Positions 1-64,000 of a DNA stretch of 64,000 bases are shown here, piece after piece (within the stretch, counting starts at the first letter, position 1; every line of letters begins with the position of its first letter). The notes beneath the pieces are model-generated. The model ran no database searches and was not told the origin of the DNA. It saw only the letters and a list, made by a program, of their open reading frames with translations. Origin of the DNA: Candidatus Gastranaerophilales bacterium. GTDB lineage: Bacteria; Cyanobacteriota; Vampirovibrionia; Gastranaerophilales; Gastranaerophilaceae. The DNA lies in contig CALUQY010000006.1 in the NCBI GenBank assembly GCA_944323035.1, positions 1 to 64,000 of the forward strand, written 5' to 3'. A program made the position numbers and the translations under genes.

Positions 1-206
1 TTGTCACCCTGAACTGCGCGAGCGAGCAGAGGCACTAAGCGAAAACCACGCTTTTCGCGGTGCCGTTTTTCGCGAGGCGAGCAAGACTGATTCAGGGTCT
101 GTCCCACATTACGTGCTACCGGTGTCGATGGACAGATCCCGAAACTAGTTCGGGATGACAATGGACATGCAATGTCCTCAATACCTAATTTTGCGGGTAA
201 GGCACG
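1..206 (-). repeat. Repeat-derived linker of pilin locus 0
   Basis: Read on the minus strand this is a GC-rich palindromic repeat of the type that starts TGTCATCCCGAAC and ends GTTCAGGGTGACA. Closely related copies occur inside the leaders of pilin 1 (17413-17571) and pilin 3 (34222-34440). One minus-strand frame is free of stops from the poly-G tract at 207-220 to the left edge; the other two frames close within about 35 bases. It is therefore probably the linker between a phase-variable leader and a prepilin gene lying just outside the window. The pilin itself is not visible, so its existence is inferred. Confidence 0.6.
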
Positions 207-262
207 CCCCCCCCCCCCCCGTACAAATGCTTACATTTCGTTTTTTCATTTCTCTATCCTTT
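207..262 (-). promoter_or_regulatory. Pilin locus 0: RBS, start codon and 14-G tract
   Basis: On the minus strand an AAAGGA ribosome site (257-262) lies 7 bases before ATG at 249. The codons give MKKRNVSIC, then the reading enters a run of 14 G (207-220). With 14 G the reading hits TGA soon after the tract. With 13 or 16 G it continues open to the window edge. The layout matches pilin loci 1 to 4. Homopolymer length is the least certain part of any assembly. Confidence 0.7.
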
Positions 263-273
263 CTTTTGTGGCG

Positions 274-411
274 TTGGGCTGGAAAGCCCAAACCTACTTT
301 ATAATAAGGCAATAGGTCAATAGGGCATTGCGGCAATAGGACTATTCTACCTCGTCCATTCGGCCATAACGACTTATTACCCTATTGCCTTATTTACTTA
401 TTGCCTCTTCT
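274..411. repeat. Intergenic repeats inside the locus 0 5' UTR
   Basis: Positions 274-291 hold a hairpin (TTGGGCT, loop, AGCCCAA) also found near 34591-34615. Positions 300-411 carry the AT-rich family built from short units such as GCAATAGG, CCTATTGCCTTA and CGTCCATTCGGCC, related to copies at 27180-27350, 34620-34786, 47115-47182 and 61385-61515. Both lie between the promoter and the ribosome site of pilin locus 0, so they would form a long structured 5' UTR. Confidence 0.6.
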
Positions 412-440
412 ATTATTTATCATTTTTCAAATTTCGTCAA
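412..440 (-). promoter_or_regulatory. Promoter of pilin locus 0
   Basis: On the minus strand TTGACG (440-435) is followed by a 17-base spacer and AATAAT (417-412). The spacer resembles those of the other pilin promoters in this window (A-rich, then ATGATA before the -10). Its position upstream of the leader start at 249 fits. Confidence 0.6.
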
Positions 441-469
441 GCCCGTTTTGTTACAAAGTGTATATATTT

Positions 470-498
470 TTGACATGCAAGATTAGTTAGTGTTCAAT
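470..498 (+). promoter_or_regulatory. Possible smc promoter
   Basis: TTGACA at 470-475 is followed after 17 bases by a poor -10 (TTCAAT, 493-498). A transcript starting near 505 would exclude the GTG at 490 as start and fits translation from the ATG at 529. The -10 match is weak. Confidence 0.4.
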
Positions 499-528
499 TA
501 TTATAGGAGAATTTTATCAGAGAAAAGT

Positions 529-3500
529 ATGTACATCAAAAATCTTGAGATAGATAATTTTAAATCATTTGCCAACAAGTCCGAAATCCCTATGCTGGAA
601 GGGTTTACTACTATTTCAGGGCCGAACGGTTCCGGGAAAAGTAACATTATAGATAGCATTTTATTTGCCTTAGGGCTTGCAAACGCCAGCGAACTGCGCG
701 CCGAAAATTTGTCACACTTTATTTCAACTTATACAAAACGGAATGAAGCCTATGTAAAAGTGACTTTCGGGGATGTTGAAGAGGGAAAAGACCTTTCTAT
801 TGCCAGAAAAATTCGCAAGACAAGTCAGGGCTATGCAAGTACGTATTACCTGAACGATACTGTTTCAACGCTGACGAACGTCCATGCAATATTAGAGCAG
901 TACAATGTCACGCCTAACAGCTACAACGTAATGATGCAGGGCGATGTAACCGGAATTACAAACTGTTCTCCGCGCAACAGAAGAAAAATTATTGACGAAA
1001 TCGCAGGCATCGCTGATTTTGACAGAAGAATAGAACAGTCAACCGAACAGCTTAACACCGTTGAGCAACGTGTCGACAGGGCTTCCGTAATTCTGAATGA
1101 GGTCGATAAAGTTCTTGAACAATTGAAGGAAGAACGTGAAGTCGCACTTAAATATCAGGCTTTACGAGAAGAAAAACAGGGACTTGAGAGTCAGGTTAAC
1201 AAAGTTAAATTTTTTGATTTAAAACGCAGCCTTGAGCAGGCACACCTTAACATACTTGATTTTACTAAAAAACGCAAGGAAGAAGAGGTTAAAAACAAGG
1301 ATTTAGAAGAAAAACTTGCGCTTTTAAAGAAAAAATATGAGGAAGTCTGTGCGCAGGTCAAAGAAAAAGGCGAAGCCGAGCAGTTAGAACTCAAGCGCCG
1401 CGAAGAAGGTATCAAAGGCGACATTGAGCGAAAAGAACATGCAATTAATTATGCGGAAAAACAAATTCATGACGGGTTAAAAGTCATTGCCAATTCTAAC
1501 ACGGCGATTGAAAACAATACCGCAAAAATTGAGGACTTCAAACTTAAAATTAACCTGAAAGAAGATGAAATCAAAATTATTCAGGAAAATATTAAGGAAA
1601 AAGAGGACGAACTGCGCAAAATCAACGAAGATATGACAGGTTTGAGCGACTCCTCAGATTTGCATATTGAAAAACGCAACAATTTAAGAAAAGAACTTGA
1701 CGCTTTAAAAGAAGAAGAATACAAACTTTTACAGGAAAAACTTCCGCTTGAAACAGAGCTTAAAAACCTTACGACAACTCTTGAAAAAACAAAATCAGAT
1801 CTTGCGGAACTTCAAAAGTCAAAAGACAGTTTTTCTTCTGACTTTGAGCTAAAAACAACACTTGTAAGCCAGCTTGAGCAGGAATTGCAGGATTTCAAAA
1901 ATATTCAGCAAAAAACCAGAGATGAGCTGGAAGTTGTAAAAAACGAAATTAGCGATTGCGAATACAAGGTTAATATTGCGCACAAAAAAGTTTCCCAGAT
2001 GGAGGCGAGGAAGCAGTTTGCGGAAGAAAATCTCGGACGTGTAATCGACACGATTATGAACGCAAAACTCCGCGGGGTTCACGCACCGCTTGTTCAGCTC
2101 GGAACGGTTGATAAGGAATATTCAACCGCAATGGAGGTGGCATTCGGCGGGAGAATGGCGCACATAGTTGTTGATAATGAACACGTAGCCTCCGTTGCGA
2201 TTGAACTTCTGCTCTCAACCGGCGCCGGACGCGCAACATTTATTCCGCTCAATAAAATTAAACCCGCTCCGACACGCCTGCAGCTTCCAAAAGATAAAGG
2301 CGTTATTGACTATGCGATAAACCTTGTCGACTTTGATGATATTTACCTTGATGCCTTCTACTACGCGGTCGGCGACACTTTAGTAGTAGAGGATAAAGAA
2401 TGCGCTTCAAAACTTATCGGCAAGTACAGAATGGTTACGCTCAACGGCGAACTCTTTGAAAAATCAGGTTCTATCACAGGCGGTAAATTGAAACGCTCAG
2501 GGCTTTCGTTCAGCCAGAATGATGATGAAGAACTTAACAAATGCAATGCCCGTCTGAAAGAGCTGGAAACAACTTATGCGAACCTTAAACAAAAACGCCT
2601 TGATCTGGAAAATAAATTAGACAGGCTCCGCGCTCAATATTCTGACGCAAACACTGAATATTCCAAGGCAAAAATTGAACTTGCGAATATGAAAAATAAT
2701 TTCGACAACAGCGAGAAATTCCTCAAAGAAAAATCCGATTTTATCGCGGTAAGCGAGCCGAGAATTGCTGAAATTAACAATATCTTAGACAAGCTTGAAG
2801 ATAAAAACGTCAAAATTTATGACAAAATCACAATTCTTGATGATGAAATCAAGGAAATTGAAAAACTCATTGATGATACCGATCTCAAAGAGCTTAAAGA
2901 AAAAACAAGCGGCGTTGAAGCCGAAATTAAACGTTTGCAGGCAAAATTAATGAGCGCAAACGGTGAAAAAGATGACTTTAAACGCCAGATTTCCTTCTTT
3001 GAAGATGTAATTCTCTCAAAAAAAGAAGAAATTAAAACAATTGAAGCCAACAATGTTAAGCTTGAAGAGGACAAAGTCCGTTACAAAAACGATATCACAG
3101 GACTTAATGAACGTCTGGAAGAGTTAAAAATTCAGCTTACAGAAATCGAATCTAAGCTTGGCGAACTTCTGACGCAGCGTGACAGCCTGAATAACGATTT
3201 AATTGAGCTTGAAAAACAAAAAGTCCTGAAACAAGCCGACATTGACCGCATCGGCGAGCAGATTGAATCCTTCAAGTCCCGCCGCCGCGAGCTGGAACCG
3301 CTTTTAGATGCAGCAAAAGCAGATCTTGAAAATTCCGGCGTTGATATTGAAAAACTTGAACCGGTTGAGATTTCGATTGAAGAAATTACAAACAAAATCC
3401 AGCGGCTTGAAAAACGTATGGCGGATCTTGGCGACGTTAACATGCGCGCAATTACGACCTACGAAGAAAATCTCACACGCCAGCAGGAGCTTAAAGAAAA

Positions 3501-4023
3501 AATTGACACTCTCACGCTTGAGCGCAAAGAAATTCTTGAAAAAATGAAAGGCTATGAACAGCTTAAAAAAGAAACGTTTATGAAAACTTACAACAACATA
3601 AACGAAAACTTTAAAGAAGTATTCCACGCGCTTTCAGAAGGTGAAGGACAGTTAAAGCTTGAGAATCCGGAAGATCCGCTGGACGGCGGGCTTACGATTG
3701 AGGCACAGCCGCGTGATAAAAAACTGCAGCGTCTGGAAAGTATGTCAGGCGGTGAAAAATCGCTCACAGCGCTTGCATTCGTATTTGCAATCCAGCGTTA
3801 TATGCCATCACCTTTCTATGCATTCGACGAAGTGGACGCAAACCTTGACACAATGAACGTTGAACGTATTGCGGATATGGTTAAAAAGCAGGCAAAAGAT
3901 ACCCAATTTATCGTTGTCAGCCACAGAAAACCGATGATTGAATCCGCGCACCGCACAATCGGCGTTACGCAGAAAGAAAAAGGTAAAACAAGAGTAACCG
4001 GAGTCAAATTAAGAGATGAGTAG
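529..4023 (+). CDS. smc: Chromosome segregation ATPase SMC
   Basis: Structural maintenance of chromosomes protein, about 1164 residues, usual for bacterial SMC. It dimerises through a hinge and, with ScpA and ScpB, forms the condensin that compacts and segregates the chromosome. Visible parts: N-terminal MYIKNLEIDNFKSF, Walker A GPNGSGKSN near residue 31, a long coiled coil, a hinge around residues 505-650 with GRMAHIVVDN, a second coiled coil, the ABC signature SMSGGEKS near 1071 and Walker B YAFDEVDANLD near 1098. I chose the ATG at 529, not the in-frame GTG at 490, because family members start at MYIK and 490 lies within the likely promoter. It overlaps scpA by 8 bases, consistent with one operon. 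Confidence 0.97.
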   Translation: MYIKNLEIDNFKSFANKSEIPMLEGFTTISGPNGSGKSNIIDSILFALGLANASELRAENLSHFISTYTKRNEAYVKVTFGDVEEGKDLSIARKIRKTSQGYASTYYLNDTVSTLTNVHAILEQYNVTPNSYNVMMQGDVTGITNCSPRNRRKIIDEIAGIADFDRRIEQSTEQLNTVEQRVDRASVILNEVDKVLEQLKEEREVALKYQALREEKQGLESQVNKVKFFDLKRSLEQAHLNILDFTKKRKEEEVKNKDLEEKLALLKKKYEEVCAQVKEKGEAEQLELKRREEGIKGDIERKEHAINYAEKQIHDGLKVIANSNTAIENNTAKIEDFKLKINLKEDEIKIIQENIKEKEDELRKINEDMTGLSDSSDLHIEKRNNLRKELDALKEEEYKLLQEKLPLETELKNLTTTLEKTKSDLAELQKSKDSFSSDFELKTTLVSQLEQELQDFKNIQQKTRDELEVVKNEISDCEYKVNIAHKKVSQMEARKQFAEENLGRVIDTIMNAKLRGVHAPLVQLGTVDKEYSTAMEVAFGGRMAHIVVDNEHVASVAIELLLSTGAGRATFIPLNKIKPAPTRLQLPKDKGVIDYAINLVDFDDIYLDAFYYAVGDTLVVEDKECASKLIGKYRMVTLNGELFEKSGSITGGKLKRSGLSFSQNDDEELNKCNARLKELETTYANLKQKRLDLENKLDRLRAQYSDANTEYSKAKIELANMKNNFDNSEKFLKEKSDFIAVSEPRIAEINNILDKLEDKNVKIYDKITILDDEIKEIEKLIDDTDLKELKEKTSGVEAEIKRLQAKLMSANGEKDDFKRQISFFEDVILSKKEEIKTIEANNVKLEEDKVRYKNDITGLNERLEELKIQLTEIESKLGELLTQRDSLNNDLIELEKQKVLKQADIDRIGEQIESFKSRRRELEPLLDAAKADLENSGVDIEKLEPVEISIEEITNKIQRLEKRMADLGDVNMRAITTYEENLTRQQELKEKIDTLTLERKEILEKMKGYEQLKKETFMKTYNNINENFKEVFHALSEGEGQLKLENPEDPLDGGLTIEAQPRDKKLQRLESMSGGEKSLTALAFVFAIQRYMPSPFYAFDEVDANLDTMNVERIADMVKKQAKDTQFIVVSHRKPMIESAHRTIGVTQKEKGKTRVTGVKLRDE

Positions 4024-4921
4024 CGAACCAGTATTTAACTATGACGAAATATTTGATAAAAAAGATGCAAAAAGTCAGGGCATCGGTATTCTTGTTGAAA
4101 TGGCAAAACAAGGAAAAATCGACCCGTGGAAAATTGATATTCTTGACATTACGACAAAATATCTTGCCTATATCTGCAATATGAAATCTCAAGATCTGCG
4201 GCTTACCGGTCAAACTTTTCTTTTTGCATCAATGCTTATAAAACTCCAATCCAATGTACTTGAGGGCGTAGAACTTACTGATTTCACACCGCAGCCGGAT
4301 GAACCGACCTTTGATGATGACGGATTTATTGTTGAATATCCTGAAGATGATTACGTTCCGACAAATAACATTATCTCTTTAGAAGAAGTTCTCCAGCGCC
4401 GCACCAGCGTACGTCTGAACCACAACAGAATAGTTACGTTGAAAGACTTAATACGTCAGTTAGAATTTTATGAAAAACTTGAACACCGTCAGGCACTCAA
4501 AGAAGCACACGAACGTGCAAAAAACCGTGTCCGCTCTTACGCAAGGCTTACGGCTGATGAAATCGTCAATCTTGCGCACGAAGAATACATTGCAGACAAT
4601 GTTCTTAAACTCAAAGCAAACCTGGAACAATTCTTCCAGAATGAAGAAAAAGTTGAACTCAATGAACTGCTTTTGCTCGGAATGGATAAAATAAGCGCCT
4701 ACGTTGCACTTTTATTTCTTGCGGCAGAATCAGATTACGATCTTGAGCAGGAAGAGTTTTACTCGGATCTTTACATCGTCAAAGGCACTCACAAAAGTGA
4801 AGAAGATTCTAATATTGTTGAATTTAACCGCGGCGTGGATAATATTATGTCTGTGATTGCAACGCCAAAAACGGATGTGTCAGGAAAAGAAAAGGCAGAA
4901 GAGGTAGAAACAAATGGATAA
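4016..4921 (+). CDS. scpA: Segregation and condensation protein A
   Basis: ScpA kleisin of 301 residues that bridges the SMC head domains. The N-terminal part (roughly residues 15-75: GIGILVEMAKQGKIDPWKID, then DITTKYLAY) is the typical ScpA segment, followed by an acidic linker and a C-terminal winged-helix region (LLLLGMDKISAYVALLFLAAE near 215-235). The start overlaps the smc stop by 8 bases and the end overlaps scpB by 8 bases, so the three genes are probably translationally coupled. The C-terminal tail after about residue 275 is rich in charged residues and looks disordered. Confidence 0.95.
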   Translation: MSSEPVFNYDEIFDKKDAKSQGIGILVEMAKQGKIDPWKIDILDITTKYLAYICNMKSQDLRLTGQTFLFASMLIKLQSNVLEGVELTDFTPQPDEPTFDDDGFIVEYPEDDYVPTNNIISLEEVLQRRTSVRLNHNRIVTLKDLIRQLEFYEKLEHRQALKEAHERAKNRVRSYARLTADEIVNLAHEEYIADNVLKLKANLEQFFQNEEKVELNELLLLGMDKISAYVALLFLAAESDYDLEQEEFYSDLYIVKGTHKSEEDSNIVEFNRGVDNIMSVIATPKTDVSGKEKAEEVETNG

Positions 4922-5429
4922 AAACACATTAAAAGCCAGAATTGAAGCGGTTTTATTCATCACAGCCCGCGCCGTTTCAACCGATGAAATATCAAACATC
5001 CTTGACGTTGAAAAAGAAGATATTGAAGAAGCTATGCTTGACCTTATTATGGATTACTCCTCACGCGAAGGCGCGCTTGAGATTGACGATGAGGACGGCT
5101 ACATAATTCAGGTAAAAGAGGATTATATTGATATCGTAGAATTGCTTTGTCCTGTGGATCTGAAACCGGCGGTACTCAGAACGCTTTCCGTTATTGCACT
5201 CAAAGAGCCAATCCGTCAAACGGATTTGAAAGAATTGCGCTCCAACGCTTATGAACACATTCAGGAACTTCTGGAAAAAGGTTTAATTATCCGTACAAAA
5301 GACAAAAACGGCAGAAGCTACAACATAAAAACCAGCCCGAAATTTGCGGAATACTTCAAACTCAAAGGCGACACCGCTTCACTTGTCAAAGTTCTTGAAA
5401 AAGAAGGGAAGATAAAAGACCCGGGGTAA
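4914..5429 (+). CDS. scpB: Segregation and condensation protein B
   Basis: ScpB of 171 residues, the winged-helix partner that binds ScpA in the SMC complex. The start MDKNTLKARIEAVLFITARA and the central LRTLSVIALKEPIRQTDL segment are the usual two winged-helix signatures; GLIIRTKDKNGR near residue 125 is the wing before the C-terminal strand. It overlaps scpA by 8 bases and is the last gene of the operon. It is followed by about 450 bases of non-coding repeat-rich DNA. Confidence 0.94.
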   Translation: MDKNTLKARIEAVLFITARAVSTDEISNILDVEKEDIEEAMLDLIMDYSSREGALEIDDEDGYIIQVKEDYIDIVELLCPVDLKPAVLRTLSVIALKEPIRQTDLKELRSNAYEHIQELLEKGLIIRTKDKNGRSYNIKTSPKFAEYFKLKGDTASLVKVLEKEGKIKDPG

Positions 5430-5456
5430 ACCGGATATTCAAATCAGCCCCCCGTT

Positions 5457-5717
5457 TGCCTCTGCTCACTCTTTCCGCCTGAATAAATTTTATGCGGGTA
5501 CTTTATACCCGCAAAAATTTACTACGGCGGTGACGTAGTGTTTCGTCCTCTGTTCGCCAGCTGCACTTCGTACGCTGACGAATTCGGACTTCACACCGGC
5601 TTACGCACTCGTTCGCATTAAACGGCACCGTTCGCGCTTGCAGTCAAGAACGCGGTCTTGCCTGTCGCGCGCTCAACTGTTCGGGAAGCCTAGCTTCCCT
5701 CCTGCCTCTGCTCACTC
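5457..5717. repeat. Repeat module flanked by 15-bp direct repeats
   Basis: TGCCTCTGCTCACTC occurs exactly at 5457-5471 and again at 5703-5717. The GC-rich block between contains, on the minus strand, a module beginning GAGCGCGCGAC that recurs in the leaders of pilin 3 (about 34222-34290) and pilin 4 (about 62170-62235). A hairpin GCGGGTA/TACCCGC sits near 5494-5511 without a T run. The direct repeats could mark an insertion, or simply be two ends of a palindromic repeat. No gene is seen between 5430 and 5883. Confidence 0.6.
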
Positions 5718-5728
5718 GCAAAGAAAAC

Positions 5729-5753
5729 GCCGCCTAAGGAGTCGAAAGGCGGC
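5729..5753. other. Hairpin downstream of scpB
   Basis: GCCGCCT (5729-5735) pairs with AGGCGGC (5747-5753). No T run follows, so it is a weak terminator candidate. A second small hairpin (TTCCGGG ... CCCGAA) follows at about 5763-5787. Confidence 0.35.
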
Positions 5754-5849
5754 TTAATGGTGCTTTCCGGGTTAGGTCTGCCCGAAAAGTTTTATCAGTA
5801 AAAGAGACATCACCAACAGTATGGAATATCTTTTAAAAATGTCAAATTT

Positions 5850-5877
5850 TTGCCACAAAAAATTTTTAATGTATAAT
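5850..5877 (+). promoter_or_regulatory. Promoter for a leaderless TPR gene
   Basis: TTGCCA (5850-5855), 16-base spacer, TATAAT (5872-5877). The -10 ends 6 bases before the ATG at 5884, so transcription would start at or next to the start codon. No Shine-Dalgarno sequence is present. Confidence 0.65.
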
Positions 5878-5883
5878 TTTGCT

Positions 5884-6510
5884 ATGAAGAGAAAGATTTT
5901 TACATTATTAGCCTTAACACTTATAGCCGCGCCGGCTTATGCAATCGACATGAAACTTGAAAACTTCATGCCGGACAAAGCGCCTGTTGCGACGCCTTAT
6001 GAAAACGAATCACAGGAGGCAAGGGCCTTCTATGCGCAAAACAACCTTGAAGAAGCTCTAAATGTCCTGATCTCCATTCCGGCAGAATCCAGAAGCGCCG
6101 AAAACTGGCTTTTAATGGGAAATATTCAACAGGATAAGGGCAATATTAAAGATGCGGTATTTCTTTTTGAAAGCGCATTAATGGCGGACAAAAAGTTTTA
6201 TAAAGCGTACTACAATTTAGGTATAATTTATTACTCGCAGGAAAAATACGCCCTTGCGGTCGAAAACTTTCAACAGGCAAAAAAATACAAAAATGACCTG
6301 CCAAACATTTACTACAATTTAGGCTGCACGTACCTCACAATGGGCGAATTTAAAAAAGCTAAAAATGAGTTGCTTTATGCTATAGAATTAAAAAATACGG
6401 AACCGGATTACTATTACAATCTTGCGCTTTGCTACAAAAAAATGGGCAACGAGAAAAAAGCTAAATACTACGCCGATTTTTACGAAAAAGTTTTAGCGAA
6501 CAAAAATTAG
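5884..6510 (+). CDS. Exported tetratricopeptide-repeat protein
   Basis: About 208 residues. The first 20 residues (MKRKIFTLLALTLIAAPAYA) are a clear Sec signal peptide ending A-Y-A, so the product is exported. From about residue 70 to the end there are four tetratricopeptide units, for example AYYNLGIIYYSQEKYALAVE and IYYNLGCTYLTMGEFKKAKN, which serve as protein-protein scaffolds. An upstream ATG at 5821 exists, but the signal peptide and the -10 box at 5872-5877 favour 5884. The gene converges on fthC with a 4-base overlap. The specific partner is unknown. Confidence 0.85.
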   Translation: MKRKIFTLLALTLIAAPAYAIDMKLENFMPDKAPVATPYENESQEARAFYAQNNLEEALNVLISIPAESRSAENWLLMGNIQQDKGNIKDAVFLFESALMADKKFYKAYYNLGIIYYSQEKYALAVENFQQAKKYKNDLPNIYYNLGCTYLTMGEFKKAKNELLYAIELKNTEPDYYYNLALCYKKMGNEKKAKYYADFYEKVLANKN

Positions 6511-7031
6511 AAAATTTCATTCTGCGTAACAACGAAATCAACCGGAATATCAAAGCTTTCAACCGGCAGCGATTCAACTAAAAGTTCCGCGGCAACCGGC
6601 GCTATTTTAACGCAATCCTCGCGGAGCGCGGGCAAAAACCTGTCATAAAATCCGCCGCCGTAGCCCAGACGAAACTTTTGCCTGTCTACCATAAGGCACG
6701 GGATTATTGCAAAATCAATAGTCGTTGGCGACACAGAGGCTGAGCACGGCTCTAAAATATTAAAAGAAGATTTTTCAAGCCGGACACTACAATCATAAGG
6801 ACAGACGAGTAATTCCCCGCCCCTAACACGCGGAAGATAAAATTTTTTATTTTCCGCACAAAGTTCAAGCAGGTTAATTTCAGAGGCAACAGGATAATAA
6901 AGAAGAACATTTTCTGCCTTCTTAAACTCCGGCATAGCCTTAATATTTAGCAAAATTGCCTCACTTATTCTATTTATATCAAGTGCGCGGCGAACTTCTT
7001 TTGCAGATTTGCGCAAATTCTTTTTTCCCAT
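6507..7031 (-). CDS. fthC: 5-formyltetrahydrofolate cyclo-ligase
   Basis: A 174-residue member of the MTHFS family, which converts 5-formyl-THF to 5,10-methenyl-THF using ATP and so recycles a folate by-product. Family marks: an N-terminal basic helix (KNLRKSAKEVRRAL), VLLYYPVASEINL near residues 43-55, and the signature FRLGYGGGFYDRFL near residues 120-133 that binds ATP and folate. The ATG at 7031 has TATAAT at 7043-7038, only 6 bases upstream, and no Shine-Dalgarno, so the mRNA is probably leaderless. Its 3' end overlaps the convergent TPR gene by 4 bases. Confidence 0.93.
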   Translation of the reverse strand: MGKKNLRKSAKEVRRALDINRISEAILLNIKAMPEFKKAENVLLYYPVASEINLLELCAENKKFYLPRVRGGELLVCPYDCSVRLEKSSFNILEPCSASVSPTTIDFAIIPCLMVDRQKFRLGYGGGFYDRFLPALREDCVKIAPVAAELLVESLPVESFDIPVDFVVTQNEIF

Positions 7032-7103
7032 AATCTGATTATACTAAAAATTTACAAAAATTTACAGCCATGCCCGCAGTCCGCATGATAAAATACTGGT
7101 ATT

Positions 7104-8921
7104 ATGAGTACAAAAAAGATTATTTTATTATTGCTGGTGCTGCTGTTTGCAGTGTTTGTAAGATTTTACTGGGGATTATTCGGAGGGAATATCGTAGGTG
7201 ACGAACCGTTTTCCTATAGCGTTTCAACACCTTCCAACCTTAACGACAGCGGCGAAGTTTTTAAAAAGAAATGGAACTATTTCAGGCTTCAGGCCAATAA
7301 AGTTTATAAAGGAAGGTTTTTAAAAGAAATCTTCTTCAAACCGTATCCGGGCATGCTGGGTAAGGATTTAGCAATGATGTACAAGTCTGTCAAAGACGAC
7401 GGGCACTCTAATTTTTATTATTCCCTGTTCAGAATATACAATTCAGGACTGGACGAATTTAACCCTTCATTTATGAAGCTTTTCGGGATATTTTTCAACA
7501 TATTCCTTATGCTGTTTGCGTTTCTGGTAATGTTCAAACTCCTGCGGTTTATTCTGAAAGAGGACAAACATATACCTTTAGCAATGCTTATTGCGTTTCT
7601 TAATGCCGGCGCGATTTCGTGTACTATGTTTGTGCGCGAATATCAGCTGCAATCAATATTTTTTATACTTGCAACATATATTTTCACAAGAATTTATTAC
7701 TCAATTGAAAATAAAGAAGAGCTTTACAATGCGTGGAAGTTATTCCTATGCACGCTCGGGCTGACATTATTTGTACTTTCGGCGTATTATTCAGAAGTTT
7801 ATATCGCAATACTCGGCGGCTGCCTTCTTTATAAAGCGTGGAAAGAGAAACGCAACGACTGGATTATAGCGCTTGTAACAATTTTTATCGGGCACTTGAT
7901 TCTGGCAAAACTTTTATACTGGGGATTTTTCAACTTCATCGGAACAACGGACTTCCCGCAGGACACACCGTTCAATCTGGAACGCGTATGGAAAAGATTT
8001 TTAAAGAACAACGGGTTTATGTATAAATCACTGTTCTACTGTCCAACGCTTGTGTTTGCAATTGTTGCGATTGCCCTGAACTTCAAAAAATTCAAAAACT
8101 TTAAAGAAACAAAATATAATTTCTTGCTTCTTCCGGCAGCACTTGCGGCGTTCTGGAGTTATGTAATTATATTTATCGGGCACCTTGACTATATGCGCTA
8201 CGTAATGGCCGGATATCCGATAATGGCAATGGCTGTTATCTGGCTGATTGTTAATCTTGATTCCAAAATCTGGAGTTTCTTATTCGGACTTTTATATATA
8301 GTATATTCGCTGCCGCTTACGCTGCACTTTATACCGAAACCGATAGCGTCATTTGTATACTTTGCGCATTTCAACTTTGCACACATGCGCCCGCTTCTGG
8401 AATCGGATCTGCCTATTTATCTGAAAAATGATAAAAATTTCCCTATATATGCGACATCAGAAGTTATTCTCTACACCAAAGATGACGCGGATGTTATTAT
8501 TGTATCGGATATGGATTACTTCACTTCAAAAGAAAATCCGAACGATAAATTCATTGTAGTGACAAGAATTCCGGAAGACTTTGATAAAACAAAGAAAAAG
8601 TGGTACCGTATCGCAAGAAAAATTCAAAAGCAGGATCTTGAAGATTACTGCATGTTCAGCGGCTGGCACTGCTTCCCGATTACGAAAAAAGATTACCATA
8701 AGATAGAAGCGCTTATGGAACCAATGGATCACGAAGCGGAAGAAGCTAAACTTGAAGCGGAAGAAAAAGCAAAAGGTATAGATAAAAAAGCCAAAAAGGC
8801 TGCTAAAGAGAAAAAAGAACAAACCGTACGTGACAATATGCAGGATAAAAACAAAACCCGCGCGCCTATGACAAAATGGGATTTCTACGATGCAAAACCA
8901 ACGACCGACGATTCTGACTAG
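7104..8921 (+). CDS. Multi-spanning membrane glycosyltransferase-like protein
   Basis: About 605 residues with ten or more hydrophobic segments. It begins with a membrane segment followed by RFYWGLFGGNIVGDEPFS. An acidic D-E pair in the first external loop is typical of GT39/PMT- and ArnT-like enzymes that use polyprenyl-phosphate sugars. The C-terminal 150 residues are soluble, ending in a Lys/Glu-rich tail (AKGIDKKAKKAAKEKKEQ) that looks cytoplasmic. A -10-like TAAAAT sits 9 bases before the ATG. Its last 32 bases overlap the asparaginase gene. The glycosyltransferase call rests on topology and one motif; the donor and acceptor are unknown. Confidence 0.6.
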   Translation: MSTKKIILLLLVLLFAVFVRFYWGLFGGNIVGDEPFSYSVSTPSNLNDSGEVFKKKWNYFRLQANKVYKGRFLKEIFFKPYPGMLGKDLAMMYKSVKDDGHSNFYYSLFRIYNSGLDEFNPSFMKLFGIFFNIFLMLFAFLVMFKLLRFILKEDKHIPLAMLIAFLNAGAISCTMFVREYQLQSIFFILATYIFTRIYYSIENKEELYNAWKLFLCTLGLTLFVLSAYYSEVYIAILGGCLLYKAWKEKRNDWIIALVTIFIGHLILAKLLYWGFFNFIGTTDFPQDTPFNLERVWKRFLKNNGFMYKSLFYCPTLVFAIVAIALNFKKFKNFKETKYNFLLLPAALAAFWSYVIIFIGHLDYMRYVMAGYPIMAMAVIWLIVNLDSKIWSFLFGLLYIVYSLPLTLHFIPKPIASFVYFAHFNFAHMRPLLESDLPIYLKNDKNFPIYATSEVILYTKDDADVIIVSDMDYFTSKENPNDKFIVVTRIPEDFDKTKKKWYRIARKIQKQDLEDYCMFSGWHCFPITKKDYHKIEALMEPMDHEAEEAKLEAEEKAKGIDKKAKKAAKEKKEQTVRDNMQDKNKTRAPMTKWDFYDAKPTTDDSD

Positions 8922-9849
8922 AAGTTTCAGGCACGGACTGCTTGAGGAAGAGCATTTCGGATTCATCACAAGGGTTTCCGGAAGCGGTAAGGTCTTGGCA
9001 ACATTCGGCGAAAGCTTTGATGAACCGTTTTATCTGCGCTCCTGCGAAAAACCTCTGCAAGCGAGTTTAGCTATTGATTACGGACTTGATTTGACAGAAA
9101 AAGAACTTGCTCTTGCCTGCGGCTCTAATGCCGGTGAAAAATGCCACTATGAAACAGCGCTCGGGTTTGCAGAAAAGTTCAATATCAGGGCTGAGGATTT
9201 AAAATGCGGGGTTCATAAACCGCTTTCCAAAACCCGTCAGGTAGAAATGCTTCTTACAGGCGAAAAAGAAAATGTTTTCCACAATAACTGCGTGGGTAAA
9301 CATCTTACAATGCTTGCGCTTTGTAAAAAACTGAATTTGCCGTGCGAAAATTATGATGAACTTGAGCACCCGCTGCAACAGCTTGTTATAAAAAAGGTGA
9401 GTGAACTTTGCGCCCTGCAAAATACTTATCCGATTACTAAAGACGGCTGCGGGGTTCCGGTGATGTCAATGCCTTTAAAAAATATGGTTCTTGGATTTAT
9501 AAATCTTTTTTGCGACCCGAAATATGAAAAAATGACCGCTGCAATTCGCAATAACCCGTATATTTATGGCGGCGAGGACAGAACCGATACAAAAATTGTA
9601 GCGGAAAGCGGCTTAATCGCAAAAGTCGGCGCAGGCGGCCTCTGTATTGTGATAAACACGGAAAGAAAAGAGGGGTTTGTTGTAAAAGTTTCCGATTGCG
9701 ACATGAAGGCGCGTGAACTTGTCGTAATAGATTATATTAACCGTTTGGGCTGGGGAAATTTCACCGCAGAGAAGTCAATAAAGACCCTCCACGGCGAAAT
9801 AGCAGGCGAAATCTCAACACTATTTGCATTTTCACCAACTTTATCCTAA
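8890..9849 (+). CDS. Asparaginase II family protein
   Basis: A 319-residue protein matching the Rhizobium-type L-asparaginase II family (Pfam Asparaginase_II), which hydrolyses asparagine to aspartate and ammonia and is unrelated to the classical bacterial asparaginases. Recognisable parts are ESFDEPFYLRSCEKPLQA near residues 41-58, LALACGSNAGEK near 73-84, NNCVGKHLTMLA near 136-147 and DGCGVPVMSMPL near 185-196. The conserved Ser/Lys/Cys-containing segments of the family are present. It overlaps the preceding membrane protein gene by 32 bases in another frame, so the two are probably co-transcribed. Confidence 0.85.
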   Translation: MQNQRPTILTRSFRHGLLEEEHFGFITRVSGSGKVLATFGESFDEPFYLRSCEKPLQASLAIDYGLDLTEKELALACGSNAGEKCHYETALGFAEKFNIRAEDLKCGVHKPLSKTRQVEMLLTGEKENVFHNNCVGKHLTMLALCKKLNLPCENYDELEHPLQQLVIKKVSELCALQNTYPITKDGCGVPVMSMPLKNMVLGFINLFCDPKYEKMTAAIRNNPYIYGGEDRTDTKIVAESGLIAKVGAGGLCIVINTERKEGFVVKVSDCDMKARELVVIDYINRLGWGNFTAEKSIKTLHGEIAGEISTLFAFSPTLS

Positions 9850-9868
9850 AATATTTAAGGAATTAAAA

Positions 9869-10001
9869 TACGAGGAAACGGGGTGAATATCCCCGGCTGT
9901 GCCGCAACCGTAAAAGCCGGAATGCTCAAATTTTCACTATTGCTGCGTCGCACGGCAAGGTAAAGAAAAATTTTTGCTTTCCTCAACAACACGAGGACTG
10001 G
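9869..10001 (+). ncRNA. Cobalamin riboswitch
   Basis: The segment GGGGTGAATATCCCC, then CTGTGCCGCAACCGTAA and AGCCGGAATGC (about 9880-9924), follows the conserved core of cobalamin riboswitches (GGTG-AAT-CC, CTGT-CCGCAAC-GTAA, B12-box-like GCCGGAATGC). GAGGAAA (9872-9878) can pair with TTTCCTC (9978-9984) as the closing stem. CACGAGGACTGG lies directly before the ATG at 10002, so ligand binding could mask the ribosome site. The long side arm of the AdoCbl class is missing, suggesting a compact variant. It would control the three unknown genes that follow. Confidence 0.82.
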
Positions 10002-10664
10002 ATGCAATTAACTCTTAACACTCAAAAAAGCAATGTCGGAACCTGTCCGCACGGCTTGCCGCTTGGAAGCTGCCCGATTTGTAACGGCATGTCAGGCGGC
10101 GGCGCAAAAAAAGCTGATTTTTCTGCCAAACCCGGTGAGATGAGCTGGAATGAGTGCGCTGCAATCGGAGCATTTTTAAAAGCGCAGAAACTAGCAAGAG
10201 AAACAAGAGCGCAAGACGCCCAAAATTTTGCCCAGCGGCTTGCGGATTTTCAAAAGGGACTTGATAATATGCAGCAGCGTTTAAGCCTGCTTAACTCTGC
10301 AATAAGTACAAAACTTCCGCGCATAATCAGTACACCCCTGACTTTTATCGTTCAAACGGTTCTCCAGCGCCCTGTCGAGATTATGAAAGCTCTGCCGCAG
10401 GTTATAACAAATCTTTCTCAAAAAATTGCCGACATCAGCGCTAAAATCACATCTGTTCTCGGTGAAATCAAAACCGCAATAAACAAAAAAGTTTCAGAGG
10501 CTTTCAGCGGGCTTAAAAAGAAAGTAAAATCACTTTTTGCACTCTTTGAAACATTAAACTTACACAACGAGGACAAAAAAATTGATGAAGAAAAACGAAT
10601 TTTTGATCTCAAAAAGTTCATACATTCACTAATCAGGAAAGAAAAAGACGATGAAACTCCATGA
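10002..10664 (+). CDS. Unknown protein with N-terminal Cys-His knuckle
   Basis: 220 residues, no family recognised. Near residues 14-28 it reads CPHGLPLGSCPICNG: C-x-H and C-P-I-C groups that could hold one zinc ion. Residues 45-100 form a helical, Gln-rich segment. The rest is amphipathic helix with moderately hydrophobic stretches (PRIISTPLTFIVQTVLQRPV; a helix of the type KIADISAKI), and the C-terminus is very basic. It is the first gene after the cobalamin riboswitch and overlaps the next by 14 bases, so the two are probably made together. The context suggests a B12-responsive role; none is shown by the sequence. Confidence 0.75.
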   Translation: MQLTLNTQKSNVGTCPHGLPLGSCPICNGMSGGGAKKADFSAKPGEMSWNECAAIGAFLKAQKLARETRAQDAQNFAQRLADFQKGLDNMQQRLSLLNSAISTKLPRIISTPLTFIVQTVLQRPVEIMKALPQVITNLSQKIADISAKITSVLGEIKTAINKKVSEAFSGLKKKVKSLFALFETLNLHNEDKKIDEEKRIFDLKKFIHSLIRKEKDDETP

Positions 10665-12054
10665 CTTCTCAGACGGCGAAACCATAAGGCGCCAGCGCAA
10701 TTTAACGACCAATCAAAAGAAAAATAACAGTACAACGCAGGAAGGTGTTATTGTAAACAACTTTTGTAAATCAGAATGCAATTTCGACGACATCTGCGAC
10801 AGCCTGATAATTTCTGACAACGCACACGCACCGGAAGAATTAAAGGAAGCTGTAAAAGAAAAAAGCCTTTTGCCAATAAGCGGAATCGCACTCGGTGTAA
10901 TGGGTGCGATTGCAGGTCTGACTTATTTTATCAGCCGTAGCACAAAAAATCTTGCGAAAACGGACAAAAAGCAGGTTCTGCCAACCCTCACCCGCCATGT
11001 TGCACTGAACGAGGAAACGCATCAGGCACTCTATCGCATGGTTCGCAACCCTAACCGCCAGACAATTCTTGCCGGAAGCGGGGTTCTCGCTCTCACGGCA
11101 ACCGCGTTTATGGGCAAAACCTTTTTTGACGGGTTCAAAGAAGTCTGGGTAAGAAAAAAAGAAGCGGACATTCAAAAAAATCTGCAGGAAAAACTTATTG
11201 AGGTAGAAGCGCGCACTTTCGGCGGGAAAATGCAGATTATCCGTAACATGCTCTCTGAGCGTACCGCAGAGTTTGACAAAACTCTGAATTTCGGGCACAC
11301 ACCGCAACTGAAAAAAGAAGAGAATAATAAAAATTATTTTCTTCTCGGTGCACTAACATTTGCCGGAATTATAGGACTCGGATTTTTATCAATAAAAAAT
11401 CTTACCCGCGGGAAACAGTATCTGGAAGAAGGCAGCAAGGCGCTTAAAAATACTATCCCTGAAATCATTAAAAAGTCAACAAAAGAAACAATGAATGAGG
11501 ATAGGGAAATCTTGAAAAATCTTTTCACAGCACTCGGTACCCCTAAGAAATATATCAAAGAGCATCTGCAAAATCTTAACTGGTCAAAAACAGACATCAA
11601 GGATTTTGAGGATGAATTAATGACCTCAACCGCACGGGTAGAACGGGCTCTGGGCGGGGACGGTACCGATAAACCAACCTATTATTCGCACGTAGATGAC
11701 TACCGCGCGCACCTTTATAATTACCTGCTTGATACGGATAACAAACAGTTTAAACAGCTTTTCTTCGGTATTGCGGGGCTGAGCGCCGCGGGTTATGCCG
11801 GAAAGCTTACCGGTGATGCGATAAAAGAAGTTCAGGTAAAAAAATACAACGCACAAACAGAACTGGAACTTCAAAAGCGCCTCGTTTCAACAGAACTGCG
11901 TAACTTTAAGGCAAAAAAAGATGCAGCTATCAACCCGCTTGTAGAAGAATTTTACAAACAACAAAAAGAAGGAAAATCAAAAGAAGAATTAAAAGTCATT
12001 GCCGACAATATTCTCTATGAAATCAAGAATGGAGCGCCATTTGTGTACTCTTAG
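10651..12054 (+). CDS. Unknown membrane protein with internal duplication
   Basis: 467 residues, no family recognised. There are four hydrophobic segments: near residues 75-95 (GIALGVMGAIAGLTYF), 142-158 (SGVLALTATAFMGKTF), 230-246 (LLGALTFAGIIGLGFL) and 370-390 (FGIAGLSAAGYAGKLT). The part after segment 2 and the part after segment 4 align: GK-x3-D-x2-KEV-x-V-x-K and then LQ-x2-L-x3-E-x-R-x-F-x2-K, pointing to an internal duplication. It overlaps both neighbours and probably belongs to the riboswitch-controlled unit. Subcellular site: inner membrane (inferred). Confidence 0.75.
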   Translation: MKLHDFSDGETIRRQRNLTTNQKKNNSTTQEGVIVNNFCKSECNFDDICDSLIISDNAHAPEELKEAVKEKSLLPISGIALGVMGAIAGLTYFISRSTKNLAKTDKKQVLPTLTRHVALNEETHQALYRMVRNPNRQTILAGSGVLALTATAFMGKTFFDGFKEVWVRKKEADIQKNLQEKLIEVEARTFGGKMQIIRNMLSERTAEFDKTLNFGHTPQLKKEENNKNYFLLGALTFAGIIGLGFLSIKNLTRGKQYLEEGSKALKNTIPEIIKKSTKETMNEDREILKNLFTALGTPKKYIKEHLQNLNWSKTDIKDFEDELMTSTARVERALGGDGTDKPTYYSHVDDYRAHLYNYLLDTDNKQFKQLFFGIAGLSAAGYAGKLTGDAIKEVQVKKYNAQTELELQKRLVSTELRNFKAKKDAAINPLVEEFYKQQKEGKSKEELKVIADNILYEIKNGAPFVYS

Positions 12055-12478
12055 TATTAACACATATTTACAAACGAATCGTCCATACACCATTCCGGCC
12101 AGACCCGCCGGAAATTTCAGAGTGTTTCCGCAGCTTACAACCGACTATTTTGTAAAACAGGGGGAAAAATCTTTTCCTGCCATGGCCGATAACCTCAAAA
12201 ACGGAAAAAATGTTGTCGAAACTTTATACATTTTAGACAGAATTCAGGAAAATAAAACCGGCGATACCGCAAAGCTTTATCCCGAACTTTCACGCTACAA
12301 CAAGACTAAAAATCCCGAAATCCAAACGTTTCTTGCCGGGATTTACCGGAAAACCCAAATCCCTGATGCCTTCGGCCCTCTCGTTGCAATGCTTATACAA
12401 AATTCACTCAACCCGCCCAAAACCTACTTTGACCCGAACGAAGAAATCGGCGGCGCAATTGTTTCATACTTTAAATAA
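12029..12478 (+). CDS. Unknown 149-residue protein
   Basis: No family recognised. The frame is open from an ATG at 11999, but that would overlap the upstream gene by 56 bases. The ATG at 12029 (MERHLCTLSINTYLQ) leaves a 26-base overlap, and the true start could be later still. The body is mostly helical with PAMADNLKNGKNVVETLYIL and FLAGIYRKTQIPDAFGPLVA, a pattern that resembles a single HEAT-like helical pair. It is last in the group after the cobalamin riboswitch, and a new promoter-like TATAAT appears after it near 12499. Confidence 0.65.
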   Translation: MERHLCTLSINTYLQTNRPYTIPARPAGNFRVFPQLTTDYFVKQGEKSFPAMADNLKNGKNVVETLYILDRIQENKTGDTAKLYPELSRYNKTKNPEIQTFLAGIYRKTQIPDAFGPLVAMLIQNSLNPPKTYFDPNEEIGGAIVSYFK

Positions 12479-12535
12479 TTTAGCTAAAATCCTTTTCCAT
12501 GGTATAATGTTTCCATGAGATTATAGGGAGATGAA

Positions 12536-14785
12536 ATGTTCAATTTATTTAACAAACCCAACAGGATGAAAGCCTGTGAAGAACTTGATTTAATATACAA
12601 CAGCCTCAAAAGTATCTATGATTTTTCTACAATTACCTCGGCAAGAAAAGAGTATTTAACAGATTTAATCACACGTTACGGCTATTTACCTTACCCTTTC
12701 AGAAAAGCACAGGAAGAACTTACCCCGAACGAAGTGCTTTTCGGGCTTGAAATCAAATGGGTTAACAACAAAGTTTTTGACGGCAAACATTTTCGTTTTC
12801 CAGACAACAAACAGAGCGTTCTTGCGCGCAAAAATATTAAAAATTCAAACTGGATTAAAAAAGAAGGCCACGACATAAAATTAATTAACCTCGCAGGACT
12901 GGGCAACGGCAACAAAAGCAAAGAAACCGGCAAATTTATGGACTGGCTTATGCAGCTTCTTATTTTGCCGACCGGAAACCTTGAAAACGGAATTTTGAAC
13001 ACAACAATTTATTTAATCCCGTTCCACCCGAGAGAATTCGGCTGCGCGTATCTGCCAAGAAGTTCGGAAGTCAGCGAGAAACTGCTTGATGAAGACATAA
13101 AAAAAGTTACCGGAATGGGTGTCAAAAAACAGGTTCAAACCTTCATTGCACTTGCACAGCTTGCGGGCCACCCTGTAATTTACGATATTCTGCCGCAAAC
13201 AGGAAGATTTTCAAAAGCAGTTCTTTCAAACCCGTATATTGCACGCTGGTTTGATATTAAAGCCCTAAATAAACAACTTGAAGACAATCTTGAAAGACTC
13301 TTAAAAGAAACACTTAAAGACTGTGATGAAGATGATATCAGTGTAATAAAAGGGGTTTACCGCCAGTCACAGAACGAATGCATGGGAAATCTTTCAGAAA
13401 AATATAAAGAACTTTTTGCACAGTTTGCGGACAAAATGGATGAGTACAAAAAAGAGATTTCCAACGAAATGCTCAAGAACGTTAACCAGAAAAAACTCCA
13501 CAAACGCGTAAAAGATATTGTTGCAGAGGTTGAAGGCTCTAAAAAAATTCAATCTGAAAGCGATATAACAAAGCATTTGGATATAATCCAAAAATTAATC
13601 GCAGAAGAGCTCTGGCCTGCTCCGGGCGGTGCGTGGTGCTCCGCAGGCGTTCCTGTTTACGACACCATGAGCGAGTGCGGCGGATATCCGATGTTCAAAC
13701 ATTACAAATTCGACGGGGAGGACGTTACGCATTTTGCAAACCTCGACTGCCAAACACCTTATTATTTCGTAAACCTTGAGGACGGAACTTACAATAAAAA
13801 AGTTATTGACTTTTTCATCAACGAGATGAAAAAACTTCAAAATGACTATAACTTTGACGGGTTCAGGGTCGACCACATAGACCATATTGTCGATGAAGTT
13901 TCAGAGAAAAACGGGGTTCCGATAAGCTATCGTGCACCGCGTGCGGTTCTTGGCAAGCTTAACAGAACAATGAAAGAAAAAATCCCTTACTTCGGAACAC
14001 TTGCTGAATACATGTTATGGGACGATTTTCTAAAGGAATACCACGAAGATATGTCCTTTGACACCCTCTGGGGCAATGACATTGTAATGCAAAACGAAAA
14101 AAATCCCGAAAAAATTATTGAAGATAACCAGCATTTAACCAACTATAACGTGGCGAAGAAAAATAAGAATTACTTATCAATCCTGAAAACATACAACAAT
14201 CAGGACGGCGAATTCCGCAGCATCGACCAGTATCCGGGACAACTCGGCGAGGACGGAGCCATGTTCAAATGGTTTAAATACAAATTTCTTCCGGGCGGCA
14301 AATTTGCACAACGCGCAATGCTTTACGTTGACGGAGATGAAAGCTTCACGAAACGCGGTATTGAACACGTTATTGGCGAAGAAGTCGCAATGGAGCGTGC
14401 ACAGGACTACATCTTCTTCAACAAATTTGATGCAATTGACCGGTTTGTAAAAAACAATTCAATAATTACCGACGGCGAAGCGCAAATTATTGATCAGGAT
14501 GATGACGGCTTTGCAAGCTGGATTATCTCAAAAGAACCTTTAAAAGAAGGTTTTCTGATTGTTGCCAACTACAAAGCTCCGACAGAAAAAATTAACGGAG
14601 AAATAGTTGAAAACAAACCCGTTCACGACAAAAAAGTACTTCTTCCGGGCGACTACACCGTCAGTGCAGAGTACAAATTTGACGGGACAGATTTCGTAAA
14701 AGAAAAGATAAAAGAAGAAAATGAACTTAAGTTTGCAGAACTGACAAACGGAGAGTTCAGAATTTTCGCAACTCGTAAAGTATGA
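12536..14785 (+). CDS. GH13-like alpha-glucan-active glycosidase
   Basis: 749 residues with the core of the alpha-amylase (GH13) clan. Region II is FDGFRVDHIDH near residues 438-448, carrying the expected Arg and nucleophile Asp. A likely acid/base Glu is in GTLAEYMLWDD near 487-497. Residues 90-350 contain a long helical insertion. The last 90 residues form a beta-rich C-terminal domain ending FRIFATRKV. The start has GGGAGATGAA before ATG. The stop overlaps recN as ATGA. The substrate is not evident; a role in storage glucan or maltodextrin metabolism is an inference. The large N-terminal insert makes it unlike standard MalQ or GlgX. Confidence 0.75.
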   Translation: MFNLFNKPNRMKACEELDLIYNSLKSIYDFSTITSARKEYLTDLITRYGYLPYPFRKAQEELTPNEVLFGLEIKWVNNKVFDGKHFRFPDNKQSVLARKNIKNSNWIKKEGHDIKLINLAGLGNGNKSKETGKFMDWLMQLLILPTGNLENGILNTTIYLIPFHPREFGCAYLPRSSEVSEKLLDEDIKKVTGMGVKKQVQTFIALAQLAGHPVIYDILPQTGRFSKAVLSNPYIARWFDIKALNKQLEDNLERLLKETLKDCDEDDISVIKGVYRQSQNECMGNLSEKYKELFAQFADKMDEYKKEISNEMLKNVNQKKLHKRVKDIVAEVEGSKKIQSESDITKHLDIIQKLIAEELWPAPGGAWCSAGVPVYDTMSECGGYPMFKHYKFDGEDVTHFANLDCQTPYYFVNLEDGTYNKKVIDFFINEMKKLQNDYNFDGFRVDHIDHIVDEVSEKNGVPISYRAPRAVLGKLNRTMKEKIPYFGTLAEYMLWDDFLKEYHEDMSFDTLWGNDIVMQNEKNPEKIIEDNQHLTNYNVAKKNKNYLSILKTYNNQDGEFRSIDQYPGQLGEDGAMFKWFKYKFLPGGKFAQRAMLYVDGDESFTKRGIEHVIGEEVAMERAQDYIFFNKFDAIDRFVKNNSIITDGEAQIIDQDDDGFASWIISKEPLKEGFLIVANYKAPTEKINGEIVENKPVHDKKVLLPGDYTVSAEYKFDGTDFVKEKIKEENELKFAELTNGEFRIFATRKV

Positions 14786-16434
14786 TAAAGCAGATTAAAT
14801 TAAAAAATTACATTTTAATAGACGAATTGACCGTTGATTTTGACAAGGGATTGAATGTAATCACGGGCGAAACAGGCTCCGGTAAAAGTATCCTAATCAA
14901 CGCAATTGATATAGCTTTTTCAAACCGTGTTTCCAAAGAAGTTATCAGAACTGGCGCGGATAAAGCCTCCATTGAACTTCTTCTGATTTCCGATAAACCG
15001 CAACTGCAGCCGCTTTTTGATGAATACGGCATAGATTTTACGGGCGAAGAAATTCTCCTGACAAAAGAAATTACCCCAAATGCGGTCAGGACAAGAATTA
15101 ACGGGACGCCCGTCAATTCAGACTGCGTAAAACGCTTGAAAGAAATGTTTCTGGATATCCACTCCCAGCACCAAACCTACGCCTTTATGCAGCCAAAATA
15201 TCATATTACCCTTTTAGATAACTACGGCAAAGATGTTTACAGCAAGCTTCTGGAAGAATACGGCGAACTTTTCACCACATACAAAAATATGCAAAAACGC
15301 CTTGAAGAGCTTCAAAGTGCCTCAGATGCAACTGATTCGCAAATAGATTTTCTCAAATTCCAGCTTGACGAAATCGACAGCGCGGAAATTAAATCTCCAA
15401 CCGAAGATGAAGATTTGCAAAAAGAACTTACGGTTCTTGAAAACGCCGAAAAGCTAAAAGAACTCACCGGTGTCGCCTACTGGTCAATTAATGGTGATGA
15501 CGGTTCAATCATTGAATCTCTATCAAGCATTAAACAAAATCTCTCAAAAGCTGCGTCTATGGATGAAAGCTTGGCTGAACAGGAAGAACGCCTTTTAGAT
15601 TTACTTGAAGGCTTGAAAGATTTAAGCAGTGAACTTCGTGACTACAACCAGTCACTCGATAACGACACCGCACGGCTTAACGAAATTCAAGAACGCCTCT
15701 ACATCTTTGACAAGCTGAAACGCAAATACGGCTCAACACTGGAAGAAGTGCTTGCCGCACGCGATAAATTTGAGGCAGAACTAAATTCAATAGAAAATTC
15801 CACCCAAAATATTGAAGAATTAAAATCGGAAATTGCCGGAACCGAAACAAAATTAACCGAAATGGCGCAGGAAATCAGCGAAAATCGCCAGAATTACGCC
15901 CGCGTCCTCTCAACACTTGTGGAAGAAAAGCTTTACCAGTTAGAACTACCAAAAGCCCGCTTCAAAATTAACGTTGATAGGAAACCGCTTTCGCCGGACG
16001 GCATAGATAACGTGGAATTCCTTATCTCAACAAACGTATCGGAAACCCTAAAACCGCTTGCAAAAATCGCATCCGGCGGCGAGATTTCGCGTGTTATGCT
16101 CGCAATTAAATCCATTTTTGCCCAAAGCGATGATATTGATACCGTTATCTTTGATGAAATTGACACCGGTATTTCAGGAAAAGCTTCCCAGAGCGTTGCA
16201 GATGAGATTAAAGAACTTGCTAAATACAGACAGATTATAGTGATTACCCACCAGGCGATAATAGCCTCCAAGGCAGACAAGCACTTCTACGTGGCAAAAT
16301 CACAAGAAACAGAAACTAAAGTTAATGTGTTTGTTCTTGATGATGAATACCGTATAAAAGCACTTGCTGAACTTGCAGGCGGCGAAATCAACGACCAGTC
16401 AATAGAGTTTGCGAAATCTCTTTTGCATCATTAA
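14782..16434 (+). CDS. recN: DNA repair protein RecN
   Basis: 550 residues, the usual RecN length. An SMC-like ATPase that acts early in double-strand break repair. Walker A GETGSGKS near residues 30-37, the RecN-specific FLDIHSQHQT near 122-131, coiled-coil arms from about 160 to 380, the signature IASGGEISRVMLAIKS near 428-443, Walker B TVIFDEIDTGISG near 454-466 and a final QIIVITHQ. The start codon overlaps the preceding stop (ATGA), so it is co-translated with the glycosidase, an unusual pairing. Its end overlaps the end of convergent pilin 1 by 4 bases. Confidence 0.96.
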   Translation: MIKQIKLKNYILIDELTVDFDKGLNVITGETGSGKSILINAIDIAFSNRVSKEVIRTGADKASIELLLISDKPQLQPLFDEYGIDFTGEEILLTKEITPNAVRTRINGTPVNSDCVKRLKEMFLDIHSQHQTYAFMQPKYHITLLDNYGKDVYSKLLEEYGELFTTYKNMQKRLEELQSASDATDSQIDFLKFQLDEIDSAEIKSPTEDEDLQKELTVLENAEKLKELTGVAYWSINGDDGSIIESLSSIKQNLSKAASMDESLAEQEERLLDLLEGLKDLSSELRDYNQSLDNDTARLNEIQERLYIFDKLKRKYGSTLEEVLAARDKFEAELNSIENSTQNIEELKSEIAGTETKLTEMAQEISENRQNYARVLSTLVEEKLYQLELPKARFKINVDRKPLSPDGIDNVEFLISTNVSETLKPLAKIASGGEISRVMLAIKSIFAQSDDIDTVIFDEIDTGISGKASQSVADEIKELAKYRQIIVITHQAIIASKADKHFYVAKSQETETKVNVFVLDDEYRIKALAELAGGEINDQSIEFAKSLLHH

Positions 16435-17609
16435 TTTCGTTTCACACAATATATACCACCTGCGGCGTCATTATCATCAGCCCTGTAGATTCCTTCTGCA
16501 AAGTTAAAATGCCAATAACGAGTTCTACCGGCAGAAGAAACGTAACGTGAGGAGGTCAATTGGTATGTTCCATTATTAAAATTCAATCCCGTAAGATTTT
16601 TATTAACAAATAAAGCTGCATACTCAAATCTATCTAATAATTTTGCATCCTCCCCAAATTTTTCGCGACAAAGTGAAGTGCCTAATTTAGCAGTAGTATA
16701 TCCGGCAATTGAGTTATACGGCATAGGCATCAATACCAATGTATTAGTAGGATAAATAAACGTAATGAATCCCAGATCTTTTCCGTAAGTATTTGGACCC
16801 TTTCGACCGTTTAAATCATATATCAAATTCGCACAAATTGTCTGTTGGGAATAATAGTAATAAGTCACATTTTCATCTTTATAATTGCAGTACGGATTAT
16901 AAAATACAGCAACGCTTTCACCATTAGCCGTTTCAAAAGCTGCTAACCTGGTATTTAGCAAGGAATAACTTCCACCCCAAAAAGATGAAGGTGCCATAAA
17001 ATCTGAGTTAAGGTCGCCAATATATTTTGGAAAGGAATGCTTTGAACCTAAAATATCATTATATTTTTCCGGAATACCGCAATCCTCCAAATGCTCGTAG
17101 TCGCATATATTATTAATTTTAAGGACTTTCGCTAACCCTCCGGTTATAAAAGTTTCTGCTGCTGTATCCACTATTGAAGTTGAGCCTGCGCTGTCCGTTT
17201 CTTCTTTTAGTACCCCGTAGCCGTTTAGTGCAGGCATCAGCGCAACAGCCTGACTCATACGGGCATAAAGCGCTTTGCGCTGCGTGTTCCATGTCCGCTC
17301 GTTTATGTTGCCAGTCAAACTCGGTAACGTTATCGCCGCTACCACGCCGATTATCGTGAGGGATAACAGGATTTCCGCCATGGTAAAGGCACAAACCCGA
17401 GTCATTTCCTTTAATGTCATTCCGAACTGCGCGAGCGAGCGGAGGCACAAAGCGAAAACCACGCTTTTCGCGGTGCCGTTTTTCGCGAGTCGAGCAAGAC
17501 TGTTTCGGAATCTGGCCGGCGTTACCGGTAGCTCGCGACATGGGACTGATGCTGAAACAAGTTCAGCATGACAATATGGTTTTCTCGTGGTCCAGTCGCT
17601 CGGAACCAA
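16431..17609 (-). CDS. Prepilin-like protein 1, phase-variable start
   Basis: The frame from a TTG at 17609 encodes a repeat-derived segment (CHAELVSAS) of about 70 residues, then the class III-like prepilin region AFTMAEILLSLTIIGVVAA. Cleavage before F (codon at 17387) would leave a mature protein of 318 residues with Glu at +5 and a hydrophobic N-terminal helix. The C-terminal half has conserved FETANGESVAVFYNPYC, DLNGRKGPNTYGKDLGFIT and a final CVKR. The normal start is probably the ATG at 17718, which reaches this frame only if the G tract at 17676-17688 has 12 or 15 bases; here it has 13. A minor internal start (MTRVCAFTMAE) cannot be excluded. Confidence 0.8.
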   Translation of the reverse strand: MVPSDWTTRKPYCHAELVSASVPCRELPVTPARFRNSLARLAKNGTAKSVVFALCLRSLAQFGMTLKEMTRVCAFTMAEILLSLTIIGVVAAITLPSLTGNINERTWNTQRKALYARMSQAVALMPALNGYGVLKEETDSAGSTSIVDTAAETFITGGLAKVLKINNICDYEHLEDCGIPEKYNDILGSKHSFPKYIGDLNSDFMAPSSFWGGSYSLLNTRLAAFETANGESVAVFYNPYCNYKDENVTYYYYSQQTICANLIYDLNGRKGPNTYGKDLGFITFIYPTNTLVLMPMPYNSIAGYTTAKLGTSLCREKFGEDAKLLDRFEYAALFVNKNLTGLNFNNGTYQLTSSRYVSSAGRTRYWHFNFAEGIYRADDNDAAGGIYCVKRN

Positions 17610-17668
17610 AACTTCTTTCGTTAAATTTCCACTCGGGTCGCTTTGTGGATGCCGCTCAGCGGCCGGCT

Positions 17669-17734
17669 CAGGGCTCCCCCCCCCCCCCTGATAAAATGTT
17701 TACTCTTCGGTTTCTCATAAATTTTCCATCCTTT
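17669..17734 (-). promoter_or_regulatory. Pilin 1 leader with 13-G tract
   Basis: AAAGGA (17734-17729), then ATG at 17718, codons MRNRRVNILS, then 13 G (17688-17676). With 13 G the reading ends at TGA a few codons later. With 12 or 15 G it is open into the prepilin. The linker of 288 bases between the tract and the cleavage site has no stop in the pilin frame. Confidence 0.8.
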
Positions 17735-17742
17735 CTTATCCT

Positions 17743-17771
17743 ATTATGTAACATGTTTGCAAAAAAGTAAA
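17743..17771 (-). promoter_or_regulatory. Promoter of pilin 1
   Basis: TTTACT (17771-17766), 17-base spacer, CATAAT (17748-17743). The spacer end ACATGTTA matches the ACATGATA of pilin 2. The -35 box abuts the HU terminator hairpin, so HU transcription probably ends just before pilin 1 transcription begins. Confidence 0.65.
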
Positions 17772-17793
17772 GCCCCCTATTTGATAGGGGGCT
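17761..17793 (-). terminator. Rho-independent terminator of the HU gene
   Basis: A perfect 10-bp stem AGCCCCCTAT / ATAGGGGGCT with a 3-base loop, followed on the minus strand by TTACTTTTTT. It lies 16 bases after the HU stop. Confidence 0.85.
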
Positions 17794-17808
17794 TGTGTCT
17801 TTTTAAAA

Positions 17809-18081
17809 CTATTTAAGCATTTCTTTGAATTTTTTACCTGCTGTGAATGCCGGAACTGTTTTTGCAGGGATTTTAATTTCTACACCGGTTTGCGGGTTTC
17901 TGCCGATTCTTGCGCCGCGTTTACGAGCTTCAAATGTACCAAAACCGATTAATGTTACTTTTTTACCTTTTGAAACTGTTTTTTCAACGATGTCCAATAT
18001 TGAATTTACTACATCATAAGCTGTTTTTTGAGGAACTCCAGCTTTTTTTGCAACTTCTTTCAGTAATTCATCTTTGTTCAT
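17809..18081 (-). CDS. hup: HU-family DNA-binding protein
   Basis: 90 residues, standard HU length: a nucleoid protein that bends and compacts DNA as a dimer. It starts MNKDELLKEVAKKAGVP and carries the family signature GFGTFEARKRGARIGRNPQT near residues 46-65, with the Arg/Lys-rich beta arm and a Pro that intercalates in DNA. The frame is open further upstream to 18201, but AAAGGAGACAAAA just before the ATG at 18081 and the family N-terminus fix the start. A strong terminator follows. Confidence 0.95.
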   Translation of the reverse strand: MNKDELLKEVAKKAGVPQKTAYDVVNSILDIVEKTVSKGKKVTLIGFGTFEARKRGARIGRNPQTGVEIKIPAKTVPAFTAGKKFKEMLK

Positions 18082-18234
18082 TTTTGTCTCCTTTTTTAAC
18101 TCTAACTTTAACCTATACAGAAAACCGCATAACCATGCCGTTTCATAGGCTATTATAGCACTTAAATGGCGTTTTGACAAGTGTTTCGAGAAATTTACCA
18201 TATAAAAATAGCAAATGGCAAGTATTTTTCAATA

Positions 18235-19098
18235 TTAAATTTCTGTTTTCAGCCTTGCAAAGCTGACATCTTTATAAAAATATTTAAGTATCTGATAAGC
18301 GTTATAACCTTGTTTCGCAAGGTTATTGGCACCATGCTGCGACATTCCGATTCCGTGGCCCTTTTTCCCGACGCTGGCATCGTAGGAAGGAACCGAGCGA
18401 AGATAAGGGACATTACCGCCCCAGGTTGCACTGGCAGTTTTAGTTTTACCGCCGGCAGAGGCTGTATAAAAGGCTGAAATAATACGCTGGTTGTGAGTCA
18501 GAACAATGCCGCGGGTGTCATTAACAGCCTTGGTTGTTCCTCTGTTTTCCGCAGAAGCGCCGCCATAAGCTTGATCCCGAGGTGTATCTTCCAGATCATA
18601 GCCTTTTGCCGCACGTTTGCCCAGATTTGCAAGCGCGTAACTTCTCGCGGCTATTGCCTGCGCTTTATGAGCCTCAACATCCCAGCTTGTAGGCATTTCT
18701 GACGGAATAACTCCTTTTAAATAGCTTTCCAGATCAACATCATTTATAACCGTAAGTTTGCCACGATTATTCTGAATAATCAAATTCCCGCGGTACCACC
18801 TTTTTTTCGTACTGACAAAGCCGCCCTGAGCGGATTTTATTACAATTCTGTCCGTATTGATATCCTGATATTCACCGTTGATTCTTATTGCCATTTTATT
18901 TTTGCGTGCAACAATAAGATATCCTTTCATTTGTTTAAGTTCGGTAACTGTTCTGTTCGAACGCGCATCAATAATAACGCCGTCACCGGAGGTTCCGACA
19001 CCGGCACTCGCGACATCAGTAAGCAGCCCGATTTTTATTGCAAAAACAGGGTTAACTGAACAAATAAAAAAACATAGCGCCAGCAATAAGTTTCTCAT
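18235..19098 (-). CDS. SpoIID/LytB-domain exported protein
   Basis: About 287 residues with a signal peptide (MRNLLLALCFFICSVNPVFA) and a SpoIID domain. The central part YRGNLIIQNNRGKLTVIN, LESYLKGVIPSEMP and AHKAQAIAARSYAL is the typical lytic-transglycosylase-like core, and the end KGHGIGMSQHGANNLAKQG is the conserved C-terminal motif. In spore formers SpoIID degrades peptidoglycan; in cyanobacteria and relatives related proteins are general wall hydrolases, which fits here. The ATG at 19098 was preferred to 19119 because it opens the signal peptide and a TATTAT box lies 6 bases before it, suggesting a leaderless mRNA. Confidence 0.88.
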   Translation of the reverse strand: MRNLLLALCFFICSVNPVFAIKIGLLTDVASAGVGTSGDGVIIDARSNRTVTELKQMKGYLIVARKNKMAIRINGEYQDINTDRIVIKSAQGGFVSTKKRWYRGNLIIQNNRGKLTVINDVDLESYLKGVIPSEMPTSWDVEAHKAQAIAARSYALANLGKRAAKGYDLEDTPRDQAYGGASAENRGTTKAVNDTRGIVLTHNQRIISAFYTASAGGKTKTASATWGGNVPYLRSVPSYDASVGKKGHGIGMSQHGANNLAKQGYNAYQILKYFYKDVSFARLKTEI

Positions 19099-19173
19099 AA
19101 AAAAATAATAACACAGCAAGAATTGAATTTCATAGAGCTTTTAATGTATTTTTTTACAATATTTTAAAAATTT

Positions 19174-19788
19174 TTACGCCACAATGGACTCTTTGCCGTT
19201 TTTATCCATAGTTTTCATAAGAGATTTTGTCAGTTCCAGCCCGAGGCAGGAAGAACCGATAGAAACAGATACAAATGTAAGCCCTTTGATAATCGCTCCG
19301 ATTTTTCCACCCCATTTGTGTTTTGCAATCGTTTCAAATACCGGTTTAAATACGCCGGATTTGGACATTTTTTCAAGCGTGTTTGTGACAGTTTTAGAAT
19401 TTGCAATATTGTTGTAGTTTTTAGAGATTAAATGTTCACCCGCAAACATAAAGGCAAGCGAGCCTAATTCTTCTTTAAAAGTTTTTTCTTTATCGTCAGA
19501 CATAGCAACTTTAACCACGCTGGAAGCACAAATCAGCGGGTTTATATTGTTACTTAAAAATTCAACTGTTTTACCTGCATATCTAAGCGCTTTTGAATCT
19601 CCCGCAACATCCTGCAGTATTTGTATAGCATTTTTAGTTCCCATAGCTATAGTTTTATCATATTTGCCAAGCTCTTTCCAAATCCCGGCGACCTGTCCGA
19701 CAGCAACCGGAGCACGGCCGATTTCACCATTCTCGGTCTTGCCAATGTTTCTAAAAGCAAATATACCTGATGCTATTGGACTAAACAT
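19174..19788 (-). CDS. Unknown 204-residue protein
   Basis: No family recognised. It starts MFSPIASGIFAFRNIGK and contains Gly/Ala-rich hydrophobic stretches (INPLICASSVVKVAM near residue 80; GKIGAIIKGLTFVSVSIGSS near 163-182) that could be membrane-associated, plus Lys-rich helices. Upstream lies a box, ACACTTATATAAAGTATT (19812-19829) and AATTGCGCCGGCAG (19842-19855), shared with the unknown gene at 34951, which suggests common control. It stands alone between the spoIID-like gene and a divergent regulator gene. Confidence 0.65.
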   Translation of the reverse strand: MFSPIASGIFAFRNIGKTENGEIGRAPVAVGQVAGIWKELGKYDKTIAMGTKNAIQILQDVAGDSKALRYAGKTVEFLSNNINPLICASSVVKVAMSDDKEKTFKEELGSLAFMFAGEHLISKNYNNIANSKTVTNTLEKMSKSGVFKPVFETIAKHKWGGKIGAIIKGLTFVSVSIGSSCLGLELTKSLMKTMDKNGKESIVA

Positions 19789-19811
19789 AAAAAATAACCT
19801 TCATAAACTAC

Positions 19812-19855
19812 ACACTTATATAAAGTATTTTTGCTCGAAATAATTGCGCCGGCAG
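19812..19855 (-). promoter_or_regulatory. Shared upstream box, copy 1
   Basis: On the minus strand CTGCCGGCGCAATT (19855-19842), 12 bases, then AATACTTTATATAAGTGT (19829-19812). The same two blocks with the same 12-base spacing occur at 35549-35513 upstream of another unknown gene. The GC part alone recurs at 28726-28713. Probably a shared promoter type; the sigma factor is not known. Confidence 0.5.
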
Positions 19856-19932
19856 GGAAAAAGTTTACAAACTTAACAATTTTAGTATGATAATATGATG
19901 AAATAGAAAAATATTCCGATTAATATATTACT

Positions 19933-20265
19933 ATGTATGAGTTTGAACTTGAAAATGAGGATAAAGAATTAAAGCAAGTTGGTCTGGAACTGATGTTTTT
20001 AACACCTGAAAAACACTCAAATGAAGAGGGCATCACTTCTGTCGAGCTTGCCAAACTCGTAAATTTACCTTTGGAAACAGTAAAAAAGAAATTAACAATA
20101 CTAAAAGATCACGGCGTAATCCGTGTCCGGGGGATAAATCCTAAGTACTGGAAATTTGATGAATATAATTTTCAACGCCTGGACGAACACGATGAAATTT
20201 TCAGACTACTGTGCAGTTTTGATGATGTTGATTTTGACAGGTATTTTGACTACAGCGGACATTAA
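19933..20265 (+). CDS. Small winged-helix-type regulator
   Basis: 110 residues. The segment GITSVELAKLVNLPLETVKK (about residues 33-52) followed by KLTILKDHGVIRVRG is a helix-turn-helix plus wing of the kind that tells apart DNA sites or senses domain contacts. The N-terminus is acidic and the C-terminus ends in an Asp/Phe-rich tail (FDDVDFDRYFDYSGH). It is divergent from the unknown gene at 19174. Target genes are unknown; the neighbouring pilin 2 is a guess only. Confidence 0.65.
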   Translation: MYEFELENEDKELKQVGLELMFLTPEKHSNEEGITSVELAKLVNLPLETVKKKLTILKDHGVIRVRGINPKYWKFDEYNFQRLDEHDEIFRLLCSFDDVDFDRYFDYSGH

Positions 20266-20352
20266 AACGGTTTCCCTCAAATCATTCCCGCCGCATTTCT
20301 TATTGCAAAACTTTTCCAGACAAAAAAACAGCGGGCAAAATACCCGCTGAAT

Positions 20353-20541
20353 AAAGCAGTTCTCCGCCGCTTCGCCTCGCTGAATCGCGAGCCGTGGCGG
20401 CTGCGCGGTCTACCTCTCGCAAAACAATTCACTGGATTGTTTTGCTCGGCAGAGTGCCACTCAAAAGACTCGCTTGAGTGAGCGGGAGTTGCTCCGCAAC
20501 TCATTCACGACACATTCCTTATCGCGAGTCTTTTTCGGACA
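20353..20541. repeat. R1 structured repeat element, copy 1
   Basis: The element begins AAAGCAGTTCTCCGCCGC and ends GCGAGTCTTTTTCGGACA. It contains nested inverted repeats: AAAACAAT/ATTGTTTT, GAGTTG/CAACTC and AAAGACTCGC/GCGAGTCTTT. Related copies are at 35597-35749 (inverted), 50252-50548 and 63412-63517. No open frame of note, no terminal inverted repeats and no visible target duplication. It lies just after the 3' end of pilin 2. Confidence 0.75.
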
Positions 20542-20556
20542 AGAAAGGATAAAAAA

Positions 20557-21591
20557 TTAATCCCTTTTTACGCAGCGCACCTGTTTAGTTTGCGTTCTGT
20601 CAAGCATCAGCCGTGCGCCGGTCCATAGACTTTGCGCCCAGCCGCGGCTCTCATTGTTTGAAAGAGAAAGTGAAGAAGTCCAGTAATGATCTTCGTTTAT
20701 ACTGCCGATTAAGTTTTGGTTAACAAACATCGCTCCAGCCTCTTCTTTAGTCGGCAAGCGGTAATTTGCATCCAACTGTGTACAGGATTTTGATGCAGTC
20801 AAAGAACTTGAGCCGGAAGCAACCAGAGGTGCCGCAGTAGCATTCCTTGAGTGTACAAGCGGTGCTACAACAACACTGTCAACAGAATATAAGACTGTTA
20901 TAAAACCAATATCTTTACCGTAAGTATTTGGTCCTTTTTTGCCGTTAAGGTCATAAATAAAATTAGCACAAACCCTATTTTGAATAGGATCCCACCACAC
21001 AGAAGGACTCAATTCCGAAACACAATTCGGATTGTAATAAACAGCGACACTTTCACCGTTCTGGGTTTCAAATGCGGCAGCCTTGGTATTTAACATTGAG
21101 TAAGAAAAAGAGGTGTACGATGCATTGAGCATTGTACTGTTTAAAGCACCAAAATCTGCAGGGAATGGTGTTATTACACTGCCGGTATGAGGAGTAATTT
21201 TATCCGGCAGACCGCAATCAGATAAATGCTCGCTATCACAAATATTAGTCATTTTTAAGACTTTAGACAAACCTGCTGTAATAAAAGTTTCAGCGGCCGT
21301 ATCAACGGCAGAAGTCGAGGAATCACCTTCTGTCAGTGTACCATAGCCATTCAGGGCAGGCATAAGCGATATAGCTTGAGAAAATCTTGCATAAAGAGCT
21401 TTGCGCTGCGTGTTCCAAGTGCGCTCGTTGATGTTGCCCGTGAGGCTCGGAAGCGTAATCGCCGCTACAACACCGATTATCGTCAGGGATAACAATATTT
21501 CCGCCATTGTGAATGCTAAATTCTTGCTCGGATTCAATTGTGGAAGTCGCTCAGCGACCGACTCAGTCGAGCGGCTCAGCCGGGCTGCCAT
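20557..21591 (-). CDS. Prepilin-like protein 2, phase-variable start
   Basis: From the in-frame ATG at 21591 there are 26 residues of linker and then AFTMAEILLSLTIIGVVAA. Cleavage before F (codon at 21513) gives 318 mature residues, the same as pilin 1. Mature features: Glu at +5, SLTGNINERTWNTQRKALYA, DLNGKKGPNTYGKDIGFIT, then RLPTKEEAGAMF and WTSSLS, which look like a DUF1566/lectin-like C-terminal part, and terminal CVKRD. There is no ribosome site before 21591. The real start is probably the ATG at 21676, in frame only with 13 or 16 G; the tract here has 14. The linker repeats the FTMA cleavage context (GFTMAARLSR). Confidence 0.82.
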   Translation of the reverse strand: MAARLSRSTESVAERLPQLNPSKNLAFTMAEILLSLTIIGVVAAITLPSLTGNINERTWNTQRKALYARFSQAISLMPALNGYGTLTEGDSSTSAVDTAAETFITAGLSKVLKMTNICDSEHLSDCGLPDKITPHTGSVITPFPADFGALNSTMLNASYTSFSYSMLNTKAAAFETQNGESVAVYYNPNCVSELSPSVWWDPIQNRVCANFIYDLNGKKGPNTYGKDIGFITVLYSVDSVVVAPLVHSRNATAAPLVASGSSSLTASKSCTQLDANYRLPTKEEAGAMFVNQNLIGSINEDHYWTSSLSLSNNESRGWAQSLWTGARLMLDRTQTKQVRCVKRD

Positions 21592-21614
21592 GGTGAAACC
21601 GGCAAAACTGTTCA

Positions 21615-21690
21615 GGCGGTTAAAGAGAGGCCCCCCCCCCCCCCGTGCATGGGTATACTCTTTTTGTTTTTTTCATCTTTTCTATCCTTT
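21615..21690 (-). promoter_or_regulatory. Pilin 2 leader with 14-G tract
   Basis: AAAGGA (21690-21685), 8 bases, ATG at 21676, codons MKKTKRVYPCT, then 14 G (21644-21631). At 14 G the reading stops at TAA within a few codons. At 13 or 16 G it enters the pilin frame, giving a leader of about 55 residues before the cleavage site. Confidence 0.82.
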
Positions 21691-21709
21691 CATTCTTTTA
21701 TACTCTTTC

Positions 21710-21738
21710 ATTATGTATCATGTTTTCAAAAATGTCAA
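21710..21738 (-). promoter_or_regulatory. Promoter of pilin 2
   Basis: A consensus TTGACA (21738-21733), exactly 17 bases, then CATAAT (21715-21710). The spacer ends AAACATGATA. It is the best match among the five pilin promoters and lies 34 bases upstream of the start codon. Confidence 0.75.
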
Positions 21739-21766
21739 TTAGTTCTTGACACAATTTATATTAAAT

Positions 21767-22081
21767 TTACTTTAATTTATTTTTCTGAATAAACAGCAAC
21801 ACAGCTTCGTCAACAGATTGAGGCTCTTTTAATGTAGCTTCGTAATCAAGTGCTTTAGTACGTGAACGCTGCAAAATTGCATTCCAGAGAGTAAGCAATA
21901 GATAAATTACAAATGAAGAAAGCATCACTCCAAACATTACAGTTGCAAATTTTATTATAGCAGACATCAGTTCTGTTCTCTCCGGAGTTACAGCTTGTTG
22001 AACAGCATCAGGCGTTTCGCCAAAACAAATTTGCGAAACGCCCAGTACTATTACCATTAATATCAATAATCTAAGTTTCAT
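21767..22081 (-). CDS. Small exported membrane protein
   Basis: 104 residues, no family recognised. An N-terminal signal peptide (MKLRLLILMVIVLGVSQICF) is followed by a short external part, a second hydrophobic helix near residues 46-68 (FATVMFGVMLSSFVIYLLL) and a C-terminal cytoplasmic tail ending VLLFIQKNKLK. The 5' end overlaps the RNase E/G gene by 11 bases, so it is very probably co-transcribed with it. A membrane anchoring partner is one possibility, but nothing in the sequence proves it. Confidence 0.75.
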   Translation of the reverse strand: MKLRLLILMVIVLGVSQICFGETPDAVQQAVTPERTELMSAIIKFATVMFGVMLSSFVIYLLLTLWNAILQRSRTKALDYEATLKEPQSVDEAVLLFIQKNKLK

Positions 22082-23909
22082 CTTCAGTCTTTTTTGATTT
22101 TGTTTTACGCGCTGCTCTTGAGGAACCTCTGTTTGGTCTGCGCTTAGGTTTTTCTTCTACTTCAACCGTCGGCTCTACGTTTTCAACCGCCGGCGCTTCA
22201 ACTACAACGGCTTCAGGAGCTGGTTCTTCTTTTGTTTTTGAAGATTTGCGTGTACGTTTAGTAGTCTTCTTTTTTGGCTCTTCAACTATAGCTTCCGGTA
22301 CAACTTCGGAAATAGTTTCAGCAGGTGCCACGGTTTCAAAAACTGGTTGTGGCTCAGATACAGCTTGAATTTCAATCGGCGCTTCTGATTCTCCAGTATT
22401 TTCATTTTGGAAACGATTATTTTTGTTGCGTTTGTTAAACTTATTTCTGCGGTTTTTCTTACCTTTTCTGTCAAAATTATTTTCTTCAACATTAGCCACT
22501 TCTTCAACAGCAACAGTTGTTTCGACGATTTCAATATTTTCAACCGCCGGAGCTTCTTGTTGACGATTTTGCTGATTATTATTTTTATTGTTATTAGATT
22601 TTTTGTTGAAAGTTGCGATAGGCATTTTTGCTTTCGCGACTTTAGCTTTCATTTCGGCTTCGGCAGTCGGAGTAGCAAAATTAAACTCGTTCATAAAATA
22701 GCCGCTACCCTGACAGTGCGGGCATTTTTTAGTAAATATTTCAGATAAACTTTGCCCCTGACGGTGACGGGTAAGTTCAACAAGCCCTAAATCCGAAAGC
22801 TGTCCGACCTGCGGTTTTGCTTTATCAGGTTCAAGCGCGAGTTCCATTTCTTCCATAATAGCAAGTTTGTCAGCCCGCGAAAGCATATCAATAAAGTCAA
22901 TGATAATCATACCGCCGATGTTTCTGAGGCGTAACTGGCGCGCAATTTCATGAACGGCTTCAATATTCGTTTTCAGGATTGTTTCATCCTGAGTTGAAGA
23001 GCTTGTGAATTTACCGCTGTTAACATCAATTACGGTTAACGCTTCTGTCTGCTGGATAAAGAGATATCCGCCGGACGGCATATTAACTTTTACATTTAGC
23101 GCGGCTTTAATTTCTTTGTGGATATCTTCTGCGATTAAAAGAGGTTCAGTGCCTTTGTATAAAGTCACCTGAACATTTTTATTTATGTGCCAGTTCTGTA
23201 GAATATTCTGAACACGCGACATTGCGAAAGCGGTGTCTACAACGATTTCTCTGACATCGTCCGTGCAGGCTTCACGAATAACCCTGTATAATAAATCCTG
23301 ATCACGATAAATCAGATTTGGCGGGTTTAAGCTTTCTGCTGACGTAATAATATTGTTCCATTTTTCTAACAAGATCTCCAAATCTTCCTGAATATCGGCT
23401 TCTGATTGTCCTTCGGCTTCTGTTCTGATGATAACGCCGACGCCAACCGGTTTAATTAAACTTACGATTGACTTAAGGCGTGCACGTTCTTTTGAATTTT
23501 CGATTTTTTTACTTACGTTAATGCCCGGTTCGTGCGGGATTAAGACGAGGAAACGCCCCGGAAGGCTGATTTCTGTCGTAACACGCGGGCCTTTATGCCC
23601 TGTCGGTTCTTTTACGACCTGAACAATAAGTTTTTGATTAGGGGAAAGTTTATCTTTCAATGCGCCTTTACCCATAACGTCCTGCGCGTGAAGGAAGCCC
23701 ATTTTGTCAGAGCCGACATCAACGAATGCTGCATCAATGCTGGGTAAGATGTTATCGACGCGTGCCAGATACACATCACCTAATAAAATTTCGCCTTTGT
23801 GAATAAAAAAGTCAGTAACTCTGCCGTTTTCAAGAACAGCTGCAATATTATCGCGCTCGGCAATAATAATTCTTTTGTCAGAATTGTTTTTAAATTTGTC
23901 GTTTGCCAT
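22071..23909 (-). CDS. rne: Ribonuclease E/G
   Basis: 612 residues. Single-strand endoribonuclease for mRNA decay and rRNA maturation. An S1-like domain is near residues 38-115 (LGDVYLARVDNILPSIDAAF, GFLHAQDV). The catalytic core includes TVIDVNSGKFT and GMIIIDFIDM, whose Asp residues bind the metal, and the Zn-link is KKCPHCQGSGY near residue 390. The last 190 residues are low-complexity with alternating acidic and Lys/Arg-rich blocks (KKTTKRTRKSSKTK), suitable for scaffold or RNA contacts. It is downstream of the radical SAM gene, a neighbourhood known from cyanobacteria and Firmicutes. Confidence 0.94.
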   Translation of the reverse strand: MANDKFKNNSDKRIIIAERDNIAAVLENGRVTDFFIHKGEILLGDVYLARVDNILPSIDAAFVDVGSDKMGFLHAQDVMGKGALKDKLSPNQKLIVQVVKEPTGHKGPRVTTEISLPGRFLVLIPHEPGINVSKKIENSKERARLKSIVSLIKPVGVGVIIRTEAEGQSEADIQEDLEILLEKWNNIITSAESLNPPNLIYRDQDLLYRVIREACTDDVREIVVDTAFAMSRVQNILQNWHINKNVQVTLYKGTEPLLIAEDIHKEIKAALNVKVNMPSGGYLFIQQTEALTVIDVNSGKFTSSSTQDETILKTNIEAVHEIARQLRLRNIGGMIIIDFIDMLSRADKLAIMEEMELALEPDKAKPQVGQLSDLGLVELTRHRQGQSLSEIFTKKCPHCQGSGYFMNEFNFATPTAEAEMKAKVAKAKMPIATFNKKSNNNKNNNQQNRQQEAPAVENIEIVETTVAVEEVANVEENNFDRKGKKNRRNKFNKRNKNNRFQNENTGESEAPIEIQAVSEPQPVFETVAPAETISEVVPEAIVEEPKKKTTKRTRKSSKTKEEPAPEAVVVEAPAVENVEPTVEVEEKPKRRPNRGSSRAARKTKSKKTEDET

Positions 23910-23928
23910 GATAAAATCCTTTTACTAT

Positions 23929-26439
23929 CTATAACTTTTGAAAATTCTCGTCAAAGAAGGCAATACGTGTAATATTAAACATCACACCCGGTGCGATTAA
24001 TTCCATTAAGGCGTCAGCTCTTACTGCCGGAATTGCACTTCCCTGACCGGTTTTTAAGATTATGAACAGACAACCGTCAACAAACTTGTATGATTTTATT
24101 GAATTTTTAATGTCTGTTTTTTGAAGTAAACCTTTTTTGTTTTTCTTCTCAATAAAAATTTCCTGAGAAGATAAAACCTTGTCTGTATTGTAGCACAAAG
24201 TTTCAAAATCGTAAAGGTCTTTGTTAAAGATTTCGACTTTATATTCTGCCCACTGAGCAGTGTTGTCAATTGATTTAAAGCTTCTGTCAATTTTCTTAAT
24301 TTCAATAATTTTGCATCCTTCTGGAAGCACTTTCTCTAACTTTAGTTGGAGATTTTCGGGTGACAAATCTTCCCAGAGATCAATATCAACAAGTTCGCAG
24401 ATACTTTCGCAGAAAAGCGGCAGCGCAACACCCATTGAAACCCTCATTGTCGGGTTATAGCCATAAGAAAATGCCACCTTCAGCCCGCTTCTTGAAAGTG
24501 ATTTCAGAAAAGTGTTCTGCCAGTCAAGATGCGAAAAATATTTCAAAATTCCGCATTTGGTAAGTTTTATCCGGTACCGGAACGGGACAGCATTGTGTCC
24601 TTCGGGTTTTTGCGGTGTTTTCGGAACAATTTGCTTGGCATTCTCATATTTTGGCGCAAGAACTTTTCTTGTTTTCAAATTAGGACAAACCCCGCAGCCG
24701 ACACATTTATGCTCGCAGGTTGGCGTCAGGTGAAATTCGTTTGAACTTTCTGCCATTGCCGCTTTGTATTCATCAACAAACCACGATTTGTTAACGCCGA
24801 TGTCCACAAAATCCCACGGCAGCGGCTCATCAAGCGAATAAGTTTTCTGCGCCAAGTCAGCAAGCGAAAACCCAAGTTCCTCTGCTGTTTCTTTCCAGAG
24901 GTTTTTGTCAAAATTTTCACCCCACGCGTCAAGATAGCAGCCTTTCTTATAAAGCGCTTCAATATATTCACAAAGTTTTTCATCACCGCGTGTCAAAACG
25001 GCCTCGATTTCTGACACATATTTTTCGTGATAATTAATCTTCAAGCCTTTAATGTGTTTCGTTTTATCCTTGAGATAGTGAATATGCTCCGTCACTTCGT
25101 CCAAATTCATCTGAGGGCACCACTGGAACGGCGTGAACGGTTTCGGAACAAAAATCGACAGAGTACAGGTTAAATCAAGCGAATGCTGCAACCCTTTTTC
25201 TTTTTTAATAAGTTTTGCCTTATATTTAATTTTGTTCAGAAGCTCCGCAAGCTCGTCCATATCCGCCAAAGTTTCGGTCGGAAGCCCGCAGATAAAATAA
25301 AATTTCACCCTCGACCAGCCGTTTTCATAAAGCGTCAGAACCGCGTGCAAAATCTGTTCTTCCGAGATATTTTTCTTGATAACATTGCGGAGCCGCTGGC
25401 TTCCGGCCTCAGGCGCAAGCGTCATCGTGGATTTTCTGACGCTCTGAACAAGATTTGCAAGCTCCAGATTAAATCCGTCAATCCTCTGGCTCGGAAGCGA
25501 AACAGAAATTTTACGTTCATCAAAATCAACAGCAAGCTCTTTGATAACCTCTTTTATATTTGAATAATCGTTTGATGAAAGCGAAAGAAGAGAATATTCA
25601 TCATAACCGGTATTGTTGACAAGTTCTTTTGTAATTTTAACAATTTCCTCACCCGTGCGCTCACGAATAGGCAAAGTCACATGCCCCGGCTGGCAGAAAC
25701 GACACATTCTCCCGCACCCGCGGCGGATTTCTACAACCGCACGGTCCTGAACTGATGATGAAAACGGTATCGGATAACTTTTCGGCGCGGTTTCGTATTT
25801 CAACTGCGCAATGCGTTTTTTAACTCTGCCGCCGACTGACGAGCTCCACCTGCCGGAATTTTCACCCTCAACAAGCGCTTTGATACGCTCTGTCCGAGGC
25901 AAACCTTTGGTACGCTCAAGAATTTCGCACGCCTCAACAATGCTGTCCTCGCCGTCGCCAATCATAAAGACATCAATAAAATCCGCCATTGGAAGCGGGT
26001 TAAAAGTACACGGCCCGCCCGCCATAATTATCGGGTCATCCTCGCCGCGATCTTCATTCCTATACGGAATCCCGCTCATCTCAAGCATTTTCAACACAGT
26101 CGGATAAGATAATTCATATTGCAGCGAAAACCCGACAGCATCAAACTCTTTTAACGGGCGCTTACTCTCCAGCCCGTAGAGCGTTTCCGGCTTAAAATCC
26201 TTCTCCGGCGCATAAGCCCTGTCCGCCATAAACTCCGCGCGTTCATTCAGACAGTTATAAAGCACTCTCAAGCCGAGGTTGCTTATTCCAATCTCGTACT
26301 TGTCCGGAAATACAAGCGCAAACCTCACCTTCGCACTGTCAAAATCCTTTTTCACAGACAAAAACTCATCACCAACATACTGATAAGGCTTATTTGCCTT
26401 AAACAGCGCTTCGTGGTACTTTCTAAAAAAACATGTCAT
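23929..26439 (-). CDS. Fused radical SAM / DUF2344 protein
   Basis: 836 residues, matching the TIGR03960-type radical SAM protein fused to a C-terminal TIGR03936/DUF2344 domain. An N-terminal B12-binding-like region leads to the [4Fe-4S] motif C-x3-C-x2-C (CGRMCRFC near residue 241). A second Cys cluster, CEHKCVGCGVCPN, is near residue 575. The last 200 residues begin YRIKLTKCGILKYFSHLDWQ. Family members sit next to RNase E/G, as here, and are thought to modify RNA or a ribosomal component, but the reaction is not established. The gap to rne is 19 bases. Confidence 0.9.
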   Translation of the reverse strand: MTCFFRKYHEALFKANKPYQYVGDEFLSVKKDFDSAKVRFALVFPDKYEIGISNLGLRVLYNCLNERAEFMADRAYAPEKDFKPETLYGLESKRPLKEFDAVGFSLQYELSYPTVLKMLEMSGIPYRNEDRGEDDPIIMAGGPCTFNPLPMADFIDVFMIGDGEDSIVEACEILERTKGLPRTERIKALVEGENSGRWSSSVGGRVKKRIAQLKYETAPKSYPIPFSSSVQDRAVVEIRRGCGRMCRFCQPGHVTLPIRERTGEEIVKITKELVNNTGYDEYSLLSLSSNDYSNIKEVIKELAVDFDERKISVSLPSQRIDGFNLELANLVQSVRKSTMTLAPEAGSQRLRNVIKKNISEEQILHAVLTLYENGWSRVKFYFICGLPTETLADMDELAELLNKIKYKAKLIKKEKGLQHSLDLTCTLSIFVPKPFTPFQWCPQMNLDEVTEHIHYLKDKTKHIKGLKINYHEKYVSEIEAVLTRGDEKLCEYIEALYKKGCYLDAWGENFDKNLWKETAEELGFSLADLAQKTYSLDEPLPWDFVDIGVNKSWFVDEYKAAMAESSNEFHLTPTCEHKCVGCGVCPNLKTRKVLAPKYENAKQIVPKTPQKPEGHNAVPFRYRIKLTKCGILKYFSHLDWQNTFLKSLSRSGLKVAFSYGYNPTMRVSMGVALPLFCESICELVDIDLWEDLSPENLQLKLEKVLPEGCKIIEIKKIDRSFKSIDNTAQWAEYKVEIFNKDLYDFETLCYNTDKVLSSQEIFIEKKNKKGLLQKTDIKNSIKSYKFVDGCLFIILKTGQGSAIPAVRADALMELIAPGVMFNITRIAFFDENFQKL

Positions 26440-26441
26440 TT

Positions 26442-26780
26442 CTATGCTAATCCTTCGGGTATATATTTTTCAATTTCAATAATCTCGCCGTCAAGAGTGT
26501 TTTCCTCAAACGACTTCATAAACTTAAATAAGTCCTTATTCGGCACGTCATAATTATAAAGATAAACCTGACCGTCAAACTTCCTCATAACGCTCACGAT
26601 ATAGTGGCACTTTTCACTAAAATTTCGCAGATGTTCTTCGTTAAATTTGTTGCCGTTAGTGTCTTTAGAGAGTTTGACATAATTAAACCCCGCGTAAAAC
26701 TTAACTTTTTCCGCAGCAGGCAGAGATTTACTGTGCTTTGAAAAAATATCAATAACTTTTTTATTAATATCTTCGCTCAC
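26442..26780 (-). CDS. Unknown 112-residue protein
   Basis: No family recognised. Starts MSEDINKKVIDIFSKHSKSL and contains VYLYNYDVPNKDLFKFMKSF; a small soluble alpha/beta protein. It ends 2 bases before the radical SAM gene, so it probably belongs to the same transcript, followed by RNase E/G. A ribosome site (GAGGGGATTTGTG) lies before the ATG. Confidence 0.65.
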   Translation of the reverse strand: MSEDINKKVIDIFSKHSKSLPAAEKVKFYAGFNYVKLSKDTNGNKFNEEHLRNFSEKCHYIVSVMRKFDGQVYLYNYDVPNKDLFKFMKSFEENTLDGEIIEIEKYIPEGLA

Positions 26781-26799
26781 AAATCCCCTCTTTTTCTCT

Positions 26800-27087
26800 C
26801 TATTTCAAAAAATTAATAATTTCCAGAGCAAGCTGTTTTCTAATCTCATCCGGAGCTTTTTTAAGGTATTCCATCGCGTGTGAAACCTTAACATTTTTAT
26901 CATACCAGCGGCGCATAATGTAGTTATATTGATCATCTAAAGACATTTCAATATCAAAATCAAAGTCTTTAAGCTTGCTGATAATATGGTCAGCACACCT
27001 AACCTGCATATCTTCGCTCATTTTTTCCAGAATTGCAATCGCCTTACTAACCGTCGGATCTACATCATACCAGCGTTTAAAAAACAT
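26800..27087 (-). CDS. Small protein made of two RWYD repeats
   Basis: 95 residues, no family recognised. It is an internal tandem duplication. Unit 1 (from residue 5) reads RWYDVDPTVSKAIAILEKMS and unit 2 (from about residue 60) reads RWYDKNVKVSHAMEYLKKAP. After these both units continue R-x6-I-I-x2-LK, so each unit is a short strand plus two helices. A ribosome site AGGAGCAGGGAGA precedes the ATG. It is the first gene of a presumed unit with the 112-residue protein and the radical SAM gene. A DNA- or protein-binding role is possible but unproven. Confidence 0.7.
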   Translation of the reverse strand: MFFKRWYDVDPTVSKAIAILEKMSEDMQVRCADHIISKLKDFDFDIEMSLDDQYNYIMRRWYDKNVKVSHAMEYLKKAPDEIRKQLALEIINFLK

Positions 27088-27126
27088 GTTCTCCCTGCTC
27101 CTTTACTGTATATAGAATACAATAAT

Positions 27127-27350
27127 TTTAAGAAAAAAGCAAGGCAGCCTTTCTTCCGTACACAGGAAGACTCTTCGGTTGTTTCTCATTTTTTAGTTAA
27201 TTAGTTAATCCGTTAATGAGGATTATAAAATTACCCGGATTTGTTTTCGTCCATTCGGTCATATCCCTTATTAACTTATTAACTCTTTAACCTATTAACT
27301 TATCTCATCCATTTGGTCATTACGACTTATTGCCTTATTGCCTTATTCAT
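27127..27350 (-). pseudogene. Relic of a pilin-type leader
   Basis: On the minus strand an ATG at 27192 opens MRNNRRVFLCTEERLP, which resembles the pilin leaders MRNRRVNILS and MKKTKRVYPCT, but it lacks the G tract, a ribosome site and a pilin. Upstream it has the same AT-rich repeat block and, near 27345-27366, a degraded promoter (TTGGCG ... ATGAAT) with a shortened spacer. Downstream the frame soon ends at a stop. It is best read as the remnant of a deleted pilin locus. The 361-base gap holds nothing else but a terminator. Confidence 0.5.
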
Positions 27351-27369
27351 CATGTACCTTCGCCAAGGC

Positions 27370-27397
27370 AAACAAAATGCACGCTTTTAGCGTGCAT
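27370..27397 (-). terminator. Terminator after the 59-residue gene
   Basis: Perfect stem ATGCACGCT/AGCGTGCAT (27377-27385 and 27389-27397) with a 3-base loop, followed on the minus strand by TTTGTTTG. It lies 52 bases after the stop at 27449. Confidence 0.6.
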
Positions 27398-27448
27398 ACA
27401 AAATCTTTCCTATCTTTTCTCTAATCCGACAAACATTAAATTTCGTTC

Positions 27449-27628
27449 TTATGCTATAAAATTTGTTGCACCGAAACGGCTCGCTCCGTGGAAAAATGAC
27501 TGTTTCAACAATCCGCTTAATGTTTTTTTAACAACCAGACGGTTTTCTAAATCTTTTCCGTTAACCGCATCTGAGGTTTCTTTATATAAATCACTTATTG
27601 TACTTGAAAATAATAACATCTCTTGCAT
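27449..27628 (-). CDS. Small unknown protein
   Basis: 59 residues from the ATG at 27628 (MQEMLLFSSTISDLYKETSD), helical, with a C-terminal GASRFGATNFIA. The frame is open further upstream to 27703. I chose 27628 because GAGAGG lies 6 bases before it. A hairpin terminator follows. Small size makes it uncertain. No function is suggested. Confidence 0.5.
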   Translation of the reverse strand: MQEMLLFSSTISDLYKETSDAVNGKDLENRLVVKKTLSGLLKQSFFHGASRFGATNFIA

Positions 27629-27734
27629 ATAAGCCTCTCTTTTTTCTTTAATCTCTCTGTATTTATATAAAAAATTCTTCTTCAAAAATATTGCCTTTTT
27701 CAATACGATTTATATATAAATTGTTAAATTTTTG

Positions 27735-28685
27735 TTACAAAGAGCCTATAACTTTTGCAAATAAGTCATAAAGCAAAACCCTGTATTCAGTATCCACTGG
27801 TGTGTTAATACCTAAAGCACGTTTTACAATATATCCGCCATTCAAATATGCTTCACGCTCATTGAGAGCTGTAAGGCGCGAATGTTCAAAAACCGTTTTT
27901 CTATCAAGGTTAGGGAACTTCAATGCGGCATTATCTACAGAGGCCAAAAACGTACGGGCAAGAAAGTCCTCTGCAGGCATATTTACCTGATTAATGTACA
28001 TCTCATTTAAAACCTTAGTGCTTATAGATTTAACAGTACGCGGTATGATATCTTTTTTATCAAGAGCCAGCAATAAAGGCTGCTGCATTCGGGTTTCTGC
28101 CTCATTAAATATGTTACTCATTGAACGCAACGTATCAATTTTCACTTCCAATGGCAAATCTTTATCTAATAAATTTTGAATAAATTGGCGGTGTGAGATT
28201 CTGTCAGAAGATTCTTCCTGAAAAACATGCATCATTTCATGAGAAGCTTCATCCATAAAAATTAAACGATTCTTGATATCATCCTGCGATGGTATATTAA
28301 GGAAAATATTTTTCTGACTCTCGACAACCTCCTTCATATCTTTAATGGTATAACCAAAATTAAAATGAGCAGAATGATACGCTGCGAGGTCTGCAAACTC
28401 CGGCGGGACTTCCTGCATTGATTTAACTAAAAGTCCGGGAGAATATTTTTGAACAATTGCGCCGAGGTCATCCAATGAAAGGGTTTTGGAATTCAAAATA
28501 TAACTATAAAGTTCCCGCAAAAAAGGGGTTCTCTTTTCAGCAAAACTCATATTAGCCCCGAAGGGAATCTTATTTGATTTTACAAAAACATCATTTCCGG
28601 TTTTTGAATATGCGGGGCTAAAACGCGGAGTTGTGACCGATTTCGGAGTCGTCAAATTATTACTAGAAACTGCAGTTATTTTCAT
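27735..28685 (-). CDS. Unknown 316-residue protein
   Basis: Starts MKITAVSSNNLTTPKSVTT, with a Ser/Thr/Pro-rich N-terminus and KIPFGANMSF near residue 45. In related gut bacteria many unknown proteins share a short N-terminal region with an x-F-G-A motif (recollection, not checked here). The rest is helical, with ESSDRISHRQFIQNLLDKD and NEREAYLNGGYIVKRALGIN. The sequence MDEASHEMMHVF near residue 142 has H-x3-H (in HEMMH) and resembles a zinc-peptidase motif, but a full metzincin signature is lacking. The frame is open to 28706, but the ATG at 28685 better fits such proteins. Confidence 0.65.
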   Translation of the reverse strand: MKITAVSSNNLTTPKSVTTPRFSPAYSKTGNDVFVKSNKIPFGANMSFAEKRTPFLRELYSYILNSKTLSLDDLGAIVQKYSPGLLVKSMQEVPPEFADLAAYHSAHFNFGYTIKDMKEVVESQKNIFLNIPSQDDIKNRLIFMDEASHEMMHVFQEESSDRISHRQFIQNLLDKDLPLEVKIDTLRSMSNIFNEAETRMQQPLLLALDKKDIIPRTVKSISTKVLNEMYINQVNMPAEDFLARTFLASVDNAALKFPNLDRKTVFEHSRLTALNEREAYLNGGYIVKRALGINTPVDTEYRVLLYDLFAKVIGSL

Positions 28686-28712
28686 AATACTGTTAACTTT
28701 TCTCAAAATTAA

Positions 28713-28726
28713 AATTGCGCCGGCAG
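28713..28726. promoter_or_regulatory. Partial shared GC box
   Basis: AATTGCGCCGGCAG at 28713-28726 is identical to the GC part of the box at 19842-19855. The AT part (ACACTTATATAAAG) is not conserved here. It lies between the divergent genes at 27735 and 28816. Confidence 0.35.
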
Positions 28727-28815
28727 TCTAAATTATTAAATTTTTGTAACAAAGTTAAAGTTTAAATTTGAAAAAGCCGATATAGATAACAGCAAATAAG
28801 ATAGGAGTAACTTTT

Positions 28816-29358
28816 ATGGCAATTGATGGAATCAATGTAGAGAATTGGCGTGCCAAACCTCTAAAGGAACTTGTAAACAAAATGGATGTCCTCGAAGAAG
28901 AGGATTCGGAGTGTGCCAAATGGGCGCAGGCGATGTCAGCAGTAGCCAATGCGCCGGATAACGTAACTTATGATATGGCAGGAGGTTCAGTAGAAGAATT
29001 TACTGCCGAGCTTGAAAATATAACACAAAACGGACTTCCGGTAGAAGAACAGCCGGAAGAAGCTCCGCCGGAAGATGTTGAAGGCATCGGAAAAGCCGAT
29101 GAAGTTCCGCCGGAAGAAGAAGAGCCGGCCGTAGGCGATATTGATCAGGCTGAGGAAGAAAATGAGCAGGCAGAAGCAGAAGCTGCAACGGCTAATGATC
29201 CAAACGCAGCCGCAAAAACAAATCTTGTCGGAGAATCTGATGCTGAAAAACCGACCTCAGAAGCTGAAGATGTCACAATGGCAGACGAATCCATTACAAC
29301 AGATACCGAGGAGATCAGAAAAAGAAAACTTAAAAGAGGCGAAGAGCCGGCAGAATAG
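28816..29358 (+). CDS. Acidic low-complexity protein
   Basis: 180 residues. The first 65 residues form a compact part (NVENWRAKPLKELVNKMDVL, CAKWAQAMSAVANAP). The rest is a low-complexity tail rich in Glu, Pro, Ala and Asp (VEEQPEEAPPEDVEGI), ending in a basic patch RKRKLKRGEE. AGGAGTAACTTTT precedes the ATG and a strong terminator follows, so it is a single-gene transcript. No family recognised; an extended acidic tail suggests binding or spacing rather than catalysis. Confidence 0.75.
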   Translation: MAIDGINVENWRAKPLKELVNKMDVLEEEDSECAKWAQAMSAVANAPDNVTYDMAGGSVEEFTAELENITQNGLPVEEQPEEAPPEDVEGIGKADEVPPEEEEPAVGDIDQAEEENEQAEAEAATANDPNAAAKTNLVGESDAEKPTSEAEDVTMADESITTDTEEIRKRKLKRGEEPAE

Positions 29359-29361
29359 AGA

Positions 29362-29395
29362 AGAGCGGACTTTTAAAAAAGTCCGCTCTCTTTTT
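29362..29395 (+). terminator. Rho-independent terminator
   Basis: Stem AGAGCGGACTTTT/AAAAGTCCGCTCT followed by CTTTTT, 3 bases after the stop of the acidic protein. It overlaps the end of the convergent mntP gene. Confidence 0.9.
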
Positions 29396-29939
29396 ATAAC
29401 AAAGCTTTGATTGCAAGTAGTATTAATATTAAACCCGCTGCGATTTCAAGATATTTTGTATCAAATTTCTTCAACGAGTTTCCGCTCCAAAAGCCAATCA
29501 TGGACATTATAAAAGAGGCCAGAGCGATAATTAAGCAGGATAATATTAAAGGTGTATGAGTCAGTTTTAGTGAAACACCGGCGCCAAGAGCATCTATACT
29601 CGTTGCAATTCCAAGGAGCAGGAATACCCTGAAACCAGACCGCGGCACTTGTTTTTTACCAGCATCTTTTCTAAGCGCCTCAATAACAAATTTTCCGCCA
29701 AGGAACATAAATATTGCAAAGACAAGAAGTTTTGCAAACGGTGCGATATAATTATAAACCAAGCCGGTCAGCAAATAGGTTATAAGCGGCATGCCGCCTT
29801 GAAAAAGCCCCATAACCGATGCCAGAATCGTTGAGATTTTTGTTCTTTTAAACCTTATAAGCAGTCCCTGTGAAAAGGATACTATTAGACAGTCTACACC
29901 TAATGCTATTGCAAGAAATATTATCTCAAATAAAGTCAA
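29394..29939 (-). CDS. mntP: Putative manganese efflux pump MntP
   Basis: About 181 residues with six hydrophobic helices. The two repeat halves each carry the family motif with an Asp in the membrane: FLAIALGVDCLIVSFSQG near residues 6-23 and GIATSIDALGAGVSL near 109-123. The family exports Mn(II). A TTG at 29939 preceded by GAGGTGG is the likely start; the frame continues open to an ATG at 29975, which would overlap the upstream gene more deeply. The 14-base overlap with the DUF4127 gene suggests co-transcription. MntP is sometimes under an Mn riboswitch; none is seen here. Confidence 0.8.
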   Translation of the reverse strand: MTLFEIIFLAIALGVDCLIVSFSQGLLIRFKRTKISTILASVMGLFQGGMPLITYLLTGLVYNYIAPFAKLLVFAIFMFLGGKFVIEALRKDAGKKQVPRSGFRVFLLLGIATSIDALGAGVSLKLTHTPLILSCLIIALASFIMSMIGFWSGNSLKKFDTKYLEIAAGLILILLAIKALL

Positions 29940-31260
29940 TTTCCACCTCAAATAACCTGTTCCACGGGAATTCATAATTTATTTTACGCGTTGTAGGAAA
30001 CTTAGCGAGCAGATTTTTCTCATAGACGGACATTTTTTGCTTCAGCAGGGATAAATCAGGTGAAGCCAGTTCCTGCCTTACATTTGCCTGATAAGCCCAG
30101 TCGTCCAGAAATCTTGTAAGCATCAGGCGGTTAAATGAATCCTCATTGAACGTCCCTTTTTCTTTAGCCAGAATAGTGAGTTTCAGAGCAAAAATCAGAC
30201 TCCCGAGAGTATTTGCAGAAGTATTCCACGCACAATAACCAAGGAATTTATCATCAAGTCCGGCATCAAAAAGAGCTTTAACAAAAGCATTATCCGCCCC
30301 GTTGGCAAATCTCACATCCGCAACAGCGTAATTTTTGTCAGGTTTAGACCATTCTCCGCGAAACGGTTCTGTCTGAACCTTCATAACTATTTCACCCTGA
30401 TTTTTGACAAAATTGTTAATAAAAAGTTCAACCTCCGCCTCTTCTTCTGAAACAACTTTGCAGCCGGCAAGTTCTATTTGGTTTTTCACGCATTCTTCTA
30501 TAGGAATATCTTCATAGTTTGAAATCAGGTTTTTCTGACTCTCCTCGATATAAATCGGTGAGATTTTTACACAGCCTTCAATTGCACGTGCAATAAGCGA
30601 AAGCGGAATTTCATCCGCGCCGGTTTTAACAACAGCGCCGAGAGATTTCAACATGCCGGCTTCCTGAACATTAATTCCGTACTGCGCACAATCATCTTTT
30701 GAAAAAATCAATGTGTCAAAAATTCCCTCATTTTGCCATTCCAGATAGATTTTATTTATCTCAAAATTCCGCCTGCGCGTCATCAGGTAATCCTCAAGGA
30801 TTTCAGACGGAACCTCTGCCGGTGCGCAGCCATTTCTGTGCAAATTATAAGAATATTCAAAAATCTTTTTGCCCCACCTGTCCCAGTAAGATTTTTCTTC
30901 CTGATTGATATTATTGTTGGAAATCCGCATTATACTCGAAAATGCATAAACTTTTTTCCCTTTTAAAGAGGTTTTCAACCTGCCAAGCCGTGCACTTATT
31001 TCTTCAAATGTATCCGTACTTCTTCTGGAAGGTATCAAACCGCCGTAAGCAACAGTATCAAGCGCAATTACAAATGCATCGACACTTTCAAGATTTTCAA
31101 TCCACGCCAGAATTGCATCTGTATCCGCCGGCTTTGTTAAATCGCCCAAAAGCGCGCGCTCAGGCATAAGAAGTTCCAGACTATCATCAAGTCCGGCAAT
31201 GAGTTCCGGCAGCGTATAGCACACCGGCCGGTTATCTATCGGTATCAATCCTATTTTCAT
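29926..31260 (-). CDS. DUF4127 family protein
   Basis: 444 residues. It starts MKIGLIPIDNRPVCYTLP and continues with FVIALDTVAYGGLIPSRRS and AFSSIMRISNNN, the conserved blocks of DUF4127, a family of unknown function found mainly in Firmicutes and gut bacteria. Near residue 340 it has YCAWNTSANTLGSLIFALKL, also typical. TATAAT (31273-31268) lies 7 bases before the ATG, pointing to a leaderless mRNA. It precedes mntP in the same transcription unit. The biochemical role is not known, and metal dependence is only a guess. Confidence 0.85.
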   Translation of the reverse strand: MKIGLIPIDNRPVCYTLPELIAGLDDSLELLMPERALLGDLTKPADTDAILAWIENLESVDAFVIALDTVAYGGLIPSRRSTDTFEEISARLGRLKTSLKGKKVYAFSSIMRISNNNINQEEKSYWDRWGKKIFEYSYNLHRNGCAPAEVPSEILEDYLMTRRRNFEINKIYLEWQNEGIFDTLIFSKDDCAQYGINVQEAGMLKSLGAVVKTGADEIPLSLIARAIEGCVKISPIYIEESQKNLISNYEDIPIEECVKNQIELAGCKVVSEEEAEVELFINNFVKNQGEIVMKVQTEPFRGEWSKPDKNYAVADVRFANGADNAFVKALFDAGLDDKFLGYCAWNTSANTLGSLIFALKLTILAKEKGTFNEDSFNRLMLTRFLDDWAYQANVRQELASPDLSLLKQKMSVYEKNLLAKFPTTRKINYEFPWNRLFEVEIDFI

Positions 31261-31280
31261 AGAATTTATTATATCATAAC

Positions 31281-32309
31281 TCAGACGACCCTGCAGGTGT
31301 TCGCGCCTTTAAAAAAGTCTGTTACAGAAACCATAGAGGTTTGAAGTATATAATCCACAGCCTCCTGCGTTTCATAAGCAATGTGCGGGGTAATAATCAC
31401 ATTATCCCATTTGATAATTTCATTAACAATTTTAAGTTCATCAAAGCATTCGGCATGCGACATTCCAAGTAACTGACAATACTCTTCACGCCGGAAACTC
31501 ATAGATTCACAGCTTAAAACATCCAGCCCGACACCCGCAATAAGCCCGTTTAACAAAGCTTCTTTTAAATCCTGTAAATTTATCAACTCACCCCTTGAAG
31601 TGTTTATTATATAAGGTTTCCTGTACATTTTTTCAAACTGCGAACGCGCGAGCATATTGTGATTTTCTTTAGTATACGGAAGATGAAGCGTTATAACATC
31701 AGCCTCTTTCAAAAGTTCCTCAAAATCAGCATATCTAACGCCATATTTTACGATTAATTCTTCTTTCGGGTGCACATCAAACGCAAGAATTTTCATCCCG
31801 AGACAGTGTGCTATTTTACAAACGCTTCCGCCGATTGCACCGGTTCCGACGACCCCGAGTGTAATCCCGTTCAAATCTCTGCCCAAAAACATATTAATAT
31901 TTCTGTTATTCTCCCGCATATATAAATTTGCAGGAATAACTTTTCTAACCAGAGACAGCATCAGAGCAAAAGTATACTGTGCAACAGCCGTTGCTCCGTA
32001 ATTTTCAACATTTGTGACCGCGATATGCTTCTTACGGCAACAATCAAGATCAATATGATCAACTCCGGTAGAACGCGTTGCTATAACACGTAAATTTTTA
32101 AACCGGTTTATAACATCCTCTGTCACCGGAGAATTTATGAACACGCTTATGACCGAAACATTATCAAGGATTCCTGCAGGAATTTTATCCAGAAGCTCCA
32201 TACTCAAACTCTCTTCAAAAAATTTTATATTAAAGCAATCAAAATCATGCTCCTGAAAATATAACCTCTCCGGCTCTCTAAAGTCAAACATCAACATATC
32301 TATAGCCAT
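31281..32309 (-). CDS. D-2-hydroxyacid dehydrogenase (D-lactate-type)
   Basis: 342 residues. NAD-dependent dehydrogenase of the D-isomer family, probably reducing pyruvate to D-lactate or a similar 2-oxoacid. NAD-binding GVVGTGAIGGSVCKIA near residues 148-163; the substrate Arg lies in VIATRSTGVDHIDLD, in NTSRGELINL near 233-242; and a His of the catalytic set in NVIITPHIAYETQ near 298-310. The ATG at 32309 follows AAAAGGAGTTCACTT, so the in-frame start at 32330 was not used. The enzyme fits a fermentative lifestyle with the nearby acetate-CoA ligase. Confidence 0.88.
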   Translation of the reverse strand: MAIDMLMFDFREPERLYFQEHDFDCFNIKFFEESLSMELLDKIPAGILDNVSVISVFINSPVTEDVINRFKNLRVIATRSTGVDHIDLDCCRKKHIAVTNVENYGATAVAQYTFALMLSLVRKVIPANLYMRENNRNINMFLGRDLNGITLGVVGTGAIGGSVCKIAHCLGMKILAFDVHPKEELIVKYGVRYADFEELLKEADVITLHLPYTKENHNMLARSQFEKMYRKPYIINTSRGELINLQDLKEALLNGLIAGVGLDVLSCESMSFRREEYCQLLGMSHAECFDELKIVNEIIKWDNVIITPHIAYETQEAVDYILQTSMVSVTDFFKGANTCRVV

Positions 32310-32418
32310 AAGTGAACTCCTTTTAACCAATTTATCAATTGAACAAAATCAAAATACATTGTGCAAAAGTATAATTATTTAGAATAAAAATTTTCTCCCG
32401 AAGGGCAATGAAACAGCA

Positions 32419-32943
32419 ATGGAAAAACCGTATCTTAAAAATACAAACGAAAGGAGAAGTCCAAAAGTGAAAAACGATTTAATAATCCGCGAGCCGGAAC
32501 TGTATTTTGACAGTATCCATCAGGAATTAAATAACTTTCTGAGAGATACATTCCTGACGCACGCCATAGGAAACCCCTTAAATATAAGAAAAAATGCGAC
32601 CTGGCGTCCTGCGGTAGAAGTCAAACAAACGGATAAAAATTACAAAGTAAAAGTCCAGCTTCCCGGAGTAAAAAGGGATGATATTGAAGTAGAATTAGAC
32701 AACGATTTTATGACAATAACAGCCGAAATTCAGGAAGAAAAAGAACAAAAACAGGAGGACGAAAAAAACGCGAGGTATCATACCTGTGAATTTCGTTACG
32801 GCAAATATCAACGAACGATATCCTTTGATGAACCGGTTAAAATAGAGGACAGCAGAGCCGAATACAAAGACGGTGTCCTGATGATAACTGTTCCGAAACA
32901 GGAAATCAAAGAAAGTAAGCCTAAAAAGTTAGACATTAATTAG
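32419..32943 (+). CDS. Hsp20 / small heat-shock protein
   Basis: 174 residues. The alpha-crystallin domain runs from about residue 62: WRPAVEVKQTDKNYKVKVQL, then VKRDDIEVELDNDFMTITAE, and ends with YKDGVLMITVPKQE near 155-168. It forms oligomers and holds unfolded proteins. The ATG at 32419 has a weak ribosome site. The GTG at 32467 (KNDLIIREPELYF) is preceded by AAAGGAGAAGTCC and could be the true start. A TATAAT near 32371 may be the -10. The 3' flank holds a structured RNA candidate and a terminator. Confidence 0.92.
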   Translation: MEKPYLKNTNERRSPKVKNDLIIREPELYFDSIHQELNNFLRDTFLTHAIGNPLNIRKNATWRPAVEVKQTDKNYKVKVQLPGVKRDDIEVELDNDFMTITAEIQEEKEQKQEDEKNARYHTCEFRYGKYQRTISFDEPVKIEDSRAEYKDGVLMITVPKQEIKESKPKKLDIN

Positions 32944-32963
32944 TTTTTGTCTTATGCGCTTAG

Positions 32964-33175
32964 CCGAATTTTGTAGAGAAAAGCCGGATTAAGCCCGGAT
33001 AGTGCGGGCCGTACACAACCAGCGGCGAAAGGCAGGGTCAACGGTTTTCTATAAGGAAGCCTTATGACTTACTGTCAGTGATGAAATTCGGGAGCGCGGC
33101 TGTACGAAGCCGGTACGACTTCGAGTTATACAGCCAAATAGGAGGGGAAGCCTGTAACGGGATCTTCCCCTTTTT
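32964..33175 (+). ncRNA. Candidate structured RNA with terminator
   Basis: Downstream of hsp20. CCGAATTT (32964-32971) pairs perfectly with AAATTCGG (33084-33091) to close a domain that holds several hairpins: GCCCG/CGGGC, and ATAAGG-AAG-CCTTAT near 33051-33065. A second domain is GGCTGTA-CGAAG ... CTTCG ... TACAGCC (33098-33135). It ends with GGGGAAG/CTTCCCC (33144-33170) and TTTTT, a good rho-independent terminator. It is not recognisable as 6S, tmRNA, SRP, RNase P or a known riboswitch. It could be a separate small RNA or a long hsp20 3' UTR. Confidence 0.6.
33144..33175 (+). terminator. Terminator of the structured RNA / hsp20 transcript
   Basis: GGGGAAG (33144-33150), 13-base loop, CTTCCCC (33164-33170), then TTTTT. 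It lies 7 bases before the convergent end of pilin 3. Confidence 0.8.
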
Positions 33176-33181
33176 CAATAT

Positions 33182-34420
33182 TTAGCGTTTTACACATTGT
33201 ATATATGTATAACCAGTTGTTCCGTCGGTAAGCAGCCGGTTTCCGGTCCAGGTAGACTGTATCCATTGAGCAAGCCTGTTGGAAGAATTTAATCCCTGAG
33301 AAGAGGTTAATATCCACCTGTCAGAATACTGTCCAAACAGATTTTGATTAACGAATAGTGAAATCGCCTCATCTTTATTAGGAATCCGGGCATCATTTTC
33401 CAGTGAAGTGCAATAGTTTGCGCCCTCAGAAGGTGTTAAACCGCTTTGCGGGGTATGATAAATAGGAATAGGAGCGACCACAACCGAATCAGACGGATAC
33501 AACACAGTAATCGCACCGATATCTTTACCAACAGTATTCGGGCCTTTTAAACCATTCAAATCATATACAAAATTTGCACAGATATAAGGCTGTGTTTTTG
33601 TTGCGAGAGCAGTTATCCCTAAATCAGGAACGCAATTAGGATTATAATAAGCAATAATACTTTCGCCATTTGCCGTTTCAAAAGCGGCAGCTTTGGTGTC
33701 CGGAGCTTCAAATGTTCCAAAAGAATCCGTAACACTTGTTAATCGGGGATTCAACTCCGCGTATGTTGCAGGCACTGAAATTTCAGAGGCAGCCAGAGTC
33801 GTAAACGTAGAAGTTATACCACAATCCTCAAGGTGTTCATTGTCACAAATATTGTTAATTTTAAGGACTTTTGCACGACCGGCTGTTACAAAAGTTTCGG
33901 CGGCAGTATCGACTGCGGAAGTAGAGCTGTCGCCCTCGGTTAGCGTTCCGTAGCCATTTAACGCCGGCATCAGGGCTATTGCCTGACTAAATCGCGCATA
34001 AAGCGCTTTTCGCTGGGTGTTCCATGTGCGCTCGTTGATATTGCCGGTAAGTGACGGAAGCGTTATCGCTGCAACCACACCGATTATCGTCAGGGATAAT
34101 AATATCTCTGCCATTGTGAACGCTGACCGTAAGCCGACCAGCCCATTATGGAACCGGCTCAGCCGGGCGGTCATGGTAAAGGTCAAGCCGAGCAGAGCCA
34201 CGGAACAAGGCTTGCCTTGTGTAGAGTCGAGCGCGCGACGCGAAAGACCGCGTTCTTTTGCGCAAGCGCGAGCGGTGCCGTTTTTCGCGAGTCGAGCAAG
34301 ATGATTTCGGCATCTGTCCAACGACACCGGTAGCGCGCATCGTTGGACAGATGCTGAAACAAGTTCAGCATGACAGTTACTTTTTACGTTTTCGCTTTGT
34401 GCCTCTGCTCGCTCACGCAA
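33182..34420 (-). CDS. Prepilin-like protein 3, phase-variable start
   Basis: The frame from a TTG at 34420 encodes 100 residues of repeat-derived linker, then SAFTMAEILLSLTIIGVV. Cleavage before F (codon at 34120) leaves 312 mature residues. Conserved blocks: SLTGNINERTWNTQRKALYA, NICDNEHLEDCGI, DLNGLKGPNTVGKDIGAIT, RIPNKDEAISLFV and terminal CVKR. The linker contains the CHAELVSAS repeat and TFTMTARLSR, a second copy of the F-T-M context. Translation probably begins at the ATG at 34517, in frame only with 12 or 15 G; here 13. The TTG itself has no ribosome site. Confidence 0.8.
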   Translation of the reverse strand: MRERAEAQSENVKSNCHAELVSASVQRCALPVSLDRCRNHLARLAKNGTARACAKERGLSRRALDSTQGKPCSVALLGLTFTMTARLSRFHNGLVGLRSAFTMAEILLSLTIIGVVAAITLPSLTGNINERTWNTQRKALYARFSQAIALMPALNGYGTLTEGDSSTSAVDTAAETFVTAGRAKVLKINNICDNEHLEDCGITSTFTTLAASEISVPATYAELNPRLTSVTDSFGTFEAPDTKAAAFETANGESIIAYYNPNCVPDLGITALATKTQPYICANFVYDLNGLKGPNTVGKDIGAITVLYPSDSVVVAPIPIYHTPQSGLTPSEGANYCTSLENDARIPNKDEAISLFVNQNLFGQYSDRWILTSSQGLNSSNRLAQWIQSTWTGNRLLTDGTTGYTYIQCVKR

Positions 34421-34447
34421 TTCAGAATGACAATTATAGGCTTTCGA

Positions 34448-34531
34448 CTCATCAATAGTGCCTGTTAAGAGAGGCCCCCCCCCCCCCTGATAAAATGCTT
34501 ACACTTCGTTTTTTCATTCTTTCCATCCTTT
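34448..34531 (-). promoter_or_regulatory. Pilin 3 leader with 13-G tract
   Basis: AAAGGA (34531-34526), 8 bases, ATG at 34517, codons MKKRSVSILS, then 13 G (34487-34475). With 13 G the reading stops at TGA after the CACTAT sequence. With 12 or 15 G it stays open through a 354-base linker into the prepilin. Confidence 0.82.
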
Positions 34532-34539
34532 CTGGCTTC

Positions 34540-34786
34540 CCGCCATTGTCTAATTATGATACCGGCTCGACCGCCGATCCTTTCTTTTGTTGTGTTGGGC
34601 TGGCAAGCCCAACCTACATTCTAGTTAATCAGTTAATAAGTTAATTAGGATTATGGGAGTTTATCCGGGTTTATTCTCGTCAATTCCGTCATATCCCTTA
34701 TTAACTCTTTAACCTATTAACTTATTAACTTTTCTCGTCCATTTGACAATAACGACTTATTGCCTTATTCACTTATTGCCTCTTTC
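34540..34786. repeat. Repeats inserted in the pilin 3 5' UTR
   Basis: Between promoter and ribosome site lie, from right to left, an AT-rich repeat block (TTATTAACTCTTTAACC, CATATCCCTTATTAAC), the hairpin TTGGGCT/AGCCCAA near 34597-34613, and a 50-base GC-rich piece flanked by AGAAAGGAT direct repeats (near 34525-34533 and 34574-34583). The second, outer AGAAAGGAT may be the original ribosome site duplicated on insertion. The unit makes a 5' UTR of about 260 bases. Confidence 0.6.
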
Positions 34787-34815
34787 ATTATGTACTATGT
34801 TTTCTATTTCGTCAA
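34787..34815 (-). promoter_or_regulatory. Promoter of pilin 3
   Basis: TTGACG (34815-34810), 17 bases, CATAAT (34792-34787). The spacer ends AAACATAGTA, close to pilin 2. It lies far upstream (about 270 bases) of the start codon because of inserted repeats. Confidence 0.68.
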
Positions 34816-34820
34816 GTGCT

Positions 34821-34846
34821 AAACAAAAACCGCCTTTCAGGCGGTT
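34821..34846 (-). terminator. Terminator of the gene at 34951
   Basis: Stem AACCGCC/GGCGGTT (34846-34828), 5-base loop, then TTTTTGTTT on the minus strand. It separates that gene from the pilin 3 promoter. Confidence 0.75.
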
Positions 34847-34950
34847 AAAAATGGTTAGTTAAGGATAGGATAAGATTTTCTTATATAAAAAACACACACT
34901 AAAAATTAAGCAAACTACACGAACTTCACGTTTTTCCACTACACATTACC

Positions 34951-35475
34951 TTACGCTATATTCGGTTTTACAATTTCATAAGCCCTAGGTTCAGCTTCTC
35001 TGAGGCCTTTGAGTTCTACATCGTACTCTTGAGCAAGTGCTTGAAGTTTTTCTTTTTCAAGAACAAGTTCTTTTTCCTGTTCGTTAAGAAGTTTCTTTTC
35101 TTCTTCAGCCGCTTGCTGCCGGGCTTCTTTATATAAATTCATAAACATATTATTTTGATAAAGCATTTGATATTGCGGGTTCATAGCCTGCATTTGCATA
35201 GCCATCATCGGCGCCATCATCCCCATTTGCATATTCGCCATTTGAAGAGATCTGTTATGCGCGTATTGTTGGAAGATTGATTGTCTGCCGAAAAGTTTTG
35301 ACGGAACGTCATACATTTCTTTAGAGGAGATTTTACCGTCTGCGATATTTGACGCATATCTTTGCAGATCGCCAATCTTTCTTGTGATATTCATGATTTT
35401 CGAGTTCACGTCATACTTGAGCCGTATGAGTTGATACTTTCTTGTCAGTATCAAGAACAGACACATAACAATCAC
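34951..35475 (-). CDS. Unknown Met/Gln-rich protein
   Basis: 174 residues, no family recognised. An N-terminal hydrophobic stretch (MIVMCLFLILTRKYQLI) could be a signal anchor. Residues 77-115 are strikingly rich in Met and Gln (ANMQMGMMAPMMAMQMQAMN). The rest is a charged coiled-coil (EEEKKLLNEQEKELVLEKEK). Upstream it has the shared box at 35513-35549 and downstream a terminator, so it is a single-gene unit. The Met-rich region might bind copper or membranes; neither is supported by more than composition. Confidence 0.7.
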   Translation of the reverse strand: MIVMCLFLILTRKYQLIRLKYDVNSKIMNITRKIGDLQRYASNIADGKISSKEMYDVPSKLFGRQSIFQQYAHNRSLQMANMQMGMMAPMMAMQMQAMNPQYQMLYQNNMFMNLYKEARQQAAEEEKKLLNEQEKELVLEKEKLQALAQEYDVELKGLREAEPRAYEIVKPNIA

Positions 35476-35512
35476 CTACCAATAACTTTTAAACTAACCT
35501 TTGTAACTTTCT

Positions 35513-35549
35513 ACACTTATATAAAGTATTCGGCTAAACAAGAATTGCG
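35513..35549 (-). promoter_or_regulatory. Shared upstream box, copy 2
   Basis: On the minus strand CGCAATT (35549-35543), 12 bases, then AATACTTTATATAAGTGT (35530-35513). The AT block is identical to 19829-19812 and the spacing is the same. Confidence 0.5.
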
Positions 35550-35596
35550 TTTTTTATTTTAACATGTTAAGAATTGTTAATAAGAGAGAATATAAT

Positions 35597-35749
35597 TGTC
35601 CGAGAAAGACTCGCGATAAGGAACGTGAGCGAGTCTTTTGAGTGGCACTCTGCCGAGCAAAACAATCCAGTGAATTGTTTTGCGAGAGGTAGACAGCGCA
35701 ACCGCTACGGCTCGCGGTTCAGCAAGGCGGAGCGGCGGAGAACTGCTTT
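35597..35749. repeat. R1 structured repeat element, copy 2 (inverted)
   Basis: Starts TGTCCGAGAAAGACTCGCG and ends CGGAGAACTGCTTT, the reverse complement of copy 1. The inner hairpin AAAACAAT/ATTGTTTT is present. It occupies most of the 343-base gap before the radical SAM gene. Confidence 0.75.
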
Positions 35750-35768
35750 ATTTAAAGAGAACAAATGC

Positions 35769-35797
35769 TTGACCCCGAATTTTGTGCGTGACATAAT
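35769..35797 (+). promoter_or_regulatory. Promoter of the TatD-associated radical SAM gene
   Basis: TTGACC (35769-35774), 17-base spacer, CATAAT (35792-35797), 22 bases before the ATG at 35819, with GAAGG as ribosome site. Confidence 0.65.
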
Positions 35798-35818
35798 TTA
35801 TTTGAAGAAGGTAGCGAA

Positions 35819-36466
35819 ATGTCAAATACTTTAGCATATTTACTAGACGATAAAATTTATATTAATTTGACAAATAACTGCACAAGCAGATGTATATTCT
35901 GCCTGCGTCAGGACAAAAGTGACGTATGCGGTCAGGATATGTGGCTTGATAATGAAACTTTCGGCGCAGATGAAGTTATTGAACAACTGGAAGTAATTAT
36001 AAGAAAACAGCTTGACGCCGGCAAGCCGCAATCACTTAACGAAATCATCTTCTGCGGCTACGGAGAGCCTCTTTTAAAACTGGAATTACTAAAAGAAGTT
36101 GCCGCATATATAAGAAAAAATTATCCTGATACAAAAATCCGCGTCAACTCTAACGGGCATGCCAATCTGATTTACAGGAGAAATATTGCACCTGAATTAA
36201 AACCTTTAATAGACGATATTTCAATAAGTTTGAACGCACCAACGGAAGAAGAATATAATGAACTTTCACAGCCGAATATAAAAGGAGCTTATGAAGGCGT
36301 CAAAGAATTTATTAAAGCCTGCGCCGACGAAGGAATTTCGACAACTGCAAGTGTTGTAGAAAACTACAAAGGCAGACACCTTGATTTAGATATGTGCGAA
36401 AAAATAGCAAAAGACCTCGGTGCAAAATTCCGTGTGCGTGAATGGATTACCAACGGGTATTCATAA
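35819..36466 (+). CDS. TatD-associated radical SAM protein
   Basis: 215 residues. The N-terminal region holds CTSRCIFC (C-x3-C-x2-C, near residues 19-26), the site of the SAM-binding [4Fe-4S] cluster, followed by EIIFCGYGEPLLKLELL near residues 78-94 and ISISLNAPTEEEYNE near 140-154. This fits the radical SAM family TIGR04038, often encoded next to TatD nucleases. In this window tatD lies 22 kb away, so the pairing is by genome, not by operon. The substrate is unknown. R1 and a good promoter lie upstream. Confidence 0.85.
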   Translation: MSNTLAYLLDDKIYINLTNNCTSRCIFCLRQDKSDVCGQDMWLDNETFGADEVIEQLEVIIRKQLDAGKPQSLNEIIFCGYGEPLLKLELLKEVAAYIRKNYPDTKIRVNSNGHANLIYRRNIAPELKPLIDDISISLNAPTEEEYNELSQPNIKGAYEGVKEFIKACADEGISTTASVVENYKGRHLDLDMCEKIAKDLGAKFRVREWITNGYS

Positions 36467-36521
36467 AAAGATTTATTTTAATAGTTAAAAACAAATAAAA
36501 TAAGAAAGAAAGGCGACAAAA

Positions 36522-38675
36522 ATGAACGTTTTAGACAAAATCATGAAACCAAAATCAATCGCGGTCATAGGTGCGTCAACAAAAGAACACACTATCGGCT
36601 CCGATATCATGAAAAGACTACAAGAATACAAATTCACCGGTAAAATATACCCTGTAAACCCGAAAGGCGGTATCATTGAAGGTTTACAAGCATATACCAA
36701 TGTAAACGAAGTCCCGGGCGAAGTCGATCTGGCAATTATCGTTGTAAACGCTAAATTCGTTCTGGATACTATCGACCAGTGCCACAAAAAAGGCATTAAA
36801 GGTTTATGCATTATCACAGCAGGCTTCAAAGAAACAGGCGCTGAAGGTGCAGAACTTGAAAAACAATTACTTGCAAAAGTTCGCGAATACGGTATGAGAT
36901 GTGTCGGCCCTAACTGCTTAGGCGTTGTAAACACTCACCCTGATATCCGTATGGACGGATGCTTTGCCGAATCATTACCTGAGCGCGGAAACATTGGTTT
37001 CGTTTCTCAATCAGGCGCATTGGGCGGCGGGATTTTAAATATCCTTAAAGACCTTAACTTAGGCTTTGCACAATTCATCTCAATCGGGAATCAGGCCGAT
37101 GTTAACGCTGAAACAGCTCTGGAATACTGGGAAAATGAACCTGATGTTGAACAAATTTTATTATATATGGAATCAATCCAAAACCCTGCAAACTTCCGCA
37201 AATTAGCGTCAAGAATTACCAAGAAAAAACCTATTCTTGCACTTAAAGCAGGACGCTCTGCAGCAGGTGCAAGCGCTGCTTCTTCTCACACAGGCTCTCT
37301 TGCAGGGGCTGATAAGGCTGCTGCTGCACTGTTGAAACAATCAGGCGTTATCAGAGAATTTTCTTTGAAAAATCTCTTCTCAACTGCTAAAGTTTTTGCT
37401 AACTGCCCTATACCAAAAGGCGACAGAGTGGCAATCATCACAAACTCCGGCGGCCCTGGTATTATGGCAACCGATGCAGTCTGCGAATACGGTATGCAAA
37501 TGGCTAAAATCAGCGATGAAACTAAAGCTAAATTAAGAAGCTTCTTACCGGCAGCAGCATCTGTAAAAAACCCGATTGATATGATTGCATCAGCTCCAAT
37601 CGAACACTACAAACAAACTTTAGAAACAGTTATCGCTGATGAAAACGTTGATATGATTATCACAATCTATCTTCCGTTCTTAGGTTTGAAAGATATTGAT
37701 GTTGCTAAAGCGTTAATGGAAATTAAGGATAAAAATCCGCAAAAACCGGTTATCGGCGTATTCATGACAACAAATGAATTCTTCTCAAAACTTTCAGACA
37801 TGAACGTTAACATGCCTTTCTTCATGTATGCGGAAGAAGCTGCTGACGGTTTGAACAGATTAAATCAACAAAGACTCTGGATGGAACAGCCGGCTGGTAA
37901 AATTCCTTGCTACGATGTTGACAGAGCAAAAGTTGAGAAAATCATCAAAGCATCAATCGCAGAAGGCAGAGATCAATTAACGACTTTAGAATCAATTGAC
38001 GTACTCCAAGCATACGGAATCCGCGCTTGCAAATACGGACTTGCAACAAACGAAGAAGAAGTCGTTAACCTAGGAAACGCTATCGGCTACCCTGTTGTAA
38101 TGAAAATGACTTCTAAAACAACATCTCACAAAACCGATGTAGGCGGCGTAAGGGTAAATATTCAATCAGAAGAACAACTCCGCGCTGAATACAAAGACCT
38201 TATCCAAAAATTAACAGAAAAAGGCTTAATTGAAGGTCTTGAAGGCGTTATTATTCAGGAAATGGTAAAAGGCAACCGTGAAATGGTTTGCGGTATCGCA
38301 ACAGACCCTCAATACGGCCCTATGATGATGTTCGGTTTAGGCGGTGTATTCGTAGAAGCTCTGAAAGATGTAACTTTCAGAATTGCACCTTTGACTGATC
38401 TGGATGCAAAAGACATGATTAAATCAGTTAAAGCATACAAACTTCTTCAAGGTGCAAGAGGTACAAAACCTGCACAAATGGAACAAATCGAAGAAACATT
38501 GCTGAGATTATCACAACTGGTTAATGACTTCAAATTCATTGATGAACTTGATATTAACCCGCTGTTAATTTCAGAAAAAACAGGCGAAGGCATTGCGGTA
38601 GACGGACGTATTAAGGTTCGTCTGGAAGAAGCTAAAAAAGCTTTTTCTTGTGACTGTGCTGTTTGCTGTCAGTAA
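36522..38675 (+). CDS. acdA: Acetate-CoA ligase (ADP-forming)
   Basis: 717 residues, the fused alpha-beta form. It converts acetyl-CoA, ADP and phosphate to acetate, CoA and ATP, giving ATP by substrate-level phosphorylation in fermentation. Parts: a CoA-binding Rossmann domain (SIAVIGASTKEHTIGSD near residues 13-29), SQSGALGGGILNILK near 165-179, the phosphohistidine site SSHTGSLAGADKAAA near residue 255, and a C-terminal ATP-grasp domain (GYPVVMKMTSKTTSHKTDVG, near 525). AAAGG lies 7 bases before the ATG and a strong terminator follows. Codon choice (A/T-ending, repeated favoured codons) suggests high expression. Confidence 0.93.
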   Translation: MNVLDKIMKPKSIAVIGASTKEHTIGSDIMKRLQEYKFTGKIYPVNPKGGIIEGLQAYTNVNEVPGEVDLAIIVVNAKFVLDTIDQCHKKGIKGLCIITAGFKETGAEGAELEKQLLAKVREYGMRCVGPNCLGVVNTHPDIRMDGCFAESLPERGNIGFVSQSGALGGGILNILKDLNLGFAQFISIGNQADVNAETALEYWENEPDVEQILLYMESIQNPANFRKLASRITKKKPILALKAGRSAAGASAASSHTGSLAGADKAAAALLKQSGVIREFSLKNLFSTAKVFANCPIPKGDRVAIITNSGGPGIMATDAVCEYGMQMAKISDETKAKLRSFLPAAASVKNPIDMIASAPIEHYKQTLETVIADENVDMIITIYLPFLGLKDIDVAKALMEIKDKNPQKPVIGVFMTTNEFFSKLSDMNVNMPFFMYAEEAADGLNRLNQQRLWMEQPAGKIPCYDVDRAKVEKIIKASIAEGRDQLTTLESIDVLQAYGIRACKYGLATNEEEVVNLGNAIGYPVVMKMTSKTTSHKTDVGGVRVNIQSEEQLRAEYKDLIQKLTEKGLIEGLEGVIIQEMVKGNREMVCGIATDPQYGPMMMFGLGGVFVEALKDVTFRIAPLTDLDAKDMIKSVKAYKLLQGARGTKPAQMEQIEETLLRLSQLVNDFKFIDELDINPLLISEKTGEGIAVDGRIKVRLEEAKKAFSCDCAVCCQ

Positions 38676-38749
38676 CTTAACGAACCGAGTAGTTACTTGT
38701 GATTGTACAGCTTGCGCTTGCTAGTTAGAGATATCAATAAAAAAAGAGA

Positions 38750-38780
38750 AGCGGGAACTATAATAGTTCCCGCTTTTTTA
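38750..38780. terminator. Bidirectional terminator
   Basis: Stem AGCGGGAACTA/TAGTTCCCGCT (38750-38760 and 38764-38774). On the plus strand TTTTTT follows and on the minus strand TCTCTTTTTTT, so it can end both the acetate-CoA ligase gene and the broken subtilase. Confidence 0.9.
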
Positions 38781-39345
38781 TTGAATTACTTCTATTAATT
38801 TTTCAGGATTTATCAAACGTCCTACATATTTACCGTCATCATTATTTCGGCATTCATCTGAAGTCTGCAGTGCCTTTTGCCAGAATTCTTCCGGTGTAAT
38901 TTCAGGATTTACCTGTTTTGCCAGTGCGTACATGCCGGCAATCCATGGAGTTGACCAGGACATGCCGCCGTCATTGCCTTCATAACCAATAGCTTTTGCA
39001 TAAGGCAGGTTTGAGGTAATACGACCATAGTGTTCGGAATCTTGCAGCATTTCGGTTTGGCACATTAACTTCTGCCCCGAAAGTATCTTCTACCGAATAA
39101 TAATCAAAATAGTTTTCTTTATGAAAAGTTTCACTGTTTTCCGCTCTGGCCCCGGGTTCGACTTGAAGCCCTGTAATAAGCGTTTGTACGTCTAAATCCT
39201 GACCTTTTGCAAGTTCAGTAATTTTTTCAAGCCAGAGGCTCGGAACTTTACCTTGAGCTTTCTGTAATTCTTCCTGCGAAATTTTTTCATCCGAATTTGT
39301 ATTTATCGCCGCGATTATCCCCTTTAAATCAATAAATTCACACAT
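38778..39345 (-). pseudogene. Broken subtilase-like gene
   Basis: Two minus-strand frames form one ancestral gene. The first (39345 down to about 39060) starts MCEFIDLKGIIAAINTNSDE and has an EF-hand-like loop NTNSDEKISQEE, then a linker. At about 39070 the frame shifts. The second frame has GGMSWSTPWIAGMYALAKQV, the region of the catalytic Ser in subtilases (G-x-S-x-x-x-P), and ends LINPEKLIEVIQ. The Asp and His catalytic regions are missing altogether, so a large inner part was also deleted. TAAGGAGAAAAT precedes the ATG. It is probably not active. Confidence 0.7.
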
Positions 39346-39395
39346 ATTTTCTCCTTACTATATGAGAATTATATCGGCAGTGTTCCGGAAAAACT

Positions 39396-40679
39396 TTAAT
39401 TAAAAATTTCCTCCTGCAAGAGAACATCGTGTCCGGTATTGTGCATCAAATTCAGATACGCGGAATAATATAAGTCCATTGCTTTAAGATATTCGTGCAA
39501 AGTCTGCTGGTAGGAGTTTTCAATAATCAGCATGCTTAAAAATGTTATTTTACCGTTTTTATACTGATCTTTTGACATTGTAAGAATATCTTTTGACTCC
39601 TGCATAATCTGCTGGTAATAACCCATATTCTCTTTAGCGTATTTAAAATTATTGTAATCCTGTTTAAGAACTATTTTCAACTTATTTTCAAAAGAAGCCT
39701 TATCTGTTTTGGATTTTTCGAGTATCAAATTAGCCCTTCTGACATCCGGCCCGTAGAAATAGAACAAAGGCACATCAACGCCAAATCCGACAAATGCACC
39801 AGGAAAATTTGAACCTTCACCGCGGTAATAATACTGCCACGCATAACCGCCCGCAATATCTACGTTTGGAACCCGCTGGCTTTTAGCAACAGTCACTTCA
39901 GCCTGCGCCCGATTTATATCAAGATCCGCAATCCTTAATGAATAACTATATTTCATCGCAATTTGTTCAATAACATCATAAGGCAGAAGCTTGATAGATA
40001 AAATTGACAAATCCTCATCAAAAAGCGAAGTTTCGGCAGAATCATACATATTTTCGGTTTTGCCGATATTAATAACTTTATTCAAATGAAACTGCGCACT
40101 CAACAAATCCGCTTTTGCCTGATTTAATTCAATCAACAGTCTTTTATACCTGATATCCGATTGAAGAACTTCTATCTTGTAATTTGCAGAACCTGCCGGT
40201 TTATTTTTTGCGATTTCCGCCATGTCTTCAAAAAGGTCTTTGCGTTCTTCAAGGATATCCACCACGGATTTCCAGTATAAAATATCAAAATACGCACGCA
40301 TAACTTCAATTTTCAAATCATGCTCATACTCTCTGATTTTATTCTGGGCAATAGTATATTTAACCTTGGCGACTTTTTTGCGCGGTCCTCGTTTAAAAAG
40401 TTCTATAGGGAAATTCATCCCGACCTGACTGGAGTTCCCCGCCAGCACCTTACCGACCAATACATTGCCCACTATTCGCGGATTTTGAAGTTTATTAGCA
40501 ATTCTTATATCCTCTTTGGCAATTCCGAGTTCTTTGCGTTTTGCCTGCAAATCAAGATTATAGGTCAAAGCCATATCTATTGCTTCTTCCAGAGAAAGCC
40601 CCACGACATTGGCACTTGCCGGAACAAATGCCATAAAAAAGATAAAACTTACAGCCAGTATTCTTTTGAATAAAGTCAT
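39396..40679 (-). CDS. TolC-family outer membrane efflux protein
   Basis: About 427 residues. A signal peptide (MTLFKRILAVSFIFFMAFVP) is followed by the two-fold helical-barrel repeat typical of TolC/OprM: LSLEEAIDMALTYNLDLQAK near residues 27-46 and LPYDVIEQIAMKYSYSL near 245-260 open the two halves. PFYFYGPDVRRA and NYQQTLHEYLKAMDLYYSAY are further family marks. It exports small molecules or proteins with an inner-membrane partner; none is adjacent. The ATG at 40679 has AAAGG before it. Its presence indicates an outer membrane. Confidence 0.88.
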   Translation of the reverse strand: MTLFKRILAVSFIFFMAFVPASANVVGLSLEEAIDMALTYNLDLQAKRKELGIAKEDIRIANKLQNPRIVGNVLVGKVLAGNSSQVGMNFPIELFKRGPRKKVAKVKYTIAQNKIREYEHDLKIEVMRAYFDILYWKSVVDILEERKDLFEDMAEIAKNKPAGSANYKIEVLQSDIRYKRLLIELNQAKADLLSAQFHLNKVINIGKTENMYDSAETSLFDEDLSILSIKLLPYDVIEQIAMKYSYSLRIADLDINRAQAEVTVAKSQRVPNVDIAGGYAWQYYYRGEGSNFPGAFVGFGVDVPLFYFYGPDVRRANLILEKSKTDKASFENKLKIVLKQDYNNFKYAKENMGYYQQIMQESKDILTMSKDQYKNGKITFLSMLIIENSYQQTLHEYLKAMDLYYSAYLNLMHNTGHDVLLQEEIFN

Positions 40680-40790
40680 ATACAAACCTTTACCCAATTT
40701 TACTATAAACAGGCTAAATTTAAACTTGATATTTACAATTTGTTATTATCAATATTTTATGCTACGATAGAAACAGTCCGAGAGGTTGAT

Positions 40791-41573
40791 GTGATACAAT
40801 TGGAAGATGAATTAAACGATTTACTCTTACAGTACAAACACTGTTCAGACGCGAAGAAAAAGAAGATTTTACACATTCGTATTGTAGAACTGGCGCTTGT
40901 TTATGTAAAAAAGATTGTTTCCGGCCCTGCATATAAAAATTACAACTTGCAGGAAGATTTGTTTCAGGTCGGCTCAATAGGCTTGATGAAAGCCATTGAC
41001 TTTTTCGATTTGAGTAAAAATACCAAATTCAAAACCTACGCGACTTATTTTATAAAAGGCGAAATTAAACATTACCTGAGGGACAAAGCAAGTTTTATCA
41101 AGCCACCGAGAGAAATTCAGGAGCTTTCTTATAAAATCAGTACAGCTTCAAGAGAACTTAACGAAGAAGGCAAAGACGGAACATCAACTGCGCTTATTGC
41201 AGAACGCTTAGGCTTGCCGGAAAAGAAAATTGAAGATGTTTTATCACTCGATTTAGGGCAGGAAATTCTATCACTGGATCAAAACCCGAACAATAGTGAA
41301 GATGACGATTTAAGTCTTATGGATAAAATTCCTGACGGCGACTACAAAGACTTTCTTTCAAATTCCGAAAACCGGCTTATGCTCAACTCCGCGCTCGGAA
41401 AACTTCCGCAGGATATGAAACAAATACTTATTATGAATTATTTTGAGGATTTAAACCAGAAAGAAATTTCCGAAAAGCTCGGCTTATCACCGATGCAGGT
41501 TTCAAGAAAGATAAAAAAAGCACTCGGAAAACTTTATGAACTTGTAAACTCCAGTGAAGAAAATAAGGACTGA
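40791..41573 (+). CDS. Alternative sigma factor, SigF/SigB-like
   Basis: About 260 residues, a group 3 sigma-70 factor. Region 2 reads DLFQVGSIGLMKAIDFFDLS near residue 55-75 and TKFKTYATYFIKGEIKHYLR; region 3 contains FIKPPREIQELSYKI; region 4 has QKEISEKLGLSPMQVSRKIK, the -35 helix-turn-helix. Cyanobacterial SigF controls pilus genes, which is suggestive as prepilin peptidase follows in the same unit (4-base gap). I prefer the GTG at 40791 (GAGAGG 5 bases before) to the ATG at 40740. Whether it reads the pilin promoters is open: their -10/-35 look like housekeeping sites. Confidence 0.88.
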   Translation: MIQLEDELNDLLLQYKHCSDAKKKKILHIRIVELALVYVKKIVSGPAYKNYNLQEDLFQVGSIGLMKAIDFFDLSKNTKFKTYATYFIKGEIKHYLRDKASFIKPPREIQELSYKISTASRELNEEGKDGTSTALIAERLGLPEKKIEDVLSLDLGQEILSLDQNPNNSEDDDLSLMDKIPDGDYKDFLSNSENRLMLNSALGKLPQDMKQILIMNYFEDLNQKEISEKLGLSPMQVSRKIKKALGKLYELVNSSEENKD

Positions 41574-41577
41574 TTAA

Positions 41578-42561
41578 ATGGATACATTAACACTAACCGC
41601 ATCATTTTTTGTATTGCTTATCGGACTGTGTTTCGGCAGTTTTTTGAACGTAGTAGTATTAAGAGCCTTCAGCGGCGAATCTATATCATATCCTGCGTCA
41701 AAATGTCCGAAATGCCAGAAACCGCTTTACTGGTGGCATAATATTCCGCTGCTTTCATATCTTTTGCTGGGCGGGAAATGTTATTTTTGTAAAACACACA
41801 TAAGCTGGCAATATCCGATTGTAGAAGCGGTAACGGCAGTTTTATTTGTACTTTCGTTTTTAAAATTCGGGATGAGCGCCCATTTAATTTTCCTCTGGGC
41901 TGTAATTTTTATGTCACTTGTGCTTGCGATAACAGATATTAAAGAACACGTTGTATTTTTAATGCACTGCCTGATTTTTGCCTGTATCGGGCTGGTTTAC
42001 CATGCCGGCGCTACGGGGATTATGGCACTCAAGGGTGCAGAACTTACCTGGCTTCATAATCCGTTTACAGTTTCTGTCTTAGGAATGCTTCTTGGCGGCT
42101 TGATAATGCTTATATATTTTGGAGTTTCATACATTCTTGCCGGCGGCAGAATGGCAATGGGCGACGGAGATATTTATATTGCAATGGCGCTGGGAGCGTG
42201 CTTTGGCTGGGAAAAAATCTGGATAATAATTATTATGGGATTTATAATTCAGGCATTAATCACCGGAGTGTTGTTTGAATACAGACTTCTGGAGGAGAAA
42301 AACTATAAACTTTTCGGCGGAATTTTGGCGATAGCACTTCTTGCTGCGGGATACTGGTATTCAAACACGGCAGGACTTTTTGAAAACAATGCAATATACC
42401 TGCTGGCATATACAATTGTACTGATTGGAGTTGCAATATATGTTTGCCGTCAGTTATTCGGCAAAGTTTTAGGTTCAAAAACCGAGGGCCTTGCGGTACC
42501 TTTCGGTCCGGCCCTCGTTCTTGCGGGTTTTGTGATGTTATTTTTCCCGACGCTGTTTTAA
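41578..42561 (+). CDS. pilD: Prepilin leader peptidase / N-methyltransferase
   Basis: 327 residues, A24 aspartic peptidase of the inner membrane that cuts prepilins and methylates the new N-terminus. Domain start FGSFLNVVVLRAFSGESISYP; a zinc pair of C-x2-C motifs (CPKC near 43, CYFC near 69); TDIKEHVVF near 120 with the first catalytic Asp; MAMGDGDIYIAMALGACFG near 192 with the G-x-G-D-like second site. It is preceded by the sigma factor gene, 4 bases away. Its targets would include the four pilin genes of this window, whose cleavage sites have Ala at -1 instead of the usual Gly. Confidence 0.92.
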   Translation: MDTLTLTASFFVLLIGLCFGSFLNVVVLRAFSGESISYPASKCPKCQKPLYWWHNIPLLSYLLLGGKCYFCKTHISWQYPIVEAVTAVLFVLSFLKFGMSAHLIFLWAVIFMSLVLAITDIKEHVVFLMHCLIFACIGLVYHAGATGIMALKGAELTWLHNPFTVSVLGMLLGGLIMLIYFGVSYILAGGRMAMGDGDIYIAMALGACFGWEKIWIIIIMGFIIQALITGVLFEYRLLEEKNYKLFGGILAIALLAAGYWYSNTAGLFENNAIYLLAYTIVLIGVAIYVCRQLFGKVLGSKTEGLAVPFGPALVLAGFVMLFFPTLF

Positions 42562-42562
42562 T

Positions 42563-43171
42563 TTATTGCGATAAAAGTTTTAATGCGGCTTGCAAAATTT
42601 CTTCCGCACTTGCGCTTTCACCAAGTTCCAATTTAGCAAACGCTGATTTTATCTCGTTCTTTTCATACCCGAATGAAAGCAAAACTGACTGAGCATCAAC
42701 AAGATTAGAATTTTCTTCCCTGATTTTTTCGACAAAATTCGGAGCTGACCAGTCTTTTTGATAGTTAATTAACTTATCTTTAAGCTCAAGGATAATTTTT
42801 TGCGCCAATTTTGGCCCCACACCTTTTGCCAGCGTCAAATCTTTGTAATTTCCGTCTATCACAAGTCCGATAAGTTCAGAGGCCGAAAATTTATCTAAAA
42901 GTGTCAAAGCCATTTTGGTTCCGACGCCCGATACAGAGGTCAGGACATTAAAAATATCGCGATCCTCTTTTCTGATAAATCCGCACAGTGACATTTTATC
43001 TTCTTTGTGGATTAAAACCGTATAAATTTTAGCTTCCCCGTTTTCGACATTGCTAAAATCTCTGCCGGTAACTTCAAGAAGATATCCCAGCCCAAATGTC
43101 TCAACAGTCACAAAAAAGCCGCGCGGCAGCGCTGTTTTAGATGTAATATTTCCTTTAATATAATCGTACAT
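42563..43171 (-). CDS. ruvA: Holliday junction helicase subunit RuvA
   Basis: 202 residues. Tetramer that binds Holliday junctions and loads the RuvB motor. Domain I begins MYDYIKGNITSKTALPRGFF; the acidic pin and helix-hairpin-helix region is VSGVGTKMALTLLDKFSASE near residues 75-94 and AKGVGPKLAQKIILELKDKL near 112-131; domain III ends LGESASAEEILQAALKLLS, which binds RuvB. The stop is 1 base from pilD, convergent. It follows dnaA by 3 bases and so is probably in the same operon, an uncommon pairing. Confidence 0.95.
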   Translation of the reverse strand: MYDYIKGNITSKTALPRGFFVTVETFGLGYLLEVTGRDFSNVENGEAKIYTVLIHKEDKMSLCGFIRKEDRDIFNVLTSVSGVGTKMALTLLDKFSASELIGLVIDGNYKDLTLAKGVGPKLAQKIILELKDKLINYQKDWSAPNFVEKIREENSNLVDAQSVLLSFGYEKNEIKSAFAKLELGESASAEEILQAALKLLSQ

Positions 43172-43174
43172 GTT

Positions 43175-44608
43175 CTAACCCTTTATTTCCTGTGAAAGCT
43201 CTTCAATCGTGCGTTTAAGATCGCGGTTGGTTTTCATCTCATCACGAATTTTTTCATAAGAATAGAGCATTGTTGTATGTTTTTTATGGAGGAATTCTGC
43301 GATTGCCTCAAAACTTGCCCCGAGAAATTCGCGAATAAGATAGACAACAATATGGCGCGGCGCTGAAATTTTCTGGCTTCTTGCAGGGCTTAAAAAATCA
43401 TCAACAGTAACGCCGTAATACTGTGCAACTTTTTGCGCAATCGTTTCCATAGTAAGGCTTTCATCTTCATCATTGCAGGCGAGAACTTTTTTCACATATT
43501 CAAGAGAAAGTTCAACCCCGTCAATTTCTGCAAACGCACTGATTCTGTTATAAGCTCCTTCCAGCTCGCGGACATTATTTTTATAGTTTTTGGCAATCAA
43601 ATCATAAACATCACAAGGGATTTGCAGCCCGTCTTTTTCCGCGAGGTTGCGCAGGATTGCGATACGCGTTTCAAATTCCGGCGGTGTAAGTTCAACCATA
43701 ATCCCCATTTCAAAACGGGTTCTGAGCCTGTCCGGAAGCGTCGGAATATCTTTCGGAAGCCTGTCGGAAGTTATTACAATTTGTTTGCCGTTGTTGTGGA
43801 GCGATTCAAAAGTGTGGAAAATTTCCTCCATTGTGCGCTCTTTTGACTCAATAAACTGAATATCATCAATCAGAAGGACGTCAACATTGCGGAATTTCTG
43901 GCGGAATTTATCCATGCGCGAAACCCTGTCGCCGCCTTTTTGAATACTTGAGATTACTTCATTTATATATTCTTCGGTTTTCACATATTTTACGCGGAGT
44001 TTAGGCTTATGGAAAAGTATATAATGCCCGATTGCCTGCATAAGGTGGGTTTTTCCAAGCCCAGAGGCACCGTATATAAAAAGCGGATTATATTTCTGTG
44101 CGGGTTTTTCAGCAACCGCCATAGCGACCGCATAAGCCATACGGGAATTTTCACCGACAACAAAGTTTTCAAATTTATATTTTAAATTCAGGTTAACCTC
44201 GTTGCGCATCTGAACAGCACCTTCTGCCAGAGCCTGTTCTTTTTTAACCGGATCTTCAAGTGAAGGACGCTGTTTAGCGGCTTCTTTTTTCTTCATTTCG
44301 TTGTACTTTTGCCCGTAGCCGGCATCATAATTAAGTTCAAAGTCAACGTCTTTTCCGCAGACTTTACAGAGAGCTTCTTTAATATCTTTTTTGTGCGAAT
44401 TCAAAATCGCAACCGCAAACTGGTGCGGGGTTACAAGATAAAATTTACCATGTTCAAAGCTGTTAGCCGCAACCGCAGTCAGCCACGAATAATACACATT
44501 ATCAGGAATAACATCACGCAATAGCGCCGAGGCTTCCGCCCACAACTTAACGAAATCCACACTTCCCGTATAGTCAACTTTATTAGAAATACTAAAACCA
44601 AAACTCAT
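43175..44608 (-). CDS. dnaA: Replication initiator DnaA
   Basis: 477 residues. Domain I (LWAEASALLRDVIPDNVYYS), linker domain II rich in Lys/Glu, AAA+ domain III with Walker A GASGLGKTHLMQA near residue 182 and Walker B VLLIDDIQFIESKE near 244, and domain IV with the DnaA-box binding signature ASFEAIAEFLHKKHTTMLYS near 435-454. TAAAAT (44621-44616) lies 7 bases before the ATG, suggesting a leaderless mRNA. No cluster of DnaA boxes (TTATCCACA-like) is seen in the 110 bases before the divergent comEC gene, so an origin here is not supported. Confidence 0.97.
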   Translation of the reverse strand: MSFGFSISNKVDYTGSVDFVKLWAEASALLRDVIPDNVYYSWLTAVAANSFEHGKFYLVTPHQFAVAILNSHKKDIKEALCKVCGKDVDFELNYDAGYGQKYNEMKKKEAAKQRPSLEDPVKKEQALAEGAVQMRNEVNLNLKYKFENFVVGENSRMAYAVAMAVAEKPAQKYNPLFIYGASGLGKTHLMQAIGHYILFHKPKLRVKYVKTEEYINEVISSIQKGGDRVSRMDKFRQKFRNVDVLLIDDIQFIESKERTMEEIFHTFESLHNNGKQIVITSDRLPKDIPTLPDRLRTRFEMGIMVELTPPEFETRIAILRNLAEKDGLQIPCDVYDLIAKNYKNNVRELEGAYNRISAFAEIDGVELSLEYVKKVLACNDEDESLTMETIAQKVAQYYGVTVDDFLSPARSQKISAPRHIVVYLIREFLGASFEAIAEFLHKKHTTMLYSYEKIRDEMKTNRDLKRTIEELSQEIKG

Positions 44609-44720
44609 AAAACCAATTTTACATCAAAACAAATAGGCTGTTATCTTATTGTTTTCATTTGTAACGATTTTTTTTGTAAATATTTTTGAAGTTATAGCAT
44701 TTTGTTGTAATTTAAAATTA

Positions 44721-47102
44721 ATGGAATTAAGAAATAGTACAAGCACTCTCCTGCAAAACAGGAACATTGTTATGTTTGCAGTCACTTTTGCATTCATTCT
44801 CGGGGTAATATCGTTTTACAACGGAATCGAAATACAGCTGGCAATTACCGTGACAGCAAGCATGATTTTGCTGCTCTATTTCAGACTGGTGCCGGTCAAA
44901 TTTGCGATACTTGCCGTTGTGATGTTTTACCTCGGATTTTTCAACTCCTGTTTGCGGATAAAATCTTTTGATGAAGTTTCTCTGCTTGCACCCTCAAAAG
45001 TAACGCTGAACGGACAGATTGTAAGCATTCCGGAGATTACCGGCTCAACAGGAAAATTTTACCTGCAAACACAAGGCGGCAAGGTTCTGGTATGGGTAAA
45101 CGACAAAGAGAGAAGTTCAAGCTTTAAAATCGGCGATTACTATGAAATAAACGGGAACCTTCGCCGGCCGGTAAAAGTCGGGAACCCGTCGCAATTTGAC
45201 TATGCAAGATATCTTCAAAACCACGGGGCATATTCTGTGTTATACGCTAATGCTCAGGACTGCACAAAAATCCAATCTAAATTAAGTCCGAAATGGATTT
45301 TTCTGCAAAGACTCAATGATTTGAGAGGAAAAATTTTAAAAACCCACAGCCTTTATCTAAAATCTCCTAATCTGGAAATTCTTGGCGGTATCGTATTTGG
45401 CGATGATGCGGTTTCGCCTCCCGAACATATAAAAGAGTCATTTATAAATTCCGGTCTTTTGCATATTCTTGCCGCTTCCGGAATGAACGTTGCGTTTATT
45501 TATGGTTTCTGGTTTTTCTTTATGAGCAGACTGCGTGTTTCTTATAGGGTCACGCTGATTTCAGGAATTTTAGTTGTAATTCTTTACACACTTATGACCG
45601 GACTCGGCGCGTCAGTAGTCAGAGCCGCACTTATGCTTACTTTTGTGCTTGCCGGCAAACTTTTTGACCGTGATGCGCACAGTGTGTCGCTTCTTTCGTT
45701 TGTTGCGCTTTTAATGCTGCTTTATAATCCGGCATACCTGAACGATGTCGGTTTTCAAATGTCATTTCTTGCAACGCTCGGAATTTTAACAACCGGCCAG
45801 ACAGTTTACCACAGATTTAAAGAAGTGAAACTTCCGGAAGCGGTTAAGGGAGATGTCAGTATTCCTGTTGTCGCGCAGGCGTGGGTTGCACCGACCCAGA
45901 TGTTTTATTTCAACACATTTGCACCCTATTCGATTTTTGCAAATATCGCAATCATTCCGTTTTTGTGCGTGATAAGCTTTGGCGGCTTTATCAGTTCAAT
46001 CCTTGCAATTTTCTACCCGCTGACAAAACACATCTGCCACGCAATGGATTTTATAATAAACTTTTTCATCTCAGCGATTGTTAATATCTCAAACTTTTTT
46101 GCTGCAATAGAAGGTTCAATAATAACGACCCCGAAACCGGATATTTTACAAATACTGTTATACTATTTGCTGCTAGGCGTGATAACGCTTTTGATAAAAT
46201 TCGGATTAGAGAAAAAGATTTTGCTGACCGGCTGCGTCATTCTGGGGATTTTCTGTGCAACACTAATTCCTTTGCCAAACCATAACTTTGAAATTCTGGC
46301 GTTTGACGTACAAAATGCGGATGCTTTTCTTGTAAAAACTCCGAAAAACGACTATTACGTAATTGATACCGGCAAATTTTCATACGGAAGCGCAAACCCG
46401 CAGGCTGCAATGACTATCGGCAAATATATGAAAGATAACGGCATAAGAAAAATTAAAGGCCTGATTATAACGCATTTTGACAACGATCATGCCGGCGGCG
46501 GAGCATATTTTATTGAGAATTTCAGAGTTGAAAAGGTCTATCTGAACTCAACAAACCATAAAACAGTAACTGCGGCCTCTATTTACAACGCGCTTGATTT
46601 AACCGGTACTCCTTTTGAGATTGCGCAAAATAACCGGATAATAGAGGATGACGGCCGTTTCCGCATAACTCTTCTGCGCTCCGGTATCAGTGACAACGAC
46701 AATGAAGATTCAGTCCAAACGCTGATGAGTTACAAGGATTTTGACATTCTGTTTACAGGTGATGCCGGCGTGAAAGGGTTTGAGAAAATAAAAGAATTTT
46801 TACCGGCAGACATTGAAGTCTTAAAAGTCGGACACCACGGCGCCAAAAATGTTACGAGCCGCGAAATGCTTCAGAAAATAAATCCGCAAATTGCAATAAT
46901 TTCAACCGGTCAAAACCGATTCGGGCATCCGTCAAAGCAGACACTTGAAAATCTTTCCCGCTATGGTACAAAAGTTTTTAGAACAGACTATGACAACGCG
47001 ATAAAAATTTCAACCGACGGCAGAAAAATCAACACCTACACCTATAACGCAGAAAAACGGAAATTCATAAAAAAAAATGAAACAATAGAAAAAATACCGT
47101 AG
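44721..47102 (+). CDS. comEC: ComEC/Rec2-type DNA uptake channel
   Basis: About 793 residues. Inner-membrane channel for single-stranded DNA in natural transformation. An N-terminal OB-like region (residues 90-190) is followed by the competence domain with GLLHILAASGMNVAFIYGF near 245 and a dozen membrane helices, then a metallo-beta-lactamase-like domain with THFDNDHAGGGAYF near 585 and LKVGHHGAKNVTSREML near 700. The H-x-D-x-D-H motif is intact, so the nuclease domain may be active. The ATG at 44721 was preferred to 44649. Uptake of DNA would fit with the type IV pilin-like family. Confidence 0.93.
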   Translation: MELRNSTSTLLQNRNIVMFAVTFAFILGVISFYNGIEIQLAITVTASMILLLYFRLVPVKFAILAVVMFYLGFFNSCLRIKSFDEVSLLAPSKVTLNGQIVSIPEITGSTGKFYLQTQGGKVLVWVNDKERSSSFKIGDYYEINGNLRRPVKVGNPSQFDYARYLQNHGAYSVLYANAQDCTKIQSKLSPKWIFLQRLNDLRGKILKTHSLYLKSPNLEILGGIVFGDDAVSPPEHIKESFINSGLLHILAASGMNVAFIYGFWFFFMSRLRVSYRVTLISGILVVILYTLMTGLGASVVRAALMLTFVLAGKLFDRDAHSVSLLSFVALLMLLYNPAYLNDVGFQMSFLATLGILTTGQTVYHRFKEVKLPEAVKGDVSIPVVAQAWVAPTQMFYFNTFAPYSIFANIAIIPFLCVISFGGFISSILAIFYPLTKHICHAMDFIINFFISAIVNISNFFAAIEGSIITTPKPDILQILLYYLLLGVITLLIKFGLEKKILLTGCVILGIFCATLIPLPNHNFEILAFDVQNADAFLVKTPKNDYYVIDTGKFSYGSANPQAAMTIGKYMKDNGIRKIKGLIITHFDNDHAGGGAYFIENFRVEKVYLNSTNHKTVTAASIYNALDLTGTPFEIAQNNRIIEDDGRFRITLLRSGISDNDNEDSVQTLMSYKDFDILFTGDAGVKGFEKIKEFLPADIEVLKVGHHGAKNVTSREMLQKINPQIAIISTGQNRFGHPSKQTLENLSRYGTKVFRTDYDNAIKISTDGRKINTYTYNAEKRKFIKKNETIEKIP

Positions 47103-47114
47103 TAAGCCTTCAAT

Positions 47115-47182
47115 ACACACGACTATCTATTTACTTAACACTCTTACTACCAATCGACCTATTGCCTTAATGCCCTATTGCC
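47115..47182. repeat. Short copy of the AT-rich intergenic repeat
   Basis: CCTATTGCCTTAATGCCCTATTGCCC (about 47157-47182) and TATTTACTTAACACTC form a truncated copy of the family at 300-411. Confidence 0.5.
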
Positions 47183-47695
47183 CTAGTATTTATACTTACT
47201 GATTTCGACAAAATAATTTTCCAGCGCTACGTAACCGCGGTAAATTTCGTTTGAAAGATTTACATAATGGTTTGCAGAAAGGAACTTCAATTCTTTAGTC
47301 CGGATTTCCAGAATTTCATCAGCATCAGCACGAAGCTTGGCATCAGGACTTGCAGACCATTTTTGAAGCAGTGCAAGTTCCTCAAACATCTGTTTTACGG
47401 TCGTAAATTCCAGAGTATTAAAATCGTACTTGTCCAGAAGTGCTTTTTCAGTCTTTGTAATCCTGCCGCTGACAGCCTGAAATTTAAAAACACGCTTGAT
47501 AATAACATAGTTATCAGCAAGCTTTTTATGTGAAAGCGGGATGTTATTTTTCGCAATCAAAGCTGAAAAAGAACGCGACGTAAATACATCATCTGCGTGC
47601 GAAAACGAACTTTTCGACGTCAAATCCAACCCTGATTTATTTTCCAAAATTTCATCCATCATAAAAAAATCCCTCATGCTTTCGTCCTTCATCAT
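47183..47695 (-). CDS. Unknown 170-residue protein
   Basis: No family recognised. It starts MMKDESMRDFFMMDEILENK and is mainly helical, with SFSALIAKNNIPLSHKKLAD and ITKTEKALLDKYDFNTLEFT. No signal peptide or membrane helix. It ends close to a repeat and is divergent from dnaB. TATATT about 5 bases before the ATG hints at another leaderless mRNA. Confidence 0.65.
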   Translation of the reverse strand: MMKDESMRDFFMMDEILENKSGLDLTSKSSFSHADDVFTSRSFSALIAKNNIPLSHKKLADNYVIIKRVFKFQAVSGRITKTEKALLDKYDFNTLEFTTVKQMFEELALLQKWSASPDAKLRADADEILEIRTKELKFLSANHYVNLSNEIYRGYVALENYFVEISKYKY

Positions 47696-47803
47696 AGGAC
47701 AATATAAAATTTTAGGCTAGTATTTAAGGCAAATTTTTAACATTTTTTAAAGAAACTTGGAAAAGTAAAATGTTTCCACTAAATTATTATAAGGGGGAAA
47801 ATC

Positions 47804-49198
47804 ATGGCATTTGTAAAAGATAAAAAAGAATTTAATAACGTCAATCCCGACGCGCTTCCGCCGCAGAGCGTTGAGGCGGAAGAAGCGGTTCTGGGGGCAA
47901 TTTTAAAACAGCCGAACGTTCTCAACAAAATCGTTGAGATGCTGCGTCCGGATTCCTTTTACATGCCTGCACACAGATACATATATGAGGCAATGAAACA
48001 CCTTTACGATTCAAACGAAAATATCGATATCGTATCGGTTTCGGAAACCCTCAACTACAATTCAAAGCTTGAGAGCGTCGGCGGCCGCGCTTATATCAAC
48101 GACCTTCTTGCAAACACGGTCACAACCGCAAACGTAAAATATTACGCAAAAATTATTATGGAAAACGCGATTAAACGCTCACTTATCAGCGCTGGTTCCG
48201 AAATCGTCGCAAGCGGCTACGAAAAACAAATGACGGTCGATGAAGCCCTCGACAGCGCAGAAAGGTTAATCTTTGACATAGCTTCAAAAAAATCAACCTC
48301 GGACCTCGTCCACGTTAAAGATATCGTCCTTGATACATACCAGAAAATTGAATACAACTATGAACACAAAGGCGAACTCACGGGCGTTGCTACCAAATTC
48401 TACGAACTTGACGCAATGACCAACGGACTTCACAAGTCTGACTTAATAATCATTGCAGCCCGTCCGGCAATGGGTAAAACCGCTTTTGCCCTGAATATCG
48501 CACAAAATGTCGCAATTCAGTCAAAAGTTCCGGTTGCGATATTCTCGCTTGAAATGTCAAAGCAACAGTTAATGCAGCGTATGCTATGCTCGGAAGCCGA
48601 AGTTGATACCCAGCGTCTGAAAACAGGCAACATGCAAAGCAAAGACTGGGAAAAACTTGCCAATGCAATGAACGAATTTTCACAGGCGCCGATTTACATT
48701 GACGACACAAGCGGCTGTACAATTACGGATTTACGTGCAAAATGCCGCCGTCTGAAAATGAAAGAAAAAAATCTCGGGCTTATTGTTATCGACTACCTGC
48801 AATTAATGGAGGGTTCCGGCAGAGAAGACCGTATGCAGCAGATTTCAGCGATTTCACGCGGCCTAAAAATCCTTGCCCGGGAACTTGATGTTCCGGTAAT
48901 TGCACTTTCGCAATTATCACGTGCGGTAGAAAGCAGAACTGACAAACGCCCTATGCTCTCAGACCTTCGTGAATCCGGCGCAATCGAACAGGACGCAGAT
49001 ATCGTAATGTTTATCTATCGTGACGATTATTATAAAAAAGTTGAGGAAGAAGGCGAAGAAGCGGCAGCGAAATCTGCAAACGGCGAATCCGAAATCATTA
49101 TTGCAAAACACAGAAACGGACCTGTCGGCAACGTAAAACTCCTCTTCCAGGGCAATATTACAAAATTCAAAAACCCGATTAAAACAGATGTGTTCTAA
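47804..49198 (+). CDS. dnaB: Replicative DNA helicase DnaB
   Basis: 464 residues. Hexameric helicase at the replication fork. N-terminal domain: LPPQSVEAEEAVLGAILKQP near residues 16-35. RecA-like motor: Walker A IIAARPAMGKTAFAL near 216-230, IFSLEMSKQQLMQRML near 247-262, Walker B LGLIVIDYLQLMEGSGRE near 324-341 and the DnaB-specific SQLSRAVESR near 370. No intein is present. AAGGGGGAAAATC lies before the ATG. Confidence 0.97.
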   Translation: MAFVKDKKEFNNVNPDALPPQSVEAEEAVLGAILKQPNVLNKIVEMLRPDSFYMPAHRYIYEAMKHLYDSNENIDIVSVSETLNYNSKLESVGGRAYINDLLANTVTTANVKYYAKIIMENAIKRSLISAGSEIVASGYEKQMTVDEALDSAERLIFDIASKKSTSDLVHVKDIVLDTYQKIEYNYEHKGELTGVATKFYELDAMTNGLHKSDLIIIAARPAMGKTAFALNIAQNVAIQSKVPVAIFSLEMSKQQLMQRMLCSEAEVDTQRLKTGNMQSKDWEKLANAMNEFSQAPIYIDDTSGCTITDLRAKCRRLKMKEKNLGLIVIDYLQLMEGSGREDRMQQISAISRGLKILARELDVPVIALSQLSRAVESRTDKRPMLSDLRESGAIEQDADIVMFIYRDDYYKKVEEEGEEAAAKSANGESEIIIAKHRNGPVGNVKLLFQGNITKFKNPIKTDVF

Positions 49199-49247
49199 TC
49201 TAGCCCCGCCGCCGGCGGTCAGACCGTGTTACATTTAAATATAGCAA

Positions 49248-49276
49248 TTGACAAACTGTCCTGTGTACAGTACAAT
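49248..49276 (+). promoter_or_regulatory. Promoter of the toxin-antitoxin pair
   Basis: TTGACA (49248-49253), 17-base spacer, TACAAT (49271-49276). The ATG at 49283 starts 6 bases later, so the transcript is probably leaderless. Confidence 0.72.
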
Positions 49277-49282
49277 ATTTGT

Positions 49283-49609
49283 ATGAATACATATAAAATA
49301 GATTATGTAATACTTCCAAACGGAAAGGCCCCGATTGTTGAATGGCTTTCATCACTTGACAGTATGACCAGAAAACGAATTAACCAGAGAATACTTCGTA
49401 TAGAAGACGGTAATTTCGGAGATCACAAAAAAATTTCAGAAAATATTTCAGAATTACGTTTTATGTTTGGTAAGGGTTACAGAATTTATTACACAGAAAT
49501 TGACGGTACCATAGTTTTATTGATAAATGGCGGTGACAAATCCGATCAATCAAACGATATCAAAAAAGCACACGAACTTCTTCAACAATGGAGGTCTTAC
49601 AATGAATAA
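49283..49609 (+). CDS. RelE/HigB-like toxin of an addiction module
   Basis: 108 residues. RelE-fold mRNA endonuclease of the phage-derived Gp49-like type (TIGR02683): VEWLSSLDSMTRKRINQRIL near residues 18-37, DHKKISENISELRFMFGKGY near 48-67, then GYRIYYTEIDGTIVLLINGGDK, the usual strands with Arg and Tyr near the active site. The start codon at 49283 was chosen over 49226 because of the -10 box 6 bases upstream. The antitoxin gene overlaps by 8 bases. Toxin before antitoxin is the order for this type. Confidence 0.86.
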   Translation: MNTYKIDYVILPNGKAPIVEWLSSLDSMTRKRINQRILRIEDGNFGDHKKISENISELRFMFGKGYRIYYTEIDGTIVLLINGGDKSDQSNDIKKAHELLQQWRSYNE

Positions 49610-49898
49610 CACAGGTTCATTTAACGAATATATTCTAAATGATTTAAAAACGGATGAAGATATAAAAGAATGGATTAACATTGGTTTTGAAGAATTTCTT
49701 CAAGATAATGATCTGAATGCGTTTGTCAAAGCGCTTGAATATGCTGTTCGTGCAAAAGATTCAATATCCGGAATTTCAAAAAAAACAGGAATTTCAAGAA
49801 GTAATTTATATGCAATATTCAACGGAGAACAGCAGCCGCAATTGTCAACCGCATTAAAAATTATAAAAGAATTAGGGTATACAGTTAGAGTGGCGTAA
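49602..49898 (+). CDS. HigA-like antitoxin with HTH
   Basis: 98 residues. It matches the addiction-module antidote family TIGR02684: FVKALEYAVRAKDSISGISK then KTGISRSNLYAIFNGEQQPQ (helix-turn-helix near residues 58-80) and LSTALKIIKELGYTVRVA. It would bind the toxin and repress the operon. GGAGG precedes the ATG at 49602, 8 bases before the end of the toxin gene. The pair belongs to a small accessory island with an XRE regulator and a repeat. Confidence 0.85.
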   Translation: MNNTGSFNEYILNDLKTDEDIKEWINIGFEEFLQDNDLNAFVKALEYAVRAKDSISGISKKTGISRSNLYAIFNGEQQPQLSTALKIIKELGYTVRVA

Positions 49899-49899
49899 C

Positions 49900-50121
49900 C
49901 TATTTTTTCAGCGGCAGCAGGGTGTTCAAATCAACGTCCAACGCCAGAGCAATCGAAACTATTGAATAAAAAGTTGGATTACCAATCGCATTTTCAATCT
50001 GCCAGACAGTATCCTTTGAAATCTGCGCGAAATCAGCGAGTTCGGCTTGCTTAAGTCCTTTTCTCGCCCGTTCTGCGCGTACATTATTTGCGAATTCTTT
50101 ATACAATTCCTCTATGCTCAT
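49900..50121 (-). CDS. Short XRE-type transcriptional regulator
   Basis: 73 residues: MSIEELYKEFANNVRAERAR then KGLKQAELADFAQISKDTVW, the classic Cro/C1 helix-turn-helix, ending LALDVDLNTLLPLKK. The frame stays open upstream to 50415, but that part is low-complexity and overlaps a repeat. TATAAT (50133-50128) lies 6 bases before the ATG at 50121, which fixes the start and suggests a leaderless mRNA. It is convergent with the antitoxin gene, one base apart. Its target may be itself or the toxin pair. Confidence 0.85.
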   Translation of the reverse strand: MSIEELYKEFANNVRAERARKGLKQAELADFAQISKDTVWQIENAIGNPTFYSIVSIALALDVDLNTLLPLKK

Positions 50122-50203
50122 GAGAGTATTATATACTATTGACAACAACTTTAATTTGATTATAATCATATTGTATAAGTATTTAATCAAACAAGAGGCG
50201 TAT

Positions 50204-50688
50204 ATGGACGACAAGACTAAAACGGAACTATACAGAAGGGCAAATATGAAAAAAGCAGTTCTACGTCGCCTGCTTGCCCTGCTCAAAGCGTAAGCCGATG
50301 CTCGCGGTGTCACCTCGTGAGAACGAGGGGAGCAGGCGAGCATAATATCTCCGCCGTTTCTAATCTTTGATTTGTCAGGCGGGATAACGCAGGTCAACCC
50401 GCTTTCCTCGAGCAAAACAATTCACTGGATTGTTTTGCTCGGCAGAGTGCTGTCTAATACGCCACTCAAAAGACTCGCGCTTGCGTGAGCGGGAGTTGCT
50501 ACGCAACTCATTCACGACACATACCTTATCGCGAGTCTTTCTCGGACAGATTGGAAGCTACACTGGACAGTATAAAGGATAATATAGAAACTCTCACTGA
50601 AATTCATAGCAACCTTTATATCATATTTCATCTATTGCACGTTGCCAATACGGATATTAAAGAAAAAATCTTTACGGAACTTGATTAG
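50204..50688 (+). pseudogene. Small gene split by an R1 repeat
   Basis: A ribosome site GAGGCGT precedes ATG at 50204 and the frame reads MDDKTKTELYRRANMKK before it runs into the R1 element (50252-50548) and stops. Directly after R1 another frame reads RLEATLDSIKDNIETLTEIH then SNLYIIFHLLHVANTDIKEK and ends FTELD. The two parts lie in different frames and together make a plausible 60-65-residue helical protein. R1 insertion therefore probably inactivated a small gene. Fusion proteins are unlikely. Confidence 0.5.
50252..50548. repeat. R1 structured repeat element, copy 3 (long)
   Basis: Starts AAAGCAGTTCTACGTCGCC and ends GCGAGTCTTTCTCGGACA, with an extra internal block (about 50280-50400) including GAGCAGGCGAGC. 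The inner hairpin AAAACAATTC/ATTGTTTT and the AAAGACTCGC/GCGAGTCTTT arms are present. It is the longest of the four copies and splits a small gene. Confidence 0.75.
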
Positions 50689-50709
50689 TACAGCGTTTTA
50701 TCATATAAT
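50681..50709 (+). promoter_or_regulatory. Promoter of the exported NTF2-like gene
   Basis: TTGATT (50681-50686), 17-base spacer, TATAAT (50704-50709). The ATG at 50717 lies 7 bases after. Confidence 0.65.
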
Positions 50710-50716
50710 TGTAACC

Positions 50717-51646
50717 ATGAAAAAAGTTTTTTTATTATTAGTGATAGGGTTCATGGTTAGCGGTATTTGCGCGGACTCCGCGCATGCCGGAATTATTTCA
50801 ACGTGGAAAGAAAACGCCGCTGTCAGAAAAGAACTCAAAAATACAGAAAAAGAAATTAAAGCCTGCTTTGAATTACAAATAAAATATTCTAATGAACACA
50901 ACTGGGATAAGCTAAAAGAGTTTTACGCGGACAAATACAGAAATTCGGATGCATTTGATAAAAATACAACGTTCAAAATCATCAAAGAAAATTACGAAAT
51001 TTATCCGGATTTAAAAATGGTGCTTCAAATCAATATGATGGACGTTAACGGAGATTTTGCAACGGTTGACGTTTATGAGTATGCGGAAGCGCACGACATC
51101 AAACGCGATGATCTGGAAGATTTAACGGGAAACTTAGAGGCGTTTGCGCACACTATATATTTCCTTGAAAAAATAGACGGTAAGTGGCTTATCACGGCGG
51201 AACAGGCTATTGAAGAAAATAATTCCATAATCTTCGGGGAAGCAAAATATCTTGATTTGAAACTAACAGCCCCGATGATTGTAGGTGCAGGTGAAAGCTA
51301 TTCTTCAACGCTTTCTATAAACAATCTTCCACGGCAGGCGCTTGTTATGGGTGCGATTACGCAATCACCGGCAGTTTTTCCATTGAAAGAGGATGAGGAA
51401 AGCTACAGGGTTCTTGAAGATGTTGAACTGGAGAGAATTTTTACCGCAAATAAGGACAATATTAACGAATACAACATAGCTTCAATCGGAATAACCCGCG
51501 GGCAGCCTATTCCGGACGGAGCTGTAAAATTATATATGAGCGGGCTGGCGTTTATGATGACAAGGGTCAACGTAATTCCGGAGAACAAATTCTTCCGGCC
51601 GGCTGACAACGATGATGACGACGGGGAAAATGATGATAAAGACTAA
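50717..51646 (+). CDS. Exported protein with NTF2-like N-terminal part
   Basis: 309 residues. A signal peptide (MKKVFLLLVIGFMVSGICAD) is followed by a helix and then a segment that resembles the NTF2/SnoaL fold: YSNEHNWDKLKEFYADKYRN and VLQINMMDVNGDFATVDVYE and IDGKWLITAEQAIEE. The rest (from residue 175) has no recognised family. The C-terminus is a run of Asp/Glu. The ATG at 50717 gives the signal peptide. It overlaps the next gene, lspA, by 35 bases. The NTF2 relation is from pattern only. Confidence 0.72.
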   Translation: MKKVFLLLVIGFMVSGICADSAHAGIISTWKENAAVRKELKNTEKEIKACFELQIKYSNEHNWDKLKEFYADKYRNSDAFDKNTTFKIIKENYEIYPDLKMVLQINMMDVNGDFATVDVYEYAEAHDIKRDDLEDLTGNLEAFAHTIYFLEKIDGKWLITAEQAIEENNSIIFGEAKYLDLKLTAPMIVGAGESYSSTLSINNLPRQALVMGAITQSPAVFPLKEDEESYRVLEDVELERIFTANKDNINEYNIASIGITRGQPIPDGAVKLYMSGLAFMMTRVNVIPENKFFRPADNDDDDGENDDKD

Positions 51647-52100
51647 CACAACAAAAATTATATACTTCATAACCTGTTTTGTGTTTTTTATCATTGTTGA
51701 TTTGTACCTTTCAAACCTGCTGGTAAGGGCAATGGCGCACGGGCTGCATTTTAATACGCCTGTTTTAAAGCTGCATTATCTTGAAAACACGGGCGCGGCG
51801 TTTAATATTTTGCGTGATGCAAGAGAAGTCCTTATTATTTTCTCGGCAAGCGCGATTACTCTGCTTTTTGTTTATGTAATTAACAATTTGCAAAAACTCT
51901 CTACAATGTCGCTTTTCTGGATTGCGCTTCTGTGTGCGGGAACTTTCGGTAATATGCACGAAAGAATAGCTATCGGCTGCGTTAGAGATTTCTTTGAGCT
52001 GACTTTTGTTAATTTTCCGGTATTTAATATTTCGGATATTATGATTAATATCAGCGTTATCGCACTTGTGATAATAATTTTATTCAAAAAGGTCAAGTAA
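51612..52100 (+). CDS. lspA: Lipoprotein signal peptidase (variant)
   Basis: 162 residues, four membrane helices. Signal peptidase II cleaves prolipoproteins at the inner membrane. Motifs: LENTGAAFNILRD near residues 57-69, GTFGNMHERIAIGCVRDFFE near 113-132 and FPVFNISDIMINISV near 137-151. The two catalytic Asp (in V-R-D-F and N-I-S-D) are present. The usual G-N-x-I-D-R has become G-N-M-H-E-R, so the Asp is replaced by Glu. The exact start may be at the later ATG (51633). It is followed by the RluD-like gene one base later. Confidence 0.85.
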   Translation: MMTTGKMMIKTNTTKIIYFITCFVFFIIVDLYLSNLLVRAMAHGLHFNTPVLKLHYLENTGAAFNILRDAREVLIIFSASAITLLFVYVINNLQKLSTMSLFWIALLCAGTFGNMHERIAIGCVRDFFELTFVNFPVFNISDIMINISVIALVIIILFKKVK

Positions 52101-52101
52101 A

Positions 52102-53013
52102 ATGTTTACTGTCACAGTTGATGAAAACAATGAAGGCAAACGGCTTGATACGTTTCTGGCAGAAGTATCCGAAAATCTTTCGCGCTCAAAAATTCAATCG
52201 TTGATAAAATCCGGCGCGGTTAAAATTAACGGCGGAGAGAAAAAATCCTCTTATATTCTTCGGGAAAACGACAAAATTGAAATGACGCTTCCGGAAACCG
52301 AAGAAATAAAAATTGAGCCGGAAAACATTCCGCTTGAGATTGTTTATGAAGATGAAAACATGCTTGTTGTCAACAAACCTTCCGGAATGCTTACGCACCC
52401 GACGACGCAGGAGCGCAGCGGAACGCTTGTAAATGCGCTTTTATATAAGTACGGCAGCAACTTATCAGACATAAACGGTGAATTTCGCCGCGGAATTTTG
52501 CACCGGCTTGACCGCAACACGTCAGGGCTTTTAATGATAGCGAAAAACAATGCCGCGCACGAATTTCTGGCAGAACAAATTAAAAACCACACAATAACAA
52601 AAAAATACCGTGCAATAGTGAACGGCAACTACAAAGAGGATTATGAAGAAATAAATCTTCCAATCGGCAGGCACCCGAAAGTTACGCACAAAATGGCGGT
52701 TGTGCCGGACGGGAAAGAAAGCCGGACAATTGTCAGAGTTCTTGAACGGTTTAAAGACGCGACATATCTGGAATTAACACTTATTACAGGCCGAACCCAC
52801 CAGATAAGGGTTCATCTTTCGCACAAAAAACATCCGGTCTACAACGACACGCTATACGGCGGTACGGGTAAAGCCTCCACCGAAGAACAGGTCTTGCAAT
52901 CCTATTATCTTAAGTTTACAAAGCCGTTTTCTAATGAGATAATAGAACTTGAGATTCCGCCGGATGAAAAATTTACAAAAGTTTTAAACTATTTGAAAAA
53001 CAGGGGTAAATAA
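52102..53013 (+). CDS. rluD: RluD-type 23S rRNA pseudouridine synthase
   Basis: 303 residues. An N-terminal S4 RNA-binding domain (RLDTFLAEVSENLSRSKIQS) is followed by the RluA-type catalytic domain with RGILHRLDRNTSGLLMIAKN near residues 128-147, whose Asp is catalytic, and LTLITGRTHQIRVHLSHKKH near 224-243. It converts uridines in 23S rRNA helix 69 by family analogy; the exact sites are not known. It follows lspA by one base, a common lspA-rluD pairing. Confidence 0.92.
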   Translation: MFTVTVDENNEGKRLDTFLAEVSENLSRSKIQSLIKSGAVKINGGEKKSSYILRENDKIEMTLPETEEIKIEPENIPLEIVYEDENMLVVNKPSGMLTHPTTQERSGTLVNALLYKYGSNLSDINGEFRRGILHRLDRNTSGLLMIAKNNAAHEFLAEQIKNHTITKKYRAIVNGNYKEDYEEINLPIGRHPKVTHKMAVVPDGKESRTIVRVLERFKDATYLELTLITGRTHQIRVHLSHKKHPVYNDTLYGGTGKASTEEQVLQSYYLKFTKPFSNEIIELEIPPDEKFTKVLNYLKNRGK

Positions 53014-53025
53014 GAGGGTAAATCT

Positions 53026-53334
53026 ATGAAAATATTTTTAACATTAATACAAATTTTAGCAGCAGCGCTCGTAATTTTCTGGGGCTGGTACTACTACCAG
53101 AACGGAACCGCAAACATCGTATACGGGGCGGCAGAATGCTTTACCGGCGTAATCTGGGGGATTGCACTTGTTTCAGGCAGTCTGAAAAAACAGGCAGGTA
53201 AAATTTCAGCAATCGAGCGCAAGCAGGAAAAAGACTCTATAAGTTCAACCGAAAGTCAGGCAAAAGTAAAAGTTCTGGAAGCCAAAATCCAAACACTTGA
53301 AAAAGCGCTTGAAAACGCCCTAAATGGTAAGTAA
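53026..53334 (+). CDS. Small membrane protein with coiled coil
   Basis: 102 residues. A long N-terminal hydrophobic part with two helices (FLTLIQILAAALVIFWGWYY and CFTGVIWGIALVSGSL) and a C-terminal coiled coil (KVKVLEAKIQTLEKALENAL). AGAGGGTAAATCT precedes the ATG. It lies after the RluD-like gene and overlaps convergent cca by 15 bases. No family recognised. Confidence 0.7.
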   Translation: MKIFLTLIQILAAALVIFWGWYYYQNGTANIVYGAAECFTGVIWGIALVSGSLKKQAGKISAIERKQEKDSISSTESQAKVKVLEAKIQTLEKALENALNGK

Positions 53335-54405
53335 AAATCTAATTTCGTCGTCACGCGTCATATCCGGATGCTGCAACTTTTCTTTCAAAACCGCGTCAAA
53401 AATTTCCGCGTATTGTTTTGACGGCTTAATTCCAAGCGCCAATAAATCTTCACCAGTTATAGAAATTTTTATATCTTTTAGCGTTGCAACATATCTGGAA
53501 ACCGGAGCTTTATCCACCCAGACACCATACATTGCAACGGTTTCCGGAGCAACGGAGGAGAAAGCTTTATAAATTTCAAAATCATTTTCAAATTTTTGCC
53601 CGCGAAGTTCCATAAAATCTTTTAAAATCCGCTGTTCTGTTTTGGTTAATTCCAAAATTGATAAATCTAAAACACCAACGTATACTATCCACGGGTTTCG
53701 TACACCGACAATATTGACAATTTCCGGAACATTCACCACAGGACGCACAATGCCGCGCGGGGAAACAAGTTTATAAATTCCTTCGTCGTAAAAACGCTCA
53801 AAAGCCTCCTGCGAATTCAAATTAAAGGTTTCCATAAGTTCTTTTTTGATACGTTTATAACACATGTCATAGTTGATATTTTGCAAATATTCTTCCTGAA
53901 GTTTGCGCGTATGTTCTTCAAGTTTAAAGCCGAAACGCACGGAAAATTTTAACGCGCGGATTATTCTTGTCGGATCGTCAATAAAGCTTCTATCATGCAG
54001 AACCCTGAGCACTCCGGCCTTCAAATCCTCAAGTCCGCCGGTATAGTCAATAATTTCACCCGTCATAACAGATTTTGCAAGAGCATTCACCGTAAAATCA
54101 CGGCGCAAAACATCTTCTTTCAGCGGACATCCTATTTTATCAACAACCGGAAGATGCCCCGGACGCGGATAGGTTTCGCTTCTGGTTGACGCAAAATCAA
54201 TTTCTTCTGCGCCAATTTTCACCCTGATCGTACCAAAATCCGGATTAACCCTCACGACTTTCCCGAAACCGGCGCAGTGCTCAATAGCATTGCCTTCATA
54301 AACAATGTCCACATCAAAACTCTCACGCCCGAGAAGTTCATCACGAACCACCCCGCCGATATAAAAAAGTTTTCCCGAATTGTCGACAATATTTAGCTTT
54401 TTCAT
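53320..54405 (-). CDS. cca: tRNA nucleotidyltransferase (CCA-adding type)
   Basis: 361 residues. Polymerase-beta-type nucleotidyltransferase that adds or repairs the CCA end of tRNA. N-terminal LFYIGGVVRDELLGRESFDV with the catalytic Asp pair F-D-V-D-I-V, the LKEDVLRRDFTVNALA segment near residues 93-108, and the neck DRSFIDDPTRIIRALKFSVRF near 137-157. No HD domain is visible. TATAAT (54417-54412) ends 6 bases before the ATG at 54405, so the mRNA is probably leaderless. It is convergent with the small membrane protein gene. Confidence 0.87.
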   Translation of the reverse strand: MKKLNIVDNSGKLFYIGGVVRDELLGRESFDVDIVYEGNAIEHCAGFGKVVRVNPDFGTIRVKIGAEEIDFASTRSETYPRPGHLPVVDKIGCPLKEDVLRRDFTVNALAKSVMTGEIIDYTGGLEDLKAGVLRVLHDRSFIDDPTRIIRALKFSVRFGFKLEEHTRKLQEEYLQNINYDMCYKRIKKELMETFNLNSQEAFERFYDEGIYKLVSPRGIVRPVVNVPEIVNIVGVRNPWIVYVGVLDLSILELTKTEQRILKDFMELRGQKFENDFEIYKAFSSVAPETVAMYGVWVDKAPVSRYVATLKDIKISITGEDLLALGIKPSKQYAEIFDAVLKEKLQHPDMTRDDEIRFLLTI

Positions 54406-54517
54406 AGAATTATTATAACATTAAAAGTTGTAATTTAAAAGTTGCGTTTTAACAGTGTTTGTAATACATTTAAGTTATAAGATACGCAATTAGCTCAAAG
54501 AAGGAGGAAGCTAGTTT

Positions 54518-56116
54518 ATGGAAACTTATGGTATTGAAAAATTTGGTATTATCGGACCAAAAGCAGTTTACCGCAATTTGACTCCGGCTCAATTGACAGA
54601 AGCTGCATTACGTTTAGGCGAAGGTTCATTATCTAATACAGGTGCACTTGTTGTAACAACAGGTAAATACACCGGCCGTTCACCTAAAGACAAATTCATC
54701 GTTGACACAGAAACAATTCACAACGACATCGCATGGGGTAAAGTAAACCGCCCTATCAGCAGAGAAAAATTTAATGCTATTAAAGGCAAAATCGCTGCTT
54801 ACTTACAAAACAGAGAAGTATTTATTTTTGACGGCTTTGCAGGCGCAGACAAAAAATACACTCAAAAATTCCGTGTAATTAACGAACTTGCAAGCCAAAA
54901 CTTATTTATTCACCAGTTGTTAATCCGTCCTACAGCGGAAGAACTTGCAAGCTATGGCGAACCGGATTACACAATCCTTTGCGCTCCCGGCTTCAAATGC
55001 GATCCGGAAGTTGACGGCGTAAATTCAGAAGCTTGCATCGCTATCGACTACGAAGCTCACACAATCATCATCTGCGGTTCTCAATACGCAGGCGAAATCA
55101 AAAAATCAGTATTCGCAACAATGAACTACGTTATGACTAAGAAAAACGTACTTCCAATGCACTGTTCAGCAAACATGGATCCTGCAACCGGTGAAACTGC
55201 TGTATTCTTCGGGCTTTCCGGCACAGGTAAAACAACCTTGTCTGCAGATCCTAACCGCAAATTAATCGGTGACGATGAACACGGCTGGTCACCTGACGGT
55301 ATCTTCAACTTTGAAGGCGGCTGCTACGCAAAATGTATTAACCTTTCAGCAGAACACGAACCTGAAATCTTTAACGCAATTAAATTCGGTTCACTTGTTG
55401 AAAACGTTGTTATGGATCCTCAAACCAGAGAATTTGACTTCAACGACGGTTCTCTGACAGAAAACACACGTGTTGGTTATCCTATTGATTACATCAACAA
55501 CGCACAAATTCCTTCAAAAGGCGGAATTCCGAAAGTTGTTATCTTCCTTACAGCTGATGCGTTCGGCGTATTGCCTCCAATTTCAAGATTGGACAAAAAC
55601 GCTGCAATGTACCACTTTGTAACAGGTTTCACATCAAAACTCGCAGGTACTGAACGCGGCGTTACAGAACCGCAGCCAACATTCTCAACATTATTCGGCG
55701 AACCGTTCATGCCAATGGATGCTTCAGTTTACGCAAAAATGTTGGGTGACAAACTTGAACAATACGGTACAAAAGTTTACTTAGTTAACACCGGCTGGGC
55801 TGGCGGAAGCGCTGCAATGGGTGCAAAACGTATGAAACTTGCTTACACCCGTGCAATGGTAACAGCAGCACTTAACGGTTCATTTGACAGCGTTGAATTC
55901 AAACACCACGACGTATTCAATGTAGATTATCCTACATCCTGCCCGGGTGTTCCTGATGAAATGCTTGACGCACGCGAAATGTGGGCTGACAAATCAGCTT
56001 ATGACGCAGCTGCTAACAAACTTGCTCAAATGTTCGCAGATAACTTCTCAAGCAAATATCCGAACATGCCGGCAGAAATCGTTAACGCAGGCCCTAAAGC
56101 AACAGCTAACGTTTAG
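54518..56116 (+). CDS. pckA: Phosphoenolpyruvate carboxykinase (ATP)
   Basis: 532 residues. Interconverts oxaloacetate and PEP using ATP/ADP; in anaerobes it often works in the PEP-carboxylating, ATP-forming direction. P-loop FFGLSGTGKTTLSADPNRKL near residues 231-250, then LIGDDEHGWSPDGIFNFEGG, and RVGYPIDYINNAQIPSKG near 315-332 for substrate binding. AAGGAGG lies upstream of the ATG at a good distance. Codons are highly biased and A/T-ending, as in the acetate-CoA ligase, which suggests strong expression. A terminator follows. Confidence 0.96.
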   Translation: METYGIEKFGIIGPKAVYRNLTPAQLTEAALRLGEGSLSNTGALVVTTGKYTGRSPKDKFIVDTETIHNDIAWGKVNRPISREKFNAIKGKIAAYLQNREVFIFDGFAGADKKYTQKFRVINELASQNLFIHQLLIRPTAEELASYGEPDYTILCAPGFKCDPEVDGVNSEACIAIDYEAHTIIICGSQYAGEIKKSVFATMNYVMTKKNVLPMHCSANMDPATGETAVFFGLSGTGKTTLSADPNRKLIGDDEHGWSPDGIFNFEGGCYAKCINLSAEHEPEIFNAIKFGSLVENVVMDPQTREFDFNDGSLTENTRVGYPIDYINNAQIPSKGGIPKVVIFLTADAFGVLPPISRLDKNAAMYHFVTGFTSKLAGTERGVTEPQPTFSTLFGEPFMPMDASVYAKMLGDKLEQYGTKVYLVNTGWAGGSAAMGAKRMKLAYTRAMVTAALNGSFDSVEFKHHDVFNVDYPTSCPGVPDEMLDAREMWADKSAYDAAANKLAQMFADNFSSKYPNMPAEIVNAGPKATANV

Positions 56117-56157
56117 GCGGCACACCTCGAATTTGAGGGAAACTCAAAAATTAAAAA

Positions 56158-56186
56158 AGCTCTGTAAGAAATTACAGGGCTTTTTT
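56158..56186 (+). terminator. Terminator of pckA
   Basis: Stem AGCTCTGTAA/TTACAGGGCT with a 4-base loop, followed by TTTTTT. Confidence 0.88.
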
Positions 56187-56239
56187 GTATTGCAGTTTTG
56201 CTTCGTCAGGGCGTTCCTCACTATGGTGCGAAAGGAATA

Positions 56240-56311
56240 CATCCGCAATGATGTCATTGCGAGCCGGCAAAGCCGGCGCGGCAATCCAGAATACGAAACA
56301 GCTAAATAGAG
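56240..56311. repeat. Palindromic repeat after pckA
   Basis: GTCATTGCGAGCCGGCAAAG with the inner inverted repeat GCCGGCAAAGCCGGC (near 56261-56275) and then GCGGCAATCCAG; a typical short intergenic repeat of the TCATTGCGAGC type. No function beyond that is seen. Confidence 0.5.
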
Positions 56312-56312
56312 A

Positions 56313-56600
56313 TTACCCTTGTTTAAAGACAACGCCTTTAGTGCCTTTAGGGTATTCCCAGCCAAGTGATTTTTTCTCGCATACGATTTTGCACGCGCCG
56401 CACTCAAGGCAGTTTTCATAATTTACACAAAGTTCCTGACGCTCTTCCGACCATTCGTAAACTTTGGCAGGGCAAACAAAGGTGCAGCATTTGCTTACGC
56501 ATTCGCGGCAATCTTCCTGACAGGGATGAAGATGAGATTTATCATCCGTCACGTATTTAACAGTTGAAAGTTTTTTATCTATATCAATATTTTCACTCAT
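56313..56600 (-). CDS. fixX: FixX-like ferredoxin
   Basis: 95 residues. It carries Cys groups for 4Fe-4S clusters: CQEDCRECVSKCCTFVCPAK near residue 26 and NCLECGACKIVCEKKSLGWE near 61, the latter typical of FixX. It hands electrons to or from FixC. The ATG at 56600 overlaps the fixC stop as ATGA; an earlier in-frame start at 56636 lies inside fixC and is less likely. Confidence 0.88.
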   Translation of the reverse strand: MSENIDIDKKLSTVKYVTDDKSHLHPCQEDCRECVSKCCTFVCPAKVYEWSEERQELCVNYENCLECGACKIVCEKKSLGWEYPKGTKGVVFKQG

Positions 56601-57889
56601 CGAATCATCCCCCAAAGCAGTCTGAGAAATCCCCACGCATCTTTAAACAGTTCCACGACATTGCGTCCGGTGAAGAAATGTTTTATAAATCGCCAATATT
56701 TCAGGCGTTTCGGGATACTGTCAACAGACGTAAACATCTCAAAAAATCCGTTAATTTCCTTGAAATAATAGTCAAAGAAAGATGAACGCCGGTCATGCGC
56801 AACGTCCATAAGGTAACGGTACGCTTTCAAATCCTTCAAAACAAAAGAATCTTCCAATTTTTGCTGATACCGGATTAAAAGTTCTTCGCCGTATTCTTCT
56901 TTTTGAATAGCAAGAATTGCGGTTTCGCCGGCGAGTTTTCCGCTAATCATAGCGAGATTTGTGCCTTCCCAGTGCAGGTTATTGACCAGCATGCCGGCAT
57001 CCCCAGCAATCATAACCCCGTTTGCGTAAAGCTGCGGAACTTTTTTATACCCGCCTTCTGGAATCAGATGCGCGGAGTATTCAAGCAGTTCCCCGTCTTT
57101 TATAAGCGGTGCAATTGCCGGATGTTTTTTCAATTCCTCCAGAAGTTCATAAGGCGTCTGCCTGTGTTCCGTAAGCTCATTCAGCGTAATCCCTAAGCCG
57201 ATACTTATTGAATTTTCATTTGTATAAAGGAAGCCCAGCCCGAGTTTGCCTAGCATTGAAGAACCAAAAATCTGGTAAACACAGCCTTGATTGTCCTCAA
57301 GGTTAAAGCGGTCATTAATTTTTTCCTTATCAAGTTTTATAACTTCTTTGATACTTAAAGCAACATCTTTTGTATCAATATCTTCCCGCAGCCCGATTTG
57401 TTTTGCCAGAAGCGAATTAACACCGTCCGCGAGAATAACGAGTTTTGACGAAATATCTTCAAGCTCCGTTCTGACACCGACAACAAAATCATTTTCAACG
57501 AGAAGTTCTTTAACAACAGTTTCTTCAACGACAATAACACCGGCTTTGCGTGCTTCTTCCGCCATCCAGCGGTCAAATTTGGCACGGATTACAGTATAGC
57601 TTGAAAATTCCGGTTTAATATTTCTATAAGAAACAACTGTCGAATCCTCTTCACCCAGAATTGCATATTTATGTTCAACGTTTTTACGCTCAAGCGGCGC
57701 CTCGGTTTCAAAATTCGGGAAAATTTCTTTAGTCGGTTGCGTATAAATCGCGCCTCCAAACACATTTTTTGAGCCGGAAAACCTTCCGCGCTCAATCAGA
57801 ATAACTCTTAACCCCGCCCGAGCGACCGTGATTGCCGCAGAGATTCCTGCCGGCCCGCCGCCTACTACTATAACATCCGTTGTTTCCAT
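56597..57889 (-). CDS. fixC: FixC-like electron-transfer flavoprotein dehydrogenase
   Basis: 430 residues. FAD dehydrogenase related to ETF-quinone oxidoreductase. FAD-binding VIVVGGGPAGISAAITVARA near residues 7-26, VRTELEDISSKLVILADGVN near 135-154, and NGVMIAGDAGMLVNNLHWEG near 287-306. The C-terminal 90 residues are helical with hydrophobic parts for membrane contact. It precedes fixX with a 4-base overlap. FixA and FixB (the ETF pair) are not in the window, so bifurcation depends on genes elsewhere. Confidence 0.88.
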   Translation of the reverse strand: METTDVIVVGGGPAGISAAITVARAGLRVILIERGRFSGSKNVFGGAIYTQPTKEIFPNFETEAPLERKNVEHKYAILGEEDSTVVSYRNIKPEFSSYTVIRAKFDRWMAEEARKAGVIVVEETVVKELLVENDFVVGVRTELEDISSKLVILADGVNSLLAKQIGLREDIDTKDVALSIKEVIKLDKEKINDRFNLEDNQGCVYQIFGSSMLGKLGLGFLYTNENSISIGLGITLNELTEHRQTPYELLEELKKHPAIAPLIKDGELLEYSAHLIPEGGYKKVPQLYANGVMIAGDAGMLVNNLHWEGTNLAMISGKLAGETAILAIQKEEYGEELLIRYQQKLEDSFVLKDLKAYRYLMDVAHDRRSSFFDYYFKEINGFFEMFTSVDSIPKRLKYWRFIKHFFTGRNVVELFKDAWGFLRLLWGMIR

Positions 57890-57935
57890 AACTAACCTCT
57901 CTTAAAATCTATTATACAATAAATTATATTCATTG

Positions 57936-57941
57936 TAAAAT
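57936..57941 (+). promoter_or_regulatory. -10 box of a leaderless rsmD mRNA
   Basis: TAAAAT (57936-57941) ends 6 bases before the ATG at 57948 and no Shine-Dalgarno is present. The -35 is poor. Confidence 0.5.
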
Positions 57942-57947
57942 GGGAAT

Positions 57948-58472
57948 ATGATTATCACAGCAGGCGAATTTAAGGGACAAAAAATTATCGCACCGGACGA
58001 AAAAATCACGCGTCCGACACTTTCTAAAGTCAGAATGGCTGTATTTAATACGCTTCAGGCTCAGATTGATTTTGAAGGCAAAAGCTTTTTTGATATGTTT
58101 GCAGGCTCCGGAATTATGGGACTTGAGGCGCTATCAAGAGGGTTTTCAAGCCTCACGGCTTGCGAAAAGAACCCGAAAGCAGCCGCGGTATTGAAAGAAA
58201 ATTTCAAAAAGTTCAGCCGTCTGCGCGATATAAAACTTCTCACCGGCGACAGCCTTAAACTAGCAGAAAAAATGACAGGTCAATTTGATGTAATCTACAT
58301 TGACCCGCCATATTTCTCGGGGATTTATGAAAAAAGTCTTGCCTCGGTCAAACACCTTGGTGCGCTGGTAATCCTTGAACATGTAGTTGAAGTTGATTTT
58401 ACCGGCTGGGAAGTTCTGAAACAGAAAAAATACGCCGATAAGTACATCACTTTTTTACATCAACATATTTGA
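57948..58472 (+). CDS. rsmD: 16S rRNA (guanine-966-N2)-methyltransferase
   Basis: 174 residues. SAM-dependent methyltransferase: MIITAGEFKGQKIIAPDEKI at the start, TRPTLSKVRMAVFNTLQAQI, motif I FFDMFAGSGIMGLEALSRGF near residues 47-66, and the N-P-P-Y-like FDVIYIDPPYFSG near 105-117 that positions the guanine amino group. It acts during 30S assembly. It is divergent from fixC and just upstream of tatD. Confidence 0.93.
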   Translation: MIITAGEFKGQKIIAPDEKITRPTLSKVRMAVFNTLQAQIDFEGKSFFDMFAGSGIMGLEALSRGFSSLTACEKNPKAAAVLKENFKKFSRLRDIKLLTGDSLKLAEKMTGQFDVIYIDPPYFSGIYEKSLASVKHLGALVILEHVVEVDFTGWEVLKQKKYADKYITFLHQHI

Positions 58473-58474
58473 TA

Positions 58475-58480
58475 TATAAT
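58475..58480 (+). promoter_or_regulatory. -10 box of a leaderless tatD mRNA
   Basis: TATAAT (58475-58480) ends 6 bases before the ATG at 58487. It lies right behind the rsmD stop, so tatD may have its own promoter. Confidence 0.6.
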
Positions 58481-58486
58481 AGCGTT

Positions 58487-59266
58487 ATGAATACATATAT
58501 CGTAGACACGCACTCTCACGTTGATATGATTGAGAGTATTACAATAGAAGAAGTTATCCAAAACGCGCACGATGCCGGTGTAGATAAAATTATTGTACCG
58601 TGCGCCTACCCCGGTGATATAGAAAAAATTAACGAACTTACGCTTCAATACAAAGAACTTTATGGACTTTTAGGTGTTCACCCCTCAGAAGCCCGCGACT
58701 GGACTGACGGATTAGCCGACAAAATTCGCGAAATTACTGCCGGAAACAAAAAAATCGTCGGAATCGGCGAAATCGGACTGGATTATTACTGGGATAAGTC
58801 TTTTAATGACGTACAAAAAGACGTTTTTATAAAACAAATCCGGCTTGCAAACGAGTTAAACCTTCCGATATGCGTCCACGACCGCGACGCGCACCTTGAC
58901 ACGCTCAACATTCTAAAAGAGCATAACCACGGTTCAAAGGTTGTCCTGCACTGTTTTTCCGGTAGCGTTGAATTTATGCGGGAATGTCTGCGGGAAGGAA
59001 TTTACATAGCGCTCGGAGGTGTCGTAACCTTCAAAAATGCGGTGAAAGCAAAAGAAGTCGCACAAGAAATTCCGCTTGATAAACTTCTTCTGGAAACAGA
59101 CGCCCCTTATCTTGCACCGGTTCCGTTCCGCGGCAAGGAAAACCAGCCTTCCTACACGCGCTTTGTCGCAGAAGAAATTGCAAAACTTCGCAGTATCTGC
59201 GTTGAAGAAGTCGTGCGGGCAACAACCGGAAATGCGCACGAAATATATAACCTCGGGGAATTTTAA
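58487..59266 (+). CDS. tatD: TatD-family metal-dependent nuclease
   Basis: 259 residues. TIM-barrel hydrolase with 3'-5' exonuclease activity. Metal ligands: VDTHSHVDMIES (H-x-H near residues 8-10), GEIGLDYYWDKSFNDVQK near 91-108 with the Glu, PICVHDRDAHLDTL near 128-141, VVLHCFSGSVEFMREC near 155-170, and LLETDAPYLAPVPFRGKENQ near 200-219 with the Asp. The earlier frame start at 58469 was rejected because of the TATAAT box. It overlaps tlyA by one base. Confidence 0.93.
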   Translation: MNTYIVDTHSHVDMIESITIEEVIQNAHDAGVDKIIVPCAYPGDIEKINELTLQYKELYGLLGVHPSEARDWTDGLADKIREITAGNKKIVGIGEIGLDYYWDKSFNDVQKDVFIKQIRLANELNLPICVHDRDAHLDTLNILKEHNHGSKVVLHCFSGSVEFMRECLREGIYIALGGVVTFKNAVKAKEVAQEIPLDKLLLETDAPYLAPVPFRGKENQPSYTRFVAEEIAKLRSICVEEVVRATTGNAHEIYNLGEF

Positions 59267-60081
59267 TGAAAAAAGAACGTTTGGACAAATACTTAGTAGA
59301 TCTCGGATTTTTTGAAACAAAAAGTAAAGCTTCCGCTGCAATTCTTGCAGGTGATGTCAAAATTAACGATGAATACATAACAAAAGCCGGCTACCAAATT
59401 AATATAGAAAAAGAACACGATATCGTTGTAAAACAAATGCCGTTTGTCTCACGCGGCGGGTTTAAGCTTCAAAAAGCACTAAAAACCTTCCCCGTCAACC
59501 CGCAGGGCAGAATTTGTTTCGATGCCGGCGCCTCAACAGGCGGTTTTACGGATTGCCTGCTTCAAAACGGGGCAAAATTTGTCTATGCAGTCGATGTCGG
59601 CTACGGGCAGCTTGACTGGAAAATACGCTCAAACCCGAACGTGAAAACAATTGAACGCACAAACCTCAAAATCGCCGGCTTTGATGAGATCTACGCTGAA
59701 GCAGAACCCGTTGCAAACCTTCTGGTAAGCGATTTATCATTTATTTCACTCACAAAAGTTCTTGAAAATCTTAAACGGCTTCTGGCGCCTGATTTTCACG
59801 AGATGATTTGCCTTATAAAGCCTCAGTTTGAAGCAGGCAAAGACAAAATCGAAAAAGGCGGAGTGGTCAGAAACAAATCCGTACACGAAGAAGTTATCAC
59901 AAATGTTTTAGAGTTCGCCCGCTCACTCGGCTACTTTATCAACGGGCTTACCTACTCATCTATCAAAGGCCCTTCCGGCAACATTGAATACCTTGTATGG
60001 CTTTCAACGCGCAGTGAAAATCTTCAACTTCCCGACACAAAAACCGTTGTGGAGGAGGCGTTTTTAAATCTGAACAGTTAG
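59266..60081 (+). CDS. tlyA: TlyA-type rRNA 2'-O-methyltransferase
   Basis: 271 residues. An S4 RNA-binding domain (MKKERLDKYLVDLGFFETKS) is followed by an FtsJ-like methyltransferase: CFDAGASTGGFTDCLLQNGA near residues 84-103, VYAVDVGYGQLDWKIRSNPN near 106-125, and LVSDLSFISLTKVLENLKRL near 149-168. It methylates 16S and 23S rRNA in relatives. The start ATG overlaps the tatD stop (TAATG), so coupling is likely. Confidence 0.92.
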   Translation: MKKERLDKYLVDLGFFETKSKASAAILAGDVKINDEYITKAGYQINIEKEHDIVVKQMPFVSRGGFKLQKALKTFPVNPQGRICFDAGASTGGFTDCLLQNGAKFVYAVDVGYGQLDWKIRSNPNVKTIERTNLKIAGFDEIYAEAEPVANLLVSDLSFISLTKVLENLKRLLAPDFHEMICLIKPQFEAGKDKIEKGGVVRNKSVHEEVITNVLEFARSLGYFINGLTYSSIKGPSGNIEYLVWLSTRSENLQLPDTKTVVEEAFLNLNS

Positions 60082-60140
60082 TTTAATAATTCCGCGTCTT
60101 ACTCTAAAAGTATATTGATTAAAAAATATCGTTGATGTTA

Positions 60141-60146
60141 AATAAT
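60141..60146 (+). promoter_or_regulatory. Possible -10 box of ctpA
   Basis: AATAAT ends 6 bases before the ATG at 60153. TTGATT at 60115-60120 lies 20 bases upstream, a loose fit. Confidence 0.4.
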
Positions 60147-60152
60147 TGTGTT

Positions 60153-61376
60153 ATGAAAAAATGGTTATTCGCAATTACATTATTTATCATAGTAGTTTTA
60201 AATGTTCTCTTTCTACAATACACCAACAACAGCACGCATCTTGTAGAAGAACTTGAACAAAACCACGATCAGGTATCATATCAAAAACTTTTTGACAACA
60301 CCTGGGCGGAGATCAAAGATAATTACTACGATCCGAGCCTGAATAAACAAATCTGGTACCGTTGGAAAGAACACTACAGAGGCAAAATTAAAACCGAAGC
60401 CGATGCAAAAGTCGCAATAGATTCAATGCTTGCGAGCCTTAACGATCCGTATTCAAAATATATGGACAAAGAAGAATACTCCGAGCAAAATTCCTCTATA
60501 GCCTCAAAAATAGTCGGTATCGGGGTAAATATAGCTTCAATCTCCGGCAAAATTACCATTATAAACGTAATGGACGGCTCGCCAGCCCAAGCGGCCAATC
60601 TGCAAGCCAACGACATAATTTATGCAGTCGACGGCAAAGCCATAAGCGGTATGCCCATTGCTGAAGTTGCCAACCTCGTTAAAGGCAGGGAAAATTCTGT
60701 TGTCGACCTGACGATACTTAGAAATAACGAAAAAATTAATAAAAAAATTACCAGAAAAGAAATTAAAATAAAAACCGTCAAATCTTCTATTGACAAAAAT
60801 ATCGGCTACATTCAGATTTCAACGTTCGTAAGCGTAACGACCCCGAACGATTTTCTGGATGCGCTCGAGAAAACCCAGAATACCGACGGGTTAATAATAG
60901 ATCTGCGCGGAAATACCGGCGGCTTGCTGCCGAACGCGGTATTTATCGCCAATCTGTTCATTCCGGAAGGTAATATAGTCAGCATTGTCGGACGCGACGG
61001 CTACAAATTCGACATTGCAGCACAAAATCTGGACTTCAAAATAAACAAACCGCTTGTAATACTTGTTGACGGAAACTCCGCCAGCGCAAGCGAAATCCTC
61101 TCAGGAGCACTTAAAGATTACAAAAAAGCTGTCCTTCTGGGAACAAAAACTTACGGCAAAGGTATGGTTCAAAAAATCATCCCGCTTCAAAACGATACAG
61201 GACTTAACCTGACTATCGCCAAATACCTTACCCCGAAAGGTAACGACATCAATAAAAAAGGTATAGAACCCGATTATAAAGTTGAATTTACGATAAATGA
61301 TTTAAAAAATCAAAATGACGTACAGCTTGCCGCGGCAAAAAATGTGCTCAGCACAATGATGAAACGGGAAAAATAA
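60153..61376 (+). CDS. ctpA: Carboxy-terminal processing peptidase (S41)
   Basis: 407 residues. An N-terminal membrane anchor (KWLFAITLFIIVVLNVLFLQ) puts the protein in the periplasm. A PDZ domain lies near residues 100-180 (GIGVNIASISGKITIINVMD), then the S41 core GLIIDLRGNTGGLLPNAVFI near 243-262. The Ser/Lys dyad is in DGNSASASEILSGALKDYKK near 303-322 and GTKTYGKGMVQKI near 329-341. Family members trim C-termini of exported proteins. The ATG at 60153 was preferred to the upstream ATG at 60132. Confidence 0.93.
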   Translation: MKKWLFAITLFIIVVLNVLFLQYTNNSTHLVEELEQNHDQVSYQKLFDNTWAEIKDNYYDPSLNKQIWYRWKEHYRGKIKTEADAKVAIDSMLASLNDPYSKYMDKEEYSEQNSSIASKIVGIGVNIASISGKITIINVMDGSPAQAANLQANDIIYAVDGKAISGMPIAEVANLVKGRENSVVDLTILRNNEKINKKITRKEIKIKTVKSSIDKNIGYIQISTFVSVTTPNDFLDALEKTQNTDGLIIDLRGNTGGLLPNAVFIANLFIPEGNIVSIVGRDGYKFDIAAQNLDFKINKPLVILVDGNSASASEILSGALKDYKKAVLLGTKTYGKGMVQKIIPLQNDTGLNLTIAKYLTPKGNDINKKGIEPDYKVEFTINDLKNQNDVQLAAAKNVLSTMMKREK

Positions 61377-61384
61377 CTCTCCGG

Positions 61385-61515
61385 TTATAATAAGTTAATT
61401 AGTTAAGGGCTGCCTGCGGCAGCGTTAATAAGGGTTATAAAAATAAAACTGGAGTTTTAAGTATTTATCAATTTGGTTATATCCCTTATTAACAGATTAA
61501 CTCATTAACTTATAA
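61385..61515. repeat. AT-rich intergenic repeat
   Basis: TTATAATAAGTTAATTAGTT and AATTTGGTTATATCCCTTAT with ATTAACTCATTAACTT, the same units as the copies at 27180-27350 and 34620-34786. A GC hairpin GCTGCCTGCGGCAGC is inserted at 61409-61423. Confidence 0.65.
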
Positions 61516-61643
61516 CTTTAAATAAAATCACCATAAATACCTAGAGTTTTTACCCCTTACAGGTAATCTTTTTCCCCTCTGCATCAAGTAGAATAATAGT
61601 ATATCAGTTATATTAATAAAACTTATTTATTATGGAGTTTATT

Positions 61644-61943
61644 ATGTTAATGAGTCACGATTGCAACAGATATAATAGAATTGAACTAAAAAACGTTGAC
61701 AAAGACATTGTTTATTGGCTTGAAGATATTATTGATGAAAACAACGGACGCATAGAGCGCAAAGAATGGAAAAGCAAATATAACAGTTACGTTGTCTACG
61801 ATTACGAACCCTTTTGCACAGAGGGATTTGAAATAAATATAGTGGTAACTTCCTACGATGAGGCTTACCTGAAATTCATTAAATACCTCTACGAAGAAAA
61901 AATGAATACCATAGAATTTCTGAATAATTGCATTAATGCGTAG
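61644..61943 (+). CDS. Unknown 99-residue protein
   Basis: No family recognised. Starts MLMSHDCNRYNRIELKNVDK with the ATG at 61644 preceded by GGAG 6 bases upstream (the frame opens earlier at 61632). Contains VYWLEDIIDENNGRIERKEW and then mixed acidic and aromatic residues; ends FLNNCINA. No signal peptide. A hairpin follows. It sits just before pilin 4, on the same strand, but the pilin has its own promoter. Confidence 0.68.
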   Translation: MLMSHDCNRYNRIELKNVDKDIVYWLEDIIDENNGRIERKEWKSKYNSYVVYDYEPFCTEGFEINIVVTSYDEAYLKFIKYLYEEKMNTIEFLNNCINA

Positions 61944-61964
61944 AGTGCGGTTTGACCGCACTCT
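61942..61964 (+). terminator. Hairpin after the 99-residue gene
   Basis: Stem AGAGTGCGGT/ACCGCACTCT (61942-61951 and 61955-61964) with a 3-base loop. No T run follows, so terminator activity is uncertain. It touches the -35 of pilin 4. Confidence 0.5.
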
Positions 61965-61992
61965 TGACAAAGATATAAAAATAACCCATAAT
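61964..61992 (+). promoter_or_regulatory. Promoter of pilin 4
   Basis: TTGACA (61964-61969), 17-base spacer, CATAAT (61987-61992), the same -35/-10 and spacing as pilin 2. The 5' UTR would be about 70 bases. Confidence 0.72.
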
Positions 61993-62054
61993 AAAATAAG
62001 ATAAAGGATAGCAGGCTAAGTCTGTTGTACATTTGAATAATGGCAAAATGCCAG

Positions 62055-62129
62055 AAAGGATAGAAATGATGAAAAATTTAGAAGCTGAAAACCCTTGTAC
62101 TATGGGCATTCTGGTCAGGGGGGGGGGGG
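62055..62129 (+). promoter_or_regulatory. Pilin 4 leader with 12-G tract
   Basis: AAAGGA (62055-62060), ATG at 62069 (8 bases later; also ATG at 62066 in the same frame), codons MKNLEAENPCTMGILV then 12 G (62118-62129). With 12 G the frame ends at TAG (near 62160). With 11 or 14 G it opens through a 321-base linker into the prepilin. Confidence 0.8.
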
Positions 62130-63396
62130 CAAGCCGAGCTGAGCCGCGAAACTTGCGATAGCAAGTGGAGAGTCGAGCGCGCGACGGGCAAACCGCGATT
62201 TGACCGCAAGCGCGAGCGGCGGCGTTTAACGCGAGGCGCAGGCCTTACGTCAAACCTATATCGTGTTGGCACACGACAGTGTGACAAGCAGGCAAGCACT
62301 ACGATGCCGCCGTTGCGACTGGAACGTGAGTGGAGGGAGCGGACAAATTCTGCAACGATTGTTAATCGTTGCACAGAATTTGACAGGCGGAAGACGACTG
62401 AGTCGGTCACTGAGCGACTTCCACAATTAAACCCGAGCAAGATTTTAGCCTTTACTATGGCCGAAATATTACTGTCATTGACGATTATTGGAGTTGTGGC
62501 CGCGATAACATTGCCGAGTTTGACAGGCAAACGAGCGAACATGGAACACGCAAAGGAAAGCCCTTTATGCTCGTATGTCACAGGCAATCGCCTTAATGCC
62601 GGCACTTAATGGTTACGGGACATTAAAAGAGGAAAGCTCGGCCGGAGCAAGCGATGCAGTCGATACCGCAGCCGAAACTTTTGTCACGGAAGGACTTGCA
62701 AAAGTTCTAAAAATAAATAATATTTGCGACAGCGAACATTTGGAAGATTGCGGTGTAGTTAATTCTTTTACAAACATGGCCGGAAGTAAAATAAACATGC
62801 CTGCTACACTTTATGAGCTTAGTTCCTGGTTTGAAAGTATCACATACTCCGGAAGTTCTTATTCAACGCCAGATACAAAAGCTGTAGCGTTTGAAACCGC
62901 AAATGGAGAAAGTATTTTAGCATTCTATAATCAGTCATGTCGAACAGAATATCTTAATCAGGAAACTGCAACACGGTACGGAAACTTCTTTGGTTTTCCA
63001 CAATCTAATATGTGTGTCAATTTTATTTATGATTTAAATGGAAGTAAAGGACCAAATACTGTTGGGAAAGATATTGGAATTATAACGATATTCAACTCCA
63101 CAGATTCCAACGTTGTAGCCCCAATGCCTTCATCGCCAAATAATGCAGGGTCAGGGAGCTGGTATAATGCCTCAAAAATATGTACAAATGCCGATAATGA
63201 AACAAGACTGCCAAATGTTGATGAACTTTCTTCAATGCTTATCAATAAAAATATAGTTAACTTAACAGACTCGGTATTTTTCTGGTCTAGTTCAGTATAT
63301 AGTTCTGACAAAGCCTGGGGAGTAGATGCGCGTTACGGAATAAGGGGCGCGGGAGGCAAAGGGCCTACCAGAGATATACGCTGTATTAAAAGATAA
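62130..63396 (+). pseudogene. Prepilin-like gene 4, frameshifted
   Basis: After the G tract a stop-free linker (partly the 5605-5685-type module and SVTERLPQLNPSKIL, as in pilin 2) leads to AFTMAEILLSLTIIGVVAA; the mature part starts with the codon at 62451. Near 62529 the sequence lacks 5 bases relative to pilins 1-3 (GGCAACATAAACGAGCG against GGCAAACGAGCG), so the frame changes and stops at 62609. The remainder continues in another frame from 62575 (MSQAIALMPALNGYGTLKEE) to CIKR at 63396. G-tract change cannot repair this. It is probably a pseudogene or a donor copy. Confidence 0.75.
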
Positions 63397-63411
63397 AAAA
63401 AAAAGCAGTTC

Positions 63412-63517
63412 TCCGCCGCCACCGCCTCGCTGAACTGCGAGCCGTAGCGGCTGCGCTGTCTAATACGCCAACTCAAAAGACTCGTTCACGTTCCTTATCG
63501 CGAGTCTTTCTCGGACA
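63412..63517. repeat. R1 structured repeat element, copy 4 (short)
   Basis: Starts AAAGCAGTTCTCCGCCGCC and ends GCGAGTCTTTCTCGGACA. The middle hairpins are lost and only the outer arms remain. Like copy 1 it lies directly after a pilin gene. Confidence 0.75.
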
Positions 63518-63528
63518 ACTATCCTTCA

Positions 63529-63563
63529 ATAGGATGTACGGGCAAAATGCCCGTACATCCTAT
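63529..63563. other. Long perfect hairpin
   Basis: ATAGGATGTACGGGC (63529-63543) pairs perfectly with GCCCGTACATCCTAT (63549-63563) around AAAAT, a 15-bp stem. There is no T run on either strand, so it is not a clear terminator. Confidence 0.6.
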
Positions 63564-63578
63564 GTATATCAAAAAAAA

Positions 63579-63710
63579 CTCCGAGTAGTAAACCTAATCG
63601 GAGGAAATGTGTCATAAAGGAAGTGTGTAATGTGGAGTTTGTATAAGTAAAACCTCTCTCACAGGATTAAAAAGCAGCTCTGCACCGGGTTTAGCTGTCG
63701 TCTAAACCGG
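63579..63710 (-). terminator. Hairpin region after the edge gene
   Basis: Two more stems: CTCCGA/TCGGAG (63579-63584 and 63598-63603) and CCGGTTTAG/CTAAACCCGG (63710-63702 and 63694-63685) on the minus strand. The latter is followed by TGCAGAGCTGCTTTTTAA and may end the minus-strand gene at 63731. The rest of 63397-63730 has no gene. Confidence 0.4.
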
Positions 63711-63730
63711 AAATACAGATATAGCGCCTA

Positions 63731-64000
63731 TTACTCCTGTTTGTTAAGTGATATCATATTAATGATATTGTCGAAAGCTTCTTGTAACGGTGTTGCCAGA
63801 TCCGCCGCCAGCAATTCCTGTATCGGCGTTGACACGTCCGTATTCAAAATATCGCACAACGGTGTCGAAACATCCGTGTTTAAAATATTCATTACGCGAT
63901 CTTTGAAAACTTTTTTCTTATGAGGTTTCCTGACGTAATTGCGCAGGTCAATAACCTCTTTTTTCAAATCTACACACGAGAAATCGTCCAGTAAATTCTC
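63731..64000 (-). CDS. Partial gene with tandem 12-residue repeats
   Basis: The frame is open from the right edge of the window (ENLLDDFSCVD), so the true start is outside. A TTG at 63967 is one possible start. The visible product has a basic stretch (VRKPHKKKVFKDRV), then three tandem units of 12: ILNTDVSTPLCD, ILNTDVSTPIQE, LLAADLATPLQE, then AFDNIINMIS. No family recognised. The unit repeats suggest either a recent expansion or a short binding motif. Confidence 0.65.
   Translation of the reverse strand, partial: ENLLDDFSCVDLKKEVIDLRNYVRKPHKKKVFKDRVMNILNTDVSTPLCDILNTDVSTPIQELLAADLATPLQEAFDNIINMISLNKQE

Follow-up and report, generated by a model that had tools for sequence, protein, structure and literature searches.

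We propose that an AdoCbl-II riboswitch of the OFF type controls an operon of three proteins that is specific to the Gastranaerophilales, and that these proteins probably cooperate at the inner membrane. The probability of this reading as a whole is put at about 0.4. The narrower joint claim, that a genuine cobalamin-class riboswitch is linked here to a conserved target, is almost certain. The class of the switch is known, and the families of its target proteins appear, judging by their sequences, to be new. The features were located in a stretch of 64,000 nucleotides (the window) from a Candidatus Gastranaerophilus species and are given in Table 1.

Table 1. Features of the riboswitch leader and the three-gene operon in the window
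Feature	Positions	Strand	Basis
AdoCbl-II cobalamin riboswitch aptamer	9859-9934	+	Rfam RF01689 and compensatory P4 pairs
Candidate P13, a hairpin beyond the 3′ end of the aptamer (loop could kiss L5)	9940-9958	+	read from sequence
Candidate ribosome-site hairpin TCCTC/GAGGA	9980-9997	+	local folding in genus mates
Gene 1, 220 aa with a CPHGxPxGxCPxC knuckle near the N-terminus	10002-10664	+	ORF
Gene 2, membrane protein of 467 aa with an internal duplication and long helices	10651-12054	+	ORF
Gene 3, predicted helical adaptor of about 145 aa, armadillo/HEAT-like	about 12041-12478	+	ORF

An earlier note on this DNA, made without database searches, had described the riboswitch core as clear and had named a search with the Rfam cobalamin covariance models as a check. 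The search returned a significant match to RF01689 of 47.9 bits (E 1.7e-8), with a gathering cut-off of 36.5. This is the sole Rfam match at gathering threshold in the 64-kb window, and the aptamer is the only AdoCbl-II copy in its own genome of 1.94 Mb. Its end is separated by 67 nt from the ATG of gene 1. The aptamer resembles the RF01689 class in its above-cut-off sequence and structure, its conserved core and the anatomy of an OFF-type leader, but differs from it in the target proteins, which are absent from the known target lists. Three pairs of P4 show compensatory changes, the two sides having changed together in 10, 17 and 19 of 35 aptamers. The strands of P3 covary as well when the aligned aptamers are judged by eye (GAG/CTC, AAG/CTT, GGG/CCC).

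The linkage between the riboswitch and the operon was assessed in 59 genomes of the genus, the family and the order, which include Candidatus Gastranaerophilus phascolarctosicola in the same genus as well as other named Gastranaerophilales. Gene 1 is present in 48 of them, and in 47 of these the riboswitch lies just upstream of it on the same strand, mostly at a distance of 32-199 nt. The pairing that the earlier note had proposed to follow in relatives is thus retained with a single exception, G053 (locus L076). Neither this check nor the model search refuted the note's reading. The 47 riboswitches comprise 43 AdoCbl-II matches, including that of the window, and four aptamers with enlarged loops (L058, L071, L074 and L077), which were recovered by a covariance model built on the 35 aptamers. 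The gene order 1-2(-3) is kept across families f1, f3, f5, f6 and f7, and the outer flanks differ between genera. Strong matches to gene 2 are confined to the Gastranaerophilales among 240 genomes of the class, the matches in other orders being short and no better than E 8e-5. Since the linkage is kept, the flanks vary and gene 2 is limited to the order, the riboswitch and the operon are regarded as one conserved unit, which as far as sampled is restricted to the Gastranaerophilales. The composition of the complex is not invariant, because no gene 3 could be recognised in family f3 or in a few others, and in two genera, represented by G030 (L047) and G035 (L050), a second gene 3 replaces gene 2 behind the same riboswitch.

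In the window the operon is preceded by a gene for asparaginase II and followed by genes for a 749-aa protein and a recN-like product. The 749-aa protein is a probable glycoside hydrolase, without a significant family match. The three-gene layout had been described accurately before: there is an overlap of 14 nt between genes 1 and 2, and gene 3 in turn starts before gene 2 ends. For gene 3 the TTG at 12041 is preferred over the TTG at 11999 as the start codon, as it has GGAG upstream and is replaced by ATG in relatives.

None of the three products has a convincing family match in Pfam, NCBIfam, PHROG, PADLOC or the sequences of the PDB, where only weak helix and coiled-coil matches were obtained. 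Among the anti-phage families of PADLOC, gene 1 gave weak coiled-coil matches only (E 0.002 and 0.006), and genes 2 and 3 gave none. Pfam and NCBIfam likewise revealed no credible homology of genes 1-3 to proteins of B12 synthesis or transport, to metE or nrd, or to cobalt transport.

The knuckle of gene 1, read previously as CPHG/CPIC, is real: its residues C15, P16, H17, G18, C24, P25 and C27 do not vary among 34 homologues, and C15, H17, C24 and C27 form a plausible metal site. Beyond the knuckle the protein consists of long amphipathic helices, and the window protein has neither a clear membrane segment nor a signal peptide. Its matches to apolipoprotein, tape-measure and similar families were attributed to these amphipathic helices and not to kinship. 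Gene 2 had been taken for a duplicated four-helix membrane protein. The duplication is confirmed by the alignment of one half with the other (hhalign probability 97.9%, E 3.8e-13). Hydrophobic segments occupy all four positions where membrane helices would be expected, but only two of them exceed a simple hydropathy threshold in the window protein. The AlphaFold2 model of gene 2 has low confidence (pLDDT 65) and places long helices after each membrane segment (136-209, 231-275 and 365-439). The model of gene 3 is considerably better, with a pLDDT of 87.1 overall and about 97 over residues 30-147. Its best structural neighbours are armadillo/HEAT proteins at a Z score of about 11, a range that is also common among unrelated helical repeats. 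Gene 3 is therefore predicted from its model to be a helical-repeat adaptor, most like armadillo/HEAT proteins; the shared fold does not show a function. It shares with the armadillo/HEAT adaptors the predicted all-helical superhelix but has no sequence relationship to them, the best Foldseek E value for this fold being 0.29. The Foldseek matches to the HEAT domains of QueG, CpcE/CpcF and deoxyhypusine hydroxylase (E 0.3-0.9) were given no functional weight. A short N-terminal motif of the ISFG/ITFN type, possibly a lineage-specific signal, was seen in several hypothetical proteins of the order (window 27735-28706 on the minus strand, L112 and L058).

The direction of switching was derived from the leader. 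The candidate P13 hairpin reads TTGCTGCG TCG CACGGCAA, and a kissing interaction of its loop with L5 is plausible; the L5/L13 score of 9.83 against 9.53 for shuffled sequences was not significant, with 489 of 5000 shuffles equally good. The Shine-Dalgarno sequence of gene 1, GAGGA (9993-9997), forms the 3′ arm of the candidate ribosome-site hairpin. Local folding found this hairpin in the genus mates L032, L033 and L036 (-8.3 to -8.5 kcal/mol); in the window's own leader it is short, and the automatic search chose another hairpin. In most genera the leader closes with a hairpin whose 3′ arm includes the ribosome site. This arm often reads AGAGGAUUUUUUAAUG, as it does in many genera besides that of the window, and in many genera the hairpin is followed by a U tract and hence terminator-like. 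Such a hairpin could affect translation, transcription or both. Family f6 (L064) has a terminator-like hairpin distinct from the ribosome site. A hairpin close to the start codon was found in 34 of the 35 leaders examined. In the leader of L035 (G004), an insert of about 100 nt lies inside the hairpin of the expression platform, and the riboswitch is otherwise conserved.

The 5′ arm of the leader hairpin pairs with the 5′ strand of its own aptamer at -5.66 kcal/mol and with that of other loci at -4.77; only 1 of 5000 shuffles was as good, a statistic that ignores kinship. Pairing of the 5′ arm with the 3′ strand of the aptamer was not significant (472 of 5000 shuffles as good). The better-than-shuffled complementarity to the own 5′ strand suggests that the leader is a three-way switch. 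In repressing corrinoid riboswitches the bound state favours a hairpin at the ribosome-binding site or a terminator hairpin, and one activating case has also been described (PMC10653944). From the anatomy of the leader hairpin and this model, it is quite likely that the operon is shut by corrinoid. With corrinoid bound, the hairpin would form over the ribosome site, terminator-like in many genera, and turn the operon off. Under corrinoid scarcity, the 5′ strand of the aptamer would instead hold the 5′ arm of the hairpin, and the operon would be on.

Cobalamin riboswitches usually reveal genes of B12 synthesis, transport or replacement. As stated before, no known cobalamin-regulon gene adjoins the operon. 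Other AdoCbl-II copies in the relatives precede nrdD, btuB with btuC/btuD-like genes, metE and a cobT-like gene, and targets of the nrdD, btuB, metE and cobT type are usually repressed by corrinoid. The operon shares the riboswitch class and the genomes with these classical cobalamin regulons (btuB/btuFCD, cob/cbi, metE, nrdD and cobalt transporters), but their targets are unrelated by sequence to genes 1-3. Three further copies have unusual neighbours. A second AdoCbl-II riboswitch in G017 (L124, about 2157-2234, plus strand) lies ahead of a 94-aa orphan ORF. In G050 (L115) and G038 (L126) the gene behind the riboswitch encodes a porin-like protein of the outer membrane, about 450-470 aa long, and in G050 the next gene is CbiM-like.

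A relative of BtuB was detected in 8 of the 59 genomes, and the window's own genome lacks it. BtuB occurs in four of the 48 genomes with gene 1 and in four of the 11 without it (Fisher P 0.03, uncorrected for kinship). The operon was rejected as a simple replacement of BtuB, since this anti-correlation is weak and four genomes have both. NrdJ is present in 42 of the 59 genomes, 41 of them above the curated cut-off and one, G049, with the gene split over two contigs. The BtuR/CobA adenosyltransferase is present in 43 of the 59. Neither was found in the window's own genus. The PduO-type adenosyltransferase was found in none of the 59 genomes, and QueG was absent from the sampled genomes of the order and present only in the out-group genome. 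In the window's own genome, which is 99.9% complete, neither the large subunit of class I/II ribonucleotide reductase (PF02867) nor an NrdD of the G035 type was found, and all matches to B12-binding domains are below the curated cut-off. One of these matches lies within the window, at 23929-26439 on the minus strand, in a TIGR03960/TIGR03936 radical-SAM fusion annotated as 'B12-binding' that neighbours an RNase E/G-like gene; as the domain match is weak (22 bits), the protein may bind cobalamin or not.

Eleven genomes of five genera, including that of the window, keep gene 1 and the riboswitch, and NrdJ and BtuR were not found in them. The scores of their riboswitches are not lower than those of the others (their median is 47.3 bits, that of the others 38.7; P 0.10 for genera compared within the family). 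Because these eleven genomes keep the operon without NrdJ and BtuR, a general role as a backup of NrdJ was also rejected. As NrdJ, BtuR/PduO and QueG were not found, these genomes have little obvious use for B12.

The simplest reading of these data, inferred with weak support, is a membrane-associated complex that is active when corrinoid is scarce. In this complex the product of gene 2 would serve as a scaffold in the membrane and extend long helices into the cytosol, accompanied by a metal-knuckle protein from gene 1 and an adaptor from gene 3; together the three would constitute a machine used under corrinoid scarcity. In a lineage mostly without BtuB, this machine would most likely capture or handle corrinoid. 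Such a role, a weakly held leading guess, is suggested by the regulon and by the rarity of BtuB. Against it, genes 1-3 resemble no transporter and no corrinoid-binding protein and have no outer-membrane or secreted character, and the eleven genomes just described carry no detected NrdJ or BtuR/PduO. The earlier proposal of a new B12-linked membrane system thus stands with respect to the conserved linkage and the apparent novelty, with the function only inferred. The term 'B12-linked' has to be qualified for this genome and the ten others, which lack the adenosyltransferase families searched for and the AdoCbl enzyme. We tentatively regard the operon as encoding an order-specific, corrinoid-regulated membrane complex of three new families, which would represent either a new route of corrinoid capture or handling or a case of cobalamin sensing without use of the cofactor.

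The strongest alternative, although rather unlikely, is that the operon encodes a machine of envelope or niche adaptation, acting at the surface, in cell shape or in secretion, for which cobalamin is only a cue of the gut with no role in B12 metabolism. The retention of the operon where NrdJ, BtuR/PduO, QueG and strong B12-binding-domain proteins were not found, the undecayed riboswitches of those genomes and the scaffold-like architecture of membrane segments, long helices and adaptor are all in line with this view. However, cobalamin must enter the cell to be sensed, and entry usually goes with use. Moreover, nearly all other targets in the relatives are genes of B12 metabolism or B12 replacement, the exceptions being the 94-aa orphan and the porin-like gene. 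It is less probable that the operon stands in, independently of B12, for a process that depends on it, or supports such a process, in the manner of metE and nrdD. Both of these genes stand behind AdoCbl-II riboswitches in relatives, but genes 1-3 belong to no recognisable catalytic family, and the operon persists in genomes without NrdJ and without a MetH-like B12 domain above the cut-off. It is more improbable still that the aptamer serves a new purpose in Gastranaerophilus and the other genera without BtuR, where it would read methylcobalamin, hydroxocobalamin or imported AdoCbl and the operon would manage that form. Class II cobalamin aptamers do include forms that prefer methylcobalamin or aquocobalamin, and the aptamer is intact in the window's own genus, where BtuR and PduO are absent. 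On the other hand, no systematic difference in the core between genomes with and without BtuR is obvious to the eye in the alignment, and an unrecognised adenosyltransferase may be present. That the match arose by chance or is a decayed, non-functional remnant is barely credible: G053, the one gene-1 genome without the riboswitch, is all that speaks for it, and the model score, the conserved linkage upstream of gene 1 and the compensatory P4 pairs rule it out.

In the literature searched on the order or the Melainabacteria in connection with cobalamin or riboswitches, and on vitamin B12, no title or abstract reports the riboswitch or the operon, which is weak evidence of novelty given the incomplete coverage. 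The ppe2 gene of Mycobacterium tuberculosis is likewise a gene of uncertain function behind a B12 riboswitch (PMC11260477); it is unrelated to the genes described here, which have kept their pairing with the switch across many genera of a single order. The corrinoid-regulated membrane complex that we favour would add to the cobalamin regulon a conserved target unlike the genes of B12 metabolism. As this target occurs in a common and poorly studied order of gut bacteria, it would point to an unknown part of the gut-bacterial response to B12. The genera that keep an intact riboswitch without the known adenosyltransferases and the AdoCbl-dependent reductase include Gastranaerophilus, and the persistence of the operon without known B12 enzymes or adenosyltransferases raises a testable question, namely what is sensed there, and why.
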